From positions 1-64,000 of the forward strand of contig JAMCVZ010000006.1 of assembly GCA_023476565.1 (NCBI GenBank): 64,000 bases of DNA, read 5' to 3'. The stretch is from Nitrospirota bacterium (GTDB taxonomy: Bacteria > Nitrospirota > Thermodesulfovibrionia > Thermodesulfovibrionales > Dissulfurispiraceae). Positions 1 to 64,000 of this stretch are shown piece after piece (position 1 is the first letter of the stretch; every line of letters begins with the position of its first letter). The notes below the pieces were generated by a model. The model worked only from the letters and a program-made list of their open reading frames with translations. It was not told the DNA's origin and did no database searches. The position numbers and the translations under genes are program-made.

Positions 1-279
1 GGGGAGCCTCCCTTTTTCCGGCTTCTTGAGCAGCGCCTCAAGGCCCTGCTCGGTATCGGGATAGTAACCGTTATCCAGCTTGAACAGTTTTAATGCGGTC
101 TCATAATTCCTTATCTGAACCTTTGCCTCTGTTATCCTTGCATCGTCGGTTTTACCTATTATCCTGGGTCCGACTATGGCTACCAGAAGACTGAGAATAA
201 AGACAACGACTATTATCTCAAGAAGCGTAAACCCCGGGGCAAAGGTTGGACTGCTCATTATTTTTCTTTTATCCTTCAT
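1..279 (-). CDS. gspG: Type II secretion major pseudopilin GspG (C-terminus beyond window)
   Basis: The first 93 residues are visible; the gene runs off the left edge. A short basic leader is followed by the prepilin peptidase site, with Gly16 then FTLLE, so Phe17 becomes the N-methylated first residue and Glu is at +5. A hydrophobic helix of about 20 residues follows, then the GspG pattern ending in DNGYYPDTEQGLEALLKKP. GspG is the main subunit of the periplasmic pseudopilus that pushes substrates through the secretin. It is the fifth gene of the gspC-D-E-F-G series. The ATG at 279 is preceded by GGGTGA, which supports this start. Confidence 0.93.
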   Translation of the reverse strand, partial: MKDKRKIMSSPTFAPGFTLLEIIVVVFILSLLVAIVGPRIIGKTDDARITEAKVQIRNYETALKLFKLDNGYYPDTEQGLEALLKKPEKGRLP

Positions 280-294
280 AATTCACCCTTTCTT

Positions 295-1470
295 TTACTT
301 TACCAGTTGATTTAATTGGAACATCGGCAGCAGCACGGCAAAAACAATAAACCCGACCAGGATCCCCATCACTAAAATCATAGAGGGTTCCAGCAGCGAG
401 AGCGCTTTTTGCACCCTTCTTCCGAATTCGTCCTCATATGAGTCCGCTGCTTTATTCAGAACCTCCGGCAGCGTTCCCCCTTTTTCGCCCGTTGCCATCA
501 ACTGCAGCAGAACCGGAGGGAAACCGCCAAGCGATGAGGAGAGCCGTGCTCCCTCTGCAACTTTCTTGACCGCCTTCCTGACGTTTTCTTCCAGAATAGT
601 GTTGCCTATGGATTTTGCCGAGAGTTCAAGGGCCTTGAGCACCGGCAGCTTCCCATCAAGCAGAAAACCGAGAGTCCTCGTAAAGCGCATGAAATAGAGG
701 CTCTGCACAATGCCTCCCGGGGCCTTGAGTTTGGCTCTATCGATCAGATCCTTTCGCTCTTCTTTTAATTTCCTGAACCCCGCGATACATACTGTCGCCA
801 ACCCGATGACTACCCACCAGTAATGAAGGAAAAAATTGCTTATGCCTATGAGTATAACCGTAATAAGAGGCAAGGCGCTTTTCGAGCTTTCGAATATCCG
901 TACTATCTTCGGGATGACGAAGGTGAAAAGGAACGACAGGACGATGAATCCGACACACACCATAAGAGCCGGATAGATCATGGCTATTCGTATCTTTTCC
1001 TTTATCGCGACCTGTTTATCGAGGAAATCAGAAAGCCTTGCCAGGATCTTATCGAGCATGCTGCTCTGCTCCCCGGCTGAAACCATATTGATATAGAATT
1101 CGGGAAAGATTTGAGGATATCCTTCCAGTGCACGGGACAGACTCGATCCCCCGGACACTCTTTCCCTGATATCGACAAGGACACCTTTCCAGAACCCCTT
1201 GCTCTCGTCGGACAGGGATTTCAGCGCCTCCATCAAAGGTACCCCTGATGAAAGCAGCATTGAAAGTTGTCTTGTTATGTGGGGGAGAAGGGTATTGTTA
1301 TTTTTCCGTGGAAGCCATCTGCTTTCCCTATGGGTATACTCACCAACCTCTCTGGGAAAGATATCCAGGTCCTTGACACTTGCTATCGCATCCCGGAGGC
1401 CGTCAGCCTCAAGAGTGCCCGATACATGAGAGCCGTCAGGCTTATATCCCTTATAGTGGAATACAGGCAT
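295..1470 (-). CDS. gspF: Type II secretion inner-membrane platform protein GspF
   Basis: The 391-residue product has the family's usual length. It has two T2SSF domains, roughly residues 65-185 and 265-385, each with the conserved helical pattern (first copy ITRQLSMLLSSGVPLMEAL, second copy FTRTLGFLLDGKLPVLKAL). Membrane helices lie near 161-188, 218-232 and 364-386. GspF sits at the base of the apparatus and couples the GspE ATPase to pseudopilus assembly. Its start is 5 bp after the gspE stop and its stop 15 bp before gspG, so translation is probably coupled. Confidence 0.95.
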   Translation of the reverse strand: MPVFHYKGYKPDGSHVSGTLEADGLRDAIASVKDLDIFPREVGEYTHRESRWLPRKNNNTLLPHITRQLSMLLSSGVPLMEALKSLSDESKGFWKGVLVDIRERVSGGSSLSRALEGYPQIFPEFYINMVSAGEQSSMLDKILARLSDFLDKQVAIKEKIRIAMIYPALMVCVGFIVLSFLFTFVIPKIVRIFESSKSALPLITVILIGISNFFLHYWWVVIGLATVCIAGFRKLKEERKDLIDRAKLKAPGGIVQSLYFMRFTRTLGFLLDGKLPVLKALELSAKSIGNTILEENVRKAVKKVAEGARLSSSLGGFPPVLLQLMATGEKGGTLPEVLNKAADSYEDEFGRRVQKALSLLEPSMILVMGILVGFIVFAVLLPMFQLNQLVK

Positions 1471-1475
1471 GTCAC

Positions 1476-2984
1476 TTACCCTTCTACATAGTCTTTCTGT
1501 GTTACTCTCAGGACTTCCTCTACGGTAGTAATACCCTTTACGGCCTTTTCAAAGCCGTCAGCTCTCAGGGTCACCATGCCTTTTGACAGTGCCAGGTTCT
1601 TTATGCTTTGCGAGTCTGTCTTATCAGTTATCATCTGCCTTACAGCATCATCAATTATGAGCATCTCGAAAATCCCGGACCTCCCGAGGTAGCCTTTGCC
1701 GATGCATTTGCCGCAGCCCTTTCCCCTGTACAGCACGTCGGCGGAAATGTATTTCCTTTCCTCTTCGGTCGGCTCATAGCGCTCTTTGCAATGCGGGCAT
1801 ATGGTCCTCACAAGTCTCTGGGCAAGAACGCCGACCAATGACGATGCTGTCAGGAAGGGCTCGATCCCCATATCGATGAGCCTTGTAATCGCTGATGCGG
1901 CGTCGTTGGTATGAAGCGTGCTCAGGACAAGGTGCCCGGTAAGAGATGCCTGAATGGCGATCTCCGCTGTCTCGAAATCCCTGATCTCGCCCACCATGAT
2001 GACATCAGGGTCCTGCCTCAGGATCGACCTCAGCCCTGATGCAAAGGTAAGACCTATTTTCGGGTTCACGTGGATCTGCCCTATACCCTTAAGCTGGTAT
2101 TCAACCGGGTCCTCGACAGTGATGATATTTTTCTCTTCGGTATGAATACTGTTCAGCGCCGCATAAAGCGTTGTGGTCTTGCCGCTTCCGGTCGGGCCGG
2201 TAACGAGCACTATGCCGTTCGTCCTGTGGAGGAGCCCTTCGAGGCGCACCTCGTCATCCTTGTTAAGCCCTACCTCCCAGAGCCCGATGAGCCCCTGTTT
2301 CCTGTCGAGCAGTCTCAGCACCGCCCTTTCGCCATATGTCGTGGGGATTATCGATACCCTTATATCTATATCCCTGCCGCCGATGAGGAGTCTTATACGT
2401 CCGTCCTGCGGCAGTCTTTTTTCCGAAATGTCGAGGTTCGCCATTATTTTTATCCTGCTTATGAGGGCATCCTGGATAATCTTGGGAGGGCTCAAGACCT
2501 TGTGGAGAATGCCGTCAACGCGCATTCTCACATCGAGCTCCCGTTCATAGGGTTCCACATGTATGTCGCTGGCCCTCTCCTTCACCGCCTGCTGGAGTAT
2601 CGCATTTAAAAGCCGTATTATGGGGGCGTCTTCCGTGAGTTCGAGGATGTCCCTGGGCTTTTCAAATTCGGTTGCAACGGAAGACAGGTCTTCTCCCGTT
2701 ATATTATCCATTACCTCTTCCGCAGAACCGGCCTGGCCGTAAAACCTGTTTATTGCGTCCATTATCACATTGGGCGCTCCATTCAAAGGCAGCGGTTTGA
2801 GGTTATACATTTTGGAGAGGTCCCAGAGCGCAAGAACACCTTTCCCGTTAGCGACGGCGCCGACAAGGTATCCCTCTTCCCTTCTGAGGGGCATGACCAT
2901 ATTGCACTTTGCAAAAGAGAGGGGGATCTCCTTTACGAAGGAAAGCTCTATGTCCTCATCTTTGATTGTATCGATAGTTTTCAT
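1476..2984 (-). CDS. gspE: Type II secretion ATPase GspE
   Basis: This is the cytoplasmic hexameric ATPase that drives pseudopilus assembly. The 502 residues show an N-terminal GspE/PilB-type domain, the SDIHVEPYE motif (about 139-147), Walker A GPTGSGKT at 263-270, an Asp box and Walker B (DPDVIMVGEIRD), a His box (TLHTNDA), and the C-terminal tetracysteine zinc site (CPHC and CGKC) typical of GspE. All catalytic motifs look intact. It lies between gspD and gspF with only a few bases between genes. Confidence 0.96.
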   Translation of the reverse strand: MKTIDTIKDEDIELSFVKEIPLSFAKCNMVMPLRREEGYLVGAVANGKGVLALWDLSKMYNLKPLPLNGAPNVIMDAINRFYGQAGSAEEVMDNITGEDLSSVATEFEKPRDILELTEDAPIIRLLNAILQQAVKERASDIHVEPYERELDVRMRVDGILHKVLSPPKIIQDALISRIKIMANLDISEKRLPQDGRIRLLIGGRDIDIRVSIIPTTYGERAVLRLLDRKQGLIGLWEVGLNKDDEVRLEGLLHRTNGIVLVTGPTGSGKTTTLYAALNSIHTEEKNIITVEDPVEYQLKGIGQIHVNPKIGLTFASGLRSILRQDPDVIMVGEIRDFETAEIAIQASLTGHLVLSTLHTNDAASAITRLIDMGIEPFLTASSLVGVLAQRLVRTICPHCKERYEPTEEERKYISADVLYRGKGCGKCIGKGYLGRSGIFEMLIIDDAVRQMITDKTDSQSIKNLALSKGMVTLRADGFEKAVKGITTVEEVLRVTQKDYVEG

Positions 2985-2992
2985 GTTACTCG

Positions 2993-5137
2993 TTACTTTA
3001 TCTTATAGCCAGGTTCGGCGCTCAGGACTTCGGGCAGCGCCGAAAATTCCTTCAACGCACTCTCAACAGTCTGCCCTGCCCTCGGCCTGATTTTGTAAAC
3101 TTTCGTGCTCTCCGTAAATCCCGTTACCGATGCGTCTTTCTGTGAAATCAGCGCGAGCGCTTTATCGGCGGGAACATCCTCTTTGAACTTAACTGAAAGC
3201 TCTCCATCCGCATGCACGAGCCTGCCCTGGCCCTCTCTTGAAAACTCCGTTTGCTTGTCCCGGGTGATTTGGGCAAGACTTTCTCCCTCTTTGACCAGAT
3301 GCGGGGTAATGAACACCATCAGGTTTGTTTTCTTCTTTGATGTGCTTTTCGATTTAAAGAGCCAGCCCAGGCCAGGGATATCTCCGAGCACAGGAACCTT
3401 TGTCGTCGTCTGCTCGTCCCGTTCCTGCATGAGCCCTCCGATAACCACCGTCTGCTTGTCCCTCACCACGACGGAGGTCTTTGTAGAGCGTTTTGTAATG
3501 GTTGGGCCGACATTTATCAAAATAGCATCCGACTGCTGCTGCAGGGATGAAATCTCCTGATATATGTCGAGCTTTACATAGTCTCCTTCGGTTATCTGCG
3601 GTGTTAATTTAAGTTTGATGCCCACATCCTGCCTTTCAATGGAGTTCAGGACAGTATTGGTCGTCGTAATATCCCGCTCCCTCTTTGAGATGAAAGGGAC
3701 ATTCTCTCCCACGAGTATTTCCGCTTCTTTGTTGTCCGAGGTAAGGATCTGGGGTGTTGAAAGTACATTTACAGCATCCTTGAATTCATCAAGATTAAAG
3801 ATAGCCGCGAGGCCGGGGACGGTCATATCAGAGGTAGCGCCGGGAATAAAATCCTTGGGGATGGTGAAATATTTGCCGACTCCGCCAAGCGTGAGCCCTG
3901 CCAATCCTGTTACGATGTTCTTAATTGTTGATTGATCCACCTGTCCGACACCCCCGACAAATATGGGCTTCCCGTTTTTGGTCGCCGCTCCCCTGAACTT
4001 TGTCCCGAGTTCAAGAAGGTTGTCCACAGATATCTCGGCAATCATAGCTTCGACAAAAACCTGTTTTCTCCTTTTGTCGAGCTGCTTTATTATCTGTGCA
4101 AGGTTCTGATAATCGGCAGGCGATGCGACGACTACAAGAGAATTGGTCGCCTTGTCGGCCGTAATGGTTATGCCCCCTGCCGCTTCAAAAGGCGCAACAG
4201 GCGCACCCTGCCCCCCCAACTGTCTTGACGGCTGCATACCTCTGAGCATTCCTTCCATAACTTTTGCCAATTCAACGGCATCGGCGTTTTCAAGAAAATA
4301 AACATTCACCCTCCCCTGGGCCTCCGGAGAGGGGACATCAAGAAGTCTGATGAGCGACTTTATCGCTTCCCGGGCGCCTTTATCTCCGAAGAGGACCACG
4401 GCATTCAACCTGGTGTCAGCTACAGCCTTTGCCTCCTCGGTCGCATACGCCTGCTGGCCAATCCTGGGCTTGCGGCTCATTCCCTCATTGAGCATCTTAG
4501 CAACGGCGTCCGCACTCGAATGTTTAAGGAGGATTATCTCGGGCTCTTCCGATGAGTACGGCTGGTCAACTGTCTCAATGATAGAGAGGACCTTCTCAAT
4601 ATTAAGCCCCGAGTCAATCACCAGGAGCATATTGGCCGGCCCGAAAGCTGATATATAACCGTCTTTTGAAATAACGGGCTGTATAAGCCTGAGCGCATCA
4701 TCTGATGAGATGCTTTTCAGCTTTATAAGCCTCGCGATATAACTGTCATTGACCGACCTGTCCTTCGTAACTTTTATACCCTTTTGTTTTGCCTCTGCCG
4801 TAGGGATAATTTTGAAGGCGTCGACGCCTGACGGCACAACCATATAGCCTTTCAATTCAAGCACCGAGACGAAGAGGTTATAGGCGTCGTCAATGCTCAA
4901 TTTTGATGGGGTGATAATCGTTATTTTTCCTTTAACCCTCTCATCGAATATGAAATTCTTTTTGGTGATCTCGCTTATGAATTTCGTAATGGCGCCGAGG
5001 TCGACATCGACAAAATTGAACGATACCTTCTGGTCGCTAGGCTCTTTTTTCGTTGCAGCAAAAGTCTGTTCCGCGGGGAAAAAGCACAACGTTATGCATA
5101 CCAGGAGGATGAGAGACAGAAACTTGTTTCTTTTCAT
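2993..5137 (-). CDS. gspD: Type II secretion outer-membrane secretin GspD
   Basis: The 714-residue product starts with a cleavable signal peptide (basic MKRNK, hydrophobic run, cleavage near the Ala-Ala of EQTFAAT). An N0 domain (VSFNFVDVDLGAITKFISE), repeated N1-N3 domains and a C-terminal secretin domain with VPVLGDIPGLGWLF and TNLMVFITPHLV follow. It forms the gated outer-membrane channel. About 85 residues follow the secretin core, where other GspD proteins carry the pilotin-binding S domain; this tail (VKFKEDVPADKALALISQK...) looks like an extra small domain. The gene sits between gspC and gspE. Confidence 0.96.
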   Translation of the reverse strand: MKRNKFLSLILLVCITLCFFPAEQTFAATKKEPSDQKVSFNFVDVDLGAITKFISEITKKNFIFDERVKGKITIITPSKLSIDDAYNLFVSVLELKGYMVVPSGVDAFKIIPTAEAKQKGIKVTKDRSVNDSYIARLIKLKSISSDDALRLIQPVISKDGYISAFGPANMLLVIDSGLNIEKVLSIIETVDQPYSSEEPEIILLKHSSADAVAKMLNEGMSRKPRIGQQAYATEEAKAVADTRLNAVVLFGDKGAREAIKSLIRLLDVPSPEAQGRVNVYFLENADAVELAKVMEGMLRGMQPSRQLGGQGAPVAPFEAAGGITITADKATNSLVVVASPADYQNLAQIIKQLDKRRKQVFVEAMIAEISVDNLLELGTKFRGAATKNGKPIFVGGVGQVDQSTIKNIVTGLAGLTLGGVGKYFTIPKDFIPGATSDMTVPGLAAIFNLDEFKDAVNVLSTPQILTSDNKEAEILVGENVPFISKRERDITTTNTVLNSIERQDVGIKLKLTPQITEGDYVKLDIYQEISSLQQQSDAILINVGPTITKRSTKTSVVVRDKQTVVIGGLMQERDEQTTTKVPVLGDIPGLGWLFKSKSTSKKKTNLMVFITPHLVKEGESLAQITRDKQTEFSREGQGRLVHADGELSVKFKEDVPADKALALISQKDASVTGFTESTKVYKIRPRAGQTVESALKEFSALPEVLSAEPGYKIK

Positions 5138-5323
5138 TTCGCTTACCCTTCACTATCCTTACATCCGGAGTAGAGACATCTCAATTGTTTTTACAAGCAG
5201 GATTGAAATTCAGGCTGTTATTATATTTTAACCAAAGTAAAACTTCAACCCGTTTACTGTCGGATAATAACCGTTTCCGTTGGCTCTTTAAACACCGGTA
5301 CTGCCAAAGAAGCCTCATACTTT

Positions 5324-6208
5324 TTATTTTATCTGATAAGTCATCGTCACCTTGGCGCCGTTCCTCATAATATCGAGCTGCGCCCTGTCCATACCCCTTA
5401 ATGCCGTAAAAGCCTGGAGCGCTCTCTCAGGATTTGAAATGCTGAACTCGTTAATCCGTAAAAGCACATCTCCATTCTGAAGGCCGAGGCTCTGATAAAT
5501 CCCGCCCGGCTTTACCTCGCTTAACATAAAACCCTGCTGTTTGCCGTCAACAATACGCGGCAGCAGCCGGGCATCGGTCATGATCTGGTTCGGCTTCTCT
5601 ATTGCCTGCTGAACCTTTCTCTGGTCAACCACATATGATCCGTCTCCGACATTTTCTGCAAAAGTTGCCGGTTTATTGCCTGGGGAGGGCTTTGCATCCA
5701 CTATGCTGAGGAAATCCGCTACCGGTATCTCTACCGGAGCGCCTCCGCCCTTTATATATACTTTATCCTTTTCGATCCGCTGGAGCACTCCATAACCGAG
5801 GACCGCATCACCGATCCTGTATACTTCCTGATTATTGCTTTTATCCATAAATATGGCATAACTATATTTACGCGGACCGGAAACGGTCCCGACAAGCGTC
5901 AGTCCGGACATGTCGGATTTGGGTGCGGATTGATTTGTTGCAGTCGCATAGAGCGGTTTCAGTTCACCGGGAGGGCCGAATGGATTATTTCTGACAACGG
6001 GCGCATATTCCTGAAAGCTCTTTTTTGATATCCGGGCCGTCGTTTGTGCAACGGCGGCAGGTTTTATTATCTTCTTGCCGGACAGGGAAATGATATCTCG
6101 TGCGAGGATAAGGATAGAAATGACAAGCAATGCACCCATTATCACATTAAGCATGCTTGCCAGTCCGGGGACGCCGGATTTCAATCTGTCAAATATTTGA
6201 ACATTCAT
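5324..6208 (-). CDS. gspC: Type II secretion inner-membrane/PDZ protein GspC
   Basis: The 294 residues comprise a short cytoplasmic N-terminus, one membrane helix (about 17-40), a periplasmic homology region (NPFGPPGELKP, LTLVGTVSGP, YRIGDAVLGYGVLQRIEKD) and a C-terminal PDZ domain (GFMLSEVKPGGIYQSLGLQNGDVLLRIN, about 215-290). GspC links the inner-membrane platform to the GspD N0 domain. It is the first gene of the operon in the window, 186 bp upstream of gspD. That gap contains no gene. Confidence 0.93.
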   Translation of the reverse strand: MNVQIFDRLKSGVPGLASMLNVIMGALLVISILILARDIISLSGKKIIKPAAVAQTTARISKKSFQEYAPVVRNNPFGPPGELKPLYATATNQSAPKSDMSGLTLVGTVSGPRKYSYAIFMDKSNNQEVYRIGDAVLGYGVLQRIEKDKVYIKGGGAPVEIPVADFLSIVDAKPSPGNKPATFAENVGDGSYVVDQRKVQQAIEKPNQIMTDARLLPRIVDGKQQGFMLSEVKPGGIYQSLGLQNGDVLLRINEFSISNPERALQAFTALRGMDRAQLDIMRNGAKVTMTYQIK

Positions 6209-6295
6209 GAGAAACCGTGATTAATGTAGCGCCTTAGTGCCTTCTTTGTCAAGAAAAGAAGAATGCGGGGACCAGAGATAAAGTTTCTGATCTTT

Positions 6296-6385
6296 GGTAA
6301 AGGGGACGTTTGGTAAAGGGGACGGTTCTATTTATTTATTTTTTTCTCCCGGTGGGACACGGTAAATAGAACCGTCCCCTTTACC
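6296..6385. repeat. REP-type palindrome, 23-bp perfect inverted repeat
   Basis: Bases 6312-6334 and 6363-6385 are perfect reverse complements (core GGGGACGGTTCTATTTA and its complement). A further partial copy of the left arm starts at 6296. The arm core is the same as the inverted repeats flanking the transposase element at 7113-7881, so this is probably a non-autonomous copy. It lies downstream of the TonB-like gene and upstream of gspC, and could fold into a long hairpin in the transcript between them. Confidence 0.85.
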
Positions 6386-6399
6386 CGATGGAAATCTTT

Positions 6400-7146
6400 C
6401 TACAGCGCCTCTATGCCGACTACAGGGATACCATTTGCTATGGTAATTTTAAGGCTAAGGCCTTTGTATGCAAGAAAATAGTTGGAAGGCAGAGGCACAG
6501 CATGCCAACTGATCTTCTCAAGTGTATTCTTCAATTCCTCCGATTCAGAGGAGACATTGACTATTTTTAATTTCCCGTTCTCGTCATACTCGAGTTTTAC
6601 GATAGCGGAGGAGCCGTTTAATGCATTACGCTTTCCTTCATTTGCTTCGGAAAAGATAAATGACAGTATCGACAGGCGGGCGTTTTTGAAGAAAGCCTTG
6701 ATATGAAATATCAGGAACTGGAGATTAACCCTGGCTGCCATGGCATCCTGCATCTGCTTTGCCTGCATTTGCACCTGCTCATTCAGCGCTTTTAAAGCGT
6801 CCTCCGATTTTTTCGTATCAGCGCTCTCTGCTATTTCATTTTTAATTTCTTTTGGTTCAGCAGGAATACTCTCTTCTTTCCTCTGTTCAGGAACGGCGCT
6901 TGGGGCAGTCCACTCTCTTGCGGCATCTTGCACGCCGGCAGACGGGAGCTGCAATTCCTTCTCCTCCAGGACTATATCTACATCCATCTTCCATTGTTTG
7001 GGAACGGATGGATTATGTAATCCGGCCCTCTGGAGATTCAAACCGATAAGGGTGATGAGCAGCAGATGAATAACGATTGAAAATGGAAGGGATCTGAATA
7101 GTAGCCTGGCAGTAAATGGGACGGTTCTATTTAATTCTTTCTCCAT
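6400..7146 (-). CDS. TonB-like energy transducer protein with transposon-derived start
   Basis: The 248-residue product has an N-terminal membrane helix (about 17-36, FSIVIHLLLITLIGL), a Lys/Glu/Pro-rich periplasmic linker with an alpha-helical Ala/Gln/Met stretch, and a C-terminal domain (VKLEYDENGKLKIVNVSSES, then the ISWHAVPLP region) resembling TonB C-terminal domains. It probably spans the periplasm; a partner is unknown. Residues 1-11 are read from the end of the transposase element and its inverted repeat, and no other ATG, GTG or TTG is apparent before the membrane helix. The native start therefore seems lost and replaced. The TonB assignment is by pattern and is moderately certain. 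Confidence 0.6.
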   Translation of the reverse strand: MEKELNRTVPFTARLLFRSLPFSIVIHLLLITLIGLNLQRAGLHNPSVPKQWKMDVDIVLEEKELQLPSAGVQDAAREWTAPSAVPEQRKEESIPAEPKEIKNEIAESADTKKSEDALKALNEQVQMQAKQMQDAMAARVNLQFLIFHIKAFFKNARLSILSFIFSEANEGKRNALNGSSAIVKLEYDENGKLKIVNVSSESEELKNTLEKISWHAVPLPSNYFLAYKGLSLKITIANGIPVVGIEAL

Positions 7147-7881
7147 CCCTTCTGCCTGCCTCTCGGCCTTGTAACATCCTGTACCTTATACTTCGATACT
7201 ACTTCTTTCGTAAATTGCTCATTTCCATATACTACCCTTCTGCTCATCTCTCCCCTCATCGCATCCTTTTCCCTCAGCATTCCTTTCACAAATTCCCTGT
7301 ATCTCTTTCTCCGCTCTGCTTCATCATTTGATAACTGCTCATATATCGGATGTTCATCAACTGCGCTATCCCGTCTTCCATATGCATATACTCCATAGCT
7401 GCTCCATCTGTAATCCCCTGAATTCCCCCCTATCCCCGCCCTTACAGGATTCAACTCTACATAACTGCCGCAGGCAAGCAGATAGTCATCCTTTGATATA
7501 AGGATGCTTTTGTATCTATCTTGCCAGAAGTGTCCTATATGTTTATACCTGCTTTTGTAATATTGAGCATACGAGAGGTTTATCCCTTTCATTATCTCCG
7601 ATAGATCGCCCCCATCTTCTGTTGTCTCAAGTACCAGATGAACATGGTTGGTCATTAATACATAATGATAAAGTTTATATCGATACTTCTCTTTATACTT
7701 AAGGAGTATATCTCTATATTGCCTGTAGTCAGAGTCATCTTTGAAAATGTGCTGACGGTTATTCCCCCTTGTCAGCACATGATAGATATGCTCTTTCGGT
7801 GCTATCCTTGCTGTCCTTGGCATGACTGGAGATTACTACCTTCCCTCTCATTTTGTCAATTAAATAGAACCGTCCCATTTA
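7113..7881 (-). mobile_element. RAYT (REP-associated transposase) element with 24-bp perfect inverted repeats
   Basis: The 769-bp unit is bounded by 7113-7136 and 7858-7881, which are exact reverse complements over 24 bp (core GGGACGGTTCTATTTAATT). The transposase gene fills the interior and its stop codon lies inside the left repeat. The unit interrupts the 5' end of the TonB-like gene and abuts the UPF0175 gene on the other side. The same repeat core occurs without a transposase at 6296-6385 and, as a half copy, at 8761-8780. Confidence 0.85.
7131..7823 (-). CDS. REP-associated tyrosine transposase (Y1/HUH family)
   Basis: This 230-residue single-strand DNA nuclease has the IS200/IS605-like Y1 fold. 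It starts with RIAPKEHIYHVLTRGNNRQ, carries the metal-binding HUH motif His60-Val-His62 (MTNHVHLVLE) and the likely catalytic tyrosine Tyr85 (INLSYAQYY), and continues with GHFWQDRYKS and YVELNPVRA, both typical of RAYT proteins. These enzymes are known to bind and nick REP palindromes. All key residues are present, so it may be active. The basic C-terminal tail (RPRGRQKGWRKN) is typical. Its 3' end overlaps the first codons of the TonB-like gene. Confidence 0.93.
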   Translation of the reverse strand: MPRTARIAPKEHIYHVLTRGNNRQHIFKDDSDYRQYRDILLKYKEKYRYKLYHYVLMTNHVHLVLETTEDGGDLSEIMKGINLSYAQYYKSRYKHIGHFWQDRYKSILISKDDYLLACGSYVELNPVRAGIGGNSGDYRWSSYGVYAYGRRDSAVDEHPIYEQLSNDEAERRKRYREFVKGMLREKDAMRGEMSRRVVYGNEQFTKEVVSKYKVQDVTRPRGRQKGWRKN

Positions 7882-7885
7882 TTTT

Positions 7886-8197
7886 TTATTTGTGTTTCTT
7901 TTCTTTCCGTTTTGCTTCTATTAATGAAATTGCCTTAAGGGTCTCATAGGCTCCGACATTGCCTGATATTTCCATATCCCAAAATAGTTCAAGGGCCTCT
8001 CTTGCAGGAACACTCAAAACATCGGCAGCCTCGCGCAGGCTGATCTCCCCCCGCGCATAAAGCGCTCCTACATATCTTTCAGCTCCAAGCCTCAAAAATT
8101 TCCTCAGCGTGGTCGGCTCATCAAGTCTCTCTTTTTTTTCTGCAAATCTCACCGCATCCAACAGGCTGTCAGGCAGCCTCAATGCCTTTGCTTTCAT
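7886..8197 (-). CDS. UPF0175 family protein, probable antitoxin
   Basis: The 103-residue product begins with a short strand-helix segment (LRLPDSLLDAV). The core has the UPF0175 signature: a helix, YARGEISLREAADVLSV and a helix-turn-helix-like end (REALELFWDMEISGNVG). The tail is lysine-rich. It overlaps the stop of the PIN-domain gene by 4 bp (ATGA), so the two are co-translated. UPF0175 proteins commonly accompany PIN-domain toxins, and antitoxin is the likely role. Here the putative toxin is first in the operon. The start codon sits inside the PIN stop. Confidence 0.75.
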   Translation of the reverse strand: MKAKALRLPDSLLDAVRFAEKKERLDEPTTLRKFLRLGAERYVGALYARGEISLREAADVLSVPAREALELFWDMEISGNVGAYETLKAISLIEAKRKEKKHK

Positions 8198-8682
8198 CGA
8201 ATCTCCTCCATATAGAACTTCGATATTACATATTCATCTTTACTGATAAACGGCCTCAGACGCTCTATCATTGCAAGGGCTTCGGATTTCTTTATATCCA
8301 TCACCTTATAAAGATAAACTACACAGACCGCAGGGGTCAGATACGGGATACCCGCAGTATCAAGTTTCTTTAAAAACTTTCTGTCATCACTGGCAACTGC
8401 GTCGAAATCACCTCTCAAATAAAGAGACACGACCTCTTCTTCTCCTTTTGCGGCAGGCACGATTATGGAACCCTTTTTCACATGCCTGGCGACATGCAAA
8501 ACATTCCTGCCTATATTTTCTTTAATGATACCGGCATCCTGGTAATTTTTATTTACAACATCATCAACTGTTTCTTTCTTGACAAGATATGGGATATATA
8601 CCTCCATCGCTGAAACAACCGCTTCTTTAATGCCGGCTTTTGTAAGTTTAACAAGGCAATCCGAATCCATTACGATCCTCAT
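8194..8682 (-). CDS. PIN-domain protein, probable toxin ribonuclease
   Basis: The 162 residues carry the acidic PIN pattern: the first strand RIVMDSD (Asp6, Asp8), a central Glu in GEEEVVSLYLRG, and DFDAVASDDRKFL toward the end of the fold. PIN proteins in such pairs are usually metal-dependent RNases. A promoter (TTGACA, 16 bp, TACAAT) ends only 7 bp before this ATG, so either the mRNA is leaderless or translation starts at Met5 (8670), which has GAGG upstream. Because the first beta strand would be cut by the later start, I keep 8682. Confidence 0.7.
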   Translation of the reverse strand: MRIVMDSDCLVKLTKAGIKEAVVSAMEVYIPYLVKKETVDDVVNKNYQDAGIIKENIGRNVLHVARHVKKGSIIVPAAKGEEEVVSLYLRGDFDAVASDDRKFLKKLDTAGIPYLTPAVCVVYLYKVMDIKKSEALAMIERLRPFISKDEYVISKFYMEEIR

Positions 8683-8689
8683 GTCTTAT

Positions 8690-8717
8690 ATTGTAAGCTT
8701 TCTGATACGATTGTCAA
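8690..8717 (-). promoter_or_regulatory. Sigma-70-type promoter for the PIN/UPF0175 operon
   Basis: On the minus strand a perfect TTGACA (8712-8717) is followed after 16 bp by TACAAT (8690-8695). The predicted transcription start is close to 8683, directly at the ATG of the PIN gene. Confidence 0.65.
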
Positions 8718-8760
8718 TACTTTGCCAGGAGGCATAGAGCGGGAATGGCAATGAAAGGGA

Positions 8761-8780
8761 AAATAGAACCGTCCCATTTA
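8761..8780. repeat. Half copy of the RAYT inverted repeat
   Basis: AAATAGAACCGTCCCATTTA matches 20 bp of the right end of the RAYT element exactly, but no partner arm is nearby. It lies between the PIN gene promoter and the terminator of the exported-protein operon. Confidence 0.8.
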
Positions 8781-8786
8781 TTTGAA

Positions 8787-8818
8787 AAAAGGGGCATGCC
8801 CTGCGGCATGCCCCTTTT
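8787..8818 (-). terminator. Rho-independent terminator, 14-bp perfect stem
   Basis: Arms 8787-8800 and 8805-8818 are perfect complements with a 4-nt loop (CTGC). On the minus strand the stem ends in a T run. It lies 26 bp downstream of the stop of the exported-protein gene. A's precede the stem too, so it could work in both directions. Confidence 0.88.
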
Positions 8819-8843
8819 GAACACAGGAGTTGTTTTGATTCTC

Positions 8844-10622
8844 TTAGTCCATATTAGGCTGCGTGAGCAGCTTGATCATGGCCTTTTTCTCTGCAGCGGT
8901 CGGGCTTCCGGTAATCTTGCCTGCAAGAGCATTCATCCTCGTCTGGAAAAGCAGTTTGGCGTCCTTTTCCGCTTGACGCGTCGGCTGCTTGCCATTATTG
9001 TAGATATCGAACTTGCTGAACTCGATGATGTGCATATCGTCCATGATGCCTTGATATGCATTGAACGCGGCGCTCGGAGTATTATATGTCCGCCTTTGCA
9101 CAGTCCAGGTATTGCCACTGCCTTGGCAGCTCGACATATTGAAGTATTGATTTGAAACGCATGCCGTCCCGTTCCACGTCATCCCCATCCCGGTGCAGTT
9201 ACCTTGATTTTTGCCGGGTATAGTGCATACTCCCATCCACTCTTGCATCATGGTTGGAATTGCAAGGGTATCCCTCGTGTAGTCCATTGTGCCGCCGCCG
9301 CTGATAAGCTTCGCCAGCCATGTGACCATAACGGTCTGCGGAATAGGCCAGTTCACCTTTGTCTGCCCCGATGAGCTGAATTTCATGTATGTGCCGAAAT
9401 CATCCGGCAAGTAGTTTGCATTGAAGTTGGGCATTTGTTTCTGCATGGCCGCGACAACGGCAGCTTTCATAGGAGTAATATCTGTAGTAGTATCTGAGGC
9501 CATATTGGTCTGAAAGGTCTCGAAGTTGGTCCTGAACTCGGAGTCAATAGCTGTCCTGATCTGATCGGCGGTTGTCCCGGGATGCTTGCTGAGGTAGTCG
9601 GTCGGGTTCATGAAGAATTCGCCGTATGTTGATTCAGTAGCCGCAAAACTGTTCAGCATGGTTGTCACCGCGCTCGTGAACTTGTCCACCTGGGGTCCTG
9701 TTGCTTTCAGCGCATTAAGAGCATTGGTATACTCGGACTGTACTTTCACTCCGGCGATGCGCTGGAAGAAAGAGTCCATGGATTGGCCCAGCGAGGTCCT
9801 GACGCTGGAGCTGATCTGCGCCATGCGCGCGGCATTCGTCGGGTTTTCCGCAACGTCTCCTGCGGCATCGTGCGCGGCGAGTATCAGGTTGGGGTCGATG
9901 CCCGCTGCCTCGGCCGCATCCATGAAGACATCGGCCATCTGGCCGCCGGCCTTCGACATTTCCTGTGTTGCCTTTGTTGCATCACCGCTGTCGACGGCAT
10001 CCTTGAAACCCTTAGTCAGATCGGTTATGGTCTTTTTGCCCGGGGTTGCGTTATAAATAAGCGCTTTCTTGAAGGCAAGGAGTTGTGCTGCGGTTACGCC
10101 GTTCGATGTAAGGAAGCCTTCAAAGCCGCTATTGCCCGTAATGGCATCGGCGCCCAATGCAGCAAGCAGTTGCGCATCAGTCGATGTTGCGCCCGGCGAG
10201 CGGAGCAGGGTTATGAGATAGGCGATGGCTATCGGGTCGTCGCTCTTTAAAACCTTCCCTGCCTCGAGGATCGCGTTCGTCTGTGCTGTGGAGAGGTCGT
10301 TGACGCCTACCAGATTTGTGCTCCCTGCATGGGCTGCAGGCACAAAGCCCCTGCGGACTACAGTGCCGTTTTTGTCTTTAATGATAAAAACAAAGAAATT
10401 GGCCTCTGCATCAGTCGGCATGCCGGTCAGGCTGAAGCTCAGCTTGCCGTTGCTGTCCGCGGTGGCAGTTGTAGCGCTGTAATCGCTTGCAGTGCCGTCG
10501 CTGTTGACCTTCTGTATTGTTATAGTGTATTTCTCACCCGAAGTAAGGGCGGCGTATAGCTGATTGCCGCTTATCAAGAGCACAGCAATCATAAGAAGTG
10601 TTAATTTGAAAAATCTCTTCAT
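8844..10622 (-). CDS. Large exported protein of unknown function
   Basis: I do not recognise this 592-residue protein. It has a classical signal peptide (MKRFFKLTLLMIAVLLISG, cleavage near LYA-ALTSG). An N-terminal segment of about 80 residues looks beta-sandwich-like (YTITIQKVNSDG, then KLSFSLTGMPTDAEANFFVFIIKDKNG), and a long Ala/Thr/Ser-rich, mostly helical body follows. Four cysteines close to one another (VCTIPG, GNCTG, TACVSN, SSCQG, roughly 465-505) could form two disulfides. It follows the small lipoprotein gene by 37 bp and ends at a strong terminator. Extracytoplasmic location is well supported; any link to the type II secretion system 2 kb away is only a possibility. Confidence 0.7.
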   Translation of the reverse strand: MKRFFKLTLLMIAVLLISGNQLYAALTSGEKYTITIQKVNSDGTASDYSATTATADSNGKLSFSLTGMPTDAEANFFVFIIKDKNGTVVRRGFVPAAHAGSTNLVGVNDLSTAQTNAILEAGKVLKSDDPIAIAYLITLLRSPGATSTDAQLLAALGADAITGNSGFEGFLTSNGVTAAQLLAFKKALIYNATPGKKTITDLTKGFKDAVDSGDATKATQEMSKAGGQMADVFMDAAEAAGIDPNLILAAHDAAGDVAENPTNAARMAQISSSVRTSLGQSMDSFFQRIAGVKVQSEYTNALNALKATGPQVDKFTSAVTTMLNSFAATESTYGEFFMNPTDYLSKHPGTTADQIRTAIDSEFRTNFETFQTNMASDTTTDITPMKAAVVAAMQKQMPNFNANYLPDDFGTYMKFSSSGQTKVNWPIPQTVMVTWLAKLISGGGTMDYTRDTLAIPTMMQEWMGVCTIPGKNQGNCTGMGMTWNGTACVSNQYFNMSSCQGSGNTWTVQRRTYNTPSAAFNAYQGIMDDMHIIEFSKFDIYNNGKQPTRQAEKDAKLLFQTRMNALAGKITGSPTAAEKKAMIKLLTQPNMD

Positions 10623-10659
10623 ACCGAAAACCTCCTTGAATTACTTTTCGATGTTTATC

Positions 10660-10818
10660 TTAGTTGGCGCTTCCACTCACTCCTCCTGTTGTGCTACTGC
10701 CGCTTGATGATGAGCCGGTTCCTGTAGTTCCCCCGCCTCCTCCGCCGCAGCCTGAAATCAGCGTTAAAGCACAAAGCATAGCAATAGTCCCGATTAAAGC
10801 AAAAATCTTTTTCCTCAT
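10660..10818 (-). CDS. Small Gly/Ser/Thr-rich lipoprotein (52 aa)
   Basis: A basic start (MRKK), a hydrophobic stretch and the lipobox ISGC place the lipidated cysteine at residue 24. The mature part is only 29 residues, beginning with six glycines and then Gly/Ser/Thr only. The start has GGTGAG a few bases upstream. It is the first gene of a two-gene unit with the exported 592-residue protein. Mature low-complexity lipopeptides this short are hard to assign; it may be a tether or spacer-like lipopeptide. Confidence 0.65.
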   Translation of the reverse strand: MRKKIFALIGTIAMLCALTLISGCGGGGGGTTGTGSSSSGSSTTGGVSGSAN

Positions 10819-10876
10819 AATTTCTCACCCCCCTTTCTCTTGATCCAGTTTTTTTGCAATAAATTGTATTGCTGAT

Positions 10877-10905
10877 ATCTTAAAGTTATACATATTAATA
10901 GTCAA
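10877..10905 (-). promoter_or_regulatory. Possible promoter of the lipoprotein/exported-protein operon
   Basis: On the minus strand TTGACT (10900-10905) is followed after 17 bp by TAAGAT (10877-10882), giving a leader of about 50 nt before the lipoprotein ATG. The surrounding 10819-11112 is AT-rich and contains no gene that I can see. Confidence 0.4.
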
Positions 10906-11112
10906 GGAAGATATTACCATAATTATATCGGCGTTTATAGAGAATATCTTAAGCAAGCAAAAGGAATGCCATAATGTACCACTTTGATTAATATGGAAAT
11001 TATTCTCTATTGTATGGTATTTTTCTACCAGGCTTCCCCTCGTATTGCTGATATCCGGTTAGCAAGCCTCCCCTTTCCAACGGCTTCTCCTGCCGGCCTT
11101 CTCTGAAAAGAG

Positions 11113-11163
11113 TTGACAGGCTATCAATTAAGCCCTTATAATTAGTCATATTAAATGACTAAT
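11113..11163 (+). promoter_or_regulatory. Promoter with overlapping 9-bp inverted-repeat operator for the phd/vapC pair
   Basis: TTGACA (11113-11118), an 18-bp spacer and TATAAT (11137-11142) form a consensus promoter. A perfect inverted repeat, ATTAGTCAT (11141-11149) and ATGACTAAT (11155-11163), covers the -10 edge and the start site, which is where an autorepressing antitoxin would bind. Confidence 0.8.
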
Positions 11164-11175
11164 ATTGGAGGCCAT

Positions 11176-11442
11176 ATGAAAAACTCTACCGTCAGTATCG
11201 CCGAAGGGAAGAAAAGCTTCAGCCGTTTAATACAGGATGTCATCAAAAAGAAAGAAGAGATCGTGGTGACAAAAAGGGGCAAACCCTTAGCAGTAATCGT
11301 TTCCTATGAGGAGTACCGGCAATCTAAAAAGATTGAGGGTTATAAAAAAATCATGGAAGTGAGGAAAGAGTTCTTAAAGGCGGGAATTTCGGCTTCCGAA
11401 GTACATAGGGAATCAAGGAAACAACTGGAGAAAAGATTGTGA
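11176..11442 (+). CDS. Phd/YefM-family antitoxin
   Basis: The 88-residue product has the Phd/YefM fold signature: STVSIAEGKKSFSRLIQDV at the N-terminus, then EIVVTKRGKPLAVIVSYEEY (about 28-48), and a charged C-terminal tail that would wrap the toxin. The start at 11176 is chosen over an in-frame ATG at 11155 because GGAGG lies 5 bp before it and the upstream ATG lies inside the operator repeat. The gene overlaps the next one by 4 bp. It likely represses its own promoter. Confidence 0.85.
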   Translation: MKNSTVSIAEGKKSFSRLIQDVIKKKEEIVVTKRGKPLAVIVSYEEYRQSKKIEGYKKIMEVRKEFLKAGISASEVHRESRKQLEKRL

Positions 11443-11867
11443 AAAAAGTCACCGTAGACGCGAGTGTCGCCTTGAAATGGTTCCTCGCTGATGAAGAGTA
11501 CGGAACAAAAGCCGTCAATCTCCTGTCAGATTATATTTCCGGCAAACTGGATTTAATCGCTCCTTCCCTCCTGGAATATGAGGTGTTGAACGGGCTCCTC
11601 ATAGCCGGGAAGAGAGGCAGGATTAAAGAGGAGGAAATTCTCTCAGCTCTGAACGGATTCTCAAACCTGGAGATCACGTTAAAGCATATTTCACAACTGT
11701 CCAGGCAGGTCTTTAAATTTTGCAGAATTTATAATTGTTCCGTTTATGACGCTGCATATCTTGCAGTTGCCGTCAGCGAAAGCGCGCCTCTTCTTACAGC
11801 CGACGAAAAGTTGTACAACTCGGTCAAAAAAAATCTCAAGTGGGTTAAATGGATTGGGGATATCTGA
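11439..11867 (+). CDS. VapC-like PIN-domain toxin
   Basis: The 142-residue PIN protein starts with GTG overlapping the antitoxin stop (GTGA). It shows VTVDASVALKWFLADE (Asp at position 5), APSLLEYEVLNGL (conserved Glu), CSVYDAAYLAVA (conserved Asp) and LLTADEKLYNSV (conserved Asp). All four PIN acidic positions are kept, so an active RNase is expected. It pairs with the upstream Phd-type protein. Its stop is 37 bp from the convergent mlaC stop. Confidence 0.87.
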   Translation: MKKVTVDASVALKWFLADEEYGTKAVNLLSDYISGKLDLIAPSLLEYEVLNGLLIAGKRGRIKEEEILSALNGFSNLEITLKHISQLSRQVFKFCRIYNCSVYDAAYLAVAVSESAPLLTADEKLYNSVKKNLKWVKWIGDI

Positions 11868-11903
11868 CCCGCACAGCGATCAAACAGCCCCAGGCAAGAT
11901 ATC

Positions 11904-12527
11904 TTAACCAGGCCCTTTGAATTCCGCTGCCGACTCTTTGCGCTTTAATTTCCTCATGAGTTCTTCAAAAGAACCGGAACTGATAATACTGTAAAATTGT
12001 GTCCTGTAATTATTTACAAGGCTCACCCCTTCAATTATCACATCATATACTTCCCATTTCCCGTCTTTCCTGTGGAGTTTGTAATCAATGGGGATATCGA
12101 TATTTTTTTTTGTAATTATCCTGGTCCTCACTGTAGAATAGCCGTCATCAACGTTTTCACCGGTATAGACGACCTTTTCACCGGTATAGGCTTCGATCTT
12201 CCTGATATACGCCCTCTCAAGGAGATCACTATACAGGGATGAGAACTCTTTTCTCTCTTCAGGGGTCCTTTTTTTCCAGTAAAGTCCAAGCGATCTCTTT
12301 GCCATTTCTTCAAAATCAAACCGCTCATCGACAACTTTGCGTATCGCCGCTCTTCGCTCTTTTGTTTTTTCGGGCCGTTTCAGTTCCTTGTTCCTCAGGA
12401 TATCGAGCACTTCTTCAACGGATTGTTTCACCTGGTCCGTCGGCTCTCCGGCGTATGAGGCAAGCGCGGTAACGAGCAATAAGACAAGAGAAAAAGAAAT
12501 TGCATGAAGCGCTTTTTTCTTATTCAT
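11904..12527 (-). CDS. mlaC: Mla/Tgt2-type phospholipid-binding periplasmic protein MlaC
   Basis: The 207-residue product has a signal peptide (MNKKKALHAISFSLVLLLVT, cleavage after ASYA). It shows the MlaC pattern: VKQSVEEVLDILRN, FDFEEMAKRSLGLYWKKRTPEE, KVVYTGENVDDGYSTVRTRI, then IDYKLHRKDGKWEVYDVIIEGVSLVNNYR. MlaC ferries phospholipid between the MlaEFD complex and the outer membrane. The start at 12527 (after GGGAGG) is preferred over in-frame codons up to 12662, because the upstream stretch is repeat DNA. It is the last gene of mlaE-F-D-C. Confidence 0.92.
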   Translation of the reverse strand: MNKKKALHAISFSLVLLLVTALASYAGEPTDQVKQSVEEVLDILRNKELKRPEKTKERRAAIRKVVDERFDFEEMAKRSLGLYWKKRTPEERKEFSSLYSDLLERAYIRKIEAYTGEKVVYTGENVDDGYSTVRTRIITKKNIDIPIDYKLHRKDGKWEVYDVIIEGVSLVNNYRTQFYSIISSGSFEELMRKLKRKESAAEFKGPG

Positions 12528-12554
12528 AAAGGCCTCCCTCCTCGTGTGTGTCTC

Positions 12555-12711
12555 GGGGACAGTCCCTATTCTACGACTCCGCTGCTGCTTCGTCCGTAAA
12601 TAGGGACAGTCCCCCGGTATGTATTTCTGAAACCCGCTGCTGCTTCGTCCGTGGTAAACCACCTACTGTTGGTAAATAGGGACAGTCCCCCGGTATGTAT
12701 TTCTGAAACCC
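12555..12711. repeat. GGGGACAGTCCC-type palindromic repeat with partial tandem duplication
   Basis: The 60-bp unit at 12555-12614 begins GGGGACAGTCCCTATT and ends with the inverted form. A second partial unit ends at 12690. A stretch of about 37 bp starting AAATAGGGACAGTCCCCC occurs twice (12598-12634 and 12674-12710). The whole block sits inside the mla operon, between mlaD and mlaC. Confidence 0.88.
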
Positions 12712-12715
12712 CACA

Positions 12716-13159
12716 CTATACCTTTCCGTACACATACTTGGATATCAGATCCTCGATATCGATAGAGGATTCGGTTTCGCGTATCTTTCCCCCATTCGAC
12801 AGGATCTTATCAGACCCCCCCGGCGTTATCTGCACATATTTTTCGCCTATGAGTCCTTTGGTCTTTATGGATGCAATCGCATCGTCCTGGATATTTATGC
12901 CTTTATTGATCACAAACCCGACAAGCGCCTGGTAGTTGCTGTCAAGCCTGATGCTTTTGACTTTCCCGATTTCGACCCCTGCGATCTCGACACTCGATCC
13001 GACCTTTACTCCTCCGGCCTTCTCAAATTCAGCATAGAGGGCGTACCCGCCGCCGCCGAGCACTTCGAGCTTTCCGAGTTTTATGGATATAAATGCAAGC
13101 GCAAGAATTCCTATCAGCAGAAAAAATCCCGCCGCCAATTCAACATCGAATTTCTTCAT
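12716..13159 (-). CDS. mlaD: MCE-domain protein MlaD
   Basis: The 147-residue product has one N-terminal membrane anchor (about 8-28) followed by the MCE domain (YALYAEFEKAGGVKVGSSVEIAGVEIGKV). Its end, GLIGEKYVQITPGGSDKIL, is typical. MlaD hexamers form the periplasmic lipid channel on top of MlaE. The ATG follows GGAGG. It lies 20 bp downstream of mlaF; mlaC follows after the repeat block. Confidence 0.93.
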   Translation of the reverse strand: MKKFDVELAAGFFLLIGILALAFISIKLGKLEVLGGGGYALYAEFEKAGGVKVGSSVEIAGVEIGKVKSIRLDSNYQALVGFVINKGINIQDDAIASIKTKGLIGEKYVQITPGGSDKILSNGGKIRETESSIDIEDLISKYVYGKV

Positions 13160-13179
13160 AAGCCAACCTCCGCAATATC

Positions 13180-13929
13180 TTAAGATAAGGACTTCGTCAG
13201 TTCATCCCGGCAACTGCTTGTAAACTGTTTGACCACCGGATTGGAATTTTTCCTGATCTCCTCAGGCGTGCCGGCGGCTACTATAGTGCCCTGATACAGC
13301 ATCGCGACCTTGTCCGCAACGTCAAAAATCTCGGGTATCTCGTGGCTGATTATTATTCCCGTGAAGTTGTATTTCACGTGGGTGTCGATTATAAGCCGGT
13401 GTATGGAATGCAGTATGATCGGATCGAGGCCCGTTGTCGGCTCATCAAAAAAAATCGTGTCAGGCCCTATGACAAGGGCCCTGGCAAGGGCGACCCTCCT
13501 CTTCATACCTCCGCTTATTTCAGAGGGGTACTTGTTTTCAATGCCCTTGAGCCCGACATCCTCCAGGGCGCGCAGCGCCTTCCCCTGGATCTCGTTCTTA
13601 CCGAGCTTTGTCTTTTCGTTCAGGGGGAAGGCCACATTTTCAAAAATCGTCATGGAATCGAACAGGGCGCTCCCCTGGAATACAACGCCGAATCTGTCCC
13701 GTATTCTATCAAGCTCTCTCCTGCCGACTTTCGTGATGTCCACACCGTCAACGAGTATCTTGCCTTTATCGGGCTTGAGGATACCTATAAGGTGCTTCAG
13801 CAGCACGCTTTTCCCGCCGCCGCTCTCTCCTATTATGGCCACTACTTCCCTGTCGAGTATTGTTAAATTAATACCTTTCAGGACTTCCTGGCCGTTAAAG
13901 GATTTTTCAAGGTCGATAATTTCTATCAT
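13180..13929 (-). CDS. mlaF: Phospholipid ABC transporter ATPase MlaF
   Basis: This ABC ATPase of 249 residues has Walker A GESGGGKS (about 34-41), a Q-loop (GVVFQGSALFDSMT), the signature EISGGMKRRVALARAL, Walker B TIFFDEPTTGLDP and a switch His (IIISHE). The SGGM signature and position within mlaE-F-D-C identify the Mla type. It powers lipid movement through MlaE/MlaD. It starts 12 bp after the mlaE stop. Confidence 0.95.
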   Translation of the reverse strand: MIEIIDLEKSFNGQEVLKGINLTILDREVVAIIGESGGGKSVLLKHLIGILKPDKGKILVDGVDITKVGRRELDRIRDRFGVVFQGSALFDSMTIFENVAFPLNEKTKLGKNEIQGKALRALEDVGLKGIENKYPSEISGGMKRRVALARALVIGPDTIFFDEPTTGLDPIILHSIHRLIIDTHVKYNFTGIIISHEIPEIFDVADKVAMLYQGTIVAAGTPEEIRKNSNPVVKQFTSSCRDELTKSLS

Positions 13930-13941
13930 TCTCCACGCCTT

Positions 13942-14721
13942 TTACAGCAAGACCGATCCGAGGAAGTAATCCCATACCAAAATCAGTACGGAAGACATGA
14001 CGACCGCCTCGGTGGTTGCCTTGCTTACTCCCTCGGCTCCGTAGCCCGTTTCATCCGTATGATATCCCTTGTAGCATGATACCCATGATACGATTATTCC
14101 GAAGCTGACGGACTTGTATATACCCATCCTTATATCCGACATATCGAGGAAATTCTCCATCTGTGAAAAATATGTCCCGGAGCTCAAACCGAGGAGCTTG
14201 ACCCCCACAACATATCCACCGTAAATACCGATTACATCATAAATTGCGGCGAGCAAAGGAAAGACGATTATCCCCGCAACGATATTCGGCACGCTCAGGT
14301 ACCTGAGGGGGTTGAGGGCCATGGTAGTCAGGACGTCTATCTGTTCGGAGATCCTCATGATCCCTATTTCAGCAGTCAGAGAGGAGCCCGCCCTTCCGGT
14401 GACCATCAGCGCGGACAAAACAGGGCCGAGCTCCCTTATAAGGCTGAGCGCAACAGCAGGCCCCAGCAACGCGTCCGAACCGAATTTCCTGAGAGTGTAA
14501 AAAAGCTGTATGGCGAGCACCATGCCGGTAAAAGCCCCTGTCAGGAGTATTACAACCAGCGACTTGGTGCCGAAAAATCTTATCTGTCTCAGAAGCAGAT
14601 TGAATTTAAAAGGCGGTGAGAATATGAGGTAGAGCGACTCCGCCAGAAAAATAATCATCCGCCCCATCGTCCTGACAACCGATAGTCCCCATCTGCCCAA
14701 TACTCTTAATAATTTTTCCAT
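13942..14721 (-). CDS. mlaE: Phospholipid ABC transporter permease MlaE
   Basis: This 259-residue MlaE/YrbE permease has the interface helix and membrane segments of the family, with GAFTGMVLAIQLFYTLRKFG, VALSLIRELGPVLSALMVTGRAGSS and ALNPLRYLSVPNIVAG. First gene of the operon. The 303 bp upstream (14722-15024), up to the kinase stop, contain no gene or clear signal that I can identify beyond a presumptive promoter. Confidence 0.94.
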   Translation of the reverse strand: MEKLLRVLGRWGLSVVRTMGRMIIFLAESLYLIFSPPFKFNLLLRQIRFFGTKSLVVILLTGAFTGMVLAIQLFYTLRKFGSDALLGPAVALSLIRELGPVLSALMVTGRAGSSLTAEIGIMRISEQIDVLTTMALNPLRYLSVPNIVAGIIVFPLLAAIYDVIGIYGGYVVGVKLLGLSSGTYFSQMENFLDMSDIRMGIYKSVSFGIIVSWVSCYKGYHTDETGYGAEGVSKATTEAVVMSSVLILVWDYFLGSVLL

Positions 14722-15024
14722 CGGATACTCATTCCCAATATTACCAAAGATATCGTCCGTATGAGCCTTGTCCTTAAATACTATGAGGAAACCTTTATAG
14801 TGTCAATTGTGCCGCCAATGCCCTCTATCTCATGCACGCAGGCAGTTCTAATACGGTTCCTCACTGTTTTTCGCTCCGACAAAAAACAGGACATACGGCT
14901 TTTTAAGCATGGATTTTAACATATTGCCGGGAAGATTTAAACCTAAATTTGCCGTCTCGCACACAAAATAGGCGCCCGATAAAGCTGGATCCGGTAAAGC
15001 CCTGCCCGCTGCCGGACCGGCATA

Positions 15025-17475
15025 TCATTGTTTATCCAGCACCTCTCTCACTTTTATTAAAAGCTCCCTGGGCGGAGCGGGTTTTGAGATGAAGTCCAAG
15101 GCCCCTTCAGGAACACCCTTCCTGGTGATAATATCCGCTGTATACCCGCTGGTGAAGATTACTTTTATATCGGGCCACACTGCTTTTATTTCTTCATAAG
15201 CCTCCCTGCCGTTTTTTTCAGGCATGACCACATCAAGCAGCAGAAGCTGTACTTTATCCCTGTTTTCCATAAACTTGCGGACAGCGTCATTTCCATCCAC
15301 CGCTTCTATGACCGTATAGCCGAACTCCCCGAGCACCGTTTTTGTAAGGCCCCTTACCTTCTCATTGTCCTCAGCTACCAGTATCGTCTCATCGCCGCCT
15401 TTTACGGCTATTATCCCGGCCTCAGGCTCTGTCTTCCCGATATCCGATCCGACAAGCGGAAGATATATCTTGAACGCGGCGCCCTTCCCCAACTCGCTGT
15501 ATACGTTGATGTAGCCGTTGTGCTGTTTCACAATGCCGTATACGATGGATAGCCCGAGCCCGGTTCCTTTTCCAACCTCCTTCGTGGTAAAGAAGGGCTC
15601 AAATATCCTTTCTTTTGTTTTTGCATCTATACCGCCCCCGGTGTCCGTCACCGATAGAGCGGCATACAATCCCGGCTCACCGTAGCGGTGTCTCCGGGTA
15701 AATTCAATATCCAATTCTATTAGTTCAGTGCTTATGGTCAACCGCCCCCCTTCGGGCATTGCATCCCGTGCGTTCGTGGCAAGGTTCATCAGGACTTGTT
15801 CTACCTGCCCGCTGTCGGCCATTATGGTTAAAGCTTTACCTGCGAGTGACACCCTGAGTTCAACATCCTCACCGATGAGCCTTGAAAGGAGCCGTTCAAC
15901 CCTTCTTACAATCTCATCCAGATCCACAGGCGCCATATTGATTATCTGCTTCCTGCCGAAGGTGAGGAGGCTTTTGGTTAAACTGGAGGCCTTTTCCGAT
16001 GATTCAAGTATGTGCGCAACATAGTTCTTTAAGGGGTCGTCCCTGCCGAGCTTCATCAGCAATATATTAGCGTACCCTATAATAGCGGTGAGGATGTTGT
16101 TAAAATCATGGGCAACGCCTCCTGCGAGCTGCCCTATCGCCTCCATCTTCTGTGCGTGAAGGAGCTGCTGCTCAAGCCTCTTCTGGCTGGTGATATCCCT
16201 TATTATCCCCCTGTACGCCACAATATCCCCTTTGGCATCATAAACGGCTGTCGCGGTTATAAGCACATTCAGCATATCACCGTCCTTTTTCCTCATTGTC
16301 GCTTCATAATCTTTAACAAACCCATACTGCCCGAGGATCCTTTTGAATCCTTCCAGGTCTTCTGCGTGCACATAAAGGTCTCTGGCAATATCCGCGTTAA
16401 GGAGCTCCTCTTTTGAGGAGTACCCGAACAACTCGAGGCCGGCCCTGTTAAAATCCAGTATTCTTCCGTCAGGAGTGGAAATGGAGATGACATCCTTCGA
16501 TTCTTCAAAAAGCTCGCGATATTTCCTTTCGGATTCCTGCAATGCCTCCTCTGCCCGTTTTCGCCTCGTAATATTGGTAATCAGTCCGTCATAAGCGACA
16601 AGGCGGCCCCTGTCGTCATACCTTGGAACAGTAGTATTTTTGACCCACTGAATTGAACCGTCTTTATGAATAATCCGGTGTTCAAGAGGAGAAGAGGATT
16701 CTCCTGAAAGCATCCGCTCGGCCTGCTCGATTACGGCGCCTCTATCGCCCTCATAAGCCATCCGGTACCACAGGTATCGGTCGGCCTCGTAATCCGCTGA
16801 CGTGTAGCCTGTTACGTTTACACATCCAGGGCCATGATATGTAGCAACAGCGCGCCCGTCTTCAACCTGCACTGTGTAAATGTAATCTGCCAATGATTCT
16901 ACCAGGCGTCTATAACGCTTTTCACTCTCCATCAAGGCTTTTTCAACACTCTTGCGTTTCTCTTCTACTCCGACGGCCGCAGCGATAAGCTCCAGAAGCT
17001 TTTTGTCCTGTTCCCCGGGAGTGAAATCATTCTGGTAAACGACACACAACGATCCCAGGTAGGAATCTCCAAGTCTTACAGCGCACCCCATGTATGTCTG
17101 CAATTTATACTTGGCGACATTGGGATCGGTCCGGGCGTATCCGGTTTCCTGCAGATTGTTCATAAGGGTCACACGATTACTGCCGCTCCTGATTACATCG
17201 TAGCAGATGTGCCCTTCGGCCTTATCTACAGGATTATAGTCTTGAGGAGAATTCCATTGCCCCAATGAGCAGAGCAGCCCTTGTTCCAAGCGGTTATAGA
17301 GAGCGCACGTCGCGCCCATGAGCTCACCTGCAAGGGCGGTAAGACGGCTTATATTCTCATTGGGGTCTGTCCCGAAACTCTGAAAACATTTGTTTATTTT
17401 ATCCAGGCATTCCATTCCACGGTCACGGCTGTTTGAGATAATCTTCAACTCTGCATTCTCCGGCTCATCACTCAT
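15025..17475 (-). CDS. Hybrid sensor histidine kinase (GAF-PAS-PAS-HisKA-HATPase-REC)
   Basis: The 816-residue cytoplasmic kinase has no membrane segment. Order: GAF-like domain (about 20-175), PAS with PAC (about 185-310), second PAS (about 315-430), HisKA with phospho-acceptor His in GGVAHDFNNILT, HATPase (NLATNARDAMPEGG, DTGGGID, GTGLGLSIVYG) and a C-terminal receiver (LLLLDVVMPEKNG, ISKPAPP). NtrB-like hybrid kinases of this type often signal through phosphotransfer to a separate regulator; none is adjacent. The ligand is unknown. It is a single-gene unit. Confidence 0.9.
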   Translation of the reverse strand: MSDEPENAELKIISNSRDRGMECLDKINKCFQSFGTDPNENISRLTALAGELMGATCALYNRLEQGLLCSLGQWNSPQDYNPVDKAEGHICYDVIRSGSNRVTLMNNLQETGYARTDPNVAKYKLQTYMGCAVRLGDSYLGSLCVVYQNDFTPGEQDKKLLELIAAAVGVEEKRKSVEKALMESEKRYRRLVESLADYIYTVQVEDGRAVATYHGPGCVNVTGYTSADYEADRYLWYRMAYEGDRGAVIEQAERMLSGESSSPLEHRIIHKDGSIQWVKNTTVPRYDDRGRLVAYDGLITNITRRKRAEEALQESERKYRELFEESKDVISISTPDGRILDFNRAGLELFGYSSKEELLNADIARDLYVHAEDLEGFKRILGQYGFVKDYEATMRKKDGDMLNVLITATAVYDAKGDIVAYRGIIRDITSQKRLEQQLLHAQKMEAIGQLAGGVAHDFNNILTAIIGYANILLMKLGRDDPLKNYVAHILESSEKASSLTKSLLTFGRKQIINMAPVDLDEIVRRVERLLSRLIGEDVELRVSLAGKALTIMADSGQVEQVLMNLATNARDAMPEGGRLTISTELIELDIEFTRRHRYGEPGLYAALSVTDTGGGIDAKTKERIFEPFFTTKEVGKGTGLGLSIVYGIVKQHNGYINVYSELGKGAAFKIYLPLVGSDIGKTEPEAGIIAVKGGDETILVAEDNEKVRGLTKTVLGEFGYTVIEAVDGNDAVRKFMENRDKVQLLLLDVVMPEKNGREAYEEIKAVWPDIKVIFTSGYTADIITRKGVPEGALDFISKPAPPRELLIKVREVLDKQ

Positions 17476-17721
17476 AAAACTGTTCTTTTACTCGGATATG
17501 GTGCATAAGAAAGCATCGGCTCTCCCAATCACGTGCTCAGCCGTGTCTCAACCCCTTGAAACATCGTCTATAATATATACTATTTGTCCTGCTTTTATTC
17601 AAGAGCTCGGGCGTTTACCATATAAACTCCGTCCGCCAAATGATACTCACGCCGGGTCATTTGTAAGATATCCCTTATAGAGGTTATATTAATAGAGGCT
17701 CTTGCAGAAGTATTCAAAAGA

Positions 17722-17823
17722 GAGATTGCTTCGTCACTGCGTTCCTCGCCCAAAAGCAGGCGCTTTTAAGCGAAAGACAGTATTGATGCCACTTGTCATT
17801 GCGAGCGAAGCGCGGTAATCTTA
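17722..17823. repeat. CATTGCGAGCGAAGC-type dispersed repeat
   Basis: GAGATTGCTTCG near 17722 and TGTCATTGCGAGCGAAGC at 17794 are opposite arms of a repeat that also occurs near 56377 and complete at 59585-59659. It reads into the apparent 5' extension of prmA. The region 17476-17721 upstream holds nothing else that I recognise. Confidence 0.7.
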
Positions 17824-17852
17824 TTTTTCGGAGATTTCCGCTATTTATCGTT

Positions 17853-18695
17853 ATGGGATATTACGAGTTCACCGTCAAAACAGCAGATGAATCCAGGGAC
17901 GCCCTTATGCAGAGGACGTCCGCAGCCGGTTGCCTCGGCATGATTGAAAACGAAAAAGACATCATTGCCTACTTCCGCGATACGCAGGGGATCAATGAGC
18001 TGGCCGAAAATCTGAATTCTTTTAAAACCATCCTCAGGGAATCAGGTCTTGACAGCACACTGTCCTTCGAGTATGTCTTTATTTCCGAAAGGGATTGGAA
18101 CGAGTCGTGGAAGAAGAAATTCAAGCCTATTGATGTAGGGGATATATTCTCCGTCCTGCCGCCGTGGGAAGAGAAAAAAAGCGGGCGTATAAACCTGGTC
18201 ATAGATCCCGGCATGGCCTTCGGAACAGGGCATCACGAAACGACCAAAACATGCCTCATGCTCATAGAAAAGCTTTCCAGCGGGAAAAAGAAAGAGAGTT
18301 TCCTTGATGTCGGCACCGGCACGGGAATCCTCGCCATTGCGGCCTCGGTAATCGGATATAAATATGTCGTTGGGGTCGATATAGACCCGCTTGCCGTGGA
18401 CGCTTCACTGAGGAACGTTAAACTGAACAACCTCGATAATATTGCGATAAGGGAGGGAAGCGTATCCGCCGTCGAAGGCCCTTACGATTTTATTGCCGCG
18501 AATCTCATGTCTGAAATTCTCATACAAATAGCCCCGGAACTGGCTCCACGCCTGAACCGATCCGGCGCCGCCCTTCTTTCAGGAATGCTTACAGGCCAGG
18601 AGGACGGTGTAATCACGGCTATGGAAAACTGCGGGTTGAGATTCCTGGAAAAGTTTGCGGACGGCAGATGGGTGTCCGTAGCGCTTACACGTTGA
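17853..18695 (+). CDS. prmA: Ribosomal protein L11 methyltransferase PrmA
   Basis: This SAM-dependent methyltransferase of about 280 residues trimethylates ribosomal protein L11. It has the PrmA N-terminal domain (YYEFTVKTADESRDAL), DPGMAFGTGHHETTKTCL, motif I LDVGTGTGILAIAA and the catalytic-site strand FIAANLMSEILI (the usual NPPY-like motif is N-L-M here). An in-frame ATG at 17793 would add a stretch read from the dispersed repeat, so the ATG at 17853 is preferred. It ends 11 bp inside the convergent ychF gene. Confidence 0.93.
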   Translation: MGYYEFTVKTADESRDALMQRTSAAGCLGMIENEKDIIAYFRDTQGINELAENLNSFKTILRESGLDSTLSFEYVFISERDWNESWKKKFKPIDVGDIFSVLPPWEEKKSGRINLVIDPGMAFGTGHHETTKTCLMLIEKLSSGKKKESFLDVGTGTGILAIAASVIGYKYVVGVDIDPLAVDASLRNVKLNNLDNIAIREGSVSAVEGPYDFIAANLMSEILIQIAPELAPRLNRSGAALLSGMLTGQEDGVITAMENCGLRFLEKFADGRWVSVALTR

Positions 18696-19794
18696 ACCTG
18701 AAGTTGATTATATCCCCGTCCTTTACTTCGTAAGTCTTTCCTTCGAGCCTCAGAAGCCCTTTATCCCGTGCCGCAGACATGCTTCCGGAAGCAATGAAGT
18801 CGTCATACCCCACCACTTCAGCCCGTATAAATCCCCTCTCGATATCGGAATGGATCTTTCCGGCAGCCTTCTGGGCGCTCATTCCCCGTGTAATCGTCCA
18901 GGCCCTTACTTCATCCTCGCCGGAGGTAAGGAACGATATAAGCCCTAAAAGCTCATAGCTTACACGTATCAACTTGTTCAAGGCGGGCTCCTCGATGCCG
19001 AGGTCATCCAAAAAGGCCCTCGCCTCTTCTGAAGACAGTTGCGCGATCTCCATCTCTATCTTCCCGCACAAAGACAGTGACGAGTGACGGGTGACGGGTG
19101 ACGGGTTTTTATATTTATTCTCGAAATACCGTTCAACTTCCTTTTCAAGGTTTCTTGCGCCCTCAGTATTCAAATCCCCTTCACCGGCATCCAGGACAAT
19201 CACTTCGGGCTTTGTTGATATGAATTGAAGCGGCTTCATCAATTTCTGCTCTTCCTCGTCAAAGCTTACGTTTCTCAGCGGTATCTCTTTTTCAAGGGTA
19301 TCCCTGCATTTCAAAAGGAGCTTTTTTTCCGCCTCATTCGGCTTCTTCCCTTTCTTCGCCGCTTCTTCTATTCTCTCGAGCCTCTTCTCCACGAATTCAA
19401 GGTCGCCGAACACAAGCTCCAGCTCCAGGGTCTCTATATCGCGCAGGGGGTTGATCTCATTCATCGGATGGGAGACCGCATCATCTCCGAAGGCCCTCAC
19501 TACATGAACAATGGCATCCGCATCCTTGATAAGATCGAAGACCTTTCTGTTCTGGACCGCATCGCCCTTGGTGAGCCCGATATAATCGACATATTCAACC
19601 GTTGCATACGTTACTTTTTTGGGCTTGTAGATTTCAGCCAGCTTATCAATCCTGTAATCGGGCACCTTCACAACGCCGTAGTTCGGCTCACCGCTTACCG
19701 TCGGATAGAGGGTAGTCTCAAGGCTCTGCCCGGTAAGTGCATTGAAAACGGTTGTCTTCCCGGAATTGGAAAGCCCGATAATCGCTAATTTCAC
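18685..19794 (-). CDS. ychF: YchF-type GTPase/ATPase with heptamer-repeat insertion
   Basis: This 369-residue Obg-family P-loop protein has GLSNSGKTTVFNALTG (G1, about 7-22), a coiled-coil insertion (about 135-170) and the C-terminal TGS-like domain (EVRAWTITRG, AAGKIHSDIERGFIRAEVVGYDDF, VKDGDIINFRFNV). YchF binds ribosomes and hydrolyses ATP in species studied. Two oddities: the usual NxxD-like motif region reads LDAGEGD, and residues about 230-241 (PSPVTRHSSLSL) are encoded by a tandem heptamer array where family members have a beta strand. The fold around it is otherwise preserved. Confidence 0.88.
   Translation of the reverse strand: MKLAIIGLSNSGKTTVFNALTGQSLETTLYPTVSGEPNYGVVKVPDYRIDKLAEIYKPKKVTYATVEYVDYIGLTKGDAVQNRKVFDLIKDADAIVHVVRAFGDDAVSHPMNEINPLRDIETLELELVFGDLEFVEKRLERIEEAAKKGKKPNEAEKKLLLKCRDTLEKEIPLRNVSFDEEEQKLMKPLQFISTKPEVIVLDAGEGDLNTEGARNLEKEVERYFENKYKNPSPVTRHSSLSLCGKIEMEIAQLSSEEARAFLDDLGIEEPALNKLIRVSYELLGLISFLTSGEDEVRAWTITRGMSAQKAAGKIHSDIERGFIRAEVVGYDDFIASGSMSAARDKGLLRLEGKTYEVKDGDIINFRFNV
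19077..19104. repeat. Tandem heptamer array inside ychF
   Basis: Four adjacent 7-mers: GTGACGA once and GTGACGG three times, all within the ychF coding region. Four units make 28 bp, so gain or loss of one unit would shift the reading frame. Confidence 0.9.
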
Positions 19795-19840
19795 AGTTCC
19801 TCCTGATCCTGATAAGGTTTTCAGTTAAACGCAGGCCCGA

Positions 19841-20419
19841 TTATTCAGAGCCGCTTGAATTTGCAGAGCACTTGATGGCGTCAAAGGCGTAAAGAATTCT
19901 TTTTTCCTTTTCGCGTCGCTCTTCGGAATAGGGGCAGAGCGAGGTCTCTTTTATAATCCGCAGCGCGGCCTGTTTTGAGGGAATGGAATCGAGCGCTGCC
20001 GGGACTGCTCCCCCCTTTACAACATCCAGCATTCTCACCGTTTCGCCATCGGTCACTGCCGCATAGGGTATCTGGCAGGATTCAACAACCCGGCAAAAGG
20101 CCAGAGAATGCCTTTCCCACGATTCCATTGAGTTCATGACACACGTGAATATCATGAAGGTCACCCCATCGACTTTCAGCGCGATATCCGCCTTTGCCTT
20201 AAAAGAGGTGTCCTGCATCTCAACCGTGAATTCCCTGTTCGCCTCTATGTCTTCCCGTGCATAGCCCTTCTGCGAGATCAAGAAGTCGACAACCCGCCTC
20301 TGGACATGGGTCAATTCGAGATTGTTGAGGTAATCTTCCATATCAGCCCTCCGGCCTAGCAGCTTTTTACGCTCTTCGGGGCTTGTCGGGTTTTTGCCTA
20401 AAGGAATGTAAGTTGACAT
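19841..20419 (-). CDS. HSDR_N-like protein with degenerate nuclease motif
   Basis: The 192-residue product resembles the N-terminal domain of type I restriction R subunits (HSDR_N, a PD-(D/E)XK-like fold): a helical start (TSPEERKKLLGRRADMEDYL), VQRRVVDFLISQKGY, then FKAKADIALKVDGVTFMIFT. The Asp of ADIAL is present, but the following strand reads FMIFTCVMNS where an E-x-K is expected, so catalysis is unlikely. No hsdM or hsdS is adjacent. Family members of this stand-alone kind are uncharacterised. The start at 20419 avoids an unlikely 15-residue extension. Confidence 0.6.
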   Translation of the reverse strand: MSTYIPLGKNPTSPEERKKLLGRRADMEDYLNNLELTHVQRRVVDFLISQKGYAREDIEANREFTVEMQDTSFKAKADIALKVDGVTFMIFTCVMNSMESWERHSLAFCRVVESCQIPYAAVTDGETVRMLDVVKGGAVPAALDSIPSKQAALRIIKETSLCPYSEERREKEKRILYAFDAIKCSANSSGSE

Positions 20420-20516
20420 ATTCTTAGAACAGTAGTAAGTAGCGAATAACAAAGGACCAAGCATCCGTAGAAAATCAGATTATCTTTTTTCCTCTTGAAT
20501 ACCGGCTACTTGCTCC

Positions 20517-21074
20517 TCAGCTTTTAACTCCCTCTTTCAGGATTATTCCGTATTTCGCGTGCTCAAACGGGTGCATGGTCGGGAACTTTGCAAAGAGCCA
20601 TCCTTTGAATACGCTCTTCCCATTCTCAAAAATCTCGACCCTTACAGCAGGATTTTTGGGCTCGTTGCTCCCGGACGTCAGCGTTGTCTCGCCCATCTTG
20701 AAATCAGGAAGGAATTCCTTAACAGCCACTTTAAGGCCTGTATTGGGGATCGAAAGCTCAGAATTAAGATTTACGGTAAACTCGCTGCTTTTCCCGGAGG
20801 CTTTATCTTCAAATGCCAGTTTCACCTTGTTCCATTTGCCCTTAACGGTATCAGGCACAACGACTGCCTTTTCGACCTTGGGTCCTGCAGTGCCGTGAGG
20901 AGCGGCAGGACTCTGCATCGGCTCAGACATCGGGGCCTGGGGCGTCTGGTTCATCTGACCCATCGGCTGGCCCATCGGCGCCTGCGGAACCGGCTGCTCT
21001 TCTTTCTTTTTACACCCCGCGGCTATCATTGATAATACAAGCAAAACAATTAAAATTCTCACAACCTTTCCCAT
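20517..21074 (-). CDS. DUF2155-like lipoprotein
   Basis: The 185-residue product has a lipoprotein signal with lipobox IAAGC, followed by a charged spacer and a Gln/Met/Pro-rich region (QAPMGQPMGQMNQTPQAPM). The globular part (VEKAVVVPDTVKGKW, ELSIPNTGLKVAVKEFLPDF, NPAVRVEIFENGKSVFKGWLFAKFPTMHPFEH) resembles DUF2155 proteins, whose role is unknown. An in-frame start at 21194 is rejected because it would read through the tRNA gene. The mature protein should be anchored in a membrane facing the periplasm. Confidence 0.7.
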   Translation of the reverse strand: MGKVVRILIVLLVLSMIAAGCKKKEEQPVPQAPMGQPMGQMNQTPQAPMSEPMQSPAAPHGTAGPKVEKAVVVPDTVKGKWNKVKLAFEDKASGKSSEFTVNLNSELSIPNTGLKVAVKEFLPDFKMGETTLTSGSNEPKNPAVRVEIFENGKSVFKGWLFAKFPTMHPFEHAKYGIILKEGVKS

Positions 21075-21107
21075 TAAAGACCTCCGACTTAATTTTTGTT
21101 GTTTGAA

Positions 21108-21200
21108 TGGCGGAGAGGCAGGGATTCGAACCCTGGGTGGGGTGTTACCCCCACAACCGCTTAGCAGGCGGCTGCCTTCGACCGGCTCGGCCACCTCTCC
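21108..21200 (-). tRNA. tRNA-Ser (anticodon GCT)
   Basis: The minus strand folds as a class II tRNA: acceptor GGAGAGG pairs with CCTCTCC, discriminator G and an encoded CCA (21108-21110), anticodon loop CTGCTAA giving GCT, a long variable arm and a T-loop with GGTTCGAATCC. It decodes AGC/AGU. It lies in the 254-bp gap between the lipoprotein gene and tilS. Confidence 0.95.
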
Positions 21201-21328
21201 GTGAAATTCAACATTTATATTATCAATTAATACCTACAATTGTAAAGACATGCTCCTGCCCGCCAGCGCACATTTTTTCAGCCCGGAACATTTTTTTGTC
21301 AAGCATTTTGTTTTAACGGAGAGCGCCC

Positions 21329-22753
21329 ATGTATAATAAGCAGATGGTAATTATCGAAAAAATCAAGAGCACCATAAAGAAATACGCCATGCTGTCCGGC
21401 GGTGACCGTGTTCTCGTCGGGCTCTCCGGAGGACCTGACTCCGTATGTCTTTTGAAGATGCTCAATGAGCTCAAAACCGAATACGGCATTGAATTGTTCG
21501 CGGCCTATATCGACCATGGGCTCAGGCCTGCCGAAACGCCGGTTGAAATCGATTTCTGCAAACGGTTATGCGCCCCGCTGGGAATATCCCTTTCCATTGA
21601 GGCCATAGATGTTAAATCCTTAGTCAGGGAGCGCGGCCTGAACAAGCAGGAAGCGGCAAGGGAACTGAGGTACGGCACGCTCGATGCATTGTCGTCCGGC
21701 ATAAACGCCAATAAGATCGCCCTTGGACATAATGCCGATGACCAGGCCGAGACTGTTCTGATGCGGCTTGTCAGGGGCGCGGGCCTTTCGGGTATTTCAG
21801 GCATCCCGCCGGTCAGACGGCTTGCATCCGGAAGACACATAATAAGGCCGTTGATCGAGGTCGAGAGGCCCGAGATCGAAGGGTTTCTGTGCAGCAACGG
21901 AACAACTTCTCTCACTGATTCATCCAATCTCCAGGATCATTATCTGCGCAACAGGATCAGGCATACCATAATGCCCGCTGTTAAAAGCCTGAATAAAAAC
22001 GCTGTCAAGGCAATTGCGCGGGCCTCTGATATTTTCAGGGATGATGAGAGATATTTTGAGCTCTTGACGACAAAAACATTGATGAGAATGATAAGCAGGA
22101 AAACCGATTCGTCCGTCGAACTGTTCCTCGCGCCTATGGAGACTATGGAAAAGGTGATACTGAGGAGGCTCTTGAGGCGGGCGCTCGATGAAACCAAAAG
22201 CCTCAGGGGAATAAGCTTCGTACATATCGAGGATATTGTAAATCTGGTTAGATCAGGCAGGTCGGGCAGCAGGCTCCATGTTCCGAAGGATATACGGGTA
22301 ATCAAAGGGTATTCGACCCTCATCATTACATCCGACGAGCCCGCGAAACTCGGCTCGTATGTGATAGACGGTCCGGGAGAAACCGCGCTGAAAGAATCGT
22401 CCATGGTGCTTCGGTGCTCAATCATCGATTTGGACAGGCATCCGGGTGAATACGATTACGGTGACGGCAGGAGGACCGCCCTGATCGATGCCGATAAGGT
22501 CAGGTTTCCCCTTTCCGTAAGACCCCGCACTCCGGGAGATTACTTTTACCCGCTCGGCCTCGGCAGGAGGAAAAAGCTGCAGGACTACCTTGTTGATGAG
22601 AAGGCGCCGAGAGACCAGCGGGATTCCATCCCCTTGCTTATCAATGACAATGAAATAGCATGGGTAGTCGGTTACAGGGTCGATGAACGCTATAAGGTTG
22701 ATAAAAATACCAAAAGGGGTTTAAAATTCGATATCAAACCGCTGAAATTTTAA
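21329..22753 (+). CDS. tilS: tRNA(Ile)-lysidine synthase TilS
   Basis: The 474-residue PP-loop ATPase has LVGLSGGPDSVCLLKML (P-loop SGGPDS, about 31-36), IDHGLRPAE, ALGHNADDQAETVLMRLVRG and the C-terminal TilS domains ending PLSVRPRTPGDYFYPLG and IPLLINDNEIAWVVGYRVDERY. It modifies C34 of tRNA-Ile(CAU) with lysine so that it reads AUA. The start has GGAGAG upstream. All catalytic motifs look intact. Confidence 0.95.
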   Translation: MYNKQMVIIEKIKSTIKKYAMLSGGDRVLVGLSGGPDSVCLLKMLNELKTEYGIELFAAYIDHGLRPAETPVEIDFCKRLCAPLGISLSIEAIDVKSLVRERGLNKQEAARELRYGTLDALSSGINANKIALGHNADDQAETVLMRLVRGAGLSGISGIPPVRRLASGRHIIRPLIEVERPEIEGFLCSNGTTSLTDSSNLQDHYLRNRIRHTIMPAVKSLNKNAVKAIARASDIFRDDERYFELLTTKTLMRMISRKTDSSVELFLAPMETMEKVILRRLLRRALDETKSLRGISFVHIEDIVNLVRSGRSGSRLHVPKDIRVIKGYSTLIITSDEPAKLGSYVIDGPGETALKESSMVLRCSIIDLDRHPGEYDYGDGRRTALIDADKVRFPLSVRPRTPGDYFYPLGLGRRKKLQDYLVDEKAPRDQRDSIPLLINDNEIAWVVGYRVDERYKVDKNTKRGLKFDIKPLKF

Positions 22754-22808
22754 TATTCCTCACCTCACTGCCGGTGAGTACCAAAGGGATTTCCGAACTG
22801 GAGGGACT

Positions 22809-24275
22809 ATGGAGCACCTTAAAGCAAAAAGTAAAAAGCAAAAAGTAAAAATGAGGAATTCCATTTTTTTTATTTTTGCTCTTTGCATTTTAATCTCTCT
22901 TGCTCCCGCGGGAGCAAGAGCTGATATATCGGATAAAGAGGCAACGGAAACACTTTCAAGATTCGGGGAGGCGCTGGCAAAGATTGCGGAGCGCGTCAAC
23001 CCCGCCGTAGTAAACATATCATCGACAAAAACGGTCAAGGCGCCGCGCAACCCCATGTTGGATGACCCGTTTTTCAAAAGGTTCTTCGGAGACAGCGCAC
23101 AGGGGCAGCAGAAGAGAAAGGTCCACAACCTGGGCTCCGGCTTTATCGTCACTCCCGACGGATACATACTCACCAATAATCATGTCATAGACGGCGCTGA
23201 AGATATTCTCGTAAAACTGTCCGACAACAGGGAGTATAAAGGCAAGGTTGTGGGGCTGGATTCGAGAACGGATGTTGCATTGATCAAGATCAACGAAAAG
23301 GGCTTGCCCTCTATCCCCTGGGGCAATTCCGAGCAAGTGAGGGTCGGCGAGATGGTCCTTGCCGTGGGCAACCCGTTCGGCCTGAGCCAGACGATAACCA
23401 TGGGCATCGTAAGCGCCCTCGGCAGGACAGGTATGGGCATAGCGGATTATGAGGATTTTATTCAGACCGACGCTGCGATAAATCCCGGCAATTCAGGCGG
23501 CCCGCTGGTAAATATCAGGGGAGAGGTCATCGGCATCAATACCGCGATATTCAGCACAAGCGGGGGATACCAGGGCCTCGGCTTTGCGATACCTGCCAAT
23601 ATGGCAAAAAACGTGATGGACAGCATCTTGAATCAGGGCAAGGTCGTAAGGGGCTGGCTCGGCGTACAGATACAGCCCCTTACACCCGAACTCGCAAAAC
23701 AGTTTAACCTGAAAAGCGAGAGCGGCGTATTGCTCGTAGATACCGCGGAAGGCGGCCCGGCTGAAAAAGCAGGACTCAAGCACGGCGATGCAATCATGGA
23801 ATACGACGGCAAAAAGATCACCGATCCTTTCCATTTCAAAAATATGGTTGCGATGACAAAGCCCGGAACAGCCGTTCAGATGAAAATCATAAGGGACGGG
23901 ATACCGCTCACCGCCAAAGTCGTCATCGGCGAGTTGCCTATAGAGCCTCAGACCATAACGACCGCTGAATTCCCCAACGTCCTGAAAGGCGTATCGGTAC
24001 AGGAACTTACGGATGACTACCTCAAAAAACTCAATATAACAAAGAAAATAAAAGGTGTGATAATCACCGATATCGACGAAGACAGCCCCGCCCTCGGCAC
24101 TCTTGCAAAAGGAGATATCATCCTTGAGGTAAACAGGAAGCCTGTGCCTACGATAAAAGAATACAACGCGGTCGTCTCGTCCATAGAAAAAAACCAGGAT
24201 GTGCTTTTGCTGGTTATCAAGGGGGGGGTCGTACAGTATATTACGGCGCCTGCAGCAGGAGGCAAACAGCAGTAA
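22809..24275 (+). CDS. Periplasmic serine protease, HtrA/DegP (Do) family
   Basis: The 488 residues comprise a signal peptide with an unusually long Lys/Gln n-region, a trypsin-like domain with triad His (ILTNNHVIDG), Asp (DSRTDVALIK) and Ser (NPGNSGGPLV), and two PDZ domains (about 285-375 and 390-480). It degrades or refolds misfolded envelope proteins. The ATG at 22809 has GGAGGG; an alternative Met15 (22851) would give a shorter signal. The n-region is coded by repeated AAAAGCAAAAAGT-like A-rich units. It ends 2 bp from the convergent hemW stop. Confidence 0.94.
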   Translation: MEHLKAKSKKQKVKMRNSIFFIFALCILISLAPAGARADISDKEATETLSRFGEALAKIAERVNPAVVNISSTKTVKAPRNPMLDDPFFKRFFGDSAQGQQKRKVHNLGSGFIVTPDGYILTNNHVIDGAEDILVKLSDNREYKGKVVGLDSRTDVALIKINEKGLPSIPWGNSEQVRVGEMVLAVGNPFGLSQTITMGIVSALGRTGMGIADYEDFIQTDAAINPGNSGGPLVNIRGEVIGINTAIFSTSGGYQGLGFAIPANMAKNVMDSILNQGKVVRGWLGVQIQPLTPELAKQFNLKSESGVLLVDTAEGGPAEKAGLKHGDAIMEYDGKKITDPFHFKNMVAMTKPGTAVQMKIIRDGIPLTAKVVIGELPIEPQTITTAEFPNVLKGVSVQELTDDYLKKLNITKKIKGVIITDIDEDSPALGTLAKGDIILEVNRKPVPTIKEYNAVVSSIEKNQDVLLLVIKGGVVQYITAPAAGGKQQ

Positions 24276-24277
24276 GC

Positions 24278-25399
24278 TCAAAACATCCTTACAAAAACTT
24301 CGTTACTGAGGACCAGCCCTTTCCCGGTCAGCCTCAGGAAGTCGCCGGCAATCTCTACAAGGCCGAGGCGGACAAGTTCCTCCACGGCCTTGCTTTTGAG
24401 TATGCTTTCTCCTCCGGGCACCTGCCTGATATCCAACCCCGCCAACGTTCTCATGCCCAGGAAAATGAACTCCCTTATTTCATCAGCGCCCTTTATATCA
24501 AGCTCTTCGGTTACCGGGATATCTCCCTTCGCTATGCTTTGAATATACCCGGAAACAGCCTTTATTTTCCCCGACCGCCTTGCATTAGAAAAGGAGTGCG
24601 CCCCTGTGCCGAGGCCGAGATATTCACCCCTGTTCCAGTAATTGAGGTTGTGAACACATTCGTAACCGGGCTTTGCGCAATTGGATATTTCGTAATGAAC
24701 ATACCCGTGTTCCTTGAGAAGACCTGTCCCCCTGTAATACATTTCAGTAACGATCTCTTCATCGGGCAAGGTCACGGCCCCTTGCCCGATACTCCTGTAT
24801 AAGGGGGTGTTCTTTTCCGGTGTCAGCTCGTACGTTGATATATGCTCAGGGGATGATTCAAGGGCTTTGAGCACAGTAGCTTCCCACGTTTGCAGGGTCT
24901 GACCGGGAATTCCATAAATAAGGTCGATGGAGATATTATCGAACCCCGCACCCCTTGCATCATGTACCGCGCGGAGAGCATCGTCAGCCGTGTGGCTCCT
25001 CCCGAGAGCGGCAAGCTCGCGCTCATGCAATGATTGTACGCCTATGCTTATTCTGTTGACGCCCGCCCCATGCAGTATTTTCATCTTTTCAAGGGAGACT
25101 GTCCCCGGATTGGTTTCAACAGTGATTTCAGCGCCGGGGCGTATGGAAAAAGTCGCCTTTGCAGCAGTCAAAATCCCGGCGATCTCATCCCCGGAAAGGA
25201 TACCCGGTGTCCCTCCGCCCATATAGACGGTCCGCAGGTCTTTTGCAGCATCCCTTCTCAATTCCATCTCTGTACAGAGGGCGTTTACATAAGCCTCGGC
25301 AAGCTGCGGCCTGAACGGGACGGAATAGAAGTCACAATAGGGGCATTTCCTGATGCAAAAAGGGATATGGATATAAAGATACTCGACTGCGCTGCTCAT
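24278..25399 (-). CDS. hemW: Radical SAM heme chaperone HemW
   Basis: The 373-residue product shows YLYIHIPFCIRKCPYCDFYS, containing the CxxxCxxC radical-SAM cluster ligands, then MGGGTPGILSG, SIGVQSLHERELAALGRSHT and the C-terminal HemW/CPO-like domain ending in REFIFLGMRTLAGLDI. HemW binds heme and likely delivers it to respiratory proteins; older annotations call it oxygen-independent coproporphyrinogen oxidase. The extra GxC seen in HemN is not the pattern here. The ATG at 25399 is chosen over the longer frame to 25459. Confidence 0.87.
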   Translation of the reverse strand: MSSAVEYLYIHIPFCIRKCPYCDFYSVPFRPQLAEAYVNALCTEMELRRDAAKDLRTVYMGGGTPGILSGDEIAGILTAAKATFSIRPGAEITVETNPGTVSLEKMKILHGAGVNRISIGVQSLHERELAALGRSHTADDALRAVHDARGAGFDNISIDLIYGIPGQTLQTWEATVLKALESSPEHISTYELTPEKNTPLYRSIGQGAVTLPDEEIVTEMYYRGTGLLKEHGYVHYEISNCAKPGYECVHNLNYWNRGEYLGLGTGAHSFSNARRSGKIKAVSGYIQSIAKGDIPVTEELDIKGADEIREFIFLGMRTLAGLDIRQVPGGESILKSKAVEELVRLGLVEIAGDFLRLTGKGLVLSNEVFVRMF

Positions 25400-25514
25400 T
25401 AATAATACGCTCCTGCCTTTACCTCGATGAGCGGAGAACGCGATTGGCCCGCTCATCAAGAGCTCTTCTATTATAGCAATTCATGAGCTGCTGTTTTAAA
25501 AGACGGCATCGTTT

Positions 25515-26459
25515 TCAGGCCCAGCGGGCCACAAGCTGCGCCAAATGAGCTGCGCAAGGCAGGGTGATGAAAGAGAGGGCAGTCGTCACGACAATTATAA
25601 AGGCCGACAGGGACACATCGAGATTGAACCGTGCCGCAATCAAAAGGGAGAGCACCATTGTCGGCATCGCCCCTTCAAGAAGGCAGGATGCAAGGGCAAT
25701 GCCCTTGAGCCCGAGCATATCCGCAGCGGCATAAGAAACGAAAGGGACAACAGCAAGCTTGATAATAACCGCGGGTATTATTATATAAGCATGACTTACT
25801 TTGGGCAGCGTAAGGGCAAGCCCTATACTGAAGACCATCAGGGGGACCACAAGATTGCCGAGCATGCCGAGCGCACTCAACACGAAAGCGGGAAGCGGGA
25901 TATGCGCTGCATTCAGCACAGCCCCCGCACCTAAACCCCATATCGGCGGCAGGGAGACTATCGTCTTTAATGATTCCCTGACTTCTATCTTTCTTCCTTC
26001 CCCATACCGTGCCGCGATCGGCGCTCCTGCGAGCCACAGCAGGGGCGTGGAGGCCAAGAGATCATAGAACAAGGCATACCGTGCTGCCTCATACCCGTAC
26101 AGACCGGTAAGTACCGGCAGGCCGAGATATGATACATTGCCGAAAGCAGCAGAAAGCATCAGCACCCCTTTTTCGGACGGCCTGACAGGGAACTTTTCCC
26201 CTAACAGCCTGTATGCTGCTGCGGCAAGCAGCAGGGCCAGAGTAATACTTATCCATGCGACGGCCGGGACAAGTACTATTTCCGTATCGATCCTGGAAGT
26301 GTATATGATTTTAATGCAAAGGGCGGGCAGGAATATATTCAATACCATTACGTTGATCGCATGGCGAAGCGAATCGGCGTCGAGCCCGTTGATCCTAAAC
26401 CGTCTGAAAGCAACTCCCGCCACGATGAGCAATCCGAAAGGAAGAAGTATATCGTGCAT
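25515..26459 (-). CDS. AEC-family transporter (auxin efflux carrier type)
   Basis: The 314-residue integral membrane protein has about ten hydrophobic segments and the family's two-halves layout. Characteristic stretches are NVMVLNIFLPALCIKIIYTS near the N-terminus, AFGNVSYLGLPVLTGLYG in the middle and ALASCLLEGAMPTMVLSLLIAARF near the end. Bacterial members export or import small organic acids or other anions, and the substrate cannot be read from sequence. The ATG at 26459 places the first helix at the terminus; an in-frame codon at 26516 is also possible. Confidence 0.85.
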   Translation of the reverse strand: MHDILLPFGLLIVAGVAFRRFRINGLDADSLRHAINVMVLNIFLPALCIKIIYTSRIDTEIVLVPAVAWISITLALLLAAAAYRLLGEKFPVRPSEKGVLMLSAAFGNVSYLGLPVLTGLYGYEAARYALFYDLLASTPLLWLAGAPIAARYGEGRKIEVRESLKTIVSLPPIWGLGAGAVLNAAHIPLPAFVLSALGMLGNLVVPLMVFSIGLALTLPKVSHAYIIIPAVIIKLAVVPFVSYAAADMLGLKGIALASCLLEGAMPTMVLSLLIAARFNLDVSLSAFIIVVTTALSFITLPCAAHLAQLVARWA

Positions 26460-26570
26460 GTTACGATTATATACTACATGAATCATATCCTGCCTGAACA
26501 ACTGCACCGACGCCATCCGCCGATGAGCCTGTAAAAGAGCACCGGCAGCAATGACCGCTTCTGATCGGCG

Positions 26571-27593
26571 TCAAATTCCCCTGTACAAGATATCGCTGTT
26601 CACCCTTTTCACATCCGCTGTTCCCGTAAGCAGCATGGCCTGAACAAGCTCATTTCTCATTTTATCGAGTATGAGCGCAACCCCTTCGCGTCCCCCGCCG
26701 AAGGCGCCAGTTACAAGCGGTCTGCCGACAAGAACAGCATCCGCTCCAAGCGCCAGCAACTTGAGCGCATCTGCTCCTGTACGCACCCCTCCATCAGCAA
26801 AGATAGTCAGTTTTCCTTTCACCCGTCCGGCAATTCCGGGCAGGACATCGGCCGCTCCCGGCGTGTAATCCAATACGCGGCCACCGTGGTTTGATACTAC
26901 TATGGCGGCAACCCCGGCCTCAACAGCCATATCCGCCTCTTCAGGGGTCATTATGCCTTTAAGCACAAAAGGCAGCCTCGTGGCTGCAACCACTTCCCTG
27001 ATCTCCTCAATAGTCTTAGGTCCTACAGGCTGTCCTTTCAAAGCCATGGTTATGAGTCCCGCTCCGTCGATATCCATGCCAACGGCCATTGCCCCCGTAT
27101 CTTCTGCAAGGCGAATCTTCCTGATGATCTCTTCCTGTTCCCTCGGTTTAATAATAGGGATCCCTTTGCCCTCATGGGAAACAATAGCCTTTAGTCCGCT
27201 TTGATACATCGCCGGATCAGCGCCGTCACCGGTCATGGCGAGCGTGCCGGCTTGCAAACAGCCTGCTGCGATTTCCTCTGAAAACTCCTCATCGGTCATC
27301 CCGCCGCCAAAATTATACGATGTGCCGGTCATGGGAGCAACCAGGACAGGAATTGAAATCTCCTTACCCCAGAGCTCAAATGAGGTATCAACCGCTTTCA
27401 CACTGTGAATAGTACGCATATTGAACCGGCAGCGCTTCAATGCTTCAACATTGGCCTTGAATGAGCTACCGGTCCCCACGCCTCCCATGCCGGGCACTTC
27501 ACCCGCACAAACACGGCCGTCACAGACAGGGCAAACCCGGCAGTACCCCTGCAGCCTCTCTCTGGCAATTTTCCTTACGGATCCCAAATCCAT
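26571..27593 (-). CDS. FMN-dependent alpha-hydroxy-acid oxidising-type enzyme
   Basis: This 340-residue TIM-barrel flavoenzyme has FMN-site motifs VLVAPMTG, AIVVSNHGGRVLD and FADGGVRTGADALKLLALGADAVLVGRP. The N-terminus carries four closely spaced cysteines (CRVCPVCDGRVC, about 18-29) that are common to the related clostridial-type proteins and could bind a metal or cluster. The substrate is unknown; lactate-, glycolate- and isopentenyl-diphosphate-type activities occur in this superfamily. The ATG is preceded by GGAGG. Confidence 0.8.
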   Translation of the reverse strand: MDLGSVRKIARERLQGYCRVCPVCDGRVCAGEVPGMGGVGTGSSFKANVEALKRCRFNMRTIHSVKAVDTSFELWGKEISIPVLVAPMTGTSYNFGGGMTDEEFSEEIAAGCLQAGTLAMTGDGADPAMYQSGLKAIVSHEGKGIPIIKPREQEEIIRKIRLAEDTGAMAVGMDIDGAGLITMALKGQPVGPKTIEEIREVVAATRLPFVLKGIMTPEEADMAVEAGVAAIVVSNHGGRVLDYTPGAADVLPGIAGRVKGKLTIFADGGVRTGADALKLLALGADAVLVGRPLVTGAFGGGREGVALILDKMRNELVQAMLLTGTADVKRVNSDILYRGI

Positions 27594-27670
27594 TGTCGTT
27601 TCCTCCTTTTAATTTCACCCTCTGCCCGATACTCGCCTCTCATGCAGTTTCATGAGAGCTCCCTTTAAAG

Positions 27671-27697
27671 AAAAAAGTCCCCCTTAAGAAAGGGGGA
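27671..27697 (-). terminator. Terminator downstream of cstA
   Basis: On the minus strand an 8-bp stem (27690-27697 with 27678-27685, 4-nt loop) runs into a T run at 27671-27676. It belongs to the same C-run/G-run repeat type seen in ribD and the torD-like gene, here used between genes. Confidence 0.75.
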
Positions 27698-27740
27698 GTG
27701 AAGGGGGGAGGCTCAATAGTTCAGATGAGGTTCCTTTGCT

Positions 27741-29552
27741 TTATTCTTCCACTACTTCAAGTACCAGGTCGCCATAATTATCCGCGACGGGCTGTTTAAT
27801 CTGGAGAAGCTCATACCACCGCTTGAAGGCGGAAATAAAGACTATGGCCATGAGAGTCATAATGACGGTTGATAACACAGCAAGCAGGAACATCTGTTTC
27901 GGCAGATAGTTCATTGTGATATTCAGGTAGCCTGCGTACATCGTAATGACCGACATGGCAAGCCCGGGAACTGCCGTGATCCATGCAAATCTGGTTTTCC
28001 CCATCCTGATCAGCATGGTGGTTCCTATTATCAAGGCGCTTGACGCGAGGAGTTGATTGCTCATGCCGAACAAGGGCCAGATCGTAGTGATATCCCCGGT
28101 GTAGACAAGATAGCCCCATGCTGCGGTGAAAATAAAACTGGTAATCACTATGCCGGGCATCCACCTCTTTTCCAGGAATTTCGGCGCCACCTTCCCGATC
28201 ATTTCCTGGAGAAGGAATCTCCCGACCCTTGTTCCGGTATCGACTGCTGTCAGGATAAACACGGCCTCGAACATAATGGCAAAATGATACCAGTAGGACA
28301 TCAGCCCCTTCATAAACGGTATCGACCCGAAAACGTATGCCATGCCGACCGCAAGCGAAACCGCGCCTCCCGGCCTCCCCTGTATTTTTTCTCCCACTGC
28401 TTGCGCGAGTTCAGGAAGGTTGACCGCCTGCATCCCGAGCTTCTGAAATACGGCAGGCGCTGTATTAATGGCAAAATAGTCCGCGGGGACCAGCACGCAC
28501 GCCGCAATAAGGGCCATAATTGCTACGAAGCCTTCAACAAGCATGGCCCCGTATCCAATAAACAATATATCTTTCTCGTTTCCGACCATCTTGGGAGTCG
28601 TTCCCGTGCCGATGATCGCATGGAACCCGGATAAGGCCCCGCAGGCTATCGTAACAAAGACAAACGGAAAGGCCGCACCGGGTATAATAGGCCCGCCGCC
28701 GCTTATGTACTTGGTGAACGGCGACATAAGCAGTTGCGGCTGGACAACGAATATTCCGCCTGCCAGCATGATTATCGTCCCTATTTTAAGATACGTTGAA
28801 AGGTAATCTCTGGGACAGAGCAGCATCCATACAGGGAGGGCGGAAGCTAAAAAGCCGTAGACCGGGATAATGACCGAGATCTGTTTTTTGGACAAAGAAA
28901 ACACCGATGCCATGACAGGATCAGCAGCCACATAAGGTCCTGCCAGCACAGCCATGGCAAGGAGTGAAACCCCGATAACGCTTGCTCCTTTTACGTCTCC
29001 GGGCCTTATCTTATACATCCAGATGCCCATAAGGAAAGCGATGGGCATGGTAGCGAACACGGTAAATGTCCCCCATACACTCTCGAACATGGCATTCACC
29101 ACGGCTATGGAAAGCCCCGCAAGAGTCAGAATAAGGATAAAGAGGAACGCAAAAGAGGCGACAGTTCCCGTTGCTTTACCGATTTCGCTCCCGGCGATTT
29201 TAGAGAGGCTCTGCCCTTTATGCCGCACCGAGGCAAAGAGTACGATCATATCATGGACCGCCCCTGCCACTACGGTCCCTATTATTATCCAGAGGGCGCC
29301 GGGCAGGAAGCCGAACTGTGCGGCGAGGACAGGCCCCAGGAGCGGTCCGGCGGCGGCAATCGCTGCGAAATGATGCCCGAACAGCACATACTTGTTGGTT
29401 TTGTGGTAATCATGCCCGTCTGCCATTGCCACAGCAGGAGTAGGCCTGTCCGACTTAAGCTCCAACACCTTGTCGGCAATAAAAAGGCCGTAATACCTGT
29501 AGGCAATTGCAAACACGCACAATGCGACGAATACAAGGGTAAGCGCGTTCAT
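27741..29552 (-). CDS. cstA: CstA-family transporter, probably pyruvate or peptide uptake
   Basis: The 603-residue protein has many membrane helices and the CstA signature near the start (NKYVLFGHHFAAIAAAGPLLGP), then TLAGLSIAVVNAMF and FVTIACGALSGFHAIIGTGTTPK. Family members such as E. coli BtsT and CstA take up pyruvate, and are implicated in peptide use during starvation. The gene starts 127 bp after the LytTR regulator stop and is in the same direction as the lytS/lytTR pair. This matches the known BtsS/BtsR control of a CstA-family transporter. SD GGAGG precedes ATG. Confidence 0.93.
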   Translation of the reverse strand: MNALTLVFVALCVFAIAYRYYGLFIADKVLELKSDRPTPAVAMADGHDYHKTNKYVLFGHHFAAIAAAGPLLGPVLAAQFGFLPGALWIIIGTVVAGAVHDMIVLFASVRHKGQSLSKIAGSEIGKATGTVASFAFLFILILTLAGLSIAVVNAMFESVWGTFTVFATMPIAFLMGIWMYKIRPGDVKGASVIGVSLLAMAVLAGPYVAADPVMASVFSLSKKQISVIIPVYGFLASALPVWMLLCPRDYLSTYLKIGTIIMLAGGIFVVQPQLLMSPFTKYISGGGPIIPGAAFPFVFVTIACGALSGFHAIIGTGTTPKMVGNEKDILFIGYGAMLVEGFVAIMALIAACVLVPADYFAINTAPAVFQKLGMQAVNLPELAQAVGEKIQGRPGGAVSLAVGMAYVFGSIPFMKGLMSYWYHFAIMFEAVFILTAVDTGTRVGRFLLQEMIGKVAPKFLEKRWMPGIVITSFIFTAAWGYLVYTGDITTIWPLFGMSNQLLASSALIIGTTMLIRMGKTRFAWITAVPGLAMSVITMYAGYLNITMNYLPKQMFLLAVLSTVIMTLMAIVFISAFKRWYELLQIKQPVADNYGDLVLEVVEE

Positions 29553-29679
29553 CCCATACCTCCTTACACTTAATTTGTATTAAGCTTATAAGGAGTCAGC
29601 TCATACTGTAAATGAAAAAGAGGTGAACGGCGGGAATTTAAATATGAGCGGTCGCTATACGGGGCTGAACGGTTTGGGG

Positions 29680-30456
29680 CTAAAGGTCAAAATACCTTTT
29701 TAAGTCTTTCACATTCTGCCGGCTTACCGGCACCTCCGTCTTCTCCCTGTCGTCCATAACCAGTTTAAAACTCCCGTTGAACCACGGGATTATTTCCATG
29801 ATATGGTTAACATTCACAAGGAAACTCCTGTGGGTCCTTATAAAGCCGTGCGCTGAGAGTTTCTGTTCAAGCTCATTCAGCGTTGATTTCGCCCTGTACT
29901 TCCCGTCAGGCGTCCGGACTTGAACCTCACCATCATGGCTCCGCGCACATAATATCCTGTCAGGTGCGATTGGCATAATACGTTCACCTCTGAAAAGCGG
30001 GACTTTTTTTGCAAGGGCATGTTCAGCCTTTTTCAAATACTGTTTCTTGAGCACCTGCGCAGCCTTCACGGAGGGGTGCTCCACATCTCCCTGCAAAAAC
30101 CTGTCGGCCTTCATAACAGATTTTTTCACCCTCTCAAGAGTAAAAGGTTTGAGGATATAATCAAAGGCTTCAACATCAAAAGCATCCACGGCATATTCCT
30201 GGAAAGCAGTGGCAAAGATCAATAAGGGTTTATCGGGCATTTCGGACAGAAGCCTGGACAGATCGAGGCCGCTCAACCCCGGCATTTGCACGTCCAGAAA
30301 GACAATCTGCGGCTTTTGCTCTTTTATTCCTTTAAGACCCAGGGCGCCGTTCGGCGCTTCGCCGACAACCTCGGCCCCCTCAATATGACCGAGCAGGAAT
30401 TTAAGCTCCCTTCTGGCGGGCTTCTCATCATCGATTATGAAAATCCTCAACTCCAT
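29680..30456 (-). CDS. LytTR-family response regulator (BtsR/LytR type)
   Basis: The 258 residues comprise a receiver domain (FIIDDEKPARRELKFLL, VFLDVQMPGLSGLDLSRLL with phospho-Asp, ILKPFTLERV with the conserved Lys) and a C-terminal LytTR DNA-binding domain (KSTLNELEQKLSAHGFIRTHRSFLVNVNHI). The ATG at 30456 starts just after the kinase stop (30461), so the pair is co-transcribed. By position it should control cstA. The in-frame extension to 30558 overlaps the kinase and is not used. Confidence 0.92.
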   Translation of the reverse strand: MELRIFIIDDEKPARRELKFLLGHIEGAEVVGEAPNGALGLKGIKEQKPQIVFLDVQMPGLSGLDLSRLLSEMPDKPLLIFATAFQEYAVDAFDVEAFDYILKPFTLERVKKSVMKADRFLQGDVEHPSVKAAQVLKKQYLKKAEHALAKKVPLFRGERIMPIAPDRILCARSHDGEVQVRTPDGKYRAKSTLNELEQKLSAHGFIRTHRSFLVNVNHIMEIIPWFNGSFKLVMDDREKTEVPVSRQNVKDLKRYFDL

Positions 30457-30460
30457 ATGC

Positions 30461-32152
30461 TTATTGAGGCACAGTAAAGGACACTGTTGTCCCTTTGTCA
30501 GGTTCGCTTTCAATATGCAGCGCATGTTTGGTCCCGTAAAGGACAGTAAGCCTCGCATTTACATTCTTGAGCGCAATGCCCGAACCGTTCGGGTGAATAC
30601 CCGGATTTTTTTCTGAAAACAAGGATTCGAGCTGAGGCCGGGGCATACCTATGCCGTTGTCTCCGACAAAAACTCTCATCGCGCCGTTTTCTCTGTAGGC
30701 CCCTATGATAATTTCACCTCCATCTTCTTTCGGAAGAATGCCGTGCTTCAACGCATTTTCGACAAGCGGCTGAAGCGTCAGCGGAGGGAGCTTGCAGGGC
30801 AGCGCTTTATCATCAATATCGTATTGCACTTTAACCCGGTCCTCGAATCTCGCCTTTTCTATGGCGATATACGCTTTGCAGTGTTCCAGTTCGGCGGCCA
30901 GCGGTACATTACCGGTCCCTGGATTGATGTTCTTTCTGAAAAAGTCCGCGAGCTTAACCAGTAAATCCGAAGCGGTTCCCGGATTGATCCGTATGTAGCT
31001 GATAATCGTATTGATCGCATTGAAGAGGAAGTGAGGGTTGATTTGGGCCTGAAGCGCCCTGATCTCGGCATCGGTCACAAGCTTTCTCTGGTTTTCGACC
31101 TCGGCGAGCTCGAGCTGGTTTGAAAAAAGGTGGGCAAGTCCGTTTGCAAGCTCCATATCAAGCGCGCTTATACCATCCTCTTTCAAACGGTACAGCTCCA
31201 ACGCGCCTAGAGGCTTGTCCCACCGTTTAAGGGGCACTATTATGGCGGAGCCCAATCTGCAATTCCTGTTCGTGCAGCCTATCCCGTGTCTTGTCATCGG
31301 CACTTCAATATTTCCGGACGCGAGGGCTTTCTTTGTCGCCGAGGTGAGGAGCGGCCCTCCCGGTTTATGGCGGTCTTCCTCTGTCCCCTTATGTGACAGG
31401 ATTCCATATTCATCGGTAATTGCAACCGCATCGAGATCGGTCATTTGAAGAATGATCTGAGTTGTCTCTGATGCGGAATTATAATTGAGCCCGCCCCTTA
31501 AAAAAGGCAGCGTCCTCAGGGCGATTTTCAATGCGGTCTGCGCCTGATAGGCCCCTACCCTCTCCTGCTCCTTTGAAACGGATGATATAAGCTCTACAAA
31601 CAGGGCAAGTCCGATGGAATTGACGAAGATCATAGGCAGGGCAATAATCTTTACAAGATTAAATGCAGCATCAAAAGGCTTTGCCAGCATGAGGATTATG
31701 AGCATCTGCATTACTTCGACAGTGACCCCTGCAAAGAATGCCGCCGCCGGATCGAACGTCTTACGTTTCAGCTTGTGGTAGAGCACTCCTCCGGCAAAGC
31801 CTTCCACAACCGTTGCGACACCGCAGGCCACCGCTGTAAACCCTCCGATGCCGATCAGAAAGCGATGACTTCCCGCAATAAAGCCGGCGAAGAGCCCGAC
31901 AAGAGGCCCGCCGAGTATTCCTCCGAGGGCAACTCCCACGACCCTTGAATTGGCGATTGCATTATGCACCGGCACTCCCATATACGTTCCCGCTATTCCA
32001 AATACTCCAAAGAGGAAGGACAGGAGAAGTTTCTCATAACGGGTTGCTTTCCCGGTAAGGAGCCTTTTGAAGGAATCAAAACGCATTATAAAAATAAACA
32101 CCATAGCAAATATGCCGAATCTCTCGAAAAGATTCATGAGCAGTTGAATCAT
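30461..32152 (-). CDS. LytS-type sensor histidine kinase
   Basis: The 563-residue product has an N-terminal 5TM-LYT membrane domain of about 190 residues, a GAF-like domain (about 220-350) containing conserved-looking cysteines (HGIGCTNRNCRLG), and a His_kinase/HATPase module with INPHFLFNAINTIISYIR (phospho-acceptor His) and VGDNGIGMP. LytS/BtsS-type kinases sense membrane or extracellular metabolites. In E. coli the homologue BtsS binds pyruvate. It is the first gene of a lytS-lytTR-cstA unit. Confidence 0.92.
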   Translation of the reverse strand: MIQLLMNLFERFGIFAMVFIFIMRFDSFKRLLTGKATRYEKLLLSFLFGVFGIAGTYMGVPVHNAIANSRVVGVALGGILGGPLVGLFAGFIAGSHRFLIGIGGFTAVACGVATVVEGFAGGVLYHKLKRKTFDPAAAFFAGVTVEVMQMLIILMLAKPFDAAFNLVKIIALPMIFVNSIGLALFVELISSVSKEQERVGAYQAQTALKIALRTLPFLRGGLNYNSASETTQIILQMTDLDAVAITDEYGILSHKGTEEDRHKPGGPLLTSATKKALASGNIEVPMTRHGIGCTNRNCRLGSAIIVPLKRWDKPLGALELYRLKEDGISALDMELANGLAHLFSNQLELAEVENQRKLVTDAEIRALQAQINPHFLFNAINTIISYIRINPGTASDLLVKLADFFRKNINPGTGNVPLAAELEHCKAYIAIEKARFEDRVKVQYDIDDKALPCKLPPLTLQPLVENALKHGILPKEDGGEIIIGAYRENGAMRVFVGDNGIGMPRPQLESLFSEKNPGIHPNGSGIALKNVNARLTVLYGTKHALHIESEPDKGTTVSFTVPQ

Positions 32153-32287
32153 TGTGTCTCCCCCCTGGCTCCTGATGATTTATTATTGAACCCGGCACCT
32201 TCTTAATGTCAAGTCCTTTTGTTTTACAGGTTCATATTTATATTTACTTCAGCTATAATTATTTTTCGGGAAAAAAAGGAGGACTCC

Positions 32288-32857
32288 ATGGAACGTAAGG
32301 TAATGTATTTTGAAAAGCCCGGCAAGGATAACACAGAGGCATGTCTCCAGGTTGTAAGGAACACGATCAAAGACGGCAACTACAAACACCTTGTAATTGC
32401 TTCGACAGAGGGCGATACAGGGCTTATGTTTTCAGCGGCCTTGAAAGCTTCCGGCATAAACATGGTAATAGTCACCCACTCCGCGGGGTTCAAGGCTGCG
32501 AATGTGCATGAGATGCCGACAGCAACGAGGGAGAAAATTGAGAGTACGGGGGCCGGGGTATACACAGGCACACTGATCACCCATAGCCTTGAGACCGCTT
32601 TTGCCTCGAAATTTAACGGCCTCTATCCGGCGCTCATCGTTGCGCACGCTTTAAGGAGATTCGGTGAAGGGTCAAAAGTCTGTTGCGAGATTGTCATGAT
32701 GGCCGTCGATGCAGGGCTTATTCCCGAAGGAGAGGAGGTGCTCGCAGTTGCAGGCACCGGCAGGGGAGCCGATACCGTGCTTACGATACGTTCGGCGGCG
32801 TCGAAAAGGTTCCTTGAGTTAAAAGTGCTTGAGGTGCTGGCCAAGCCGAAAGGGTAA
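32288..32857 (+). CDS. Pyruvate kinase alpha/beta (C-terminal) domain protein
   Basis: The 189-residue product matches the pyruvate kinase C-terminal domain without a catalytic barrel: NTEACLQVVRNTIKDGNY, LVIASTEGDTGLMFSAAL, MVIVTHSAGFK, EVLAVAGTGRGADTVLTIR. Stand-alone domains of this kind occur in archaea and anaerobes and are of unknown function; an allosteric-site-like ligand-binding role is possible. It is transcribed divergently from lytS. GGAGG precedes the ATG. A TATAAT box at 32254 is the best promoter candidate, without a good -35. Confidence 0.75.
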   Translation: MERKVMYFEKPGKDNTEACLQVVRNTIKDGNYKHLVIASTEGDTGLMFSAALKASGINMVIVTHSAGFKAANVHEMPTATREKIESTGAGVYTGTLITHSLETAFASKFNGLYPALIVAHALRRFGEGSKVCCEIVMMAVDAGLIPEGEEVLAVAGTGRGADTVLTIRSAASKRFLELKVLEVLAKPKG

Positions 32858-32930
32858 TGCTCCAAAGCGCCGGCGCTTACAGGAATTAGTCAACAGCGCA
32901 ATTATTAAGATCTACGTACAGGAGGATACA

Positions 32931-33455
32931 ATGAAAAATCTACCGGTAATATATCTCAAACCAGGTGAACTGCATATTTCATCCGAACCATCTCTTGTCA
33001 CGACCGTACTCGGCTCCTGCGTATCGGTCACGATGTTCAACCGCCGGCTCGGGATAGGCGCAATCTGCCACGGGATGCTTCCTGAATGCAGCAGCAGTGA
33101 TTCCAGGAGATGCTTATCTTCAGGCATCTGCAAAGATTCCTGCCGTGATTGCTTAAAATACGTGGATTGTTCCATTTACAGCATGATAGGACAATTCCAA
33201 AAACTCGGCATCGGGAGCAATGAAATCGAGGTCAAATTATTCGGCGGCGCCAATGTATTGCAGGTCAGAAATGGTGCTGACAGCAATACCGTAGGGAATC
33301 AGAATATCAGGAAGGCCATGCAGGTTATTAATTCTGAAAAGCTCAAGCTGACTGCATCTGATGTAGGGGGGGAGCGGGGGTACAAGATTATTTTCTATCC
33401 GCATACAGGAGAGGTGATGAAGAAGAGGATTAAAAAGGGTATTTGGGGCAACTAG
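32931..33455 (+). CDS. cheD: CheD-like glutamine deamidase with Cys-rich loop
   Basis: The 174-residue product keeps the CheD core: VTTVLGSCVSVTMFN with catalytic Cys30, CHGMLP with His47, and the strand-loop EVKLFGGANVL. CheD deamidates glutamines on chemoreceptors and acts with CheC. Between HGMLP and SIYSM lies an insertion with six cysteines (C53, C61, C67, C71, C74, C80) that canonical CheD lacks; it could bind metal. No other chemotaxis genes are in the window. The gene starts after GGAGG and ends 26 bp inside ribD, convergently. Confidence 0.85.
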   Translation: MKNLPVIYLKPGELHISSEPSLVTTVLGSCVSVTMFNRRLGIGAICHGMLPECSSSDSRRCLSSGICKDSCRDCLKYVDCSIYSMIGQFQKLGIGSNEIEVKLFGGANVLQVRNGADSNTVGNQNIRKAMQVINSEKLKLTASDVGGERGYKIIFYPHTGEVMKKRIKKGIWGN

Positions 33456-34617
33456 TGTCCTGCAGATATCCCTCGATCATCAGGTCATCGCCTGTCCGTT
33501 TTATTTTCAGGTCGTGTACCCTGTATGCATCTTCAAGTCTCCGGAATACTTCGCCCCCGACAGCGGGTATTGAGTCTTTGCCCCCCATTATTTTGGGAGC
33601 AATAAAGAAGGCCACTTTGTCGACTATTCCGTCCTGAAGCGCATAGGCGTTGAGGGATGAGCCGCCTTCAATCATGAGCGACGTGATCCCCATCGCTCCG
33701 AGGATTCTCATAAGCCATCTTAAGTCGACCCGGGCTCCCTCATATGCGATTATTTTAATGCCTTTATCGCTCAATGCTTTTACCTTTTCCTTTTTTGCAA
33801 ATCCCCCCTTGCCCCTCTTTACCAAAGGGGGGATGGGGGGATTGCCGGTTATGGTTCCAAATTTTTTTGTGACAACTAGCGTTTCAGGAGGAGTATTGAA
33901 AACCTTGTAATCCAGCGGGGTTTCAAGATGCGGGTCTATAATGATCCTTACCGGGCTTTTTGCCCCTTTCCTGTGCCGCGCCGTAAGCTCAGGATTATCC
34001 GCTTTAACTGTCCCGATGGCTGTAAGTACGGCATCCACATTGCATCTCATACGGTGAACGAGTTCGCGTGCGCTTTTTCCGGTAATCCATTTTGATTGCC
34101 CTTCCGGGGTGGCGATTTTCCCGTCGAGCGTCATGGCAACTTTCAAAATCACAAAAGGCCTCCCGGCTGTTATGTACTTGCAATATGCCTCATTCAGTCT
34201 CTGTGCCTCACGCTCCTGCAGGCCATCTACAACCTCAACCCCGTGTTTTCTTAATTCCTCAATGCCCCTACCCGATACCTTTGGATTGGGGTCTTTCATT
34301 GCAATAAAAACCTTTTTGATTCCGGCATTGATAATGGCCTTTGTGCATGGGGGAGTCCTCTTGTCCAAATGGCAGCAAGGCTCAAGGGTTACATAGAGCG
34401 TCGAGCCTTTAGCCTTTTCCTTTGCGTGGAGGATTGCGAGGGCCTCGGCATGAAGCTCGCCGGGCTTTTTGTGATAGTCTTCAGCAATGATCCTGTTGTT
34501 CTTGACTATTACTGCGCCGACCATTGGATTCGGGCTCGTTATGCCCCTTGCCTTTGCAGCAAGCTTTAATGCCCTTTTCATAAAGGATATGTCTTTATCC
34601 GTAACTTTCATGTCCAT
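33430..34617 (-). CDS. ribD: Bifunctional riboflavin biosynthesis protein RibD, with in-frame repeat insertion
   Basis: The 395-residue product has a deaminase domain (GELHAEALAILHA with zinc His/Glu; EPCCHLDKRTPPC zinc cysteines) and a reductase domain (ILKVAMTLDGKIAT, SKWITGKSARELVHRMRC, MIEGGSSLNAYAL). It catalyses two steps from the GTP cyclohydrolase II product toward riboflavin. Between reductase strands, residues about 258-276 (GNPPIPPLVKRGKGGFAK) are coded by a C-run/G-run palindrome, in frame. The start lies 134 bp from the divergent restriction-modification genes. A 5' ribD remnant is found beyond them. Confidence 0.94.
   Translation of the reverse strand: MDMKVTDKDISFMKRALKLAAKARGITSPNPMVGAVIVKNNRIIAEDYHKKPGELHAEALAILHAKEKAKGSTLYVTLEPCCHLDKRTPPCTKAIINAGIKKVFIAMKDPNPKVSGRGIEELRKHGVEVVDGLQEREAQRLNEAYCKYITAGRPFVILKVAMTLDGKIATPEGQSKWITGKSARELVHRMRCNVDAVLTAIGTVKADNPELTARHRKGAKSPVRIIIDPHLETPLDYKVFNTPPETLVVTKKFGTITGNPPIPPLVKRGKGGFAKKEKVKALSDKGIKIIAYEGARVDLRWLMRILGAMGITSLMIEGGSSLNAYALQDGIVDKVAFFIAPKIMGGKDSIPAVGGEVFRRLEDAYRVHDLKIKRTGDDLMIEGYLQDTSCPKYPF
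33800..33843. repeat. C-run/G-run palindrome inserted in ribD
   Basis: AATCCCCCC (33800-33808) and GGGGGGATT (33835-33843) are perfect inverted arms with an imperfect inner pairing. Read in the ribD frame it gives a Pro/Lys/Gly peptide near residue 260. A close relative lies at 59361-59406. Confidence 0.9.
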
Positions 34618-34751
34618 GTTGTAAATACTGCAAAATGATATTTTAGCATACTTTTAGTTATCCAGCGGGTTCCGTGGTCTTTTCCGTGCTATATGATAGG
34701 TGTGATAAGGCATCTTGACCGCACATCCCCCTTTAAAGGTAATATAGAGCC

Positions 34752-35702
34752 ATGTTTGATAAACGGCATATCTCAGAAAATTTCTCTAATTCCGAGCACA
34801 TAGTCGTGCACCATGGGGACTGTCTTAAACTGCTATCAACAATTCCGGACGAATCATTGCAACTTATTGTCACCTCACCGCCTTACAATATCGGAAAGGA
34901 ATATGAAAAACGGCTTAAACTGGAAAAGTACATTGAACAGCAAGCTGCTGTCATACGTGAATGCGTCCGGAGTCTTTCCCCTCGCGGGAGCATTTGTTGG
35001 CAAGTCGGAAATTATGTTGACAATGGAGCCATTATTCCCCTCGATACGATTTTATATCCTATATTTACCAGTCTCGGCTTAAAAATGCGAAATAGGATAA
35101 TTTGGCATTTTGAACACGGCCTTCATTGCAGTAGTCGTTTTTCGGGCCGGTATGAAACTATCATATGGTTCACCAAGTCAGACAATTATGTTTTTAATTT
35201 AGATCCTGTAAGGGTTCCCCAGAAGTATCCCGGCAAAAAATATTTTAAAGGCCCGAATGCCGGTAAACATTCCTGCAATCCTCTTGGGAAGAATCCAGGA
35301 GATTTTTGGGTCATCCCTAACGTCAAAAGCAATCATGTTGAAAAAACAGATCATCCGTGCCAGTTTCCCGTTGAACTTATTGAACGGCTAGTGCTTTCAA
35401 TGACCAACGAAGGCGACTGGGTCTTTGATCCTTTTCTCGGAACAGGCACATCAATTATTGCGGCCATCCGCCACGATCGGAGAGGAGTTGGCGCGGATGT
35501 CATGCCGCAATACGTCAGGCTTGCAAAACAGAGGATAGAACAAGAAATAGCTGGAACGTTAAGAACCCGCCCTATGAATCAGCCCGTATATGATCCTATA
35601 AAAGCGGGGAATAGTTTGACTGTTGCCCCCTGGTCTAAGTCCAACGATACGGAACAGCCTCTTTTGATTAAAGAAAAGAAACGACGGTACAGCACTCGAT
35701 GA
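34752..35702 (+). CDS. Type II beta-class DNA methyltransferase, probably N4-cytosine, for RGATCY
   Basis: The 316-residue methyltransferase has catalytic TSPPYN at 41-46 and the SAM-binding motif DPFLGTGT at 226-233. This order (IV before I) is the beta class. SPPY rather than DPPY suggests N4-cytosine methylation, though this is a rule of thumb. ATG overlaps with the restriction gene by 4 bp (ATGA). The partner enzyme resembles BstYI, so RGATCY is the predicted target. The gene is AT-richer than its neighbours, suggesting acquisition. Confidence 0.88.
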   Translation: MFDKRHISENFSNSEHIVVHHGDCLKLLSTIPDESLQLIVTSPPYNIGKEYEKRLKLEKYIEQQAAVIRECVRSLSPRGSICWQVGNYVDNGAIIPLDTILYPIFTSLGLKMRNRIIWHFEHGLHCSSRFSGRYETIIWFTKSDNYVFNLDPVRVPQKYPGKKYFKGPNAGKHSCNPLGKNPGDFWVIPNVKSNHVEKTDHPCQFPVELIERLVLSMTNEGDWVFDPFLGTGTSIIAAIRHDRRGVGADVMPQYVRLAKQRIEQEIAGTLRTRPMNQPVYDPIKAGNSLTVAPWSKSNDTEQPLLIKEKKRRYSTR

Positions 35703-36310
35703 AAATAGTTGAAACATATTCCCATCTGAACGGGCTTGAATTCCTTCTCGTGCATAAGCCGCAGCTATGGCAAGAAATTCAATCTGTTATCACGGCGGTT
35801 GACGCTGAGAAATGCAAAAGTAAGGTATCTAAGGAAAAGACGATAAAGGGCAAACTGCTTTACAGCCCTATTGACATGAATGCGGCGTTCAATAAATTGC
35901 TCCGCGCAAAAGAGTGGCATGAAAGCCGTGTCAGTTACTGGGTTACGAGAAGTGAAAAGCTCATTCGGAAAACACTTGCCATGACTCCTGAAGAACAGAA
36001 AAAGGAAATTGAAGCTGCTGGAGAGAAGCCCATCTTCAGTTATAATCAAACCGATTTTGTTAAAGACAGGGTAGCAATAGAAGTTCAATTCGGCAAATAC
36101 TCCTTCGTTGCCTATGACCTCTTTGTAAAGCATCTCGCTTTTTATGTTGGCGATCAGATTGATGTCGGTATTGAAATTCTCCCCATGAAATCCCTTCAGT
36201 CTCACATGAGTTCGGGTGTTGCATACTATGAAGGCGAATTCTACAACGTCGTCAGACAAGGGCGCGGCGTTCCCGCAGTGCCCTTAGTCATAATCGGAAT
36301 AGCACCATAA
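35699..36310 (+). CDS. BstYI-like type II restriction endonuclease (predicted RGATCY)
   Basis: The 203 residues strongly resemble BstYI of the BglII/BstYI family from memory of that sequence, including YSHLNGLEF near the start, NQTDFVKDRVAIEVQFGKYS, and the C-terminus QGRGVPAVPLV. Active-site candidates are Asp119, Glu128 and Gln130 (D...EVQ pattern shared with BglII). The predicted cut is in RGATCY, pending test. It is co-transcribed with the methyltransferase by a 4-bp overlap, which orders methylase first. A hairpin with a GGGACGGT core (36336-36358) follows the stop. Confidence 0.87.
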   Translation: MKIVETYSHLNGLEFLLVHKPQLWQEIQSVITAVDAEKCKSKVSKEKTIKGKLLYSPIDMNAAFNKLLRAKEWHESRVSYWVTRSEKLIRKTLAMTPEEQKKEIEAAGEKPIFSYNQTDFVKDRVAIEVQFGKYSFVAYDLFVKHLAFYVGDQIDVGIEILPMKSLQSHMSSGVAYYEGEFYNVVRQGRGVPAVPLVIIGIAP

Positions 36311-36335
36311 AATAAAAACTGAAGCAAATCGGGTA

Positions 36336-36358
36336 AGGGACGGTAATTAACCGTCCCT
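36336..36358 (+). repeat. Perfect 9-bp inverted repeat after the restriction gene
   Basis: AGGGACGGT (36336-36344) pairs with ACCGTCCCT (36350-36358), 5-nt loop. The core GGGACGGT is the same as in the RAYT repeat arms. It could act as an RNA stem at the transcript end although no T run follows. Downstream, 36359-36450 has no recognised feature. Confidence 0.7.
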
Positions 36359-36450
36359 CCCCACAACACCCATCATGCGGGTCCGCAATGGGCGTTTCGC
36401 ATAAATCATCGGGCCTTAGCCGGATAGTGAATCCCAATCCACAGCGTCCT

Positions 36451-36543
36451 TCAACCTCGATCCGTCATGCCCCTCGCCTTTGCAGCAAGCTTTATAGCCC
36501 GCCGCATATAGAATCTATCTCCTGGGGTCACCTGCCTTGCCAT
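36451..36543 (-). pseudogene. Remnant of a ribD 5' end beyond the restriction-modification genes
   Basis: The frame from ATG at 36543 to TGA at 36451 encodes 30 residues, containing FYMRRAIKLAAKARGMT. This mirrors RibD residues 12-27 (FMKRALKLAAKARGIT). At DNA level 36467-36494 matches 34541-34568 with one mismatch in 28. It breaks off where RibD would continue. The restriction-modification pair lies between the intact gene and this fragment, so the remnant probably marks the insertion. Confidence 0.78.
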
Positions 36544-36552
36544 TTTATTTGA

Positions 36553-38016
36553 CTAAAATCCGTAATCCTTCCACCTGCGGTCAACAAGCTTTTTCATTTC
36601 ATCCGACATGAACAGCTCATCAGGCCAGTCCCTCATCATGCCCTCTTCCCGTGTCTTCCTTGTGGCATCGATACCCATTTTCGACCCGTACCTCGGCCAT
36701 TTCGCGGCATGGTCAAGGTCATCGAGGGGACCTTCAGCTATCACCACATCCCGTTTCCAGTCAACATTATTGAGTACGCGCCATGCCGTATACGAGATAT
36801 TCTGGACATCCACATCGTCATCCACGATTACCAGAAGCTTCGCGAACATCATCTGACCCTTGCCCCATAAGCCGTGTATTATCTTCTTTGCATGCCCGGG
36901 ATAGCTCTTTTTTATCGAAATCAGCGCCGCATTGTGGAATACGCCTTCCATCGGCAGATTGATATCCCTGATTTCAGGGGAATCGAGTTTCATAAGGGGA
37001 AGGAATATCCGTTCGGTCGCTTTGCCCATATAGCAATCCTCCATCGGGGGCTTGCCTACAATGGTCGCCGGATATATGAGGTCCTTCCTGTGGGTTATGC
37101 AGGTCGCATGAAATACCGGATAGTAATCCGCTGCTGAATAAAAGCCCGTATGATCTCCAAACGGCCCCTCGATACGCGTTTCTCCCGGTTCCAGGTAGCC
37201 TTCGATCACGAGCTCGCTATTGGCAGGCACCTCGATATCCGAAGTAATACACTTGACCAGCTCCACAGGCTCCCTGCGCAGGAACCCGGCAAAGAGCATT
37301 TCATCTATAGCTTCCGGAAGCGGCGCGCTGGCCGCATAAATAACCGATGGATCTCCGCCGACTGCGATAGCGGCAGGCATTTTCTTGTTGAGGGCCTTGT
37401 ATTTATCGTAGTGCCGCGCTCCGTCCTTATGAATATGCCAGTGCATACCGGTAGTGGTCTTATCGTAGACATGTATCCTGTACATGCCGCAGTTCCGGCG
37501 GCCGGTCTCGGGGTCCCTGGTAAATACCATAGGCAGGGTGATGAACCTTCCCTCGTCCGTAGACTGTCCGTCGCCGGGCCAGCATTTGATAATGGGGAAT
37601 TTCCCCAGATCGGGAGCGTCCTTTTCGACGACTTCCCGGCACGGTGCATTCTTCACTGTTTTGGGAAGATACTTTGAGAGCTCGAAGAGCTTCGGCAGCA
37701 TGGAGAGCTTTTCAATCAGCGTCTTCGGCGGCGCCTGATTAAGGAGCTCCTCTATGCGTTGTGCAATATCGTCGAGGTGATTCACCCCGAGGGACAGGCT
37801 CATCCGCTCAAAAGAGCCGAATATATTGGTGACAACAGGGTACCTGGAGCCTTTCACTTTCTCAAAAAATAGCGCTTTCCCTCCGCCCGGGCTCTTGCAC
37901 ATCCTGTCGGTTATCTCCGAGATCTCAAGAATAGGGTCGACCTCGGCCTTCACCCTGTGAAGGAGACCTTTCCCTTCGAGCGTCCTGATATAATCTCTCA
38001 AATCTTTATATGCCAT
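36553..38016 (-). CDS. UbiD-family decarboxylase
   Basis: The 487-residue product follows the UbiD pattern: YKDLRDYIRTLEGKGLLHRV, AIAVGGDPSVIYAASAPLPEAIDEMLFAG, EPGETRIEGPFGDHTGFYSAADYYPVFHATCITHRKDLIYPATIVGKPP and LVIVDDDVDVQNI. UbiD enzymes need prenylated FMN made by a UbiX partner, which is not in the window. The likely role is menaquinone or related quinone synthesis, but aromatic acid decarboxylation is also possible. A 74-bp GGGGACAGTCCC palindrome lies directly before its start. Confidence 0.85.
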   Translation of the reverse strand: MAYKDLRDYIRTLEGKGLLHRVKAEVDPILEISEITDRMCKSPGGGKALFFEKVKGSRYPVVTNIFGSFERMSLSLGVNHLDDIAQRIEELLNQAPPKTLIEKLSMLPKLFELSKYLPKTVKNAPCREVVEKDAPDLGKFPIIKCWPGDGQSTDEGRFITLPMVFTRDPETGRRNCGMYRIHVYDKTTTGMHWHIHKDGARHYDKYKALNKKMPAAIAVGGDPSVIYAASAPLPEAIDEMLFAGFLRREPVELVKCITSDIEVPANSELVIEGYLEPGETRIEGPFGDHTGFYSAADYYPVFHATCITHRKDLIYPATIVGKPPMEDCYMGKATERIFLPLMKLDSPEIRDINLPMEGVFHNAALISIKKSYPGHAKKIIHGLWGKGQMMFAKLLVIVDDDVDVQNISYTAWRVLNNVDWKRDVVIAEGPLDDLDHAAKWPRYGSKMGIDATRKTREEGMMRDWPDELFMSDEMKKLVDRRWKDYGF

Positions 38017-38026
38017 AGGAATCTCC

Positions 38027-38100
38027 GGGGACAGTCCCCATTCTACGAGGGCGGGTACAAGACCCGCCCCTACAACCGTCCGTAAATAGGGACAGTCCCC
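38027..38100. repeat. GGGGACAGTCCC-type palindrome with internal GGGCGGGT hairpin
   Basis: The outer arms (GGGGACAGTCCCCATT at 38027 and AAATAGGGACAGTCCCC ending 38100) are inverted. The inner part has its own hairpin, GGGCGGGT paired with ACCCGCCC (within 38050-38070). It sits between the NDK-like gene and ubiD. Confidence 0.88.
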
Positions 38101-38126
38101 TCAGGATATTGTACCGGGGTGATACC

Positions 38127-38867
38127 TTAATCATACTCCGGGATATTATTGATAAGGTATTTGACTGCCACCGCCTCAATGGAGCACGGCGCCGGCTTGC
38201 CCTGCTGCAACAGGCTGAGCGCATCCAGATCGGTTTTCCAGACAACGTCGCCGGGAGCAACCAGACAGCTGCTGCCCGCCTCGTAGTTCGTATAAAGTTT
38301 TTTGTCCTTGAAGTAATAATGCTCGCTGCTCACCTCGGTGGGGAAAATGCGCATTAACGGCGGAATATCGTTGGGCTTGAACCAGAGTGTGATCTCCCGT
38401 TCAGCCTCACTGACCGTAGCCGATGCGTGTATAAGATTATCCATCCGGTCGCCGATAACATTTCCTGCTGCATCCTTTACCGGTACAATCGCCCCCAGGG
38501 CGCGAATGCAGCCCGGCCTCTGTTCTCTGGCAACATAAGGATTGGTCGGTCCCGAGATGTCCCGGATCTTCTGCACGGCGTCCTTCCCCTGAAAAACGAG
38601 CGCTATTATCCTGCGTTTCCATGGGTCATCGGGGTAGTGGCTGCGCCCCATGATAAACTCGATAAGAGCGGGGAAAAACGCCTTGCCGCGATGCTCCGCG
38701 TAGTGCTCTTCGGCGAGCATTCTGCTGACATGGACTATCTTTGCTCCTGAGAAGCGCAGGCCGGTGTGGAACTCCGACAGTTGGGAAAGCACATATCCTG
38801 TCAACGAATTTTTTAATGCGTCGGGCTTGATGAGCACAAGAGTCTGTTCGGTGAATTCTTTATCCAT
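38127..38867 (-). CDS. Long nucleoside diphosphate kinase-like protein
   Basis: The 246-residue product starts with an NDK fold (TLVLIKPDALKN, LVFQGKDAVQKIRDISGPTNP, and NLIHASATVSEAEREI with the catalytic His). Standard NDKs have about 140 residues. Here there are inserts inside the fold (GRSHYPDDPWKRR before the LVFQGKD strand and an extended loop AREQRPGCIRALGAIVPVKDAAGN) and a C-terminal extension of about 60 residues with YFKDKKLYTNYEAGSSCLV. NTP regeneration is plausible; the extension has no recognised function. SD AGGGG precedes the ATG at 38867. Confidence 0.8.
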   Translation of the reverse strand: MDKEFTEQTLVLIKPDALKNSLTGYVLSQLSEFHTGLRFSGAKIVHVSRMLAEEHYAEHRGKAFFPALIEFIMGRSHYPDDPWKRRIIALVFQGKDAVQKIRDISGPTNPYVAREQRPGCIRALGAIVPVKDAAGNVIGDRMDNLIHASATVSEAEREITLWFKPNDIPPLMRIFPTEVSSEHYYFKDKKLYTNYEAGSSCLVAPGDVVWKTDLDALSLLQQGKPAPCSIEAVAVKYLINNIPEYD

Positions 38868-38965
38868 AATAAAACCCCTTTCTGAAAAAACATTCTCACT
38901 CTGTTCCATATAATATTCTTAATGCGCTTTCCGTGTCTATTGCAGCGCCGTACGGTAAAGGCATT

Positions 38966-39892
38966 CTAAAGATTCAATTTCTCGACAAGCGACCTTACCG
39001 CTGCCACCGACTTTGCAAAATCGTTCTTTTCCTGCTCGTTGAGCTGCAATTCCACAATCTTTTCTATCCCCGAGCCTCCCAATATTACAGGAACCCCTGT
39101 ATAGATGCCCTGGCCGCCGTATTCGCCGTTGAGATACGCGGAGCACGGCAGCATTCTCTTTTTGTCGAGGACAATGGCCTCGACCATCTCGTATGTTGCC
39201 GCAGCAGGCGCATAATAGGCGCTCCCTGTCTTGAGCAGAGCTACTATCTCCGCTCCCCCGTGCCGTGTCCTCTCCACAAGGGCGTCGATCCTCTCCTTGC
39301 CGAGGAGCTCGGTGATCGAGGCGCCCCTTACCGTGGTAAACCTCGGCATCGGGACCATCAGGTCTCCATGGCCCCCGCAGACAAGGGCCTCGACATCCTC
39401 AGGAGAAACGCTCAGCTCCCCTGCAACGAAGGTCCTGAACCGCGCAGAATCAAGAATGCCCCCCATACCGATGACTCTGGCCGGCTCAAAGCCCGATACC
39501 TTCAGGCTCACCTGTGCCATGACATCCATAGGATTCGTAACAGCAATGATTATGGCCTGCGGCGATAATTTCGAGGTGTTTTCCACAACCTCGGACACCA
39601 CCCCGGCATTGGCATTGAGAAGATCATCCCTGCTCATGCCCGGCTTTCTCGGGAATCCGGCTGTCACTACGATCACATCGGAACCCGCAGTATGCGAATA
39701 GTCATTCGTCCCTGTAATGGATGATGACGAACCCCACAGCGGACATGCCTCGGACATATCCAGGGCCTTGCCCTGAGGGATTCCATCGGCGATATCAAAA
39801 AGCACGACATCGCATATGCCGGACTGAACGATCATCTGCGCAAGGGATGCTCCCACATTTCCCGCACCTATTACTGAAACCTTCTTTTTCAT
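38966..39892 (-). CDS. mdh: Malate dehydrogenase (LDH-like type)
   Basis: The 308-residue product has NAD-binding GAGNVGASLAQMIV near the N-terminus, substrate-binding FPRKPGMSRDDLL, the IAVTNPMDVMAQV strand, GMGGILDSARFRTFV and catalytic CGGHGDLMVPMPR. Arg residues in the substrate loop fit malate. It interconverts malate and oxaloacetate in the TCA cycle. The start at 39892 follows GGTGG; the GTG three codons earlier is unlikely. Confidence 0.93.
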   Translation of the reverse strand: MKKKVSVIGAGNVGASLAQMIVQSGICDVVLFDIADGIPQGKALDMSEACPLWGSSSSITGTNDYSHTAGSDVIVVTAGFPRKPGMSRDDLLNANAGVVSEVVENTSKLSPQAIIIAVTNPMDVMAQVSLKVSGFEPARVIGMGGILDSARFRTFVAGELSVSPEDVEALVCGGHGDLMVPMPRFTTVRGASITELLGKERIDALVERTRHGGAEIVALLKTGSAYYAPAAATYEMVEAIVLDKKRMLPCSAYLNGEYGGQGIYTGVPVILGGSGIEKIVELQLNEQEKNDFAKSVAAVRSLVEKLNL

Positions 39893-39906
39893 TGTATCCA
39901 CCTTTT

Positions 39907-40830
39907 TTATAATTCCGATACAGTCTTATTCAATGTCTCCATATTCTCTACATTGAATATCCTTGCAGAAGGTTCTATCCTCTTGATCAGCCCTGAAAGC
40001 ACCCTCCCCGGACCAACCTCTATGAAGGTATCAGCCCCTGAAGAAAATGCAGTCTTGATACAATCTTCCCATAAGACCGGTTGGCTCAATTGCCTGACAA
40101 GGGATTTCCGTATTTCTCCTGCATCGCTGATAAACCGCGCATCCACATTATTGATGAAAGGCATTTGAGCATCTCTTATTTCGATCCCGTTTAATGCCTC
40201 TTCAAGTTTTTTGCCTGCATCTGCCAGCAATTTGCAATGAGACGGCACACTCACGGCAAGGGGTATAGCCTTTTTTGCCCCGGCCTCTTTTGCCCTGACC
40301 ACCGCCTCTTCGACAGCCGCTTTCTCCCCGGAAATGACAATCTGCCCGGGACAATTGTAGTTGGCAACGGATACATACCCGGCAGCCGTTGCAGTGCAAA
40401 TAGAATCGACCGCACTTCTGTCTATGCCGAGAATAGCTGCCATGAGCCCCTTGCCTTCGGGTACGGCATCCTGCATTATCTTACCCCGCGCCCCGGCTAT
40501 TTTTACCGCATCCCTGAATGCAATGCTCCCCGCAGCCACAAGGGCCGAGTACTCGCCGAGACTGTGGCCGGCAACGACAGCGGGTTTTATATTTTTCATT
40601 ATCATTGCCGTATATGCCGCGATGCTTGCCACAAGCAGGCACGGCTGTGTCCTGTGTGTTTTGCTCAATTCCCCGGTAGGTCCGTCGAAACTCAATTGCG
40701 CCGCATCATATCCGAGCACTTCGGATGCCTCATTGTAGAGCTTCTTTACTTCGTCGAAGTTATCATAGAGGTCTTTACCCATGCCGACATTCTGCGAGCC
40801 CTGTCCGGGGAATACAAAGCTTATCTTCAT
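39907..40830 (-). CDS. fabD: Malonyl-CoA-acyl carrier protein transacylase FabD
   Basis: This 307-residue transacylase has FPGQGSQNVGMGKD, nucleophile motif GHSLGEYSAL, an Arg-containing strand (GARGKIMQDA) and His in VSVPSHCKLL. It loads malonate onto ACP for fatty-acid synthesis. It lies between mdh and etfA, 2 bp from the etfA stop, away from other fab genes in this window. Confidence 0.95.
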   Translation of the reverse strand: MKISFVFPGQGSQNVGMGKDLYDNFDEVKKLYNEASEVLGYDAAQLSFDGPTGELSKTHRTQPCLLVASIAAYTAMIMKNIKPAVVAGHSLGEYSALVAAGSIAFRDAVKIAGARGKIMQDAVPEGKGLMAAILGIDRSAVDSICTATAAGYVSVANYNCPGQIVISGEKAAVEEAVVRAKEAGAKKAIPLAVSVPSHCKLLADAGKKLEEALNGIEIRDAQMPFINNVDARFISDAGEIRKSLVRQLSQPVLWEDCIKTAFSSGADTFIEVGPGRVLSGLIKRIEPSARIFNVENMETLNKTVSEL

Positions 40831-40831
40831 A

Positions 40832-42019
40832 TTAAGCCTTTGCCTCTTTGAGTTTTTTTATCAATAAAGGAACGACCTCATTCACATCTCCCACAATTCC
40901 ATAGGTCGCCACATTGAATATAGGCGCCTCGGGATTTTTGTTGATGGCAATGATGATATCGGATGACTGCATGCCGACCAGGTGCTGCACGGCCCCTGAA
41001 ATGCCGCACGCTATATATATCCTGGGGCATACCGTCTTTCCGGTCTGGCCGACCTGATGGCTGTAGGGGATCCATCCCTCATCAACTGCGGCCCTTGATG
41101 CGCCCACGGCGCCGCCCAGCAACTCCGCGAGCTCCCCTATCATCTTGAACCCTTTATCGCCGATTCCCCTTCCGCCTGCAACGATAACATCCGCTTCCTG
41201 CAAATTCACCAGGCATTCTGACGCCTCTTTAACGGTATCCACAACCTTTGTCCTGCAGGTAAGATTATCAGGGGAAACAGGGATAATCTCGCCGCTCCTG
41301 TTTGCATCGTATTCGCCCCGTTTCATTACCCGCGGCCTCACGGTCGCTATCTGCGGCCGGTTGTTGGGGCAGAGTATGGTAGCCATTATGTTTCCGCCAA
41401 AGGCAGGCCTTATCTGCAGCAAATTGCGCGAATCCCTGTCAATTTCCAGTGCCGTGCAATCCGCGGTAAGACCTGTCTTTAAACGGGCTGCAACCCTCGG
41501 GATGAACGATCTGCCGATAGGCGTGGCGCCTGCAAGGACTATCTCGGGCTTATGCTGTTTTACAAGGGAAACAAGCAATTGCGAGTAGGGCTCATCGTTG
41601 AATTTCCCGAATACCGCTTCATCTGCATAATACACCCTGTCGGCGCCCCATCTGATAAGCTCCTGCGCTTCGCCCTCCGTTGACCCGAACAAAACCGCGG
41701 AGAGATCGGTCCCCAGTTCATCTGCGAGTCTCCTGCCTGCGCCAAGGAGCTCGTATGCAACAGAGGCGACCCTGCCGTCCCGCTGCTCCGCGAAAACCCA
41801 TACACCTTTATACCCGGAGGTATCTACCTCCTGCCTGTCACCTTCTTCGGCTATCTCGACTATCGCTCCTTCGGGGCATACGCTCAGGCATGTCCTGCAA
41901 AACTGGCAGTATTCGTTGATATATGCCTTGCCGTCTTTCATTACTATCGCGGTATAGGGGCACGATTCAATACATTGTTCGCAGCCGGTGCATTTCTCGG
42001 TGTTTACCACTATACGCAT
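40832..42019 (-). CDS. etfA: Electron transfer flavoprotein alpha subunit with N-terminal ferredoxin domain
   Basis: The 395-residue product begins with a two-cluster ferredoxin domain (CTGCEQCIESCP and CQFCRTCLSVCP, about 9-55), absent from classical EtfA, followed by the alpha core (YELLGAGRRLADELG) and the FAD domain (DVIVAGGRGIGDKGFKMIGELAELLGG, VGQTGKTVCPRIYIACGISGAVQHLVGM). Such EtfA proteins occur in anaerobes and may link ferredoxin to FAD electron transfer. It overlaps etfB by 10 bp. No acyl-CoA dehydrogenase or quinone oxidoreductase partner is adjacent. Confidence 0.93.
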   Translation of the reverse strand: MRIVVNTEKCTGCEQCIESCPYTAIVMKDGKAYINEYCQFCRTCLSVCPEGAIVEIAEEGDRQEVDTSGYKGVWVFAEQRDGRVASVAYELLGAGRRLADELGTDLSAVLFGSTEGEAQELIRWGADRVYYADEAVFGKFNDEPYSQLLVSLVKQHKPEIVLAGATPIGRSFIPRVAARLKTGLTADCTALEIDRDSRNLLQIRPAFGGNIMATILCPNNRPQIATVRPRVMKRGEYDANRSGEIIPVSPDNLTCRTKVVDTVKEASECLVNLQEADVIVAGGRGIGDKGFKMIGELAELLGGAVGASRAAVDEGWIPYSHQVGQTGKTVCPRIYIACGISGAVQHLVGMQSSDIIIAINKNPEAPIFNVATYGIVGDVNEVVPLLIKKLKEAKA

Positions 42020-42792
42020 TTGATCCCCCTTAATTCCTGAACAAGGGTATTCACCTGTTCCTCGATGCTCCCCTGCAGCATCTTTCTGTCTGTCTTCGCC
42101 TGGGGGGCAAAAATCTTCCTGACCTGGGTCGGCGAGCCTTTCAGCCCTACATTCTCCTCCCCGGCGCCGATCGCAACCATATCCATTTTTGTAATCACGG
42201 CTTTCTTTGCCGCCATCTTCCCCTTAAGTGAAGGGAGCCTTGGCGTGTTGAGTTCCTTCACAACGGTAAGCAGGACAGGGAGGGTGGATTCCACGATATC
42301 GTACCCCTCGTCCATCAGTCGCTGGACCTTTATCCCTCCGGCATTCACGTCATCTATCTTCCGCACATATGCTATGTGGGGGATATTCAGAAATTCGGCG
42401 ACCTCAGGGCCGACCTGTGCCGTATCGCCGTCTATCGCCTGCTTTCCGCAAAGGATCATATCAAACCCTATTTTCTCTATGGCCTTGTAGAGGGCATATG
42501 AAGTTGCCCATGTGTCTGCGCCTGCAAACGCCCTGTCGGAAACAAGCCTGACCTCATCAACCCCCATGGATACGGCTTCCCTCAGGGCCTCTTCGGCCTG
42601 CGGGGGGCCCATCGTAAGAGCGGTAACCTTTCCCCCGACCTTTTCCCTGATCTGCAGCGCCGCCTCGAGTGCGTGCAGATCGTAGGGATTGATAATACCC
42701 GGAACCCCTTCCCTGACAAGGGTGTTTGTTTCAGGATTTATCCTGACTTCCGCGGTATCAGGGACCTGTTTTATGCAAACGACGATATTCAC
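42010..42792 (-). CDS. etfB: Electron transfer flavoprotein beta subunit
   Basis: The 260-residue product has the EtfB pattern: NIVVCIKQVPDTAEVRI, INPYDLHALEAALQI, VTALTMGPPQAEEALREAVSMGVDEV, ILCGKQAIDGDTAQVGPEVAEFL. It binds AMP or a second FAD. The GTG at 42792 has GGGGAGG six bases upstream and matches where family members begin, so it is preferred over the frame to 42807. It is translated with etfA. Confidence 0.93.
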   Translation of the reverse strand: MNIVVCIKQVPDTAEVRINPETNTLVREGVPGIINPYDLHALEAALQIREKVGGKVTALTMGPPQAEEALREAVSMGVDEVRLVSDRAFAGADTWATSYALYKAIEKIGFDMILCGKQAIDGDTAQVGPEVAEFLNIPHIAYVRKIDDVNAGGIKVQRLMDEGYDIVESTLPVLLTVVKELNTPRLPSLKGKMAAKKAVITKMDMVAIGAGEENVGLKGSPTQVRKIFAPQAKTDRKMLQGSIEEQVNTLVQELRGIKCV

Positions 42793-42820
42793 AGAGATCC
42801 TCCCCATTCTTCATTGCACC

Positions 42821-42869
42821 GGGGACAGTCCCTATTCTACGACTCCGTCCGTAAATAGGGACTGTCCCC
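42821..42869. repeat. GGGGACAGTCCC-type palindrome, short form
   Basis: A 49-bp unit running from GGGGACAGTCCC to the inverted GGGACTGTCCCC. It sits upstream of etfB and shares flanking bases (TGCACC before, TGGGTT after) with the copy at 43366-43445. Confidence 0.88.
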
Positions 42870-42970
42870 TGGGTTTTCATCATTTTTAGTGCCAGCAGTC
42901 AGTGCCAGTGCAATGAACCTCTTTCATCTGACACTGATCGCCGGCACTAAAAAACTTGAAATTATACTCT

Positions 42971-43354
42971 TTATTCCGCTTTTCTTTCAAGTATTACTGT
43001 TGCTACGGCATGGTTTCGTTCGTGGGTCATGGTAAGGTGGATAATAAGCGGCCCGTCAATCGCACAAGACTTTAAGAGCGCTCCTCCCGGATTGATAAAC
43101 GGCTTGCCTGCCGGTTCGTTCAATATTTCGATATCCTTAAGGCCCGCTATACCACGGTCCGGATTAAATGCTTTGATAAAAGATTCTTTCGCAGCGAATC
43201 TGGCTGCGAGGTGGGGGAAAGGGTCTTTTTTTCCATAACAATAAGAGAGCTCGTTTTCGGTAAATATTCTCTTAAGGAAACGTTCGCCCCACTTCCGGAC
43301 AGCGTCCCTCATCCTGTCTATTTCAACAATGTCAGTACCGATGCCGTATATCAT
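42971..43354 (-). CDS. acpS: Holo-[acyl-carrier-protein] synthase AcpS
   Basis: This 127-residue phosphopantetheinyl transferase has YGIGTDIVEIDRM with the catalytic/Mg-binding Asp and RFAAKESFIKAF with the conserved Glu and Lys. It activates ACP with CoA-derived phosphopantetheine, complementing fabD nearby. Length is normal. It is flanked on both sides by GGGGACAGTCCC-type repeats. Confidence 0.95.
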   Translation of the reverse strand: MIYGIGTDIVEIDRMRDAVRKWGERFLKRIFTENELSYCYGKKDPFPHLAARFAAKESFIKAFNPDRGIAGLKDIEILNEPAGKPFINPGGALLKSCAIDGPLIIHLTMTHERNHAVATVILERKAE

Positions 43355-43365
43355 ATCATTGCACC

Positions 43366-43445
43366 GGGGACAGTCCCTATTCTACGACTCCGCTTTGCTT
43401 CGTCCGTGGTAAACCACCTACTGTTGGTAAATAGGGACAGTCCCC
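43366..43445. repeat. GGGGACAGTCCC-type palindrome, long form
   Basis: An 80-bp unit between pdxJ and acpS. It carries the internal segment CCGTGGTAAACCACCTACTG that is also found at 12650 and, inverted, at 56455. Confidence 0.88.
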
Positions 43446-43476
43446 TGGGTTCTCATCATGTATCACTCACCACGCG

Positions 43477-44190
43477 TTACGGTTTTTTTATCAATTCTTT
43501 CATCTCCCTGACCGCCCTCTCGATCCCCACAAGGACGGCCCTTGATATGATACTATGGCCTATATAAAGGCCCCTGATACCCTCTATCTCCGCAATGCTC
43601 TTCACATTAAAGTAATTCAGGCCATGGCCGGCATTGGCTGCCAAGCTTTGCCTTTTCGCGATCTTGACCGACTCCCTGACCCTGTGCAGCTCCTCTTCCC
43701 GCCTTTTCCCCTTTGCATTTGCATAAAGGCCCGTATGTATCTCGACCATATCGGCGCCGGTCTCCCGCGAGACATCAACATCCATTATATGCGGATTGAT
43801 AAAGAGGCTTACCGGAATATTGGCGTCATGGATTCTCTTGATAACTTCCTTGAGGTGATCCTTCTGCCCGATAACATCCAACCCGCCCTCGGTTGTAAGC
43901 TCCTCCCTCTTTTCAGGGACAAGGGTTACCATGTCGGGCTTAACCTCGAGTGCGATGCGCACCATCTCTTCAGTTGCGGCCATCTCAAGATTCAACTCAT
44001 GCTGGACGACCTCTCTCAAAATTCTCAAATCCCTGTCATGCATATGCCGCCTGTCTTCCCTCAAATGGACAGTGATGCCGTCGGCTCCTCCGAGCACGGC
44101 AAGGGTCGCGGCCATGACCGGGTCAGGCTCAAAGGTCTTTCTGGCCTCCCGTACGGTTGCAACATGGTCTACGTTAACACCGAGTATCAT
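43477..44190 (-). CDS. pdxJ: Pyridoxine 5'-phosphate synthase PdxJ
   Basis: This 237-residue TIM-barrel enzyme has [14 protein letters not shown] at the start, [23 protein letters not shown]-like [29 protein letters not shown] and [11 protein letters not shown]. It forms pyridoxine phosphate from deoxyxylulose phosphate and aminoacetone phosphate. Catalytic Glu/His positions look intact. It is preceded by AGGAGG and follows the DUF218 gene closely. Confidence 0.95.
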
Positions 44191-44201
44191 AGAGATGCCT
44201 C

Positions 44202-44957
44202 CTAATATGCTATTTTATAGAATAATAATCCCAGGTACTCATGCAGGGCAACAGTCGTGCCTTCGAGCGCTGAGATTCCGGGCTGGTAATCCTCCCAGCC
44301 GTATTTCCTTTTTCCCCAGGTTTTAAACACAGCGGGAACCGGCATGACCTTTAACCCTGCTTTATTAAAGCTCTCTACCGCACGCCTCATATGGGATGCG
44401 GATGTCACCAGGAGCGGCCTCTTGTATCCGCGCTCCCTGCAAATTTCGTCCGTGTATTTCGCATTTTCAAAAGTGTCCCTGCTCTTGCTTTCAAGGATAA
44501 TCTTATGGGCAGGGACCCCCAGATCCATAAGGAATCGCTTCACGATCGGGGCCTCTGCTTTTCTGCCTTCATAAACGCTCCCACCGGATATGATAACAGG
44601 AAGATCCAGTTTTCTCTGGAGTCTCACCGCGGTAATAATCCTCCCGAGCATCTCCTCTTGAGGGGCCCCCGTGCCTGACAGGTCAGGGACATCGTCGTGC
44701 ACTCCTCCTCCTAAAAGCACTATCACATCTCCCTGCGGGTTTCTAGGTATTTTAAAGCTGTATTCGAGCCCCCCGAGCAGGGTATCGGACACAGGGGGCA
44801 GCGAGAGAGACCACAGCAGCCCGCAGATTATCAGATTGACAACTCCGGCAGTCCAGCGTTTTTTCACCAGGAACCAGATGCCCGTGAGCAGCAATAAAAG
44901 TATGAATATTCCCGGAGGTAAAAGGAAAGGACTTACGGCCTTTTTCAGGATAAACAT
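44202..44957 (-). CDS. YdcF-like DUF218 membrane protein
   Basis: The 251-residue product has two N-terminal membrane helices (about 12-55) and a DUF218 domain: [65 protein letters not shown]. Members such as SanA, ElyC and YdcF act in envelope integrity or nucleotide/sugar binding, and the reaction is unknown. It starts 4 bp after the nrdJ stop, so it is co-transcribed with it. Confidence 0.85.
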
Positions 44958-44960
44958 GGA

Positions 44961-46673
44961 TTAATCGGCATCGGCAATCTTGACCAGGGTTCCTCTTTTG
45001 GCTCCGTAGCGAAAAACGGTAATGCCTTTTGCGCCTTTTTCGTACGCCAGTAGATACGCCCTTGCCACATCCTCCTTCTTTGCGCTTTTGGGGAGATTTA
45101 TTGTCTTTGAAACGGCATTATCAGTATACTCCTGGAAAGCGACCTGCATCTCTATATGGTCCTCACAGGGTATCTCCAACGCCGTTTTAAAGAGGTTCCT
45201 CACATCAGCCGGGACCTCTTTAATTCCCTTGAGGTTCCCGGTTTTAAAGACTTTCTTCATCACCTCATCCGAATAAAAGCCCCGGTCTTGCGCGATCCCG
45301 ACAAAGTACTTATTGACTTCATACAGTTCTGTATCAAGAACGAGCCTTTTATAGGCAACGGCGAAAAGGGGCTCAATGCCGCTTGAGCAATCCGCAATAG
45401 TCGAAATAGTGCCGGTAGGCGCAACGGTCGTTGTCGTTGCATTTCTGACCCGCGGCATGCCCGGAGCATCGTATACGGAGCCTTTGAAATTGGGGAAGAC
45501 ACCGCGTTTGCCCGCGAGCTCCACTGAAGCCTCCCGTGCGCTGTCCCTTATGAATTTCATCATCTTCCGTGCCATTTCAAAAGCCCCCGTGCTGTTATAG
45601 GGGATGCCCAAGAGTATAAGCATGTCGGCCCATCCCATGACACCCAGCCCTATCTTCCTGTTCCCCTTATGCATGCGCTCGATCTCCGGCAACGGATAGA
45701 TATTCACATCTATGGAATCGTCAAGGAATCGTGCTGCCGCCTGAGCGTCATTGCGAAGGGCCTCGTATTCTATAACAGCTTTTCCCGTATCATCTTGTTT
45801 AACATATTTTGACAGGTTAAGGGAACCGAGCACACATGCCTCATACGGCAGGAGCGGCTGCTCACCGCACGGGTTTGTGCTCTCAAACCGGCCCATGTCG
45901 GGGGTGGGATTTGCCCTGTTGATCCTGTCTATAAAAATCAGACCGGGGTCCCCCGTTTCCCAGGCGCTTTCCACAATTTCGTCAAATACCGCCTCAGCCC
46001 TGAGCCTGCCGGCGACACCGCCTGATCTCGGATTGATAAGGTTGTATTCCTCACCTTTCCTCAGCGCCTCCATAAACGCGTCGGTAATCGAAACGGAGAT
46101 GTTGAAATTGGCAAGCTCCCCGCTGTCCCTTTTAATCTTTATGAATTCCAGTATATCGGGATGGTCCACTCTCAACATTCCCATATTCGCGCCGCGCCTG
46201 GCCCCACCCTGCTTTATAACCTCGGTCGAAGTGTTATATATCCTTATAAAAGAAACAGGCCCGCTTGCGACGCCGCCCGTTGACCTTACGATATCATTCC
46301 TCGGTCTGAGATGCGAGAAAGAAAAGCCGGTGCCGCCGCCGCTCTGGAGTATCAGTGCAGCATTCTTCAAAGTATCGAAGATGCTCTCCATTGAATCATC
46401 GACCGGCAGGACAAAACAGGCGGCAAGCTGTCCAAGCGCCTTTCCAGCATTCATAAGGGTGGGAGAATTCGGCAGGAATCTCAATGAAACCATCAGATCA
46501 TAGAATTTCTCTTCCCAGTACAGGGCGTCATCATTGTAAAGCCTTTCAGCAGCGCCGACACTGCGTGCAACGCGTCTGAACATCTCTTCGGGGGTTTCTC
46601 TGACAGCGCCTTTTTCATCCCTGAGCAGATAGCGCGCTTTCAAGACCTTCAATGCATTTTCAGCCAATTCCAT
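44961..46673 (-). CDS. nrdJ: Adenosylcobalamin-dependent (class II) ribonucleotide reductase lacking the C-terminal CxxC tail
   Basis: The 570-residue reductase has LPNSPTLMNAGKALGQLAACFVLPVDDS with a first conserved Cys, GGGTGFSFSHLRP, substrate-binding NPCGEQPLLPYEAC (Asn-Cys-Glu triad) and TTTTVAPTGTISTIA. It makes dNTP precursors using a coenzyme B12 radical. The end (YGAKRGTLVKIADAD) lacks the CxxC tail that most class II enzymes use for re-reduction, so a separate carrier may be needed. Only 24 bp separate its start from the divergent HD gene. Confidence 0.93.
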   Translation of the reverse strand: MELAENALKVLKARYLLRDEKGAVRETPEEMFRRVARSVGAAERLYNDDALYWEEKFYDLMVSLRFLPNSPTLMNAGKALGQLAACFVLPVDDSMESIFDTLKNAALILQSGGGTGFSFSHLRPRNDIVRSTGGVASGPVSFIRIYNTSTEVIKQGGARRGANMGMLRVDHPDILEFIKIKRDSGELANFNISVSITDAFMEALRKGEEYNLINPRSGGVAGRLRAEAVFDEIVESAWETGDPGLIFIDRINRANPTPDMGRFESTNPCGEQPLLPYEACVLGSLNLSKYVKQDDTGKAVIEYEALRNDAQAAARFLDDSIDVNIYPLPEIERMHKGNRKIGLGVMGWADMLILLGIPYNSTGAFEMARKMMKFIRDSAREASVELAGKRGVFPNFKGSVYDAPGMPRVRNATTTTVAPTGTISTIADCSSGIEPLFAVAYKRLVLDTELYEVNKYFVGIAQDRGFYSDEVMKKVFKTGNLKGIKEVPADVRNLFKTALEIPCEDHIEMQVAFQEYTDNAVSKTINLPKSAKKEDVARAYLLAYEKGAKGITVFRYGAKRGTLVKIADAD

Positions 46674-46697
46674 AAGGGAATTATAATATAATATCTT

Positions 46698-47249
46698 ATG
46701 GATGTCATTAAACTGCTTGAAAAGTATTATGAACCTGACTCAAAGGCATATTATTTCCTTATCCACCACAGCAAACGTGTCGCGCGGAAGGCCCTGGAAA
46801 TCGCCGGAAGGATCAGGGAGCTGAATCCGGACCTCACCTTCATAGAGGAGGCCGCCATGCTCCATGATATCGGGATATTCCTGACCCATGCCCCGAAGAT
46901 CGGCTGTTACGGTTTTCATCCGTATATCGCCCACGGATATCTCGGCAGGGATATCCTTGAAAAAGAGGGGCTGCCCGGCCATGCCCTGGTGTGCGAAAGG
47001 CATGTCGGCGCCGGGCTGACAATCGCGGATATTGAAAACAACGGATTCCCCCTGCCGAAAAGGGATATGCAGCCGCAGACGCTCGAGGAAAAAATCATAT
47101 GCTTTGCGGACAAGTTTTATACAAAAAGAAAAGACGGCCTCACTTATGCAAAACCCGTCTCTGAAATCAGGGAGGCCCTTTCGGGATTCGGTGAAGATAA
47201 AGTAAAGCGCTTTGACGAATGGCTTGATTTTTTCAAAGAACCTGTATAA
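46698..47249 (+). CDS. HD-domain protein (predicted phosphohydrolase)
   Basis: The 183-residue product has the HD metal-binding pattern: HHSKRVARKALEIA (first His), AMLHDIGIFL (His-Asp), PYIAHGYLGRDIL and CERHVGAGLT, and later FADKFYTKR (the fifth-ligand Asp). It is a small hydrolase-type HD protein; the substrate is unknown. It begins a rightward group with a cNMP-binding protein and AI-2E transporter, though each has its own spacing. Confidence 0.82.
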   Translation: MDVIKLLEKYYEPDSKAYYFLIHHSKRVARKALEIAGRIRELNPDLTFIEEAAMLHDIGIFLTHAPKIGCYGFHPYIAHGYLGRDILEKEGLPGHALVCERHVGAGLTIADIENNGFPLPKRDMQPQTLEEKIICFADKFYTKRKDGLTYAKPVSEIREALSGFGEDKVKRFDEWLDFFKEPV

Positions 47250-47318
47250 TTTAGAGCAGGCTTTGATATATGATTCATGAGAAAATACCCGGCGTCTTTT
47301 GAGCTGTGAAAGGATAAT

Positions 47319-47831
47319 ATGAATAGCTTCTGGGGCAATATATTCAAATCTCGGGAAAATGAACAGGATGATATCCTCACCATCCTGAAGAAAATACCGA
47401 TATTCAGGGATCTGAATAACCGGGACCTGAACCGTGTCGAGCGCATACTGCACCGCCGGGAGTACAGGCAGGATGAAATTATCTTCCACCAAGGAGATCC
47501 CGGTCTGGGGATGTATATAATCGAAAGTGGCCTGGTAAGCATAGTGCTCATGCCCGCCCAATTGACCATTGCGGAATTATATGAGGGGGAATTTTTCGGG
47601 GAGCTCTCGCTCCTGGACGATTCACCCCGCACTGCAACCGCTGTGGCCAAGACGCCCTGTAAAATGCTCTGCCTGTTCCAGCCCGATCTCTTCGACCTTA
47701 TCGATCTTGATTCGCGCCTGGGAGTAAAAATCCTCCTCGGGCTCTCCCGCACCATCGGTGAGCGCCTGAAAAGGACGAATGAGCATGTCCATATTTTGAA
47801 ATGTCTGAAGATCCAGCCTGAAACACCTTGA
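47319..47831 (+). CDS. Cyclic-nucleotide-binding domain protein (no HTH)
   Basis: The 170-residue product is one cNMP-binding domain (about 25-145) with YRQDEIIFHQGDPGLGMYIIESG and the phosphate-binding cassette LYEGEFFGELSLLDDSPRTATA. No helix-turn-helix follows, so it is not a Crp-type transcription factor. It may be a sensory module. It overlaps the reading frame of the AI-2E protein by 4 bp if that starts at TTG. SD AAAGGA precedes the ATG. Confidence 0.85.
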   Translation: MNSFWGNIFKSRENEQDDILTILKKIPIFRDLNNRDLNRVERILHRREYRQDEIIFHQGDPGLGMYIIESGLVSIVLMPAQLTIAELYEGEFFGELSLLDDSPRTATAVAKTPCKMLCLFQPDLFDLIDLDSRLGVKILLGLSRTIGERLKRTNEHVHILKCLKIQPETP

Positions 47832-47839
47832 CAGCGACC

Positions 47840-48871
47840 ATGGAAACCACCTTCAACCGCCGGCTTAAAATAACGGCCCTCCTCTTGGTCCTTGCCGGGG
47901 CGCTCCTGTTCTTTGTTTCCATAGGAAGCCTGGTAAAACTGGTAGTAATATCAGCTCTGCTGGCCTATATTATCGACCCGCTGGTGAGCTTTCTGGAGTC
48001 CCGCTGGATGGGCCGTACTGCGGCAACGTCCTTTATATTCCTGACCATTATTCTTGTGGCCGTCGCCTTTTCTTTTTTGCTCCTGCCCATCCTCAGCAAC
48101 CAGGTCACAACCATTCAGGAAGGGCTTCAATCAGGGAATGCCGATGTGATTATCGCCAGAATTGAAAATTTGATCAAAAGCAAATTCGCCTTCCTCGGCC
48201 TCAGGGAGCTGGACCTGATAGACAAGGTGCATACGGAAACAGTCAGCATTGTAAACTGGCTCTTCAGCCATCTGCTCGATGTCGTATCACTCATTACCGA
48301 CATGATTATAATCCCCTTTATCGTCTTCTTCCTGCTCAAGGACGGCCGTGCGTTCAAAAAGCAGTTTATCAGCATTGTTCCCAACCGTTACTTTGAATTC
48401 GCTCTCAATGTCCTGTATAAAATGGATATGCAACTGGGTAATTATCTGAGAGGGCAGTTTCTGGATGCCCTTGTGATCGGCGTCCTATCCACCCTTGCCC
48501 TCTGGATTCTGAATGTTAAATACTTCTTCCTGTTCGGCGCCTTTGCGGGCCTGGCAAACCTTGTCCCTTACCTCGGCCCGGTTGCGGGCGCCTCACTGGC
48601 TGTAATTGTCACCATTTTCGATACAGGCGATATGCTGATGGCGGCACACATTGCACTTGCCTTCACCCTGGTGAAACTCCTGGATGATGTGCTGATACAG
48701 CCCTTGATAGTGGCAAAAAGCGTTGACATGCATCCTCTGCTGGTCTTGCTCGCAGTCATAGTCGGAGGGAAATTCTTCGGTGTTCTGGGTATGCTGCTCT
48801 CGGTCCCTGCCACCGGGTTCATAAAAATAGCGGTTCAGGAAAGCATTGCCACCTTCCGCAAGTACGGGTAG
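47840..48871 (+). CDS. AI-2E family transporter
   Basis: The 343-residue membrane protein has about eight helices and the signature stretches SALLAYIIDPLVSFLESRW, RGQFLDALVIGVLSTLALW and GALFAGLANLVPYLGP-like FAGLANLVPYLGPVAGASLAV. Members export AI-2 or act as Na+/H+ antiporters or peptidoglycan-related channels, so substrate remains open. The start could also be TTG at 47828, which would overlap the preceding gene by 4 bp. Confidence 0.88.
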   Translation: METTFNRRLKITALLLVLAGALLFFVSIGSLVKLVVISALLAYIIDPLVSFLESRWMGRTAATSFIFLTIILVAVAFSFLLLPILSNQVTTIQEGLQSGNADVIIARIENLIKSKFAFLGLRELDLIDKVHTETVSIVNWLFSHLLDVVSLITDMIIIPFIVFFLLKDGRAFKKQFISIVPNRYFEFALNVLYKMDMQLGNYLRGQFLDALVIGVLSTLALWILNVKYFFLFGAFAGLANLVPYLGPVAGASLAVIVTIFDTGDMLMAAHIALAFTLVKLLDDVLIQPLIVAKSVDMHPLLVLLAVIVGGKFFGVLGMLLSVPATGFIKIAVQESIATFRKYG

Positions 48872-48947
48872 ATAGTAGGGCATCTCCCGCGTTCTTCATA
48901 ATAATCAACGGCTCGTTGATATAGATTATGTGTGTTCTTTTTTCCAA

Positions 48948-49018
48948 ATGACGTAATGACGTAATGACACTAAATGTAAAATGACATATTGACGAATAGG
49001 TTAAAGACCTGTTATGCT
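48948..49018 (+). promoter_or_regulatory. Promoter with ATGAC direct repeats for the AbrB/RelE pair
   Basis: TTGACG (48989-48994), an 18-bp spacer and TATGCT (49013-49018) form a good promoter. Upstream, ATGAC recurs at 48948, 48956, 48964 and 48981, with 8-bp spacing for the first three. This is a plausible binding array for the AbrB-type antitoxin. Confidence 0.6.
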
Positions 49019-49036
49019 AAAAATAAAGGAGCAGAC

Positions 49037-49300
49037 ATGTTGGTTGCAATTGATAAACGGGGAAGCGTCAACCTTCCCTCAACAATCAGAAAGGAAATGG
49101 GTCTCGATACGGGAACGCATTTGAATCTTGAGGTCCTTGAGGGTGGTGCTATTGTATTAACGCCTGTCGCTATTTATCCCGCTGTGAACCTGAATGAAAA
49201 AGGTCTCAAGAAACTCGATGAAGCACGCAAGAGCGGTACAGTGAAGATGCCGGCGCAGTTGGCGAAACAGATAAAAAATGCCCGAACTGACGCCGACTAA
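49037..49300 (+). CDS. AbrB/MazE-type antitoxin
   Basis: The 87-residue product has a swapped-hairpin AbrB N-terminus (MLVAIDKRGSVNLPSTIRKEMGLDTGTHLNLEVLEGGAIVLTPV) followed by a charged tail (EKGLKKLDEARKSGTVKMPAQLAKQIK). It should bind DNA and its cognate toxin. The start at 49037 follows AAAGGAG. The first 16 codons of the longer frame lie in the promoter and are rejected. It overlaps the toxin gene by 23 bp. Confidence 0.82.
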   Translation: MLVAIDKRGSVNLPSTIRKEMGLDTGTHLNLEVLEGGAIVLTPVAIYPAVNLNEKGLKKLDEARKSGTVKMPAQLAKQIKNARTDAD

Positions 49301-49580
49301 GCTTTTTCTCAAAGACATTGATGCTTTTGCATCAAACCAGGCCCTCAAAAAAAAGATAGTCAAAGCTTTGGCCTTTCTTCAGGAAAACCCGTTTCACCCC
49401 GGGCTGCACATCGAGAGGATCATCAACGATCCAACCGCCTGGTCAGTTCGGGTAGATAAACGATATCGGATATCCCTTGATCCCAAGGCTTATAATGATC
49501 CCGGTGCGCCGGATTGGGATAAAGGTATTATCCTACTTCGGATACTTGATCATGACGACCTATACAAGAAACCCCGATAG
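49278..49580 (+). CDS. RelE/ParE-type toxin
   Basis: The 100-residue product has a RelE-like pattern: helix LFLKDIDAFASNQALKKKIVKALAFL, then HPGLHIERIINDPTAWSVRVDKRYRISLD and the strand IILLRILDHDDLYKK. Basic residues (Arg in VRVDKRYRI, His near the end) could cleave ribosome-bound mRNA. It overlaps the antitoxin by 23 bp. The 272 bp after it (49581-49852) contain no recognised feature. Confidence 0.8.
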   Translation: MPELTPTKLFLKDIDAFASNQALKKKIVKALAFLQENPFHPGLHIERIINDPTAWSVRVDKRYRISLDPKAYNDPGAPDWDKGIILLRILDHDDLYKKPR

Positions 49581-49852
49581 CCCATGCCGGATTCTATACT
49601 TTATGCTTAACACTTCAACAAAGTAAAACGAACTTCCCCGCCGGGCTGGGAACATATTAACCTGACTGGAGATTATGCCTGGAAGTAAAACAAAAAGGTT
49701 GAACAAGGCAAATTCAGACAGTTACGATCCATTGACAAGTCTTAACATACGATTTTTTCCGTTTCGTGAGGTAACCCCCATATGCCTGCATCCTGAATTG
49801 TATAAACGTTTTCCTTTCAGATAAAATATGTCCACGCACCTAATCGTTTATT

Positions 49853-50977
49853 ATGAAAAAAATACATAAATTCCTTACCCCCCTTGTCATCTCTTTCATT
49901 CTGTCAGTCATACTGCATGTGATCTTTATCTTCGGCATTTCAGACATCAACGGTTTTGATTTTCCGGATTCCTTCCAGGATACGGTTTTTCTTGCGCATC
50001 TCGTATCTGAAGAACCCCGTGCGCTATCACTGCCGAAACCGGCAAAAAAATCACCTCCTACCGGTCTACTTAGGACAAATGCCGGAGAAAATCATAAGGC
50101 AAAGGAAGAGAACAATACCCCTGTAGAAGATGAACCGGCCGTTCACCAGGAAGAAAACAAGCCTGTGGACAGTAATGAGACAGCTACAGATGCTCGTGAT
50201 AAAGCAGTTGTTCCGGACACTCCCGGGACAGCCGGTGCAAATAACAGCCCTCCATCTGAACCCGACGCGCCTGCGGCAGACCGGGAAAAAACAGAGCCCC
50301 CCTCTTCACTCCTCAAGTCTTCCCGTGAAAAGCTTCGTTACGATATCTACTGGCTCAACATATTTGTAGGCAGGGCCGTAATAGAGGCTACCAATGATAA
50401 AGGCACCATTACCATAACTTCCCAGGTACATTCCACTCCCTTTATTTCTACCTTTTACAAAGTAGAGGATTATGCGGAAAGCACGGTTGTAAACGGCATA
50501 CCGGCCAGCTTCAAGATCAGGCAGAAAGAGGGCAAGTACAGGAGCGATAAGGAAACCATATTCGATAGCGTGAACAAGAGGGTCACGTTTTCAAATCATC
50601 TAAAAGGAACCAAAGATGAGCATTCCGTCAACCAGTCCGTTCTGTGGGACGTCATATCAGGCTTTTATCACCTGAGAACCCTGTCCTTCGATATCGGCAA
50701 AACCGTTTATATCGACATTTTTGACAGCAATAAGTTTTTGAAGGCGGAAGTAAGCATCCTGGGAAAAGAGAAGGTGACGCTCTTCGACAAGTCGGAGGTT
50801 GATACAGTGCTGGTAAAACCACTGCTCAAATCCGAAGGTCTGTTCCAGAACAAAGGTGAAATACTCATCTGGCTTACCGATGACGAAAGCAAAATACCGG
50901 TCAGGATAGAGACCAAGGTCCCCATAGGAACGGTTGTGGCGGAGCTGAAGTCGCTTGAACTTGAAACGGAAAAGTAA
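49853..50977 (+). CDS. DUF3108 periplasmic protein with TonB-like anchor
   Basis: The 374 residues comprise an N-terminal membrane helix (about 10-32), a long Pro/Glu/Asn/Asp-rich linker (about 60-160), and a beta-rich DUF3108 domain starting LRYDIYWLNIFVGRAVIEA and ending VRIETKVPIGTVVAELKSLEL. DUF3108 proteins are envelope-located with no known reaction; the anchor-plus-linker layout resembles TonB. It stands alone between the AbrB pair and uvrA. Confidence 0.78.
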   Translation: MKKIHKFLTPLVISFILSVILHVIFIFGISDINGFDFPDSFQDTVFLAHLVSEEPRALSLPKPAKKSPPTGLLRTNAGENHKAKEENNTPVEDEPAVHQEENKPVDSNETATDARDKAVVPDTPGTAGANNSPPSEPDAPAADREKTEPPSSLLKSSREKLRYDIYWLNIFVGRAVIEATNDKGTITITSQVHSTPFISTFYKVEDYAESTVVNGIPASFKIRQKEGKYRSDKETIFDSVNKRVTFSNHLKGTKDEHSVNQSVLWDVISGFYHLRTLSFDIGKTVYIDIFDSNKFLKAEVSILGKEKVTLFDKSEVDTVLVKPLLKSEGLFQNKGEILIWLTDDESKIPVRIETKVPIGTVVAELKSLELETEK

Positions 50978-51058
50978 AAGTAAAGGATGAAATAATGCCC
51001 CCGTTTCGGTTAGAATATCATTTATTGCTGAATCTTATATTTTTAAATCCATGTAACT

Positions 51059-53590
51059 ATGCAAGAGTTTATAGTAATAAAGGGCGCCAGAGAGCACAAT
51101 CTCAAGAATATCGACGTAACTATCCCGCGAGACAAGATTACCGTCATTACAGGGCCTTCCGGTTCAGGCAAGTCGTCCCTTGCCATGGACACCATCTATG
51201 CGGAAGGGCAAAGGAGATACGTCGAAAGCCTTTCCGCGTATGCACGCCAATTCCTCGAACAAATGCAGAAGCCGGACCTCGATTACATCGACGGCCTGTC
51301 ACCGGCCATAGCCATTGATCAGAAAACGGTAACCAAGAGCCCGCGGTCGACAGTAGGGACCATCACCGAAATCTATGATTATATGAGGGTGCTCTATACA
51401 AGGATAGGCATCCCCTATTGCTATCAATGCGGTTCCATCATTTCAACACAGGATATCACCAATATCATAAGGGCCGTCTCATCCCTTCCTATAGGAACAA
51501 GGGTCCAGGTGCTCGCGCCGACTATCAGGGGAAGAAAAGGCGAATACAAGAAGGAACTCCATCAGATGAGGATGGATGGCTTCGTAAGGGCAAGGATCGA
51601 CGGGAAAATGGTGGAATTGACCCAGGATATCACCCTGAAGAAACAGCAGAAACATACCATAGAGATAGTGATCGACAGGTTTATCATAAAACACGGCATC
51701 GAGAGGCAGGTAAAACAGGCCATCGACACCACGCTTAAATATGCCGATACCGTGGTAATAAACCTGGTTGATGAGAACAGGGATATTCCCTTCAGCAGGA
51801 CCCTCGCCTGCCCGAATTGCGGAATCAGCTACGCGGAGATAGAACCAAGGTTGTTCTCTTTCAACAGCAAATACGGCGCCTGTCCGAAATGCAACGGAAT
51901 GGGGTTCGAGGGGATAGACGAGGAATCCAACAACGGTGCATCCATGGAAGCGGAAGGCTTCTACATAAAGGAGCTTACCCATCTTTCACCCTGTAAGGCT
52001 TGCGACGGGATGAGATTGAAGAAAGAGGCCCTGAGCGTCAAGATCAATGATATCAATATCGGCGAATTCTCCAGGATGTCGGTTGAGGGCGCCGAAAACT
52101 TTATCAACGGTCTCGTGCTTTCAGAACGGGAGGGCATAATAGCAAGCAGGGTGCTTAAAGAAGTAAAGGACAGGATCTCGTTCCTCAAAAAGGTCGGGCT
52201 CGGCTATCTGACCCTTGACCGGCCCTCACTCACCCTTTCCGGCGGTGAGGCCCAGAGGATCAGGCTGGCGACCCAGCTCGGCTCGTCCTTTACCGGGGTC
52301 CTCTACATTTTAGATGAGCCGAGCATAGGATTGCATCCGCGCGACTGCTCCAAGCTCCTCGACAACCTTGCCGCCATAAGGGACGCCGGCAATACGGTGG
52401 TTATCGTAGAGCATGACGAGGAGACCATAAGATGGGCCGATTATATTATCGATATAGGCCCCGGTGCGGGCAAAAACGGGGGGTGGGTCATGGCTGCCGG
52501 AACTCCCGAGGAAATACAAGCGAACAGCTCATCAATAACCGGTAAATTCCTGAACGGTGATCTTACCGTCCCTTCGCTCAAGAACAGGAGGAAACCGAAG
52601 GACTTTCTCGATATCACAGGGGCATCTGAATTTAACCTGAAGAACATCGATGTTTCCCTTCCCCTCGGCGTATTTGTGTGCATAACAGGCGTTTCGGGTT
52701 CGGGGAAAAGCACTTTAGTGTATGAGATCCTGTACAAGGCGCTGGCAAAGCGCCTCAACAACAGCGCTGTCATACCCGGGAAATTCAAACAGATAGCCAA
52801 CCTCGAAAAGATCGACAAGGCGATATGCGTGGACCAATCGCCCCTTGGAAGAACGCCGCGTTCGAATCCGGCAACGTATACAGGGGTCTTCAGTTTCATA
52901 AGAGACCTCTTTTCGCAGCTTTCCGAGTCTCGCGTAAGGGGATATATGGCCTCGAGATTCAGCTTTAACCTGTCGGGGGGCAGATGCGAGGCCTGCCAGG
53001 GAGACGGGCTCAGAAAAATAGAAATGCACTTTCTTCCTGATGTGTATGTCACCTGCGATGTATGCAAAGGCAAACGCTACAACAAGGAAACCCTCGATGT
53101 TTATTACAAAAGCAAAAATATCGCCGATGTGCTCGAGATGACCATATCCGAGGCCCTTGATTTCTTCAGCGCCATCCCCCCCCTGAAGCAACGCCTCGAC
53201 GTCCTCGAAGACATAGGGATGGGCTATTTAAAGCTCGGGCAGCCTGCAACCACATTATCCGGGGGCGAATCCCAGAGATTGCGGCTTGCAAAGGAGTTGG
53301 GCAAAAAAGCCACGGGCAATACCATATACATCCTGGACGAACCGACGACAGGGCTTCACTTTGTCGATATACAGAAACTCCTGAACGTCATAAACAGGCT
53401 GGTTGATCTGGGGAACAGCGTTGTGGTGATCGAGCATGATATTGATGTGATCAGGTCGGCAGACTACATTATCGACCTCGGTCCCGAGGGAGGGGATGAG
53501 GGAGGAAGGATTGTCGCCACAGGGACCCCTGAAGAAGTGGCAAAAAACAAGAAATCATACACCGGGGAATTCCTGGCCAGGAAGCTCTAG
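51059..53590 (+). CDS. uvrA: Excinuclease ABC subunit A, short form
   Basis: The 843-residue UvrA has two ABC modules: Walker A GPSGSGKS at 32-39 and GVSGSGKS in the second half, signatures [17 protein letters not shown] and [17 protein letters not shown], and Walker [12 protein letters not shown] and [11 protein letters not shown]. It retains the UvrB-binding segment ([10 protein letters not shown]). It is about 100 residues shorter than most UvrA. The missing part falls between [11 protein letters not shown] and [11 protein letters not shown]. It detects DNA damage for nucleotide excision repair. Confidence 0.93.
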
Positions 53591-53613
53591 TGAAAAAAAT
53601 CGTCCCTGACGAT

Positions 53614-53645
53614 AAAAAAACCTTCCCCTCAATACAAGGGGAAGG
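53614..53645 (-). terminator. Rho-independent terminator between uvrA and the leftward unknown gene
   Basis: CCTTCCCCT (53621-53629) pairs with AGGGGAAGG (53637-53645), 7-nt loop, followed on the minus strand by seven T's (53614-53620). It would stop leftward transcripts of the unknown gene whose stop is at 53735. Confidence 0.82.
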
Positions 53646-53734
53646 CAGCTCGGGGGAGAAACTTTGGCTGTTCCTGAAACGGTGTGAGTGACCGTACTCT
53701 TTCTGGGCCATAGAGGGCCGTCTCATCTTCCTGT

Positions 53735-54106
53735 TTATCCGTAGGTACTTTCCGCAGAATTCTTGCAAACCGGCACACGCAGGGAATTGATGCCTTCCCC
53801 TTTTAAAACCAGATAAAGACCCAGGTGACCCTCATGAGTGTAGTCGAACAGTAAGATTTCCCGTGTTAGTGCTGAGACTGTATATGCCAGATCTTCGAGT
53901 TTCTCCCTGACCTGTTCATACGTATTCTCTTCCACATCATAAAGCTCGAGGATATCAATAATATCGTCCGGTTCCCCGGTGTTGTAACATTCCAGCAAGA
54001 CCCGGTCATCATACCGCCATGTCTTATCCTTTATTCTGTTCTTTGCATTGTTTATCTGGTATCTCAGTCTTTCCAGACAAAGCCCGTATATCTTTACTCC
54101 TTCCAT
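53735..54106 (-). CDS. Hypothetical protein
   Basis: I do not recognise this 123-residue protein. It begins MEGVKIYGLCLERLRYQIN, has a charged helical middle (YDVEENTYEQVREKLEDLAYTVSALT) and ends FDYTHEGHLGLYLVLKGEGI. There is no signal peptide or membrane segment. The longer frame to 54190 begins in a less gene-like stretch, so the start is uncertain. A terminator follows. The 297-bp gap to apbE (54107-54402) is AT-rich around 54220-54260 and shows no gene. Confidence 0.55.
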   Translation of the reverse strand: MEGVKIYGLCLERLRYQINNAKNRIKDKTWRYDDRVLLECYNTGEPDDIIDILELYDVEENTYEQVREKLEDLAYTVSALTREILLFDYTHEGHLGLYLVLKGEGINSLRVPVCKNSAESTYG

Positions 54107-54402
54107 AGCCGTCCACACTCCTGACCTAAGATTCCGCAATTTTGAATTGCCGAGACTAAAGCAAGCCATATGCCATGCCGCATGAGGCACAAAAAAACCC
54201 TTTAAGGCGTATCTTTGGGCTATTTTTTAATCATTATGATTATTTTTTATACAATTTAAACATAATACAGCCGCAAAGCAATGGTCCTCATAATTGTCTG
54301 TATTCTCTTCGGGCAGCAATTGCGTTTGCATGAGCACCTCGTACCGTGACTCCCGGGGGGATACCTGTGTTAAGATATCTGATGGAAGGCGCTCTCTTTT
54401 CG

Positions 54403-55416
54403 ATGAAAAAAACCTTTATAGTATTCATTGCCTTAGCCATATGCGCGTTGTCATCATGTAATCCGGGCAAAGAGAGTATCTATAAGGAAAGCAGGATTAC
54501 CATGGATACCCTCGTCACCATCACCGTATCCTCCTCTTCGGATACCGTTGCAAAAGCAGCCGTTGATAAGGCATTCAGGGAAATTGACAAGCTCGGGAAG
54601 CTCTTGAATTTTTTTGCCGGCGACAGTGAGGTCACGCTGATAAATAAATCCGCAGGATCAATGCCTGTAACGGTCTCTAAAGAAACGCTTGACGTCATAG
54701 AGAGAGCGCTTCACGTGGCCGACAAGACAGAAGGCGCCTTTGACATCAGCATTGGACCTGTGTCATCCCTCTGGGACTTTCACACGAAAACAATGCCCGA
54801 AGAGGACGCACTAAAAGAGAAGTTGAAACTCGTAAGCTATAAAAATGTTGTAATCGACAGGAAGAATTCCACCGTCTTTCTGAAAAAGAAGGGAATGATG
54901 ATCGATCTCGGGGGGATTGCCAAGGGCTATGCCGCGGACAGGGCGGCCGAGGTCTTGAAAAACAGCGGGATAAAATCAGGGATCGTTGCTGCAGCCGGCG
55001 ATATAAGGACCTTCGGAACAAGGCCTGACGGATCCGCGTGGAACATAGGGATAAAGAACCCGAGACAAACCGGCGATGATGACGAAATCCTTGCAGTTAT
55101 ACGACTTTCTGATCAGGCAATATCGACATCCGGCGACTATGAAAGGTATTTTATAAAAAACGGCATACGCTATCACCATATCCTCGATCCGAAAACAGGC
55201 CGTCCTGCTTATGGATGCCGGAGCGTAAGCGTAATAACAAAAGAGGGGGTGTTTACCGATGCCTTTTCCACCGGGGTTTTTGTGCTCGGTCCCCGCAGGG
55301 GAATGGAAATACTTAAAAAAATGGGTTTTGACGGCATTATCGTCGACAGCGACGGGAATATCCTTATGACAGAAGGAATAAAGGGGAAAATTGAGGTCAA
55401 AGGGAACAAACCATAA
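54403..55416 (+). CDS. apbE: FAD:protein FMN transferase ApbE (lipoprotein)
   Basis: The 337-residue product has a lipoprotein signal (lipobox ALSSC). The ApbE domain shows MDTLVTITV, FFAGDSEVTLINKSAG, GAFDISIGPVSSLWDF, MIDLGGIAKGYAADRAAEVL and ISTSGDYERYFIKNGIRYHHILDPKTG. It transfers FMN from FAD to Ser/Thr of extracytoplasmic proteins. It overlaps the next gene by 26 bp. An in-frame ATG at 54382 would still give a signal, so the start is approximate. Confidence 0.93.
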   Translation: MKKTFIVFIALAICALSSCNPGKESIYKESRITMDTLVTITVSSSSDTVAKAAVDKAFREIDKLGKLLNFFAGDSEVTLINKSAGSMPVTVSKETLDVIERALHVADKTEGAFDISIGPVSSLWDFHTKTMPEEDALKEKLKLVSYKNVVIDRKNSTVFLKKKGMMIDLGGIAKGYAADRAAEVLKNSGIKSGIVAAAGDIRTFGTRPDGSAWNIGIKNPRQTGDDDEILAVIRLSDQAISTSGDYERYFIKNGIRYHHILDPKTGRPAYGCRSVSVITKEGVFTDAFSTGVFVLGPRRGMEILKKMGFDGIIVDSDGNILMTEGIKGKIEVKGNKP

Positions 55417-55783
55417 TACAACTTTCGGCGACAAGGTGCTACTGCTGCTCCTTGTTTTTTTATCGGTTTACAGTTTTATCTTTATAAAAGAAGTAATGCC
55501 TGAGGGCTCCGATATCCGGATAGAAGCTGCAGGGAAATTGCTTTATACTCTTCCAATCCATATAAATAAAACGGTTGAGGTCAACGGGCCTCTGGGCACT
55601 ACCGTTGTGGAAATCAGGGACAGCAGGGTAAGGATAAAAGAATCGCCCTGCAACAATAAAATATGCGTACACGAGGGGTGGGTCAGGAGCGGGGCAATCA
55701 TATGCCTGCCCAACAGGGTTATCGTGAGCATAACCGGCAAAGCAAATAAAAAGCATGAAGATATAGATGGAATCACAGGATAA
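55391..55783 (+). CDS. NusG domain II-type membrane protein
   Basis: The 130-residue product has one N-terminal helix (about 15-35) and a NusG_II-like domain (PIHINKTVEVNGPLGTTVVEIRDSRVRIKESPCNNKICVHEGWVRSGAIICLPNRVIV as the readable core) with four cysteines in CNNKIC and the later IIC. TTG at 55391 has AAGGGG before it, overlapping apbE. Such proteins sit in ApbE-linked operons across bacteria; the role is unknown. It overlaps the next gene by 17 bp. Confidence 0.75.
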   Translation: MRSKGTNHNTTFGDKVLLLLLVFLSVYSFIFIKEVMPEGSDIRIEAAGKLLYTLPIHINKTVEVNGPLGTTVVEIRDSRVRIKESPCNNKICVHEGWVRSGAIICLPNRVIVSITGKANKKHEDIDGITG

Positions 55784-56300
55784 GTACCGCGTCGCCTTGC
55801 TCTCCTCTTATGCCCTTGCCCTCCACGGCTTTGAAACCCTGATCCCGTCTCCCATCCCTTGGCTGAGACTGGGCCTGTCTAACATAGTGACCCTCGTTAC
55901 CCTCTATCAATACGGAATGAAACCGGCCCTTATGGTCACCTTGATAAGGGTAGTGCTCGGTTCTTTGTTTCTCGGCACTTTTTTGGGTCCGGCGTTCTTT
56001 TTGAGCCTCGGCGGCGGGCTGGCCGGGGCATTTTCCATGGGGATAGTTATAACGCTCTTCCCGGGGCTCTTCAGTCCCCTGGGCTTGAGCCTTATAGGCG
56101 CCCTCTTTCATAATACAGCGCAGCTCTTTATTGCCTACCTGTTTTTTATACAAAGGATAGATGCGATTATACTTGTAGCCCCTGTCTTGATCGCAGCCGG
56201 GACCCTGACCGGAGCGATTAACGGGATCGCAGCAAGATATCTGGTGATTGAGATACAAAAGGCTGACAGGGAATCCCCCTCGCCCATGACAGGCACTTAG
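55767..56300 (+). CDS. Gx-transporter family membrane protein
   Basis: The 177-residue protein has about five hydrophobic segments, with LIPSPIPWLRLGLSNIVTLVTLY and GTFLGPAFFLSLGGGLAGAFSMG near the ends of helices and Gly-rich turns. It resembles the Gx-transporter / heptaprenyl diphosphate synthase component I family (PF07456). Downstream of apbE and the NusG_II gene with overlaps, it forms a three-gene unit. Substrate is unknown, perhaps a flavin- or quinone-linked compound. Confidence 0.75.
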   Translation: MESQDKYRVALLSSYALALHGFETLIPSPIPWLRLGLSNIVTLVTLYQYGMKPALMVTLIRVVLGSLFLGTFLGPAFFLSLGGGLAGAFSMGIVITLFPGLFSPLGLSLIGALFHNTAQLFIAYLFFIQRIDAIILVAPVLIAAGTLTGAINGIAARYLVIEIQKADRESPSPMTGT

Positions 56301-56376
56301 CCGAATATGACACCGATATCCAAAGTGTAAGCTGTGCTCAGGGATAGTGTGGTGTTTCAGAAATACATGGAATAAG

Positions 56377-56424
56377 TCTGTCATTCGGCAGCGAAGCGAA
56401 GAATCTTGCCGTGAGATTGCTTCG
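56377..56424. repeat. Fragment of the CATTGCGAGCGAAGC-type repeat
   Basis: TGTCATTCGGCAGCGAAGC and GAGATTGCTTCG form diverged opposite arms. It adjoins the GGGGACTGTCCC palindrome, so two repeat families sit end to end in the gap 56301-56520. Confidence 0.65.
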
Positions 56425-56435
56425 TATCGTGCGCT

Positions 56436-56505
56436 GGGGACTGTCCCTATTTACCAACAGTAGGTGGTTTACCACGGACGGAGTCGTAGAATAGGGACTG
56501 TCCCC
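56436..56505. repeat. GGGGACAGTCCC-type palindrome
   Basis: A 70-bp unit from GGGGACTGTCCCTATT to the inverted AATAGGGACTGTCCCC, containing the TACCAACAGTAGGTGGTTTA internal segment in the opposite orientation to 43366-43445. It ends 15 bp before the stop of the small Tat-linked gene. Confidence 0.88.
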
Positions 56506-56520
56506 TCACTCCACGCTACA

Positions 56521-56799
56521 CTATCGGAGGGCGAACTTCTTTTCGCGGGCAAAGTTTTTTATAACGGTCAAAGCCGTATGAAGGCGTTGCAGCTTCAGGT
56601 TTCTCTTCCTGATCAGCTCGGGATTGTTGTACGGGAAGGCTTCTGCACGGATCTCGGTATGCCTGCGCTCAACGGTAAGGTAAAGGACTTTGAGGGCATT
56701 CTCATTGAAGGGTTTCAGAAAAATCGGGTTTACCGCAAGAAAACCTTCCGATATATCGGCAGCAATCGCCTTGAAGTTCCTCTTTACCTGTTCTGCCAT
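56521..56799 (-). CDS. Small conserved-looking protein downstream of tatC
   Basis: The 92-residue product has no signal peptide or membrane segment. It reads as mostly helical, MAEQVKRNFKAIAADIS, a middle with FNENALKVLYLTVERRHTEIRAEAFPY, and a basic helical end. It starts 15 bp after the tatC stop with GGAG upstream, in the same direction, so it is the last gene of the run. I do not recognise the family. Confidence 0.6.
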   Translation of the reverse strand: MAEQVKRNFKAIAADISEGFLAVNPIFLKPFNENALKVLYLTVERRHTEIRAEAFPYNNPELIRKRNLKLQRLHTALTVIKNFAREKKFALR

Positions 56800-56814
56800 A
56801 GCGCTCCGGCCCCG

Positions 56815-57606
56815 TCAGACTTCAGAGATTTCGGTCTTCTTTTTTACGAACAAATACGAAAACCATATGCCTATTTCGTAGAGTACCATGATGGGAACAG
56901 CCATTAAAGTCTGGTTGAACGCGTCGGGGGTAGGGGTCAGGATAGCGCCTAATATGAACGCTACTAAAACAGCGTACTTTCTGTTCCTGGCGAGTGTTTG
57001 AGGAGTAACTATGCCTACCTTCACAAGAAAGACAATAATGACGGGCAGCTCGAATATCACCCCGAAGGCGAGAATGAATTTAAGGCAAAAGTCAACGTAC
57101 TGCCCAACGGAAAGCATGGGCATCAGGAAATCGCCGACTTTGTAAGTGAGGAGAAAACTCAGCGCGAAAGGCAGCACTATAAAGAAGCAGAAAGCGGCCC
57201 CTGCAATAAAGAGCGCCGTTGTCACGAAAATGAACGGGAGCACATATCTCCTCTCTTTTGCGAGGAGCCCCGGAGAAATAAACTTCCAAAGCTGCTGGAA
57301 TATGACCGGAAGCGCGAGTATCAGGCCGGCGACAAGCGCAACTTTGATGTTCATCCAGAAGGCCTCGGCAGGGGCCAGAAATACCAGCTTTGTATTCTGG
57401 AGCTTGTCATGAGGCACAAACCGTACGTACATTTTTGTTACGGAGAAGTCGAGGCTGTACTTAACAGGGAACAGGATGGCCCTGAAGATATCTTCTGAAA
57501 AGTTGAAGGCAACGGCAAAGGTGGCGAGCAGTGCGGCCAGCGATATGATGATCCTTTTCCTCAGTTCGCCGAGATGTGCGGTAAGGGGCAATTTTTCGTC
57601 TTCCAT
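56815..57606 (-). CDS. tatC: Sec-independent protein translocase TatC
   Basis: The 263-residue protein has six membrane helices and the TatC hallmarks: LTAHLGELRKRIIISL at the start, FMNIKVALVAGLILALPVIFQQLWKFISPGL, FELPVIIVFLVKVG and GAILTPTPDAFNQTLMAVPIMVLYEIGIW. It recognises the twin-arginine motif. It lies 31 bp after tatB and downstream of the gene for a Tat-exported Mo enzyme, which is a natural substrate. Confidence 0.95.
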   Translation of the reverse strand: MEDEKLPLTAHLGELRKRIIISLAALLATFAVAFNFSEDIFRAILFPVKYSLDFSVTKMYVRFVPHDKLQNTKLVFLAPAEAFWMNIKVALVAGLILALPVIFQQLWKFISPGLLAKERRYVLPFIFVTTALFIAGAAFCFFIVLPFALSFLLTYKVGDFLMPMLSVGQYVDFCLKFILAFGVIFELPVIIVFLVKVGIVTPQTLARNRKYAVLVAFILGAILTPTPDAFNQTLMAVPIMVLYEIGIWFSYLFVKKKTEISEV

Positions 57607-57637
57607 CAGTTATGCCCCTTTGGTGCCCTGCAGTTTT

Positions 57638-57943
57638 CTAGGATTTGTCTTTTCCGGGATCCCTGTTTCCCTCTTCTTTGGCTGGCTCATGTGTATATGC
57701 ATTATCCGTTGTTATGCCTTTATTTTCATTCTCTTTGTTTTCTTTTTCGGGTTCCTGTGTTACCGGCTGCTTTATTTCATGCAATTCAGCGTCCATTTGC
57801 TCGCGCACGCCCTGCATGGCCCTTTTCAGTTCAGCGATTCCTTTTCCGAGTGACCTTCCCAGTTCGGGTAATCTCTTGGGACCGAAAACAAGGAGAGCAA
57901 CGACAAATATTACTATGAGTTCCTGTATTCCCAGGTCAAACAT
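57638..57943 (-). CDS. tatB: Twin-arginine translocase TatB-like subunit
   Basis: The 101-residue product starts MFDLGIQELIVIFVVALLVFGPKRLPELGRSLGK, a short helix with FGPKRLPELG hinge followed by an amphipathic helix and an acidic/polar tail. An acidic residue in the helix (Glu8) is typical of TatB, although a TatA role is not excluded as no other TatA is nearby. It precedes tatC. Confidence 0.9.
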   Translation of the reverse strand: MFDLGIQELIVIFVVALLVFGPKRLPELGRSLGKGIAELKRAMQGVREQMDAELHEIKQPVTQEPEKENKENENKGITTDNAYTHEPAKEEGNRDPGKDKS

Positions 57944-57966
57944 ACGTTCTTTAATTATAACATAAA

Positions 57967-58824
57967 CTATTCTTCATACATTCTCTGCATCTTCCTCTTC
58001 TCCCTGGGGAGGATAACGCTGACGGAGAACAGCAGCCTGTAATCAGGATTTCTGTTTTTGATATCAAAGCCCACCCCTATAGTGGTATAAAGATAATCGG
58101 TTGTTGCGATCCTGTATCCAAGCCTCCATTCCAAGAGGTCTATTTTGTTCTTGAAATAATTCTTTCTTCCCGCAAGCTCGGCAAGCACTTTCGAGTTGTG
58201 TGCTACAGCCAATTCCGTCCCGATGTTTAACAGGTATTCATCTTTAAGGCCCTCTTTCTGAGGACTTGAATACAATGCGTTGAGATGTCCTTTGAAAGGG
58301 CCGACCTTCTTGGTAAGCACTAACCCCCCTCCGAGCCCGCCGTCGGTCGAGAATTCATCTTTGCCCGAGGGCGGAGATACCGTCAGGATATATGCAACTG
58401 CAGGGACAACCGTTCCCTCATCCATAATCCTGTGCTTGATGCCGAAACTTACATCCTCGAACCCGTCAACCCTGTTCTGCCATCCTAACACATAGGGGAG
58501 CGTCATATTCAGTTCAAACCTGTCATGAAGTCCGTAGGCGAACTGAAAAATGGTCCGGTTAAAGTTAGGCCCATAGGATTTTTCGAAGCCCAAGCCTAAC
58601 CCGATTTTATTTTGTTTAAGACTTTCGGCGCTGAAAGTAGAAAAGACCCCGTAGGGCGGGAGCGGCTGCAATCCCTTTATATCGAAGGCATAAGCAGGAA
58701 GTGAGAGATAAGAGGCAAGAAAGGAAAAACAAAAAATAAAAGCTGTAATGAAATGGATTTTCCTATCCTTATTATTACCCCCTTCCCGTTTCTTGCTTCT
58801 CACTTGCCGTAACCGTTTGCTCAT
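57967..58824 (-). CDS. Outer-membrane beta-barrel protein (MetA/phenol-pathway-like)
   Basis: The 285-residue product has an N-terminal basic stretch, a signal (HFITAFIFCFSFLASYLSLPAYA) and alternating beta strands: FSAESLKQNKIGLGLGFEKSY, FQFAYGLHDRFELNMTLPYV, VDGFEDVSFGIKHRIMDE. It resembles transporter-type barrels of the MetA-pathway family. Between tatB and the torD-like gene in the operon, it may supply a substrate route for the Mo enzyme. The ATG at 58824 is the only conventional start, though no good SD precedes it. Confidence 0.72.
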   Translation of the reverse strand: MSKRLRQVRSKKREGGNNKDRKIHFITAFIFCFSFLASYLSLPAYAFDIKGLQPLPPYGVFSTFSAESLKQNKIGLGLGFEKSYGPNFNRTIFQFAYGLHDRFELNMTLPYVLGWQNRVDGFEDVSFGIKHRIMDEGTVVPAVAYILTVSPPSGKDEFSTDGGLGGGLVLTKKVGPFKGHLNALYSSPQKEGLKDEYLLNIGTELAVAHNSKVLAELAGRKNYFKNKIDLLEWRLGYRIATTDYLYTTIGVGFDIKNRNPDYRLLFSVSVILPREKRKMQRMYEE

Positions 58825-58871
58825 TGTTAAAGAGAATATCAAAAATACCCCTTTATGTCAAATCGAGCCAC

Positions 58872-59534
58872 TTAAGAAATGACTCCACTGAGAACAAACG
58901 CAGCACCTCTGTAGAAGTCCTCTTGCGCGAAATTTACGATCTTATCTACAAAAAAAGGCAACCATAATACCATGTGTTCACTTAGAAAGTCGCTTCTTAT
59001 CTCAAAGAGCCTTGATGCCTCCCGGCGGTCTCCCTGTTCAAACAATTCAATTATCCTTTGGGCCAGATAATAAACGAACTCAAGCTCTATGCCGATATGG
59101 TCGTCAGGGATACTGTAAAGCTCTTTGACCGCCATGCCTGCCTCAAGGTATCTTTTTCTGACGTCAATAGTCTCCCCGGTCATCAATGAACGGGATTCAG
59201 AAAGATAAAAGGAGGCATAAGGTATTGCCGGTGGATTTTTTGGACCTATGAATAAACGGGTATATTCGATGGCAAGCTCCTCCATCCATTCATCAAGCCT
59301 GTGTTTATTTTTCTTTACCGAGTCTACTATTAAGTTTAATCCATAAGATATTTCACCTGATAATCCCCCCTCACACCCCTTTAATAAAGGGGGGCTGGGG
59401 GGATTATTTTCATCTATTTCCGGATGGACGTCAATCTTTCCAATGCCCTCAATAAGCTCCTTTGACGGCTCATTTAAAAACAGCTGCCTCAAAAGGTTAT
59501 ATATGTAAAGTTCTTCTTTTAGTTCGTCTATCAT
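58872..59534 (-). CDS. TorD/DmsD-family chaperone with repeat insertion
   Basis: The 220-residue product has the all-helical TorD fold: YIYNLLRQLFLNEP, WMEELAIEYTRLFIGPKNPPAIPYASFYLSESRSLMTG and DDHIGIELEFVYYLAQRIIELFEQGD. Such chaperones insert cofactor and guard the Tat signal of Mo enzymes. Residues about 43-60 (ENNPPSPPLLKGCEGGLSG) derive from a C-run/G-run palindrome in frame, similar to that in ribD. The start at 59534 follows GAGG. The gene lies directly after the Mo enzyme. Confidence 0.85.
   Translation of the reverse strand: MIDELKEELYIYNLLRQLFLNEPSKELIEGIGKIDVHPEIDENNPPSPPLLKGCEGGLSGEISYGLNLIVDSVKKNKHRLDEWMEELAIEYTRLFIGPKNPPAIPYASFYLSESRSLMTGETIDVRKRYLEAGMAVKELYSIPDDHIGIELEFVYYLAQRIIELFEQGDRREASRLFEIRSDFLSEHMVLWLPFFVDKIVNFAQEDFYRGAAFVLSGVIS
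59361..59406. repeat. C-run/G-run palindrome inserted in the torD-like gene
   Basis: TAATCCCCCC (59361-59370) and GGGGGGATTA (59397-59406) are perfect inverted arms. They lie inside the coding region, near residue 43-60 of the chaperone. Related to 33800-33843. Confidence 0.9.
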
Positions 59535-59584
59535 TGTCACCTCTTAGTTCTAAATCAAAATTATTTTTGGCAAACTTCTCAATA

Positions 59585-59659
59585 TGTCATTGCAAGGAGC
59601 GGAGCGACAAAGCAATCCCCCTTACTTAGAGATTGCTTCGCCTTTGGCTCGCAATGACA
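59585..59659. repeat. Complete CATTGCGAGC-type palindromic repeat
   Basis: TGTCATTGCAAGGAGC at the left and GGCTCGCAATGACA at the right are inverted, with internal AGCAATC/GATTGCT arms. It lies between the Mo enzyme stop and the torD-like start. Partial relatives: 17722-17823 and 56377-56424. Confidence 0.85.
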
Positions 59660-59683
59660 AGACTGATGCGTGACCCTTACTAT

Positions 59684-62530
59684 CTATGCTTTCTTCACCC
59701 TTACAATCATATCCGCATAGCCGGGGAACCCCATTATAGGGCTTAATACATCAGGGTCTACAAGGTCGTTGTGGCTCGGCGTATAATCCTTAGTCTTATA
59801 CGCAGGGCCCATGCCGGGGCTGAACCTTCCGCCTGTTGCAAAGCCTATTTTAATGACACCCGGCCTTATTCCCCCGGAGGCAAATACCTTGCCCTTCGTA
59901 GATTTGCCGAGCGGGTTTTCCACAGCCACCATATCACCGTTTTTAATCCCCAGTTTCTTCGCATCATCCGTGTTCATCCATATGGTGCCGACGGAATAGG
60001 TATTCGCCTTGAACTTCATCTTCATCGTTTTCATGGGCTCGACACCCATGGGCATGGCTTCAGGCACTTCCGCCTCGAACTCCTTGTTCATGGGCTGCCA
60101 GGTACCCTCTGCCTTGATCTCTCCAAGCCAGGGTATCATCTGCGTGCCGCTCATGGCGTGGTGGACACGACCGCAGATAAGCTGGAAGGGATAATCCTTT
60201 GCATATTTTTTATATTCCGGATTTGTGTAGGGGTTCCACTTCGTTTCAAACCAGAAAAAGGTTGACGGGAATTTGCTGAACCCTATCTCCTTCAAGCCGA
60301 GCGGCACTTCGCCTCCTGCCTTTTCGATCTTCTCGTTATAGGACTTATAGCCTCCGTAACGCTTTCCTCCGTCCGTCCAGTCAAACTTGAATTCAATGAG
60401 CTTTGTGGAGGTATTGGGGAATGCCTTGTTCGGCTCGTCCGCATTGTGCTTTTTATACCTGTACCAGCTCATGGGCCAGATGGCAACGCCGTTGTTGTTC
60501 CTCAGCCACTCAACGGTGACAGGCTTCCCTTTTACGACCTTGCTCTTGTCGTCAATGGTGACCTCGCCCTTTTCAAGAGAGTCCGGTGTGCCGATGAGTT
60601 TATAGCCTTCGGGATATCTCGGGTAGGGCAGCGGAGTTCCTACGTTAACCCTGCCCGGCGCTACAGCGAGCATCTCGTTGACGAAATCCTCTTCTGTTTT
60701 ATACTTTTCCCAGAAGTCGGATGCCTTAATGTCGCTGTCTCCAAGCTCATTCAGCTTCTTTGCGAGCAGCTTCATAATATCAGTTGGTTTTTTAGACTCA
60801 TGGAGGGGTTTTATTACCGCATCCCTGTTGTATATCACCTGATGGGATGGGTAAATGTCGCTCAGGCTCTGTCTCTCCGCATAGCTCGCCTCCGGGAGAA
60901 TCACGTCCGCGTAGAGGGCGCTTTCGAGGTTGAGGCTGTCTATAAACACAAAGAGCTCAAGCTTGTAATTACCTGAGGCGTCTTTTGCCGTGATAGCCTT
61001 TTCCCATTTCCATGGAGCAGAGCCGGTCAGCAACGAATTCCCTGTCCTCAGAATATAAGCTTTCATAGGATAATTGTGCCCCCTGAACGGCCCATATTTA
61101 AGCTCAATGCCGTTCATTATCACATCAGGATAATCAGCTACCACATCATCCCATGCTGCGGGATATTTGCTGCCAAAGGAGTCTTTGTGAAGGTGTTCTA
61201 CTTCACCCTCAACCTCTTTGCCGTTTATAATCCTCTTTACCTTTCTTGACTTGAACTGCTTGCCTGTTGCAGAACCTCCCTTGTCTGACTTTACAAGCTC
61301 TGTGTCTATCACACCGCCGGGTACGTCAAAGTTACCGGTTATTACATTAAGGGCGACGCCGATGATCGAGCAACAGTAACCGTTGTAATGGTGTCCCGGC
61401 GACTGCATGCCCCAGACAAGGGCTGCCGGCTTTGTTATTCCGAACATGTGGGCAAGATCTTCAATCTGCTTTTTTGAAAGGCCGGTTCTGTCCGCAGCCC
61501 AATCAAGGCTGAAGTAGCTCAATCCATTAACCGGGTCTTTCTTCTGCCACCACGACTTGAAGGCATCCATGAACTCATCCCAGCCCATAACATATTTCTT
61601 CATGTTCCAGTCAATGTATCTCCTGTCAGGGTCATCAGGATTATCGTGCTCAAGTATGTATCTGAGCATTGCAGCAAAGAGGTCCCCGTCCGTGCCTGCC
61701 CGTGGAGAAAGCCATATGTCCGCTGCTGTTGCAGTATTTGAGTAGGCCGGATCGATAACTACCACCTTGCACCCGTTTTCAACCTTTGCGCCGACAGTCC
61801 CTCTCTGTTCATAGAATATCCTTGTTGCAACAAAGGGGTTCCAGCCGTTATAGACGATGAGCTTTGTTTTGTAGGTGTGGTCTTTCTTCAGAGAGCCGTC
61901 AGGCTGCCTTACGAGCTGGGGCCGCATGACATCGGGCTCCCACCTTTTGCCGCCTACCATTAATTTGGGACCGTGCCTTCTTGGAACATCACATAAAGAG
62001 CCATGCTCAACACAATTTGGCGTGCCAAAGGCAAAGAAGAGCCTCCAATACTGATCCCTGTCAGTAACGTCTCCGCAGTCCAAAATGACAGATTCCGCTC
62101 CGTGCTTTTTCTTTATGTCCGCCAGTTTTCTCCCGATGTGATCAATGGCCTCATCCCATGTCACACGTTTGAACTTTCCCTCTCCCCGCTTTCCGACCCT
62201 TATCATCGGGTACTTCAGCCTGTAGGGGGAATAGACCAATTGTTGGCCTGAAGCGCCTTTTGCACAGGCTGTGCCGTCATTCATGGGCACGGCTTTATTG
62301 CCGTAAATTTTCGCTATTTTGCCGTCCTTCACCCACATCTCAAGACCGCACTCTGACGGACACATACAATCAGCGGTATATCTCACCTCATATTTACCCA
62401 TCGCTTTCTGCATTGCCTCTGCCTCAGCAGGAGAAAGTCTTTTTAGAGATAAAAGTCCTGCATTGTCCAACGCTGCTACTCCTGCCAATGCCCCGGCATA
62501 TTTTAAAAATACCCTTCTCGATACCTGCAT
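59684..62530 (-). CDS. Tat-exported molybdopterin oxidoreductase, DMSO reductase superfamily
   Basis: The 948-residue product has a Tat signal (SRRVFLK, residues 4-10). The FeS motif is unusual in spacing: Cys55, Cys57, Cys61, Cys89 (CMCPSEC), with Asp54 where the first ligand of a CxxC would lie. Cys180 (HGSLCDVPR) is the likely Mo ligand, as in polysulfide/thiosulfate- and arsenate-reductase-type enzymes. The bis-MGD domain motifs follow. Substrate is unknown. Paired with the FeS subunit (24 bp upstream) and a TorD-like chaperone; no membrane anchor gene is in the window. The ATG follows GGGAGGTG. Confidence 0.9.
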   Translation of the reverse strand: MQVSRRVFLKYAGALAGVAALDNAGLLSLKRLSPAEAEAMQKAMGKYEVRYTADCMCPSECGLEMWVKDGKIAKIYGNKAVPMNDGTACAKGASGQQLVYSPYRLKYPMIRVGKRGEGKFKRVTWDEAIDHIGRKLADIKKKHGAESVILDCGDVTDRDQYWRLFFAFGTPNCVEHGSLCDVPRRHGPKLMVGGKRWEPDVMRPQLVRQPDGSLKKDHTYKTKLIVYNGWNPFVATRIFYEQRGTVGAKVENGCKVVVIDPAYSNTATAADIWLSPRAGTDGDLFAAMLRYILEHDNPDDPDRRYIDWNMKKYVMGWDEFMDAFKSWWQKKDPVNGLSYFSLDWAADRTGLSKKQIEDLAHMFGITKPAALVWGMQSPGHHYNGYCCSIIGVALNVITGNFDVPGGVIDTELVKSDKGGSATGKQFKSRKVKRIINGKEVEGEVEHLHKDSFGSKYPAAWDDVVADYPDVIMNGIELKYGPFRGHNYPMKAYILRTGNSLLTGSAPWKWEKAITAKDASGNYKLELFVFIDSLNLESALYADVILPEASYAERQSLSDIYPSHQVIYNRDAVIKPLHESKKPTDIMKLLAKKLNELGDSDIKASDFWEKYKTEEDFVNEMLAVAPGRVNVGTPLPYPRYPEGYKLIGTPDSLEKGEVTIDDKSKVVKGKPVTVEWLRNNNGVAIWPMSWYRYKKHNADEPNKAFPNTSTKLIEFKFDWTDGGKRYGGYKSYNEKIEKAGGEVPLGLKEIGFSKFPSTFFWFETKWNPYTNPEYKKYAKDYPFQLICGRVHHAMSGTQMIPWLGEIKAEGTWQPMNKEFEAEVPEAMPMGVEPMKTMKMKFKANTYSVGTIWMNTDDAKKLGIKNGDMVAVENPLGKSTKGKVFASGGIRPGVIKIGFATGGRFSPGMGPAYKTKDYTPSHNDLVDPDVLSPIMGFPGYADMIVRVKKA

Positions 62531-62553
62531 ATTTACACCTCCCATCTGTTGGA

Positions 62554-63219
62554 TTATTTATTTACCGGGCCGTCAGCCGCATCAAAGACCTCTTTATCCG
62601 GAGCGATATAAGTGGTCTTTGGCTGAGTACCGTAATCGGGATGCCATTTCTCCGTCTTTACAGATGCCATGAGCTTTGAGACATCACTATCAGGGTTGTT
62701 CAAATCACCGAAGAAACGCGCCTTCCCCACGCAGTTCCTGACACACGCAGGCTCTTCAATGCCTTCGGCGAGCCTGCGGCTGCAATAATCGCATTTGTCA
62801 ACAACCCTTAGATCCTTTGCCCTCTTGCCCTTCACCTCAGAGACATCCTTTGCGTACTTTGAGGGATCATTCTTTACAGGGATATGCGGATGCATAAACC
62901 TTGCACCATAAGGACAGGCGGCAACGCACCTTCCGCAGCCGATGCATAAATCCCTGTTCACCATGACAACACCGTCTTCCCTTTTGTAAGTAGCTCCTTT
63001 CACAGGACACGGCAGGATACACGGCGGCTCCTCACAGTTATTACACAGCTTCGGGAAAAAATACCTCTTTGCCTTTGGATATTCGCCTGTGTCGGCTATA
63101 TCCACCCTCGACCTGAACCGGCCCATAGGCGCTGCATTTTCCATCTTGCAGCTTACCTGGCAAGACGTGCAGCCGACGCACTTTCTCAGATCGACAAGCA
63201 ATGCATACTTTTTGGACAT
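62554..63219 (-). CDS. Four-cluster [4Fe-4S] electron-transfer subunit (DmsB/TtrB type)
   Basis: The 221-residue product has four Cys clusters: CVGCTSCQVSC, CNNCEEPPCILPCP, CIGCGRCVAACP and CDYCSRR...CVRNC. It should relay electrons to or from the molybdopterin subunit. No signal peptide is visible, so it would be co-exported as a piggy-back with the Tat substrate. The ATG at 63219 has GGAGG 8 bases before it; the TTG-initiated extension is unneeded. It is the first gene after the sigma-54 promoter. Confidence 0.93.
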   Translation of the reverse strand: MSKKYALLVDLRKCVGCTSCQVSCKMENAAPMGRFRSRVDIADTGEYPKAKRYFFPKLCNNCEEPPCILPCPVKGATYKREDGVVMVNRDLCIGCGRCVAACPYGARFMHPHIPVKNDPSKYAKDVSEVKGKRAKDLRVVDKCDYCSRRLAEGIEEPACVRNCVGKARFFGDLNNPDSDVSKLMASVKTEKWHPDYGTQPKTTYIAPDKEVFDAADGPVNK

Positions 63220-63258
63220 AATCCATCCTCCTTTCAAAAAAGATTTTGAGAAGATAAA

Positions 63259-63274
63259 AGCAATCAGCGTGCCA
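63259..63274 (-). promoter_or_regulatory. Sigma-54 (RpoN) promoter of the Mo-enzyme operon
   Basis: On the minus strand TGGCAC (63269-63274), a 5-bp spacer and TTGCT (63259-63263) match the -24/-12 consensus TGGCAC-N5-TTGCW perfectly. The predicted start is near 63249, about 30 nt before the ATG of the FeS subunit. A sigma-54 activator gene lies directly upstream. Confidence 0.9.
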
Positions 63275-63354
63275 TTAAAAACTTGTTTAAAATTAAGGGT
63301 ATTTATTTGAAGTGGTGTTCAATGATTTGGCAGGTGTGCAGAAGTTGAACAGCT

Positions 63355-63999
63355 TTAAAGCGTATCTTCCGACTTTTTCCTGAGAGTGTTTCTGGATATT
63401 CCAAGAAGCCTTGCTGCATGAACCTGATTGCCCTTTGTAAGTTCCATCGCCCTTTTGACCATGTTTTTCTCGAGAGTGCTGACGATGTTCTGAAATCTCT
63501 CATGGCAGCCGTCTCTGAATGCCATATCCACAAGATTCTGTATTGCCTCTTCCAGGGAGGCGCAGCTCATTTTCTGAAGACGCAGGGTTTCGCAGCATTC
63601 TGAGGATAGGTAATCACTGCTACAGAAAACCATTGTCTTTTGAATAACATTTTCCAGTTCCCTGACATTCCCATACCATGGCTGCTCCTCTAAGCTCTTT
63701 AATGCCTCGGATGTGATGCCCTTTATTTTTTTGCCGAGTTTCCTGTTGTACTTCTGGATAAAGTAATGGACAAGCTCTTTGATATCTTCTTTTCTCTCTC
63801 TTAGAGGCGAGACATTAATGGTGACCACATTTATACGATAATAAAGGTCTTCTCTGAAAGCGCCGCTTTTACCCATCTCCTCAAGGTTCTTATTTGTCGC
63901 AGCAATTATCCTTACATCAGTCTCTACCGTCTCTGCGCCTCCCAGTCTCTGGAATCGTCCATCCTGTAATACCCGTAAGACCTTTGCCTGCAAAGGTAG
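63355..63999 (-). CDS. Sigma-54-dependent response activator (5' end beyond window)
   Basis: About 215 C-terminal residues are visible. They show the end of the AAA+ domain (LPLQAKVLRVLQDGRFQRLGG, GAFREDLYYRINVV, SPLRERKEDI, WYGNVRELENVIQ) and a C-terminal Fis-type helix-turn-helix (AARLLGISRNTLRKK). An uncommon 40-residue stretch with four cysteines (CSSDYLSSECCETL, MSCASLEEA) lies between the AAA+ and HTH domains. It would activate the adjacent sigma-54 promoter. The sensory N-terminus is outside the window. Confidence 0.92.
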   Translation of the reverse strand, partial: LPLQAKVLRVLQDGRFQRLGGAETVETDVRIIAATNKNLEEMGKSGAFREDLYYRINVVTINVSPLRERKEDIKELVHYFIQKYNRKLGKKIKGITSEALKSLEEQPWYGNVRELENVIQKTMVFCSSDYLSSECCETLRLQKMSCASLEEAIQNLVDMAFRDGCHERFQNIVSTLEKNMVKRAMELTKGNQVHAARLLGISRNTLRKKSEDTL

Positions 64000-64000
64000 A

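Follow-up and report, generated by a model that had tools for sequence, protein, structure and literature searches.

A transposase element as the probable source of the start codon of a TolA/TonB-like gene

The window (the whole stretch of DNA analysed, 64,000 nt) contains a TolA/TonB-like open reading frame (ORF) whose first codons lie inside an adjacent element of the RAYT/TIRYT type, encoding a Y1/HUH tyrosine transposase. It is probable (roughly 0.6) that this element supplanted the native start of the gene, which subsequently decayed, and that the gene is now read from an ATG (position 7146) situated within the last codons of the transposase gene. The coordinates of the relevant features are summarized in Table 1.

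Table 1. Features of the junction between the element and the TolA/TonB-like gene, and of the adjacent DNA (window coordinates).
Feature	Position	Strand	Match or remark
gspC, next gene downstream of the TolA/TonB-like ORF	5324..6208	-	NCBIfam GspC_delta, 162 bits
Promoter-like site just 5′ of gspC	6223..6252	-	TTGACA-18-TACATT
Mini-element: two inverted repeat copies (arms of 23 nt, spaced by 28 nt) in the gap from the TolA/TonB-like gene to gspC	6312..6385		Other copies in genome
TolA/TonB-like ORF, 248 aa, element-derived N-terminus	6400..7146	-
AGG at the native start position, codon 14 (Arg14)	7105..7107	-	Differs from ATG by one base; lies five bases beyond the element end
Terminal inverted repeat, 3′ end of transposase gene	7113..7136		Contains transposase stop and codons 4-11 of the TolA/TonB-like ORF
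Y1/HUH tyrosine transposase gene, RAYT/TIRYT kind, 230 aa, intact	7131..7823	-	Pfam Y1_Tnp
Sole upstream in-frame start codon (ATG), inside transposase gene	7144..7146	-	Earliest in frame
Putative Shine-Dalgarno stretch (GAGGCAGG region), inside transposase gene	7154..7162	-	Placement approximate
TTGACA, -35-like box of the element's own promoter, pointing to the transposase and TolA/TonB-like genes	7854..7859	-
Terminal inverted repeat 5′ of transposase gene	7858..7881
UPF0175-like small protein, stop near the far end of the element	7886..8197	-	Pfam UPF0175, 18.1 bits, below cut-off
162-aa partner ORF, possibly a PIN-like toxin (inference)	8194..8682	-	No Pfam match
Lone repeat copy 5′ of the two-gene pair	8761..8780

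The element is bounded by two arms of 24 nt each (7113-7136 and 7858-7881), which are 100% complementary, and both of its ends read TAAATGGG. The TAA stop codon of the transposase gene falls within the former arm. The TolA/TonB-like ORF (6400-7146) begins 13 bases 5′ of this stop codon, in another frame, so that it overlaps the transposase gene (7131-7823) by 16 nt, and it reads through the repeat. A previous, sequence-only reading of the locus had placed the left repeat in the first codons of the gene, the ATG within the end of the transposase gene and the origin of the first 11 residues in the element. The junction (ATG GAG AAA GAA TTA AAT AGA ACC GTC CCA TTT / ACT GCC AGG CTA; the slash follows codon 11) bears this out: codons 1-11 and the first base of codon 12 belong to the element, where one or two end bases may represent a duplicated TA target, the boundary being uncertain by 1-2 bases. 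The same reading correctly noted the lack of ATG, GTG or TTG codons between the repeat and the membrane helix, as the next TTG is codon 36, at the end of the transmembrane (TM) helix, and the next ATG is codon 54. In-frame fusion was rejected as being remarkable by itself: one of the three frames is open through the repeat, which gives an in-frame exit a chance of about 1/3.

In a profile search of the 177 genomes of the order, 13 other genomes yielded homologues of the TolA/TonB-like protein whose N-terminus could be read, and one fragment was found in addition. An ATG or GTG codon was found exactly 13 residues before the conserved TM His in 12 of these 13 homologues, while the remaining one (genome G136) starts two residues earlier; in genomes G042 and G077 there are extra ATGs two and four residues earlier. 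The window protein aligns without a gap to the homologues through the start segment (e.g. TLPLSMALH versus SLPFSIVIH), and the start column corresponds to Arg14. None of the 13 element-free homologues, among them that of the sole congener analysed (G001), begins at the residue encoded by ATG 7146; 12 have their start at the AGG column and the thirteenth has it two residues earlier, in each case downstream of the element-derived residues. Since the homologues begin 13 residues before the TM His, the element-derived residues constitute an addition, and the native start is unusable. The claim that this start had been lost and a new in-frame one gained was thus upheld as regards the unusable codon (AGG), but not as regards its removal by the insertion, because the start column survives five bases beyond the last base of the element (7113). 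Given that 18% of the codons of the ORF are one step from ATG, the argument for decay of the start rests on the alignment column and not on the codon alone. The AGG is probably a mutated start; an assembly error is less likely.

The genetic organization of the locus in G001 is the same, without the element: a gene for a 592-aa secreted-protein homologue is followed by a two-gene toxin-antitoxin-like pair, the TolA/TonB-like gene (with an ATG 13 residues before the His) and then, on a second contig, gspC-gspD-gspE. In more distant families, the TolA/TonB-like gene is located directly after that of the 592-aa homologue. The slot between these two genes is filled by a toxin-antitoxin-like pair in the two congeners alone, and the proteins are unrelated between them: the window (7882-8843) has the UPF0175-like protein and the 162-aa ORF, L035:5375-6026 encodes an AbrB-like and a PIN-like protein, and pairs are absent in other families. 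When the window flanks are joined without the element, the stop codon of the UPF0175-like gene is followed by 12-14 nt and the old start. A strong palindrome (GGGGCATGCCctgcGGCATGCCCC) with a T-run lies behind the 592-aa gene (window 8790-8820), and visual inspection showed a similar hairpin in the corresponding position in G085 and further families.

The 20 bases preceding ATG 7146 have an anti-Shine-Dalgarno pairing energy of -8.2 kcal/mol, compared to a median of -4.05 for the 34 long ATG ORFs of the window; by this crude measure, in which spacing was not enforced, such a score is reached by 3.6% of all 2259 ATGs in the window. The corresponding value at the AGG (7107-7105) is +0.4. Beyond the element, the remaining 235 codons of the ORF contain neither a stop codon nor a frameshift, and the branch length of the protein (0.69, versus 0.77 for the G001 sister) indicates no faster evolution. 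The gene thus shows no trace of prolonged neutral drift. The TTGACA box occupies the same place in most related elements; no consensus -10 sequence for it passed a promoter scan of the window copy. A scan of the minus strand between the transposase and TolA/TonB-like start codons found no terminator-like site. Translation from the element is favoured, indirectly, by the combination of a single upstream start, a good Shine-Dalgarno sequence, an intact ORF, a normal branch, the orientation of the TTGACA box and the absence of a terminator-like site, and ongoing translation from ATG 7146 is likely on these grounds.

The order of events, as we infer it, would have been as follows. A TIRYT/RAYT-type element inserted co-directionally into the spacer of about 13 nt that separated the UPF0175-like gene from the start codon of the TolA/TonB-like gene, which was thereby cut off from its leader. 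Located five bases from the end of the element, the native ATG would then have become AGG, and the gene would now be read from the ATG and Shine-Dalgarno sequence inside the last transposase codons. Re-initiation at ATG 7146 by ribosomes that terminate at the transposase stop codon, 13 bases downstream, is conceivable, and expression of the gene may be coupled to the transposase transcript, as the sequence-only reading proposed. The predicted product would consist of the native protein preceded by 11 element-derived and two leader-derived residues, with Arg replacing the initiator Met. If this is true, the gene has become dependent on a resident transposase gene while its original start has visibly decayed, which would offer a possible way for RAYT/TIRYT genes to be retained over long periods. 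Start-site annotation near such elements is unreliable.

Three other explanations were considered. It is conceivable, if rather doubtful, that the insertion and the start change silenced the gene, i.e. that the ORF is a young pseudogene whose frame is open into the element by chance. The one-in-three odds of an open frame, the perfect repeat arms (suggestive of a recent insertion) and the absence of the gene from most genomes of the family agree with such a history, but the 235 uninterrupted codons, a rate of evolution no higher than that of the sister copy and a donated ATG with an unusually good Shine-Dalgarno sequence speak against it. That the AGG represents a sequence error or a rare allele, the native ATG being intact and the upstream extension an annotation artefact, is very unlikely. 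The genome is indeed a draft of 73 contigs and the AGG differs by one base from ATG exactly at the native start column; however, consensus errors at any one given codon are rare, and with no Shine-Dalgarno sequence 5′ of the AGG, an ATG at this site would probably be poorly read as well. Finally, the version given in the sequence-only reading, in which the element physically took the place of a native start that was situated further upstream in this lineage, could appeal to the earlier start in G136 and the extra ATGs in G042 and G077, but is highly improbable in view of the start at the AGG column in 12 of the 13 homologues and of the stop codon that the joined flanks place a few codons 5′ of the old start, in the same frame.

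The preferred reading, in which the start supplied by the element took over from the native one, raises the issue of whether related elements carry a similar start. The 3′ ends of relatives whose transposases are 61-72% identical were compared. Among 20 distinct elements in which the right repeat could be read, one outward frame (NRTVPF) is as a rule open, and 12 of the 20 have an ATG in this frame within their last 61 nt. Five downstream ORFs extend beyond an element by more than 250 nt, each in the M..NRTVPF frame: the window gene, two rpsA-like genes (Syntrophales), a short ORF in L088 that has kept its native start, and an orphan HTH-like domain in L079. At L065:3673-4971 and L067:3686-4933, whose downstream genes we take, from their recognizable sequence, to be rpsA, an element of the same type is located 40-91 nt 5′ of the gene with its ATG in frame, and the native ATG and Shine-Dalgarno sequence are kept; since the upstream flanks differ, the two insertions look separate. 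In L079 (genome G002, reverse strand, about 2186-2575), the element ATG opens in frame into the orphan domain directly behind the element, and this domain resembles the HTH tail, of the DnaA_C type, that a longer Y1 transposase would carry. Odds of about 1 in 80 to 1 in 240 apply to four or five ORFs sharing a frame by chance, but the comparison was post hoc and the sample small, so that the agreement is to be taken as a lead rather than a result. That the transposase family carries a built-in portable start, i.e. a terminal ATG plus the open M..NRTVPF frame, by which co-directional insertion can replace the start of a gene and couple its translation to that of the transposase, is an unlikely, speculative generalization.

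The repeat was also examined outside the element. The window contains 10 strand-wise matches (five sites), compared to 0.03 expected, and the 2.67-Mb genome contains 22 sites, compared to none for a reversed control. Several of the genomic copies form inverted pairs 50-100 bp long. One of them, the mini-element at 6312-6385, could form a transcript hairpin separating the TolA/TonB-like gene from gspC. Beside several mini-elements (window 6296-6324; L014, L018 and L020), the outer end of the repeat is partly tandem-duplicated (GGTAAAGGGGACG), and these duplications are possibly traces of repeated insertion or slippage. An Rfam search of window positions 5000-11000 gave no match.

The transposase was assigned to the Y1 class by Pfam (Y1_Tnp, 61.8 bits versus a cut-off of 23), and its NCBIfam REP_Tyr_transpos score (77.8 bits) is slightly below the cut-off of 80; among PDB entries, TnpA-REP (4er8) was matched with E=0.0097. 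No relatives were found among viral contigs. The sequence-only reading had called the element a RAYT. The flanking inverted repeats agree with that name, but the GTAG foot of REPs is absent, and the TIRYT class fits better. The defining trait of REPs associated with RAYTs is a hairpin that has GT[AG]G at its foot (PMC2817692, PMC6006769), and the repeat in question, TAAATGGGACGGTTCTATTTAATT, has neither GTAG nor GTGG at its foot. Like RAYTs/REPtrons with REPINs (Nunvar et al. 2010, PMC2817692; PMC6006769), the element has a single-copy transposase (full-length in one copy in the genome) with low intragenomic similarity to other Y1 genes (≤39% identity), inverted flanking repeats and scattered inverted repeat pairs; unlike them, it has a weakly folding repeat, whose AT-rich hairpin with two G-T wobbles forms mainly on one strand, just 22 repeats and an NCBIfam score below the cut-off. 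TIRYTs are RAYT-like genes with terminal inverted repeats that are unrelated to REPs, can overlap the 3′ end of the gene and are also present as dimers at other genomic sites (Di Nocera et al. 2013, PMC3733652). In the window, a RAYT-like gene is likewise flanked by two inverted repeats of a non-GTAG family present elsewhere in the genome, partly as dimers, and one of these repeats overlaps its 3′ end. The element differs from TIRYTs in two respects. The GGGGWSAS motif, common to some but not all TIRYT repeats (PMC3733652), is not matched exactly, the window (TGGGACGG) and its relatives (mostly GGGGACGG, one mismatch) being one or two letters off, and the 230-aa protein has no Pfam match to an HTH tail, the C-terminal domain characteristic of TIRYT subclass 2.1 (PMC6006769). 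On balance, the element appears to suit the TIRYT/TIRtron description better than that of RAYT/REPtron.

The 248-aa ORF had been described as TonB-like. The envelope-type TM helix with Ser-x3-His, almost invariant in the first TM segment of a 14-row alignment, supports this in general terms (a Ser and a His four residues apart are the motif of the TonB/TolA transmembrane helix), but not TonB specifically, the resemblance to TolA being at least equal. A single-sequence model (pLDDT 64) predicted a TM helix (residues 22-43), a disordered linker, a long helix and a C-terminal strand-strand-helix-strand-strand domain, and the top Foldseek match of this low-confidence model was the TolA C-terminal domain (probability 0.99, E=0.03). 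A PDB sequence search gave no identification, and one of 14 relatives has a weak Pfam TonB_C match (E=0.089). The label TolA/TonB-like seems fair, with TolA slightly preferred. The predicted protein shares with TonB/TolA-type envelope proteins, besides the TM helix, a long charged linker/helix and, judging by the model, a small C-terminal alpha/beta domain that may have the TolA C-terminal fold; unlike them, it has no Pfam match and is encoded beside type II secretion genes, directly 5′ of gspC, gspD and gspE. Dependence of these genes on the transposase transcript was considered and set aside, gspC having a promoter-like site of its own.

Bacterial genes are known to receive promoters, stop codons and internal peptides from mobile elements. 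The window locus would be a single example of mobile DNA giving a protein its beginning, and as such a variation on the transfer, already known, of coding sequence from repeats to genes. In the literature searched, coverage of which was incomplete, stop codons and internal peptides are reported, and no report was found of an element of the RAYT/TIRYT class supplying a start codon. REP ends are known to supply TAG stop codons, and intragenic REPs are coding (PMC3733652). In both cases repeat sequence becomes host coding sequence; in contrast to REPs, the element described here would give its neighbour a start codon and an N-terminus.
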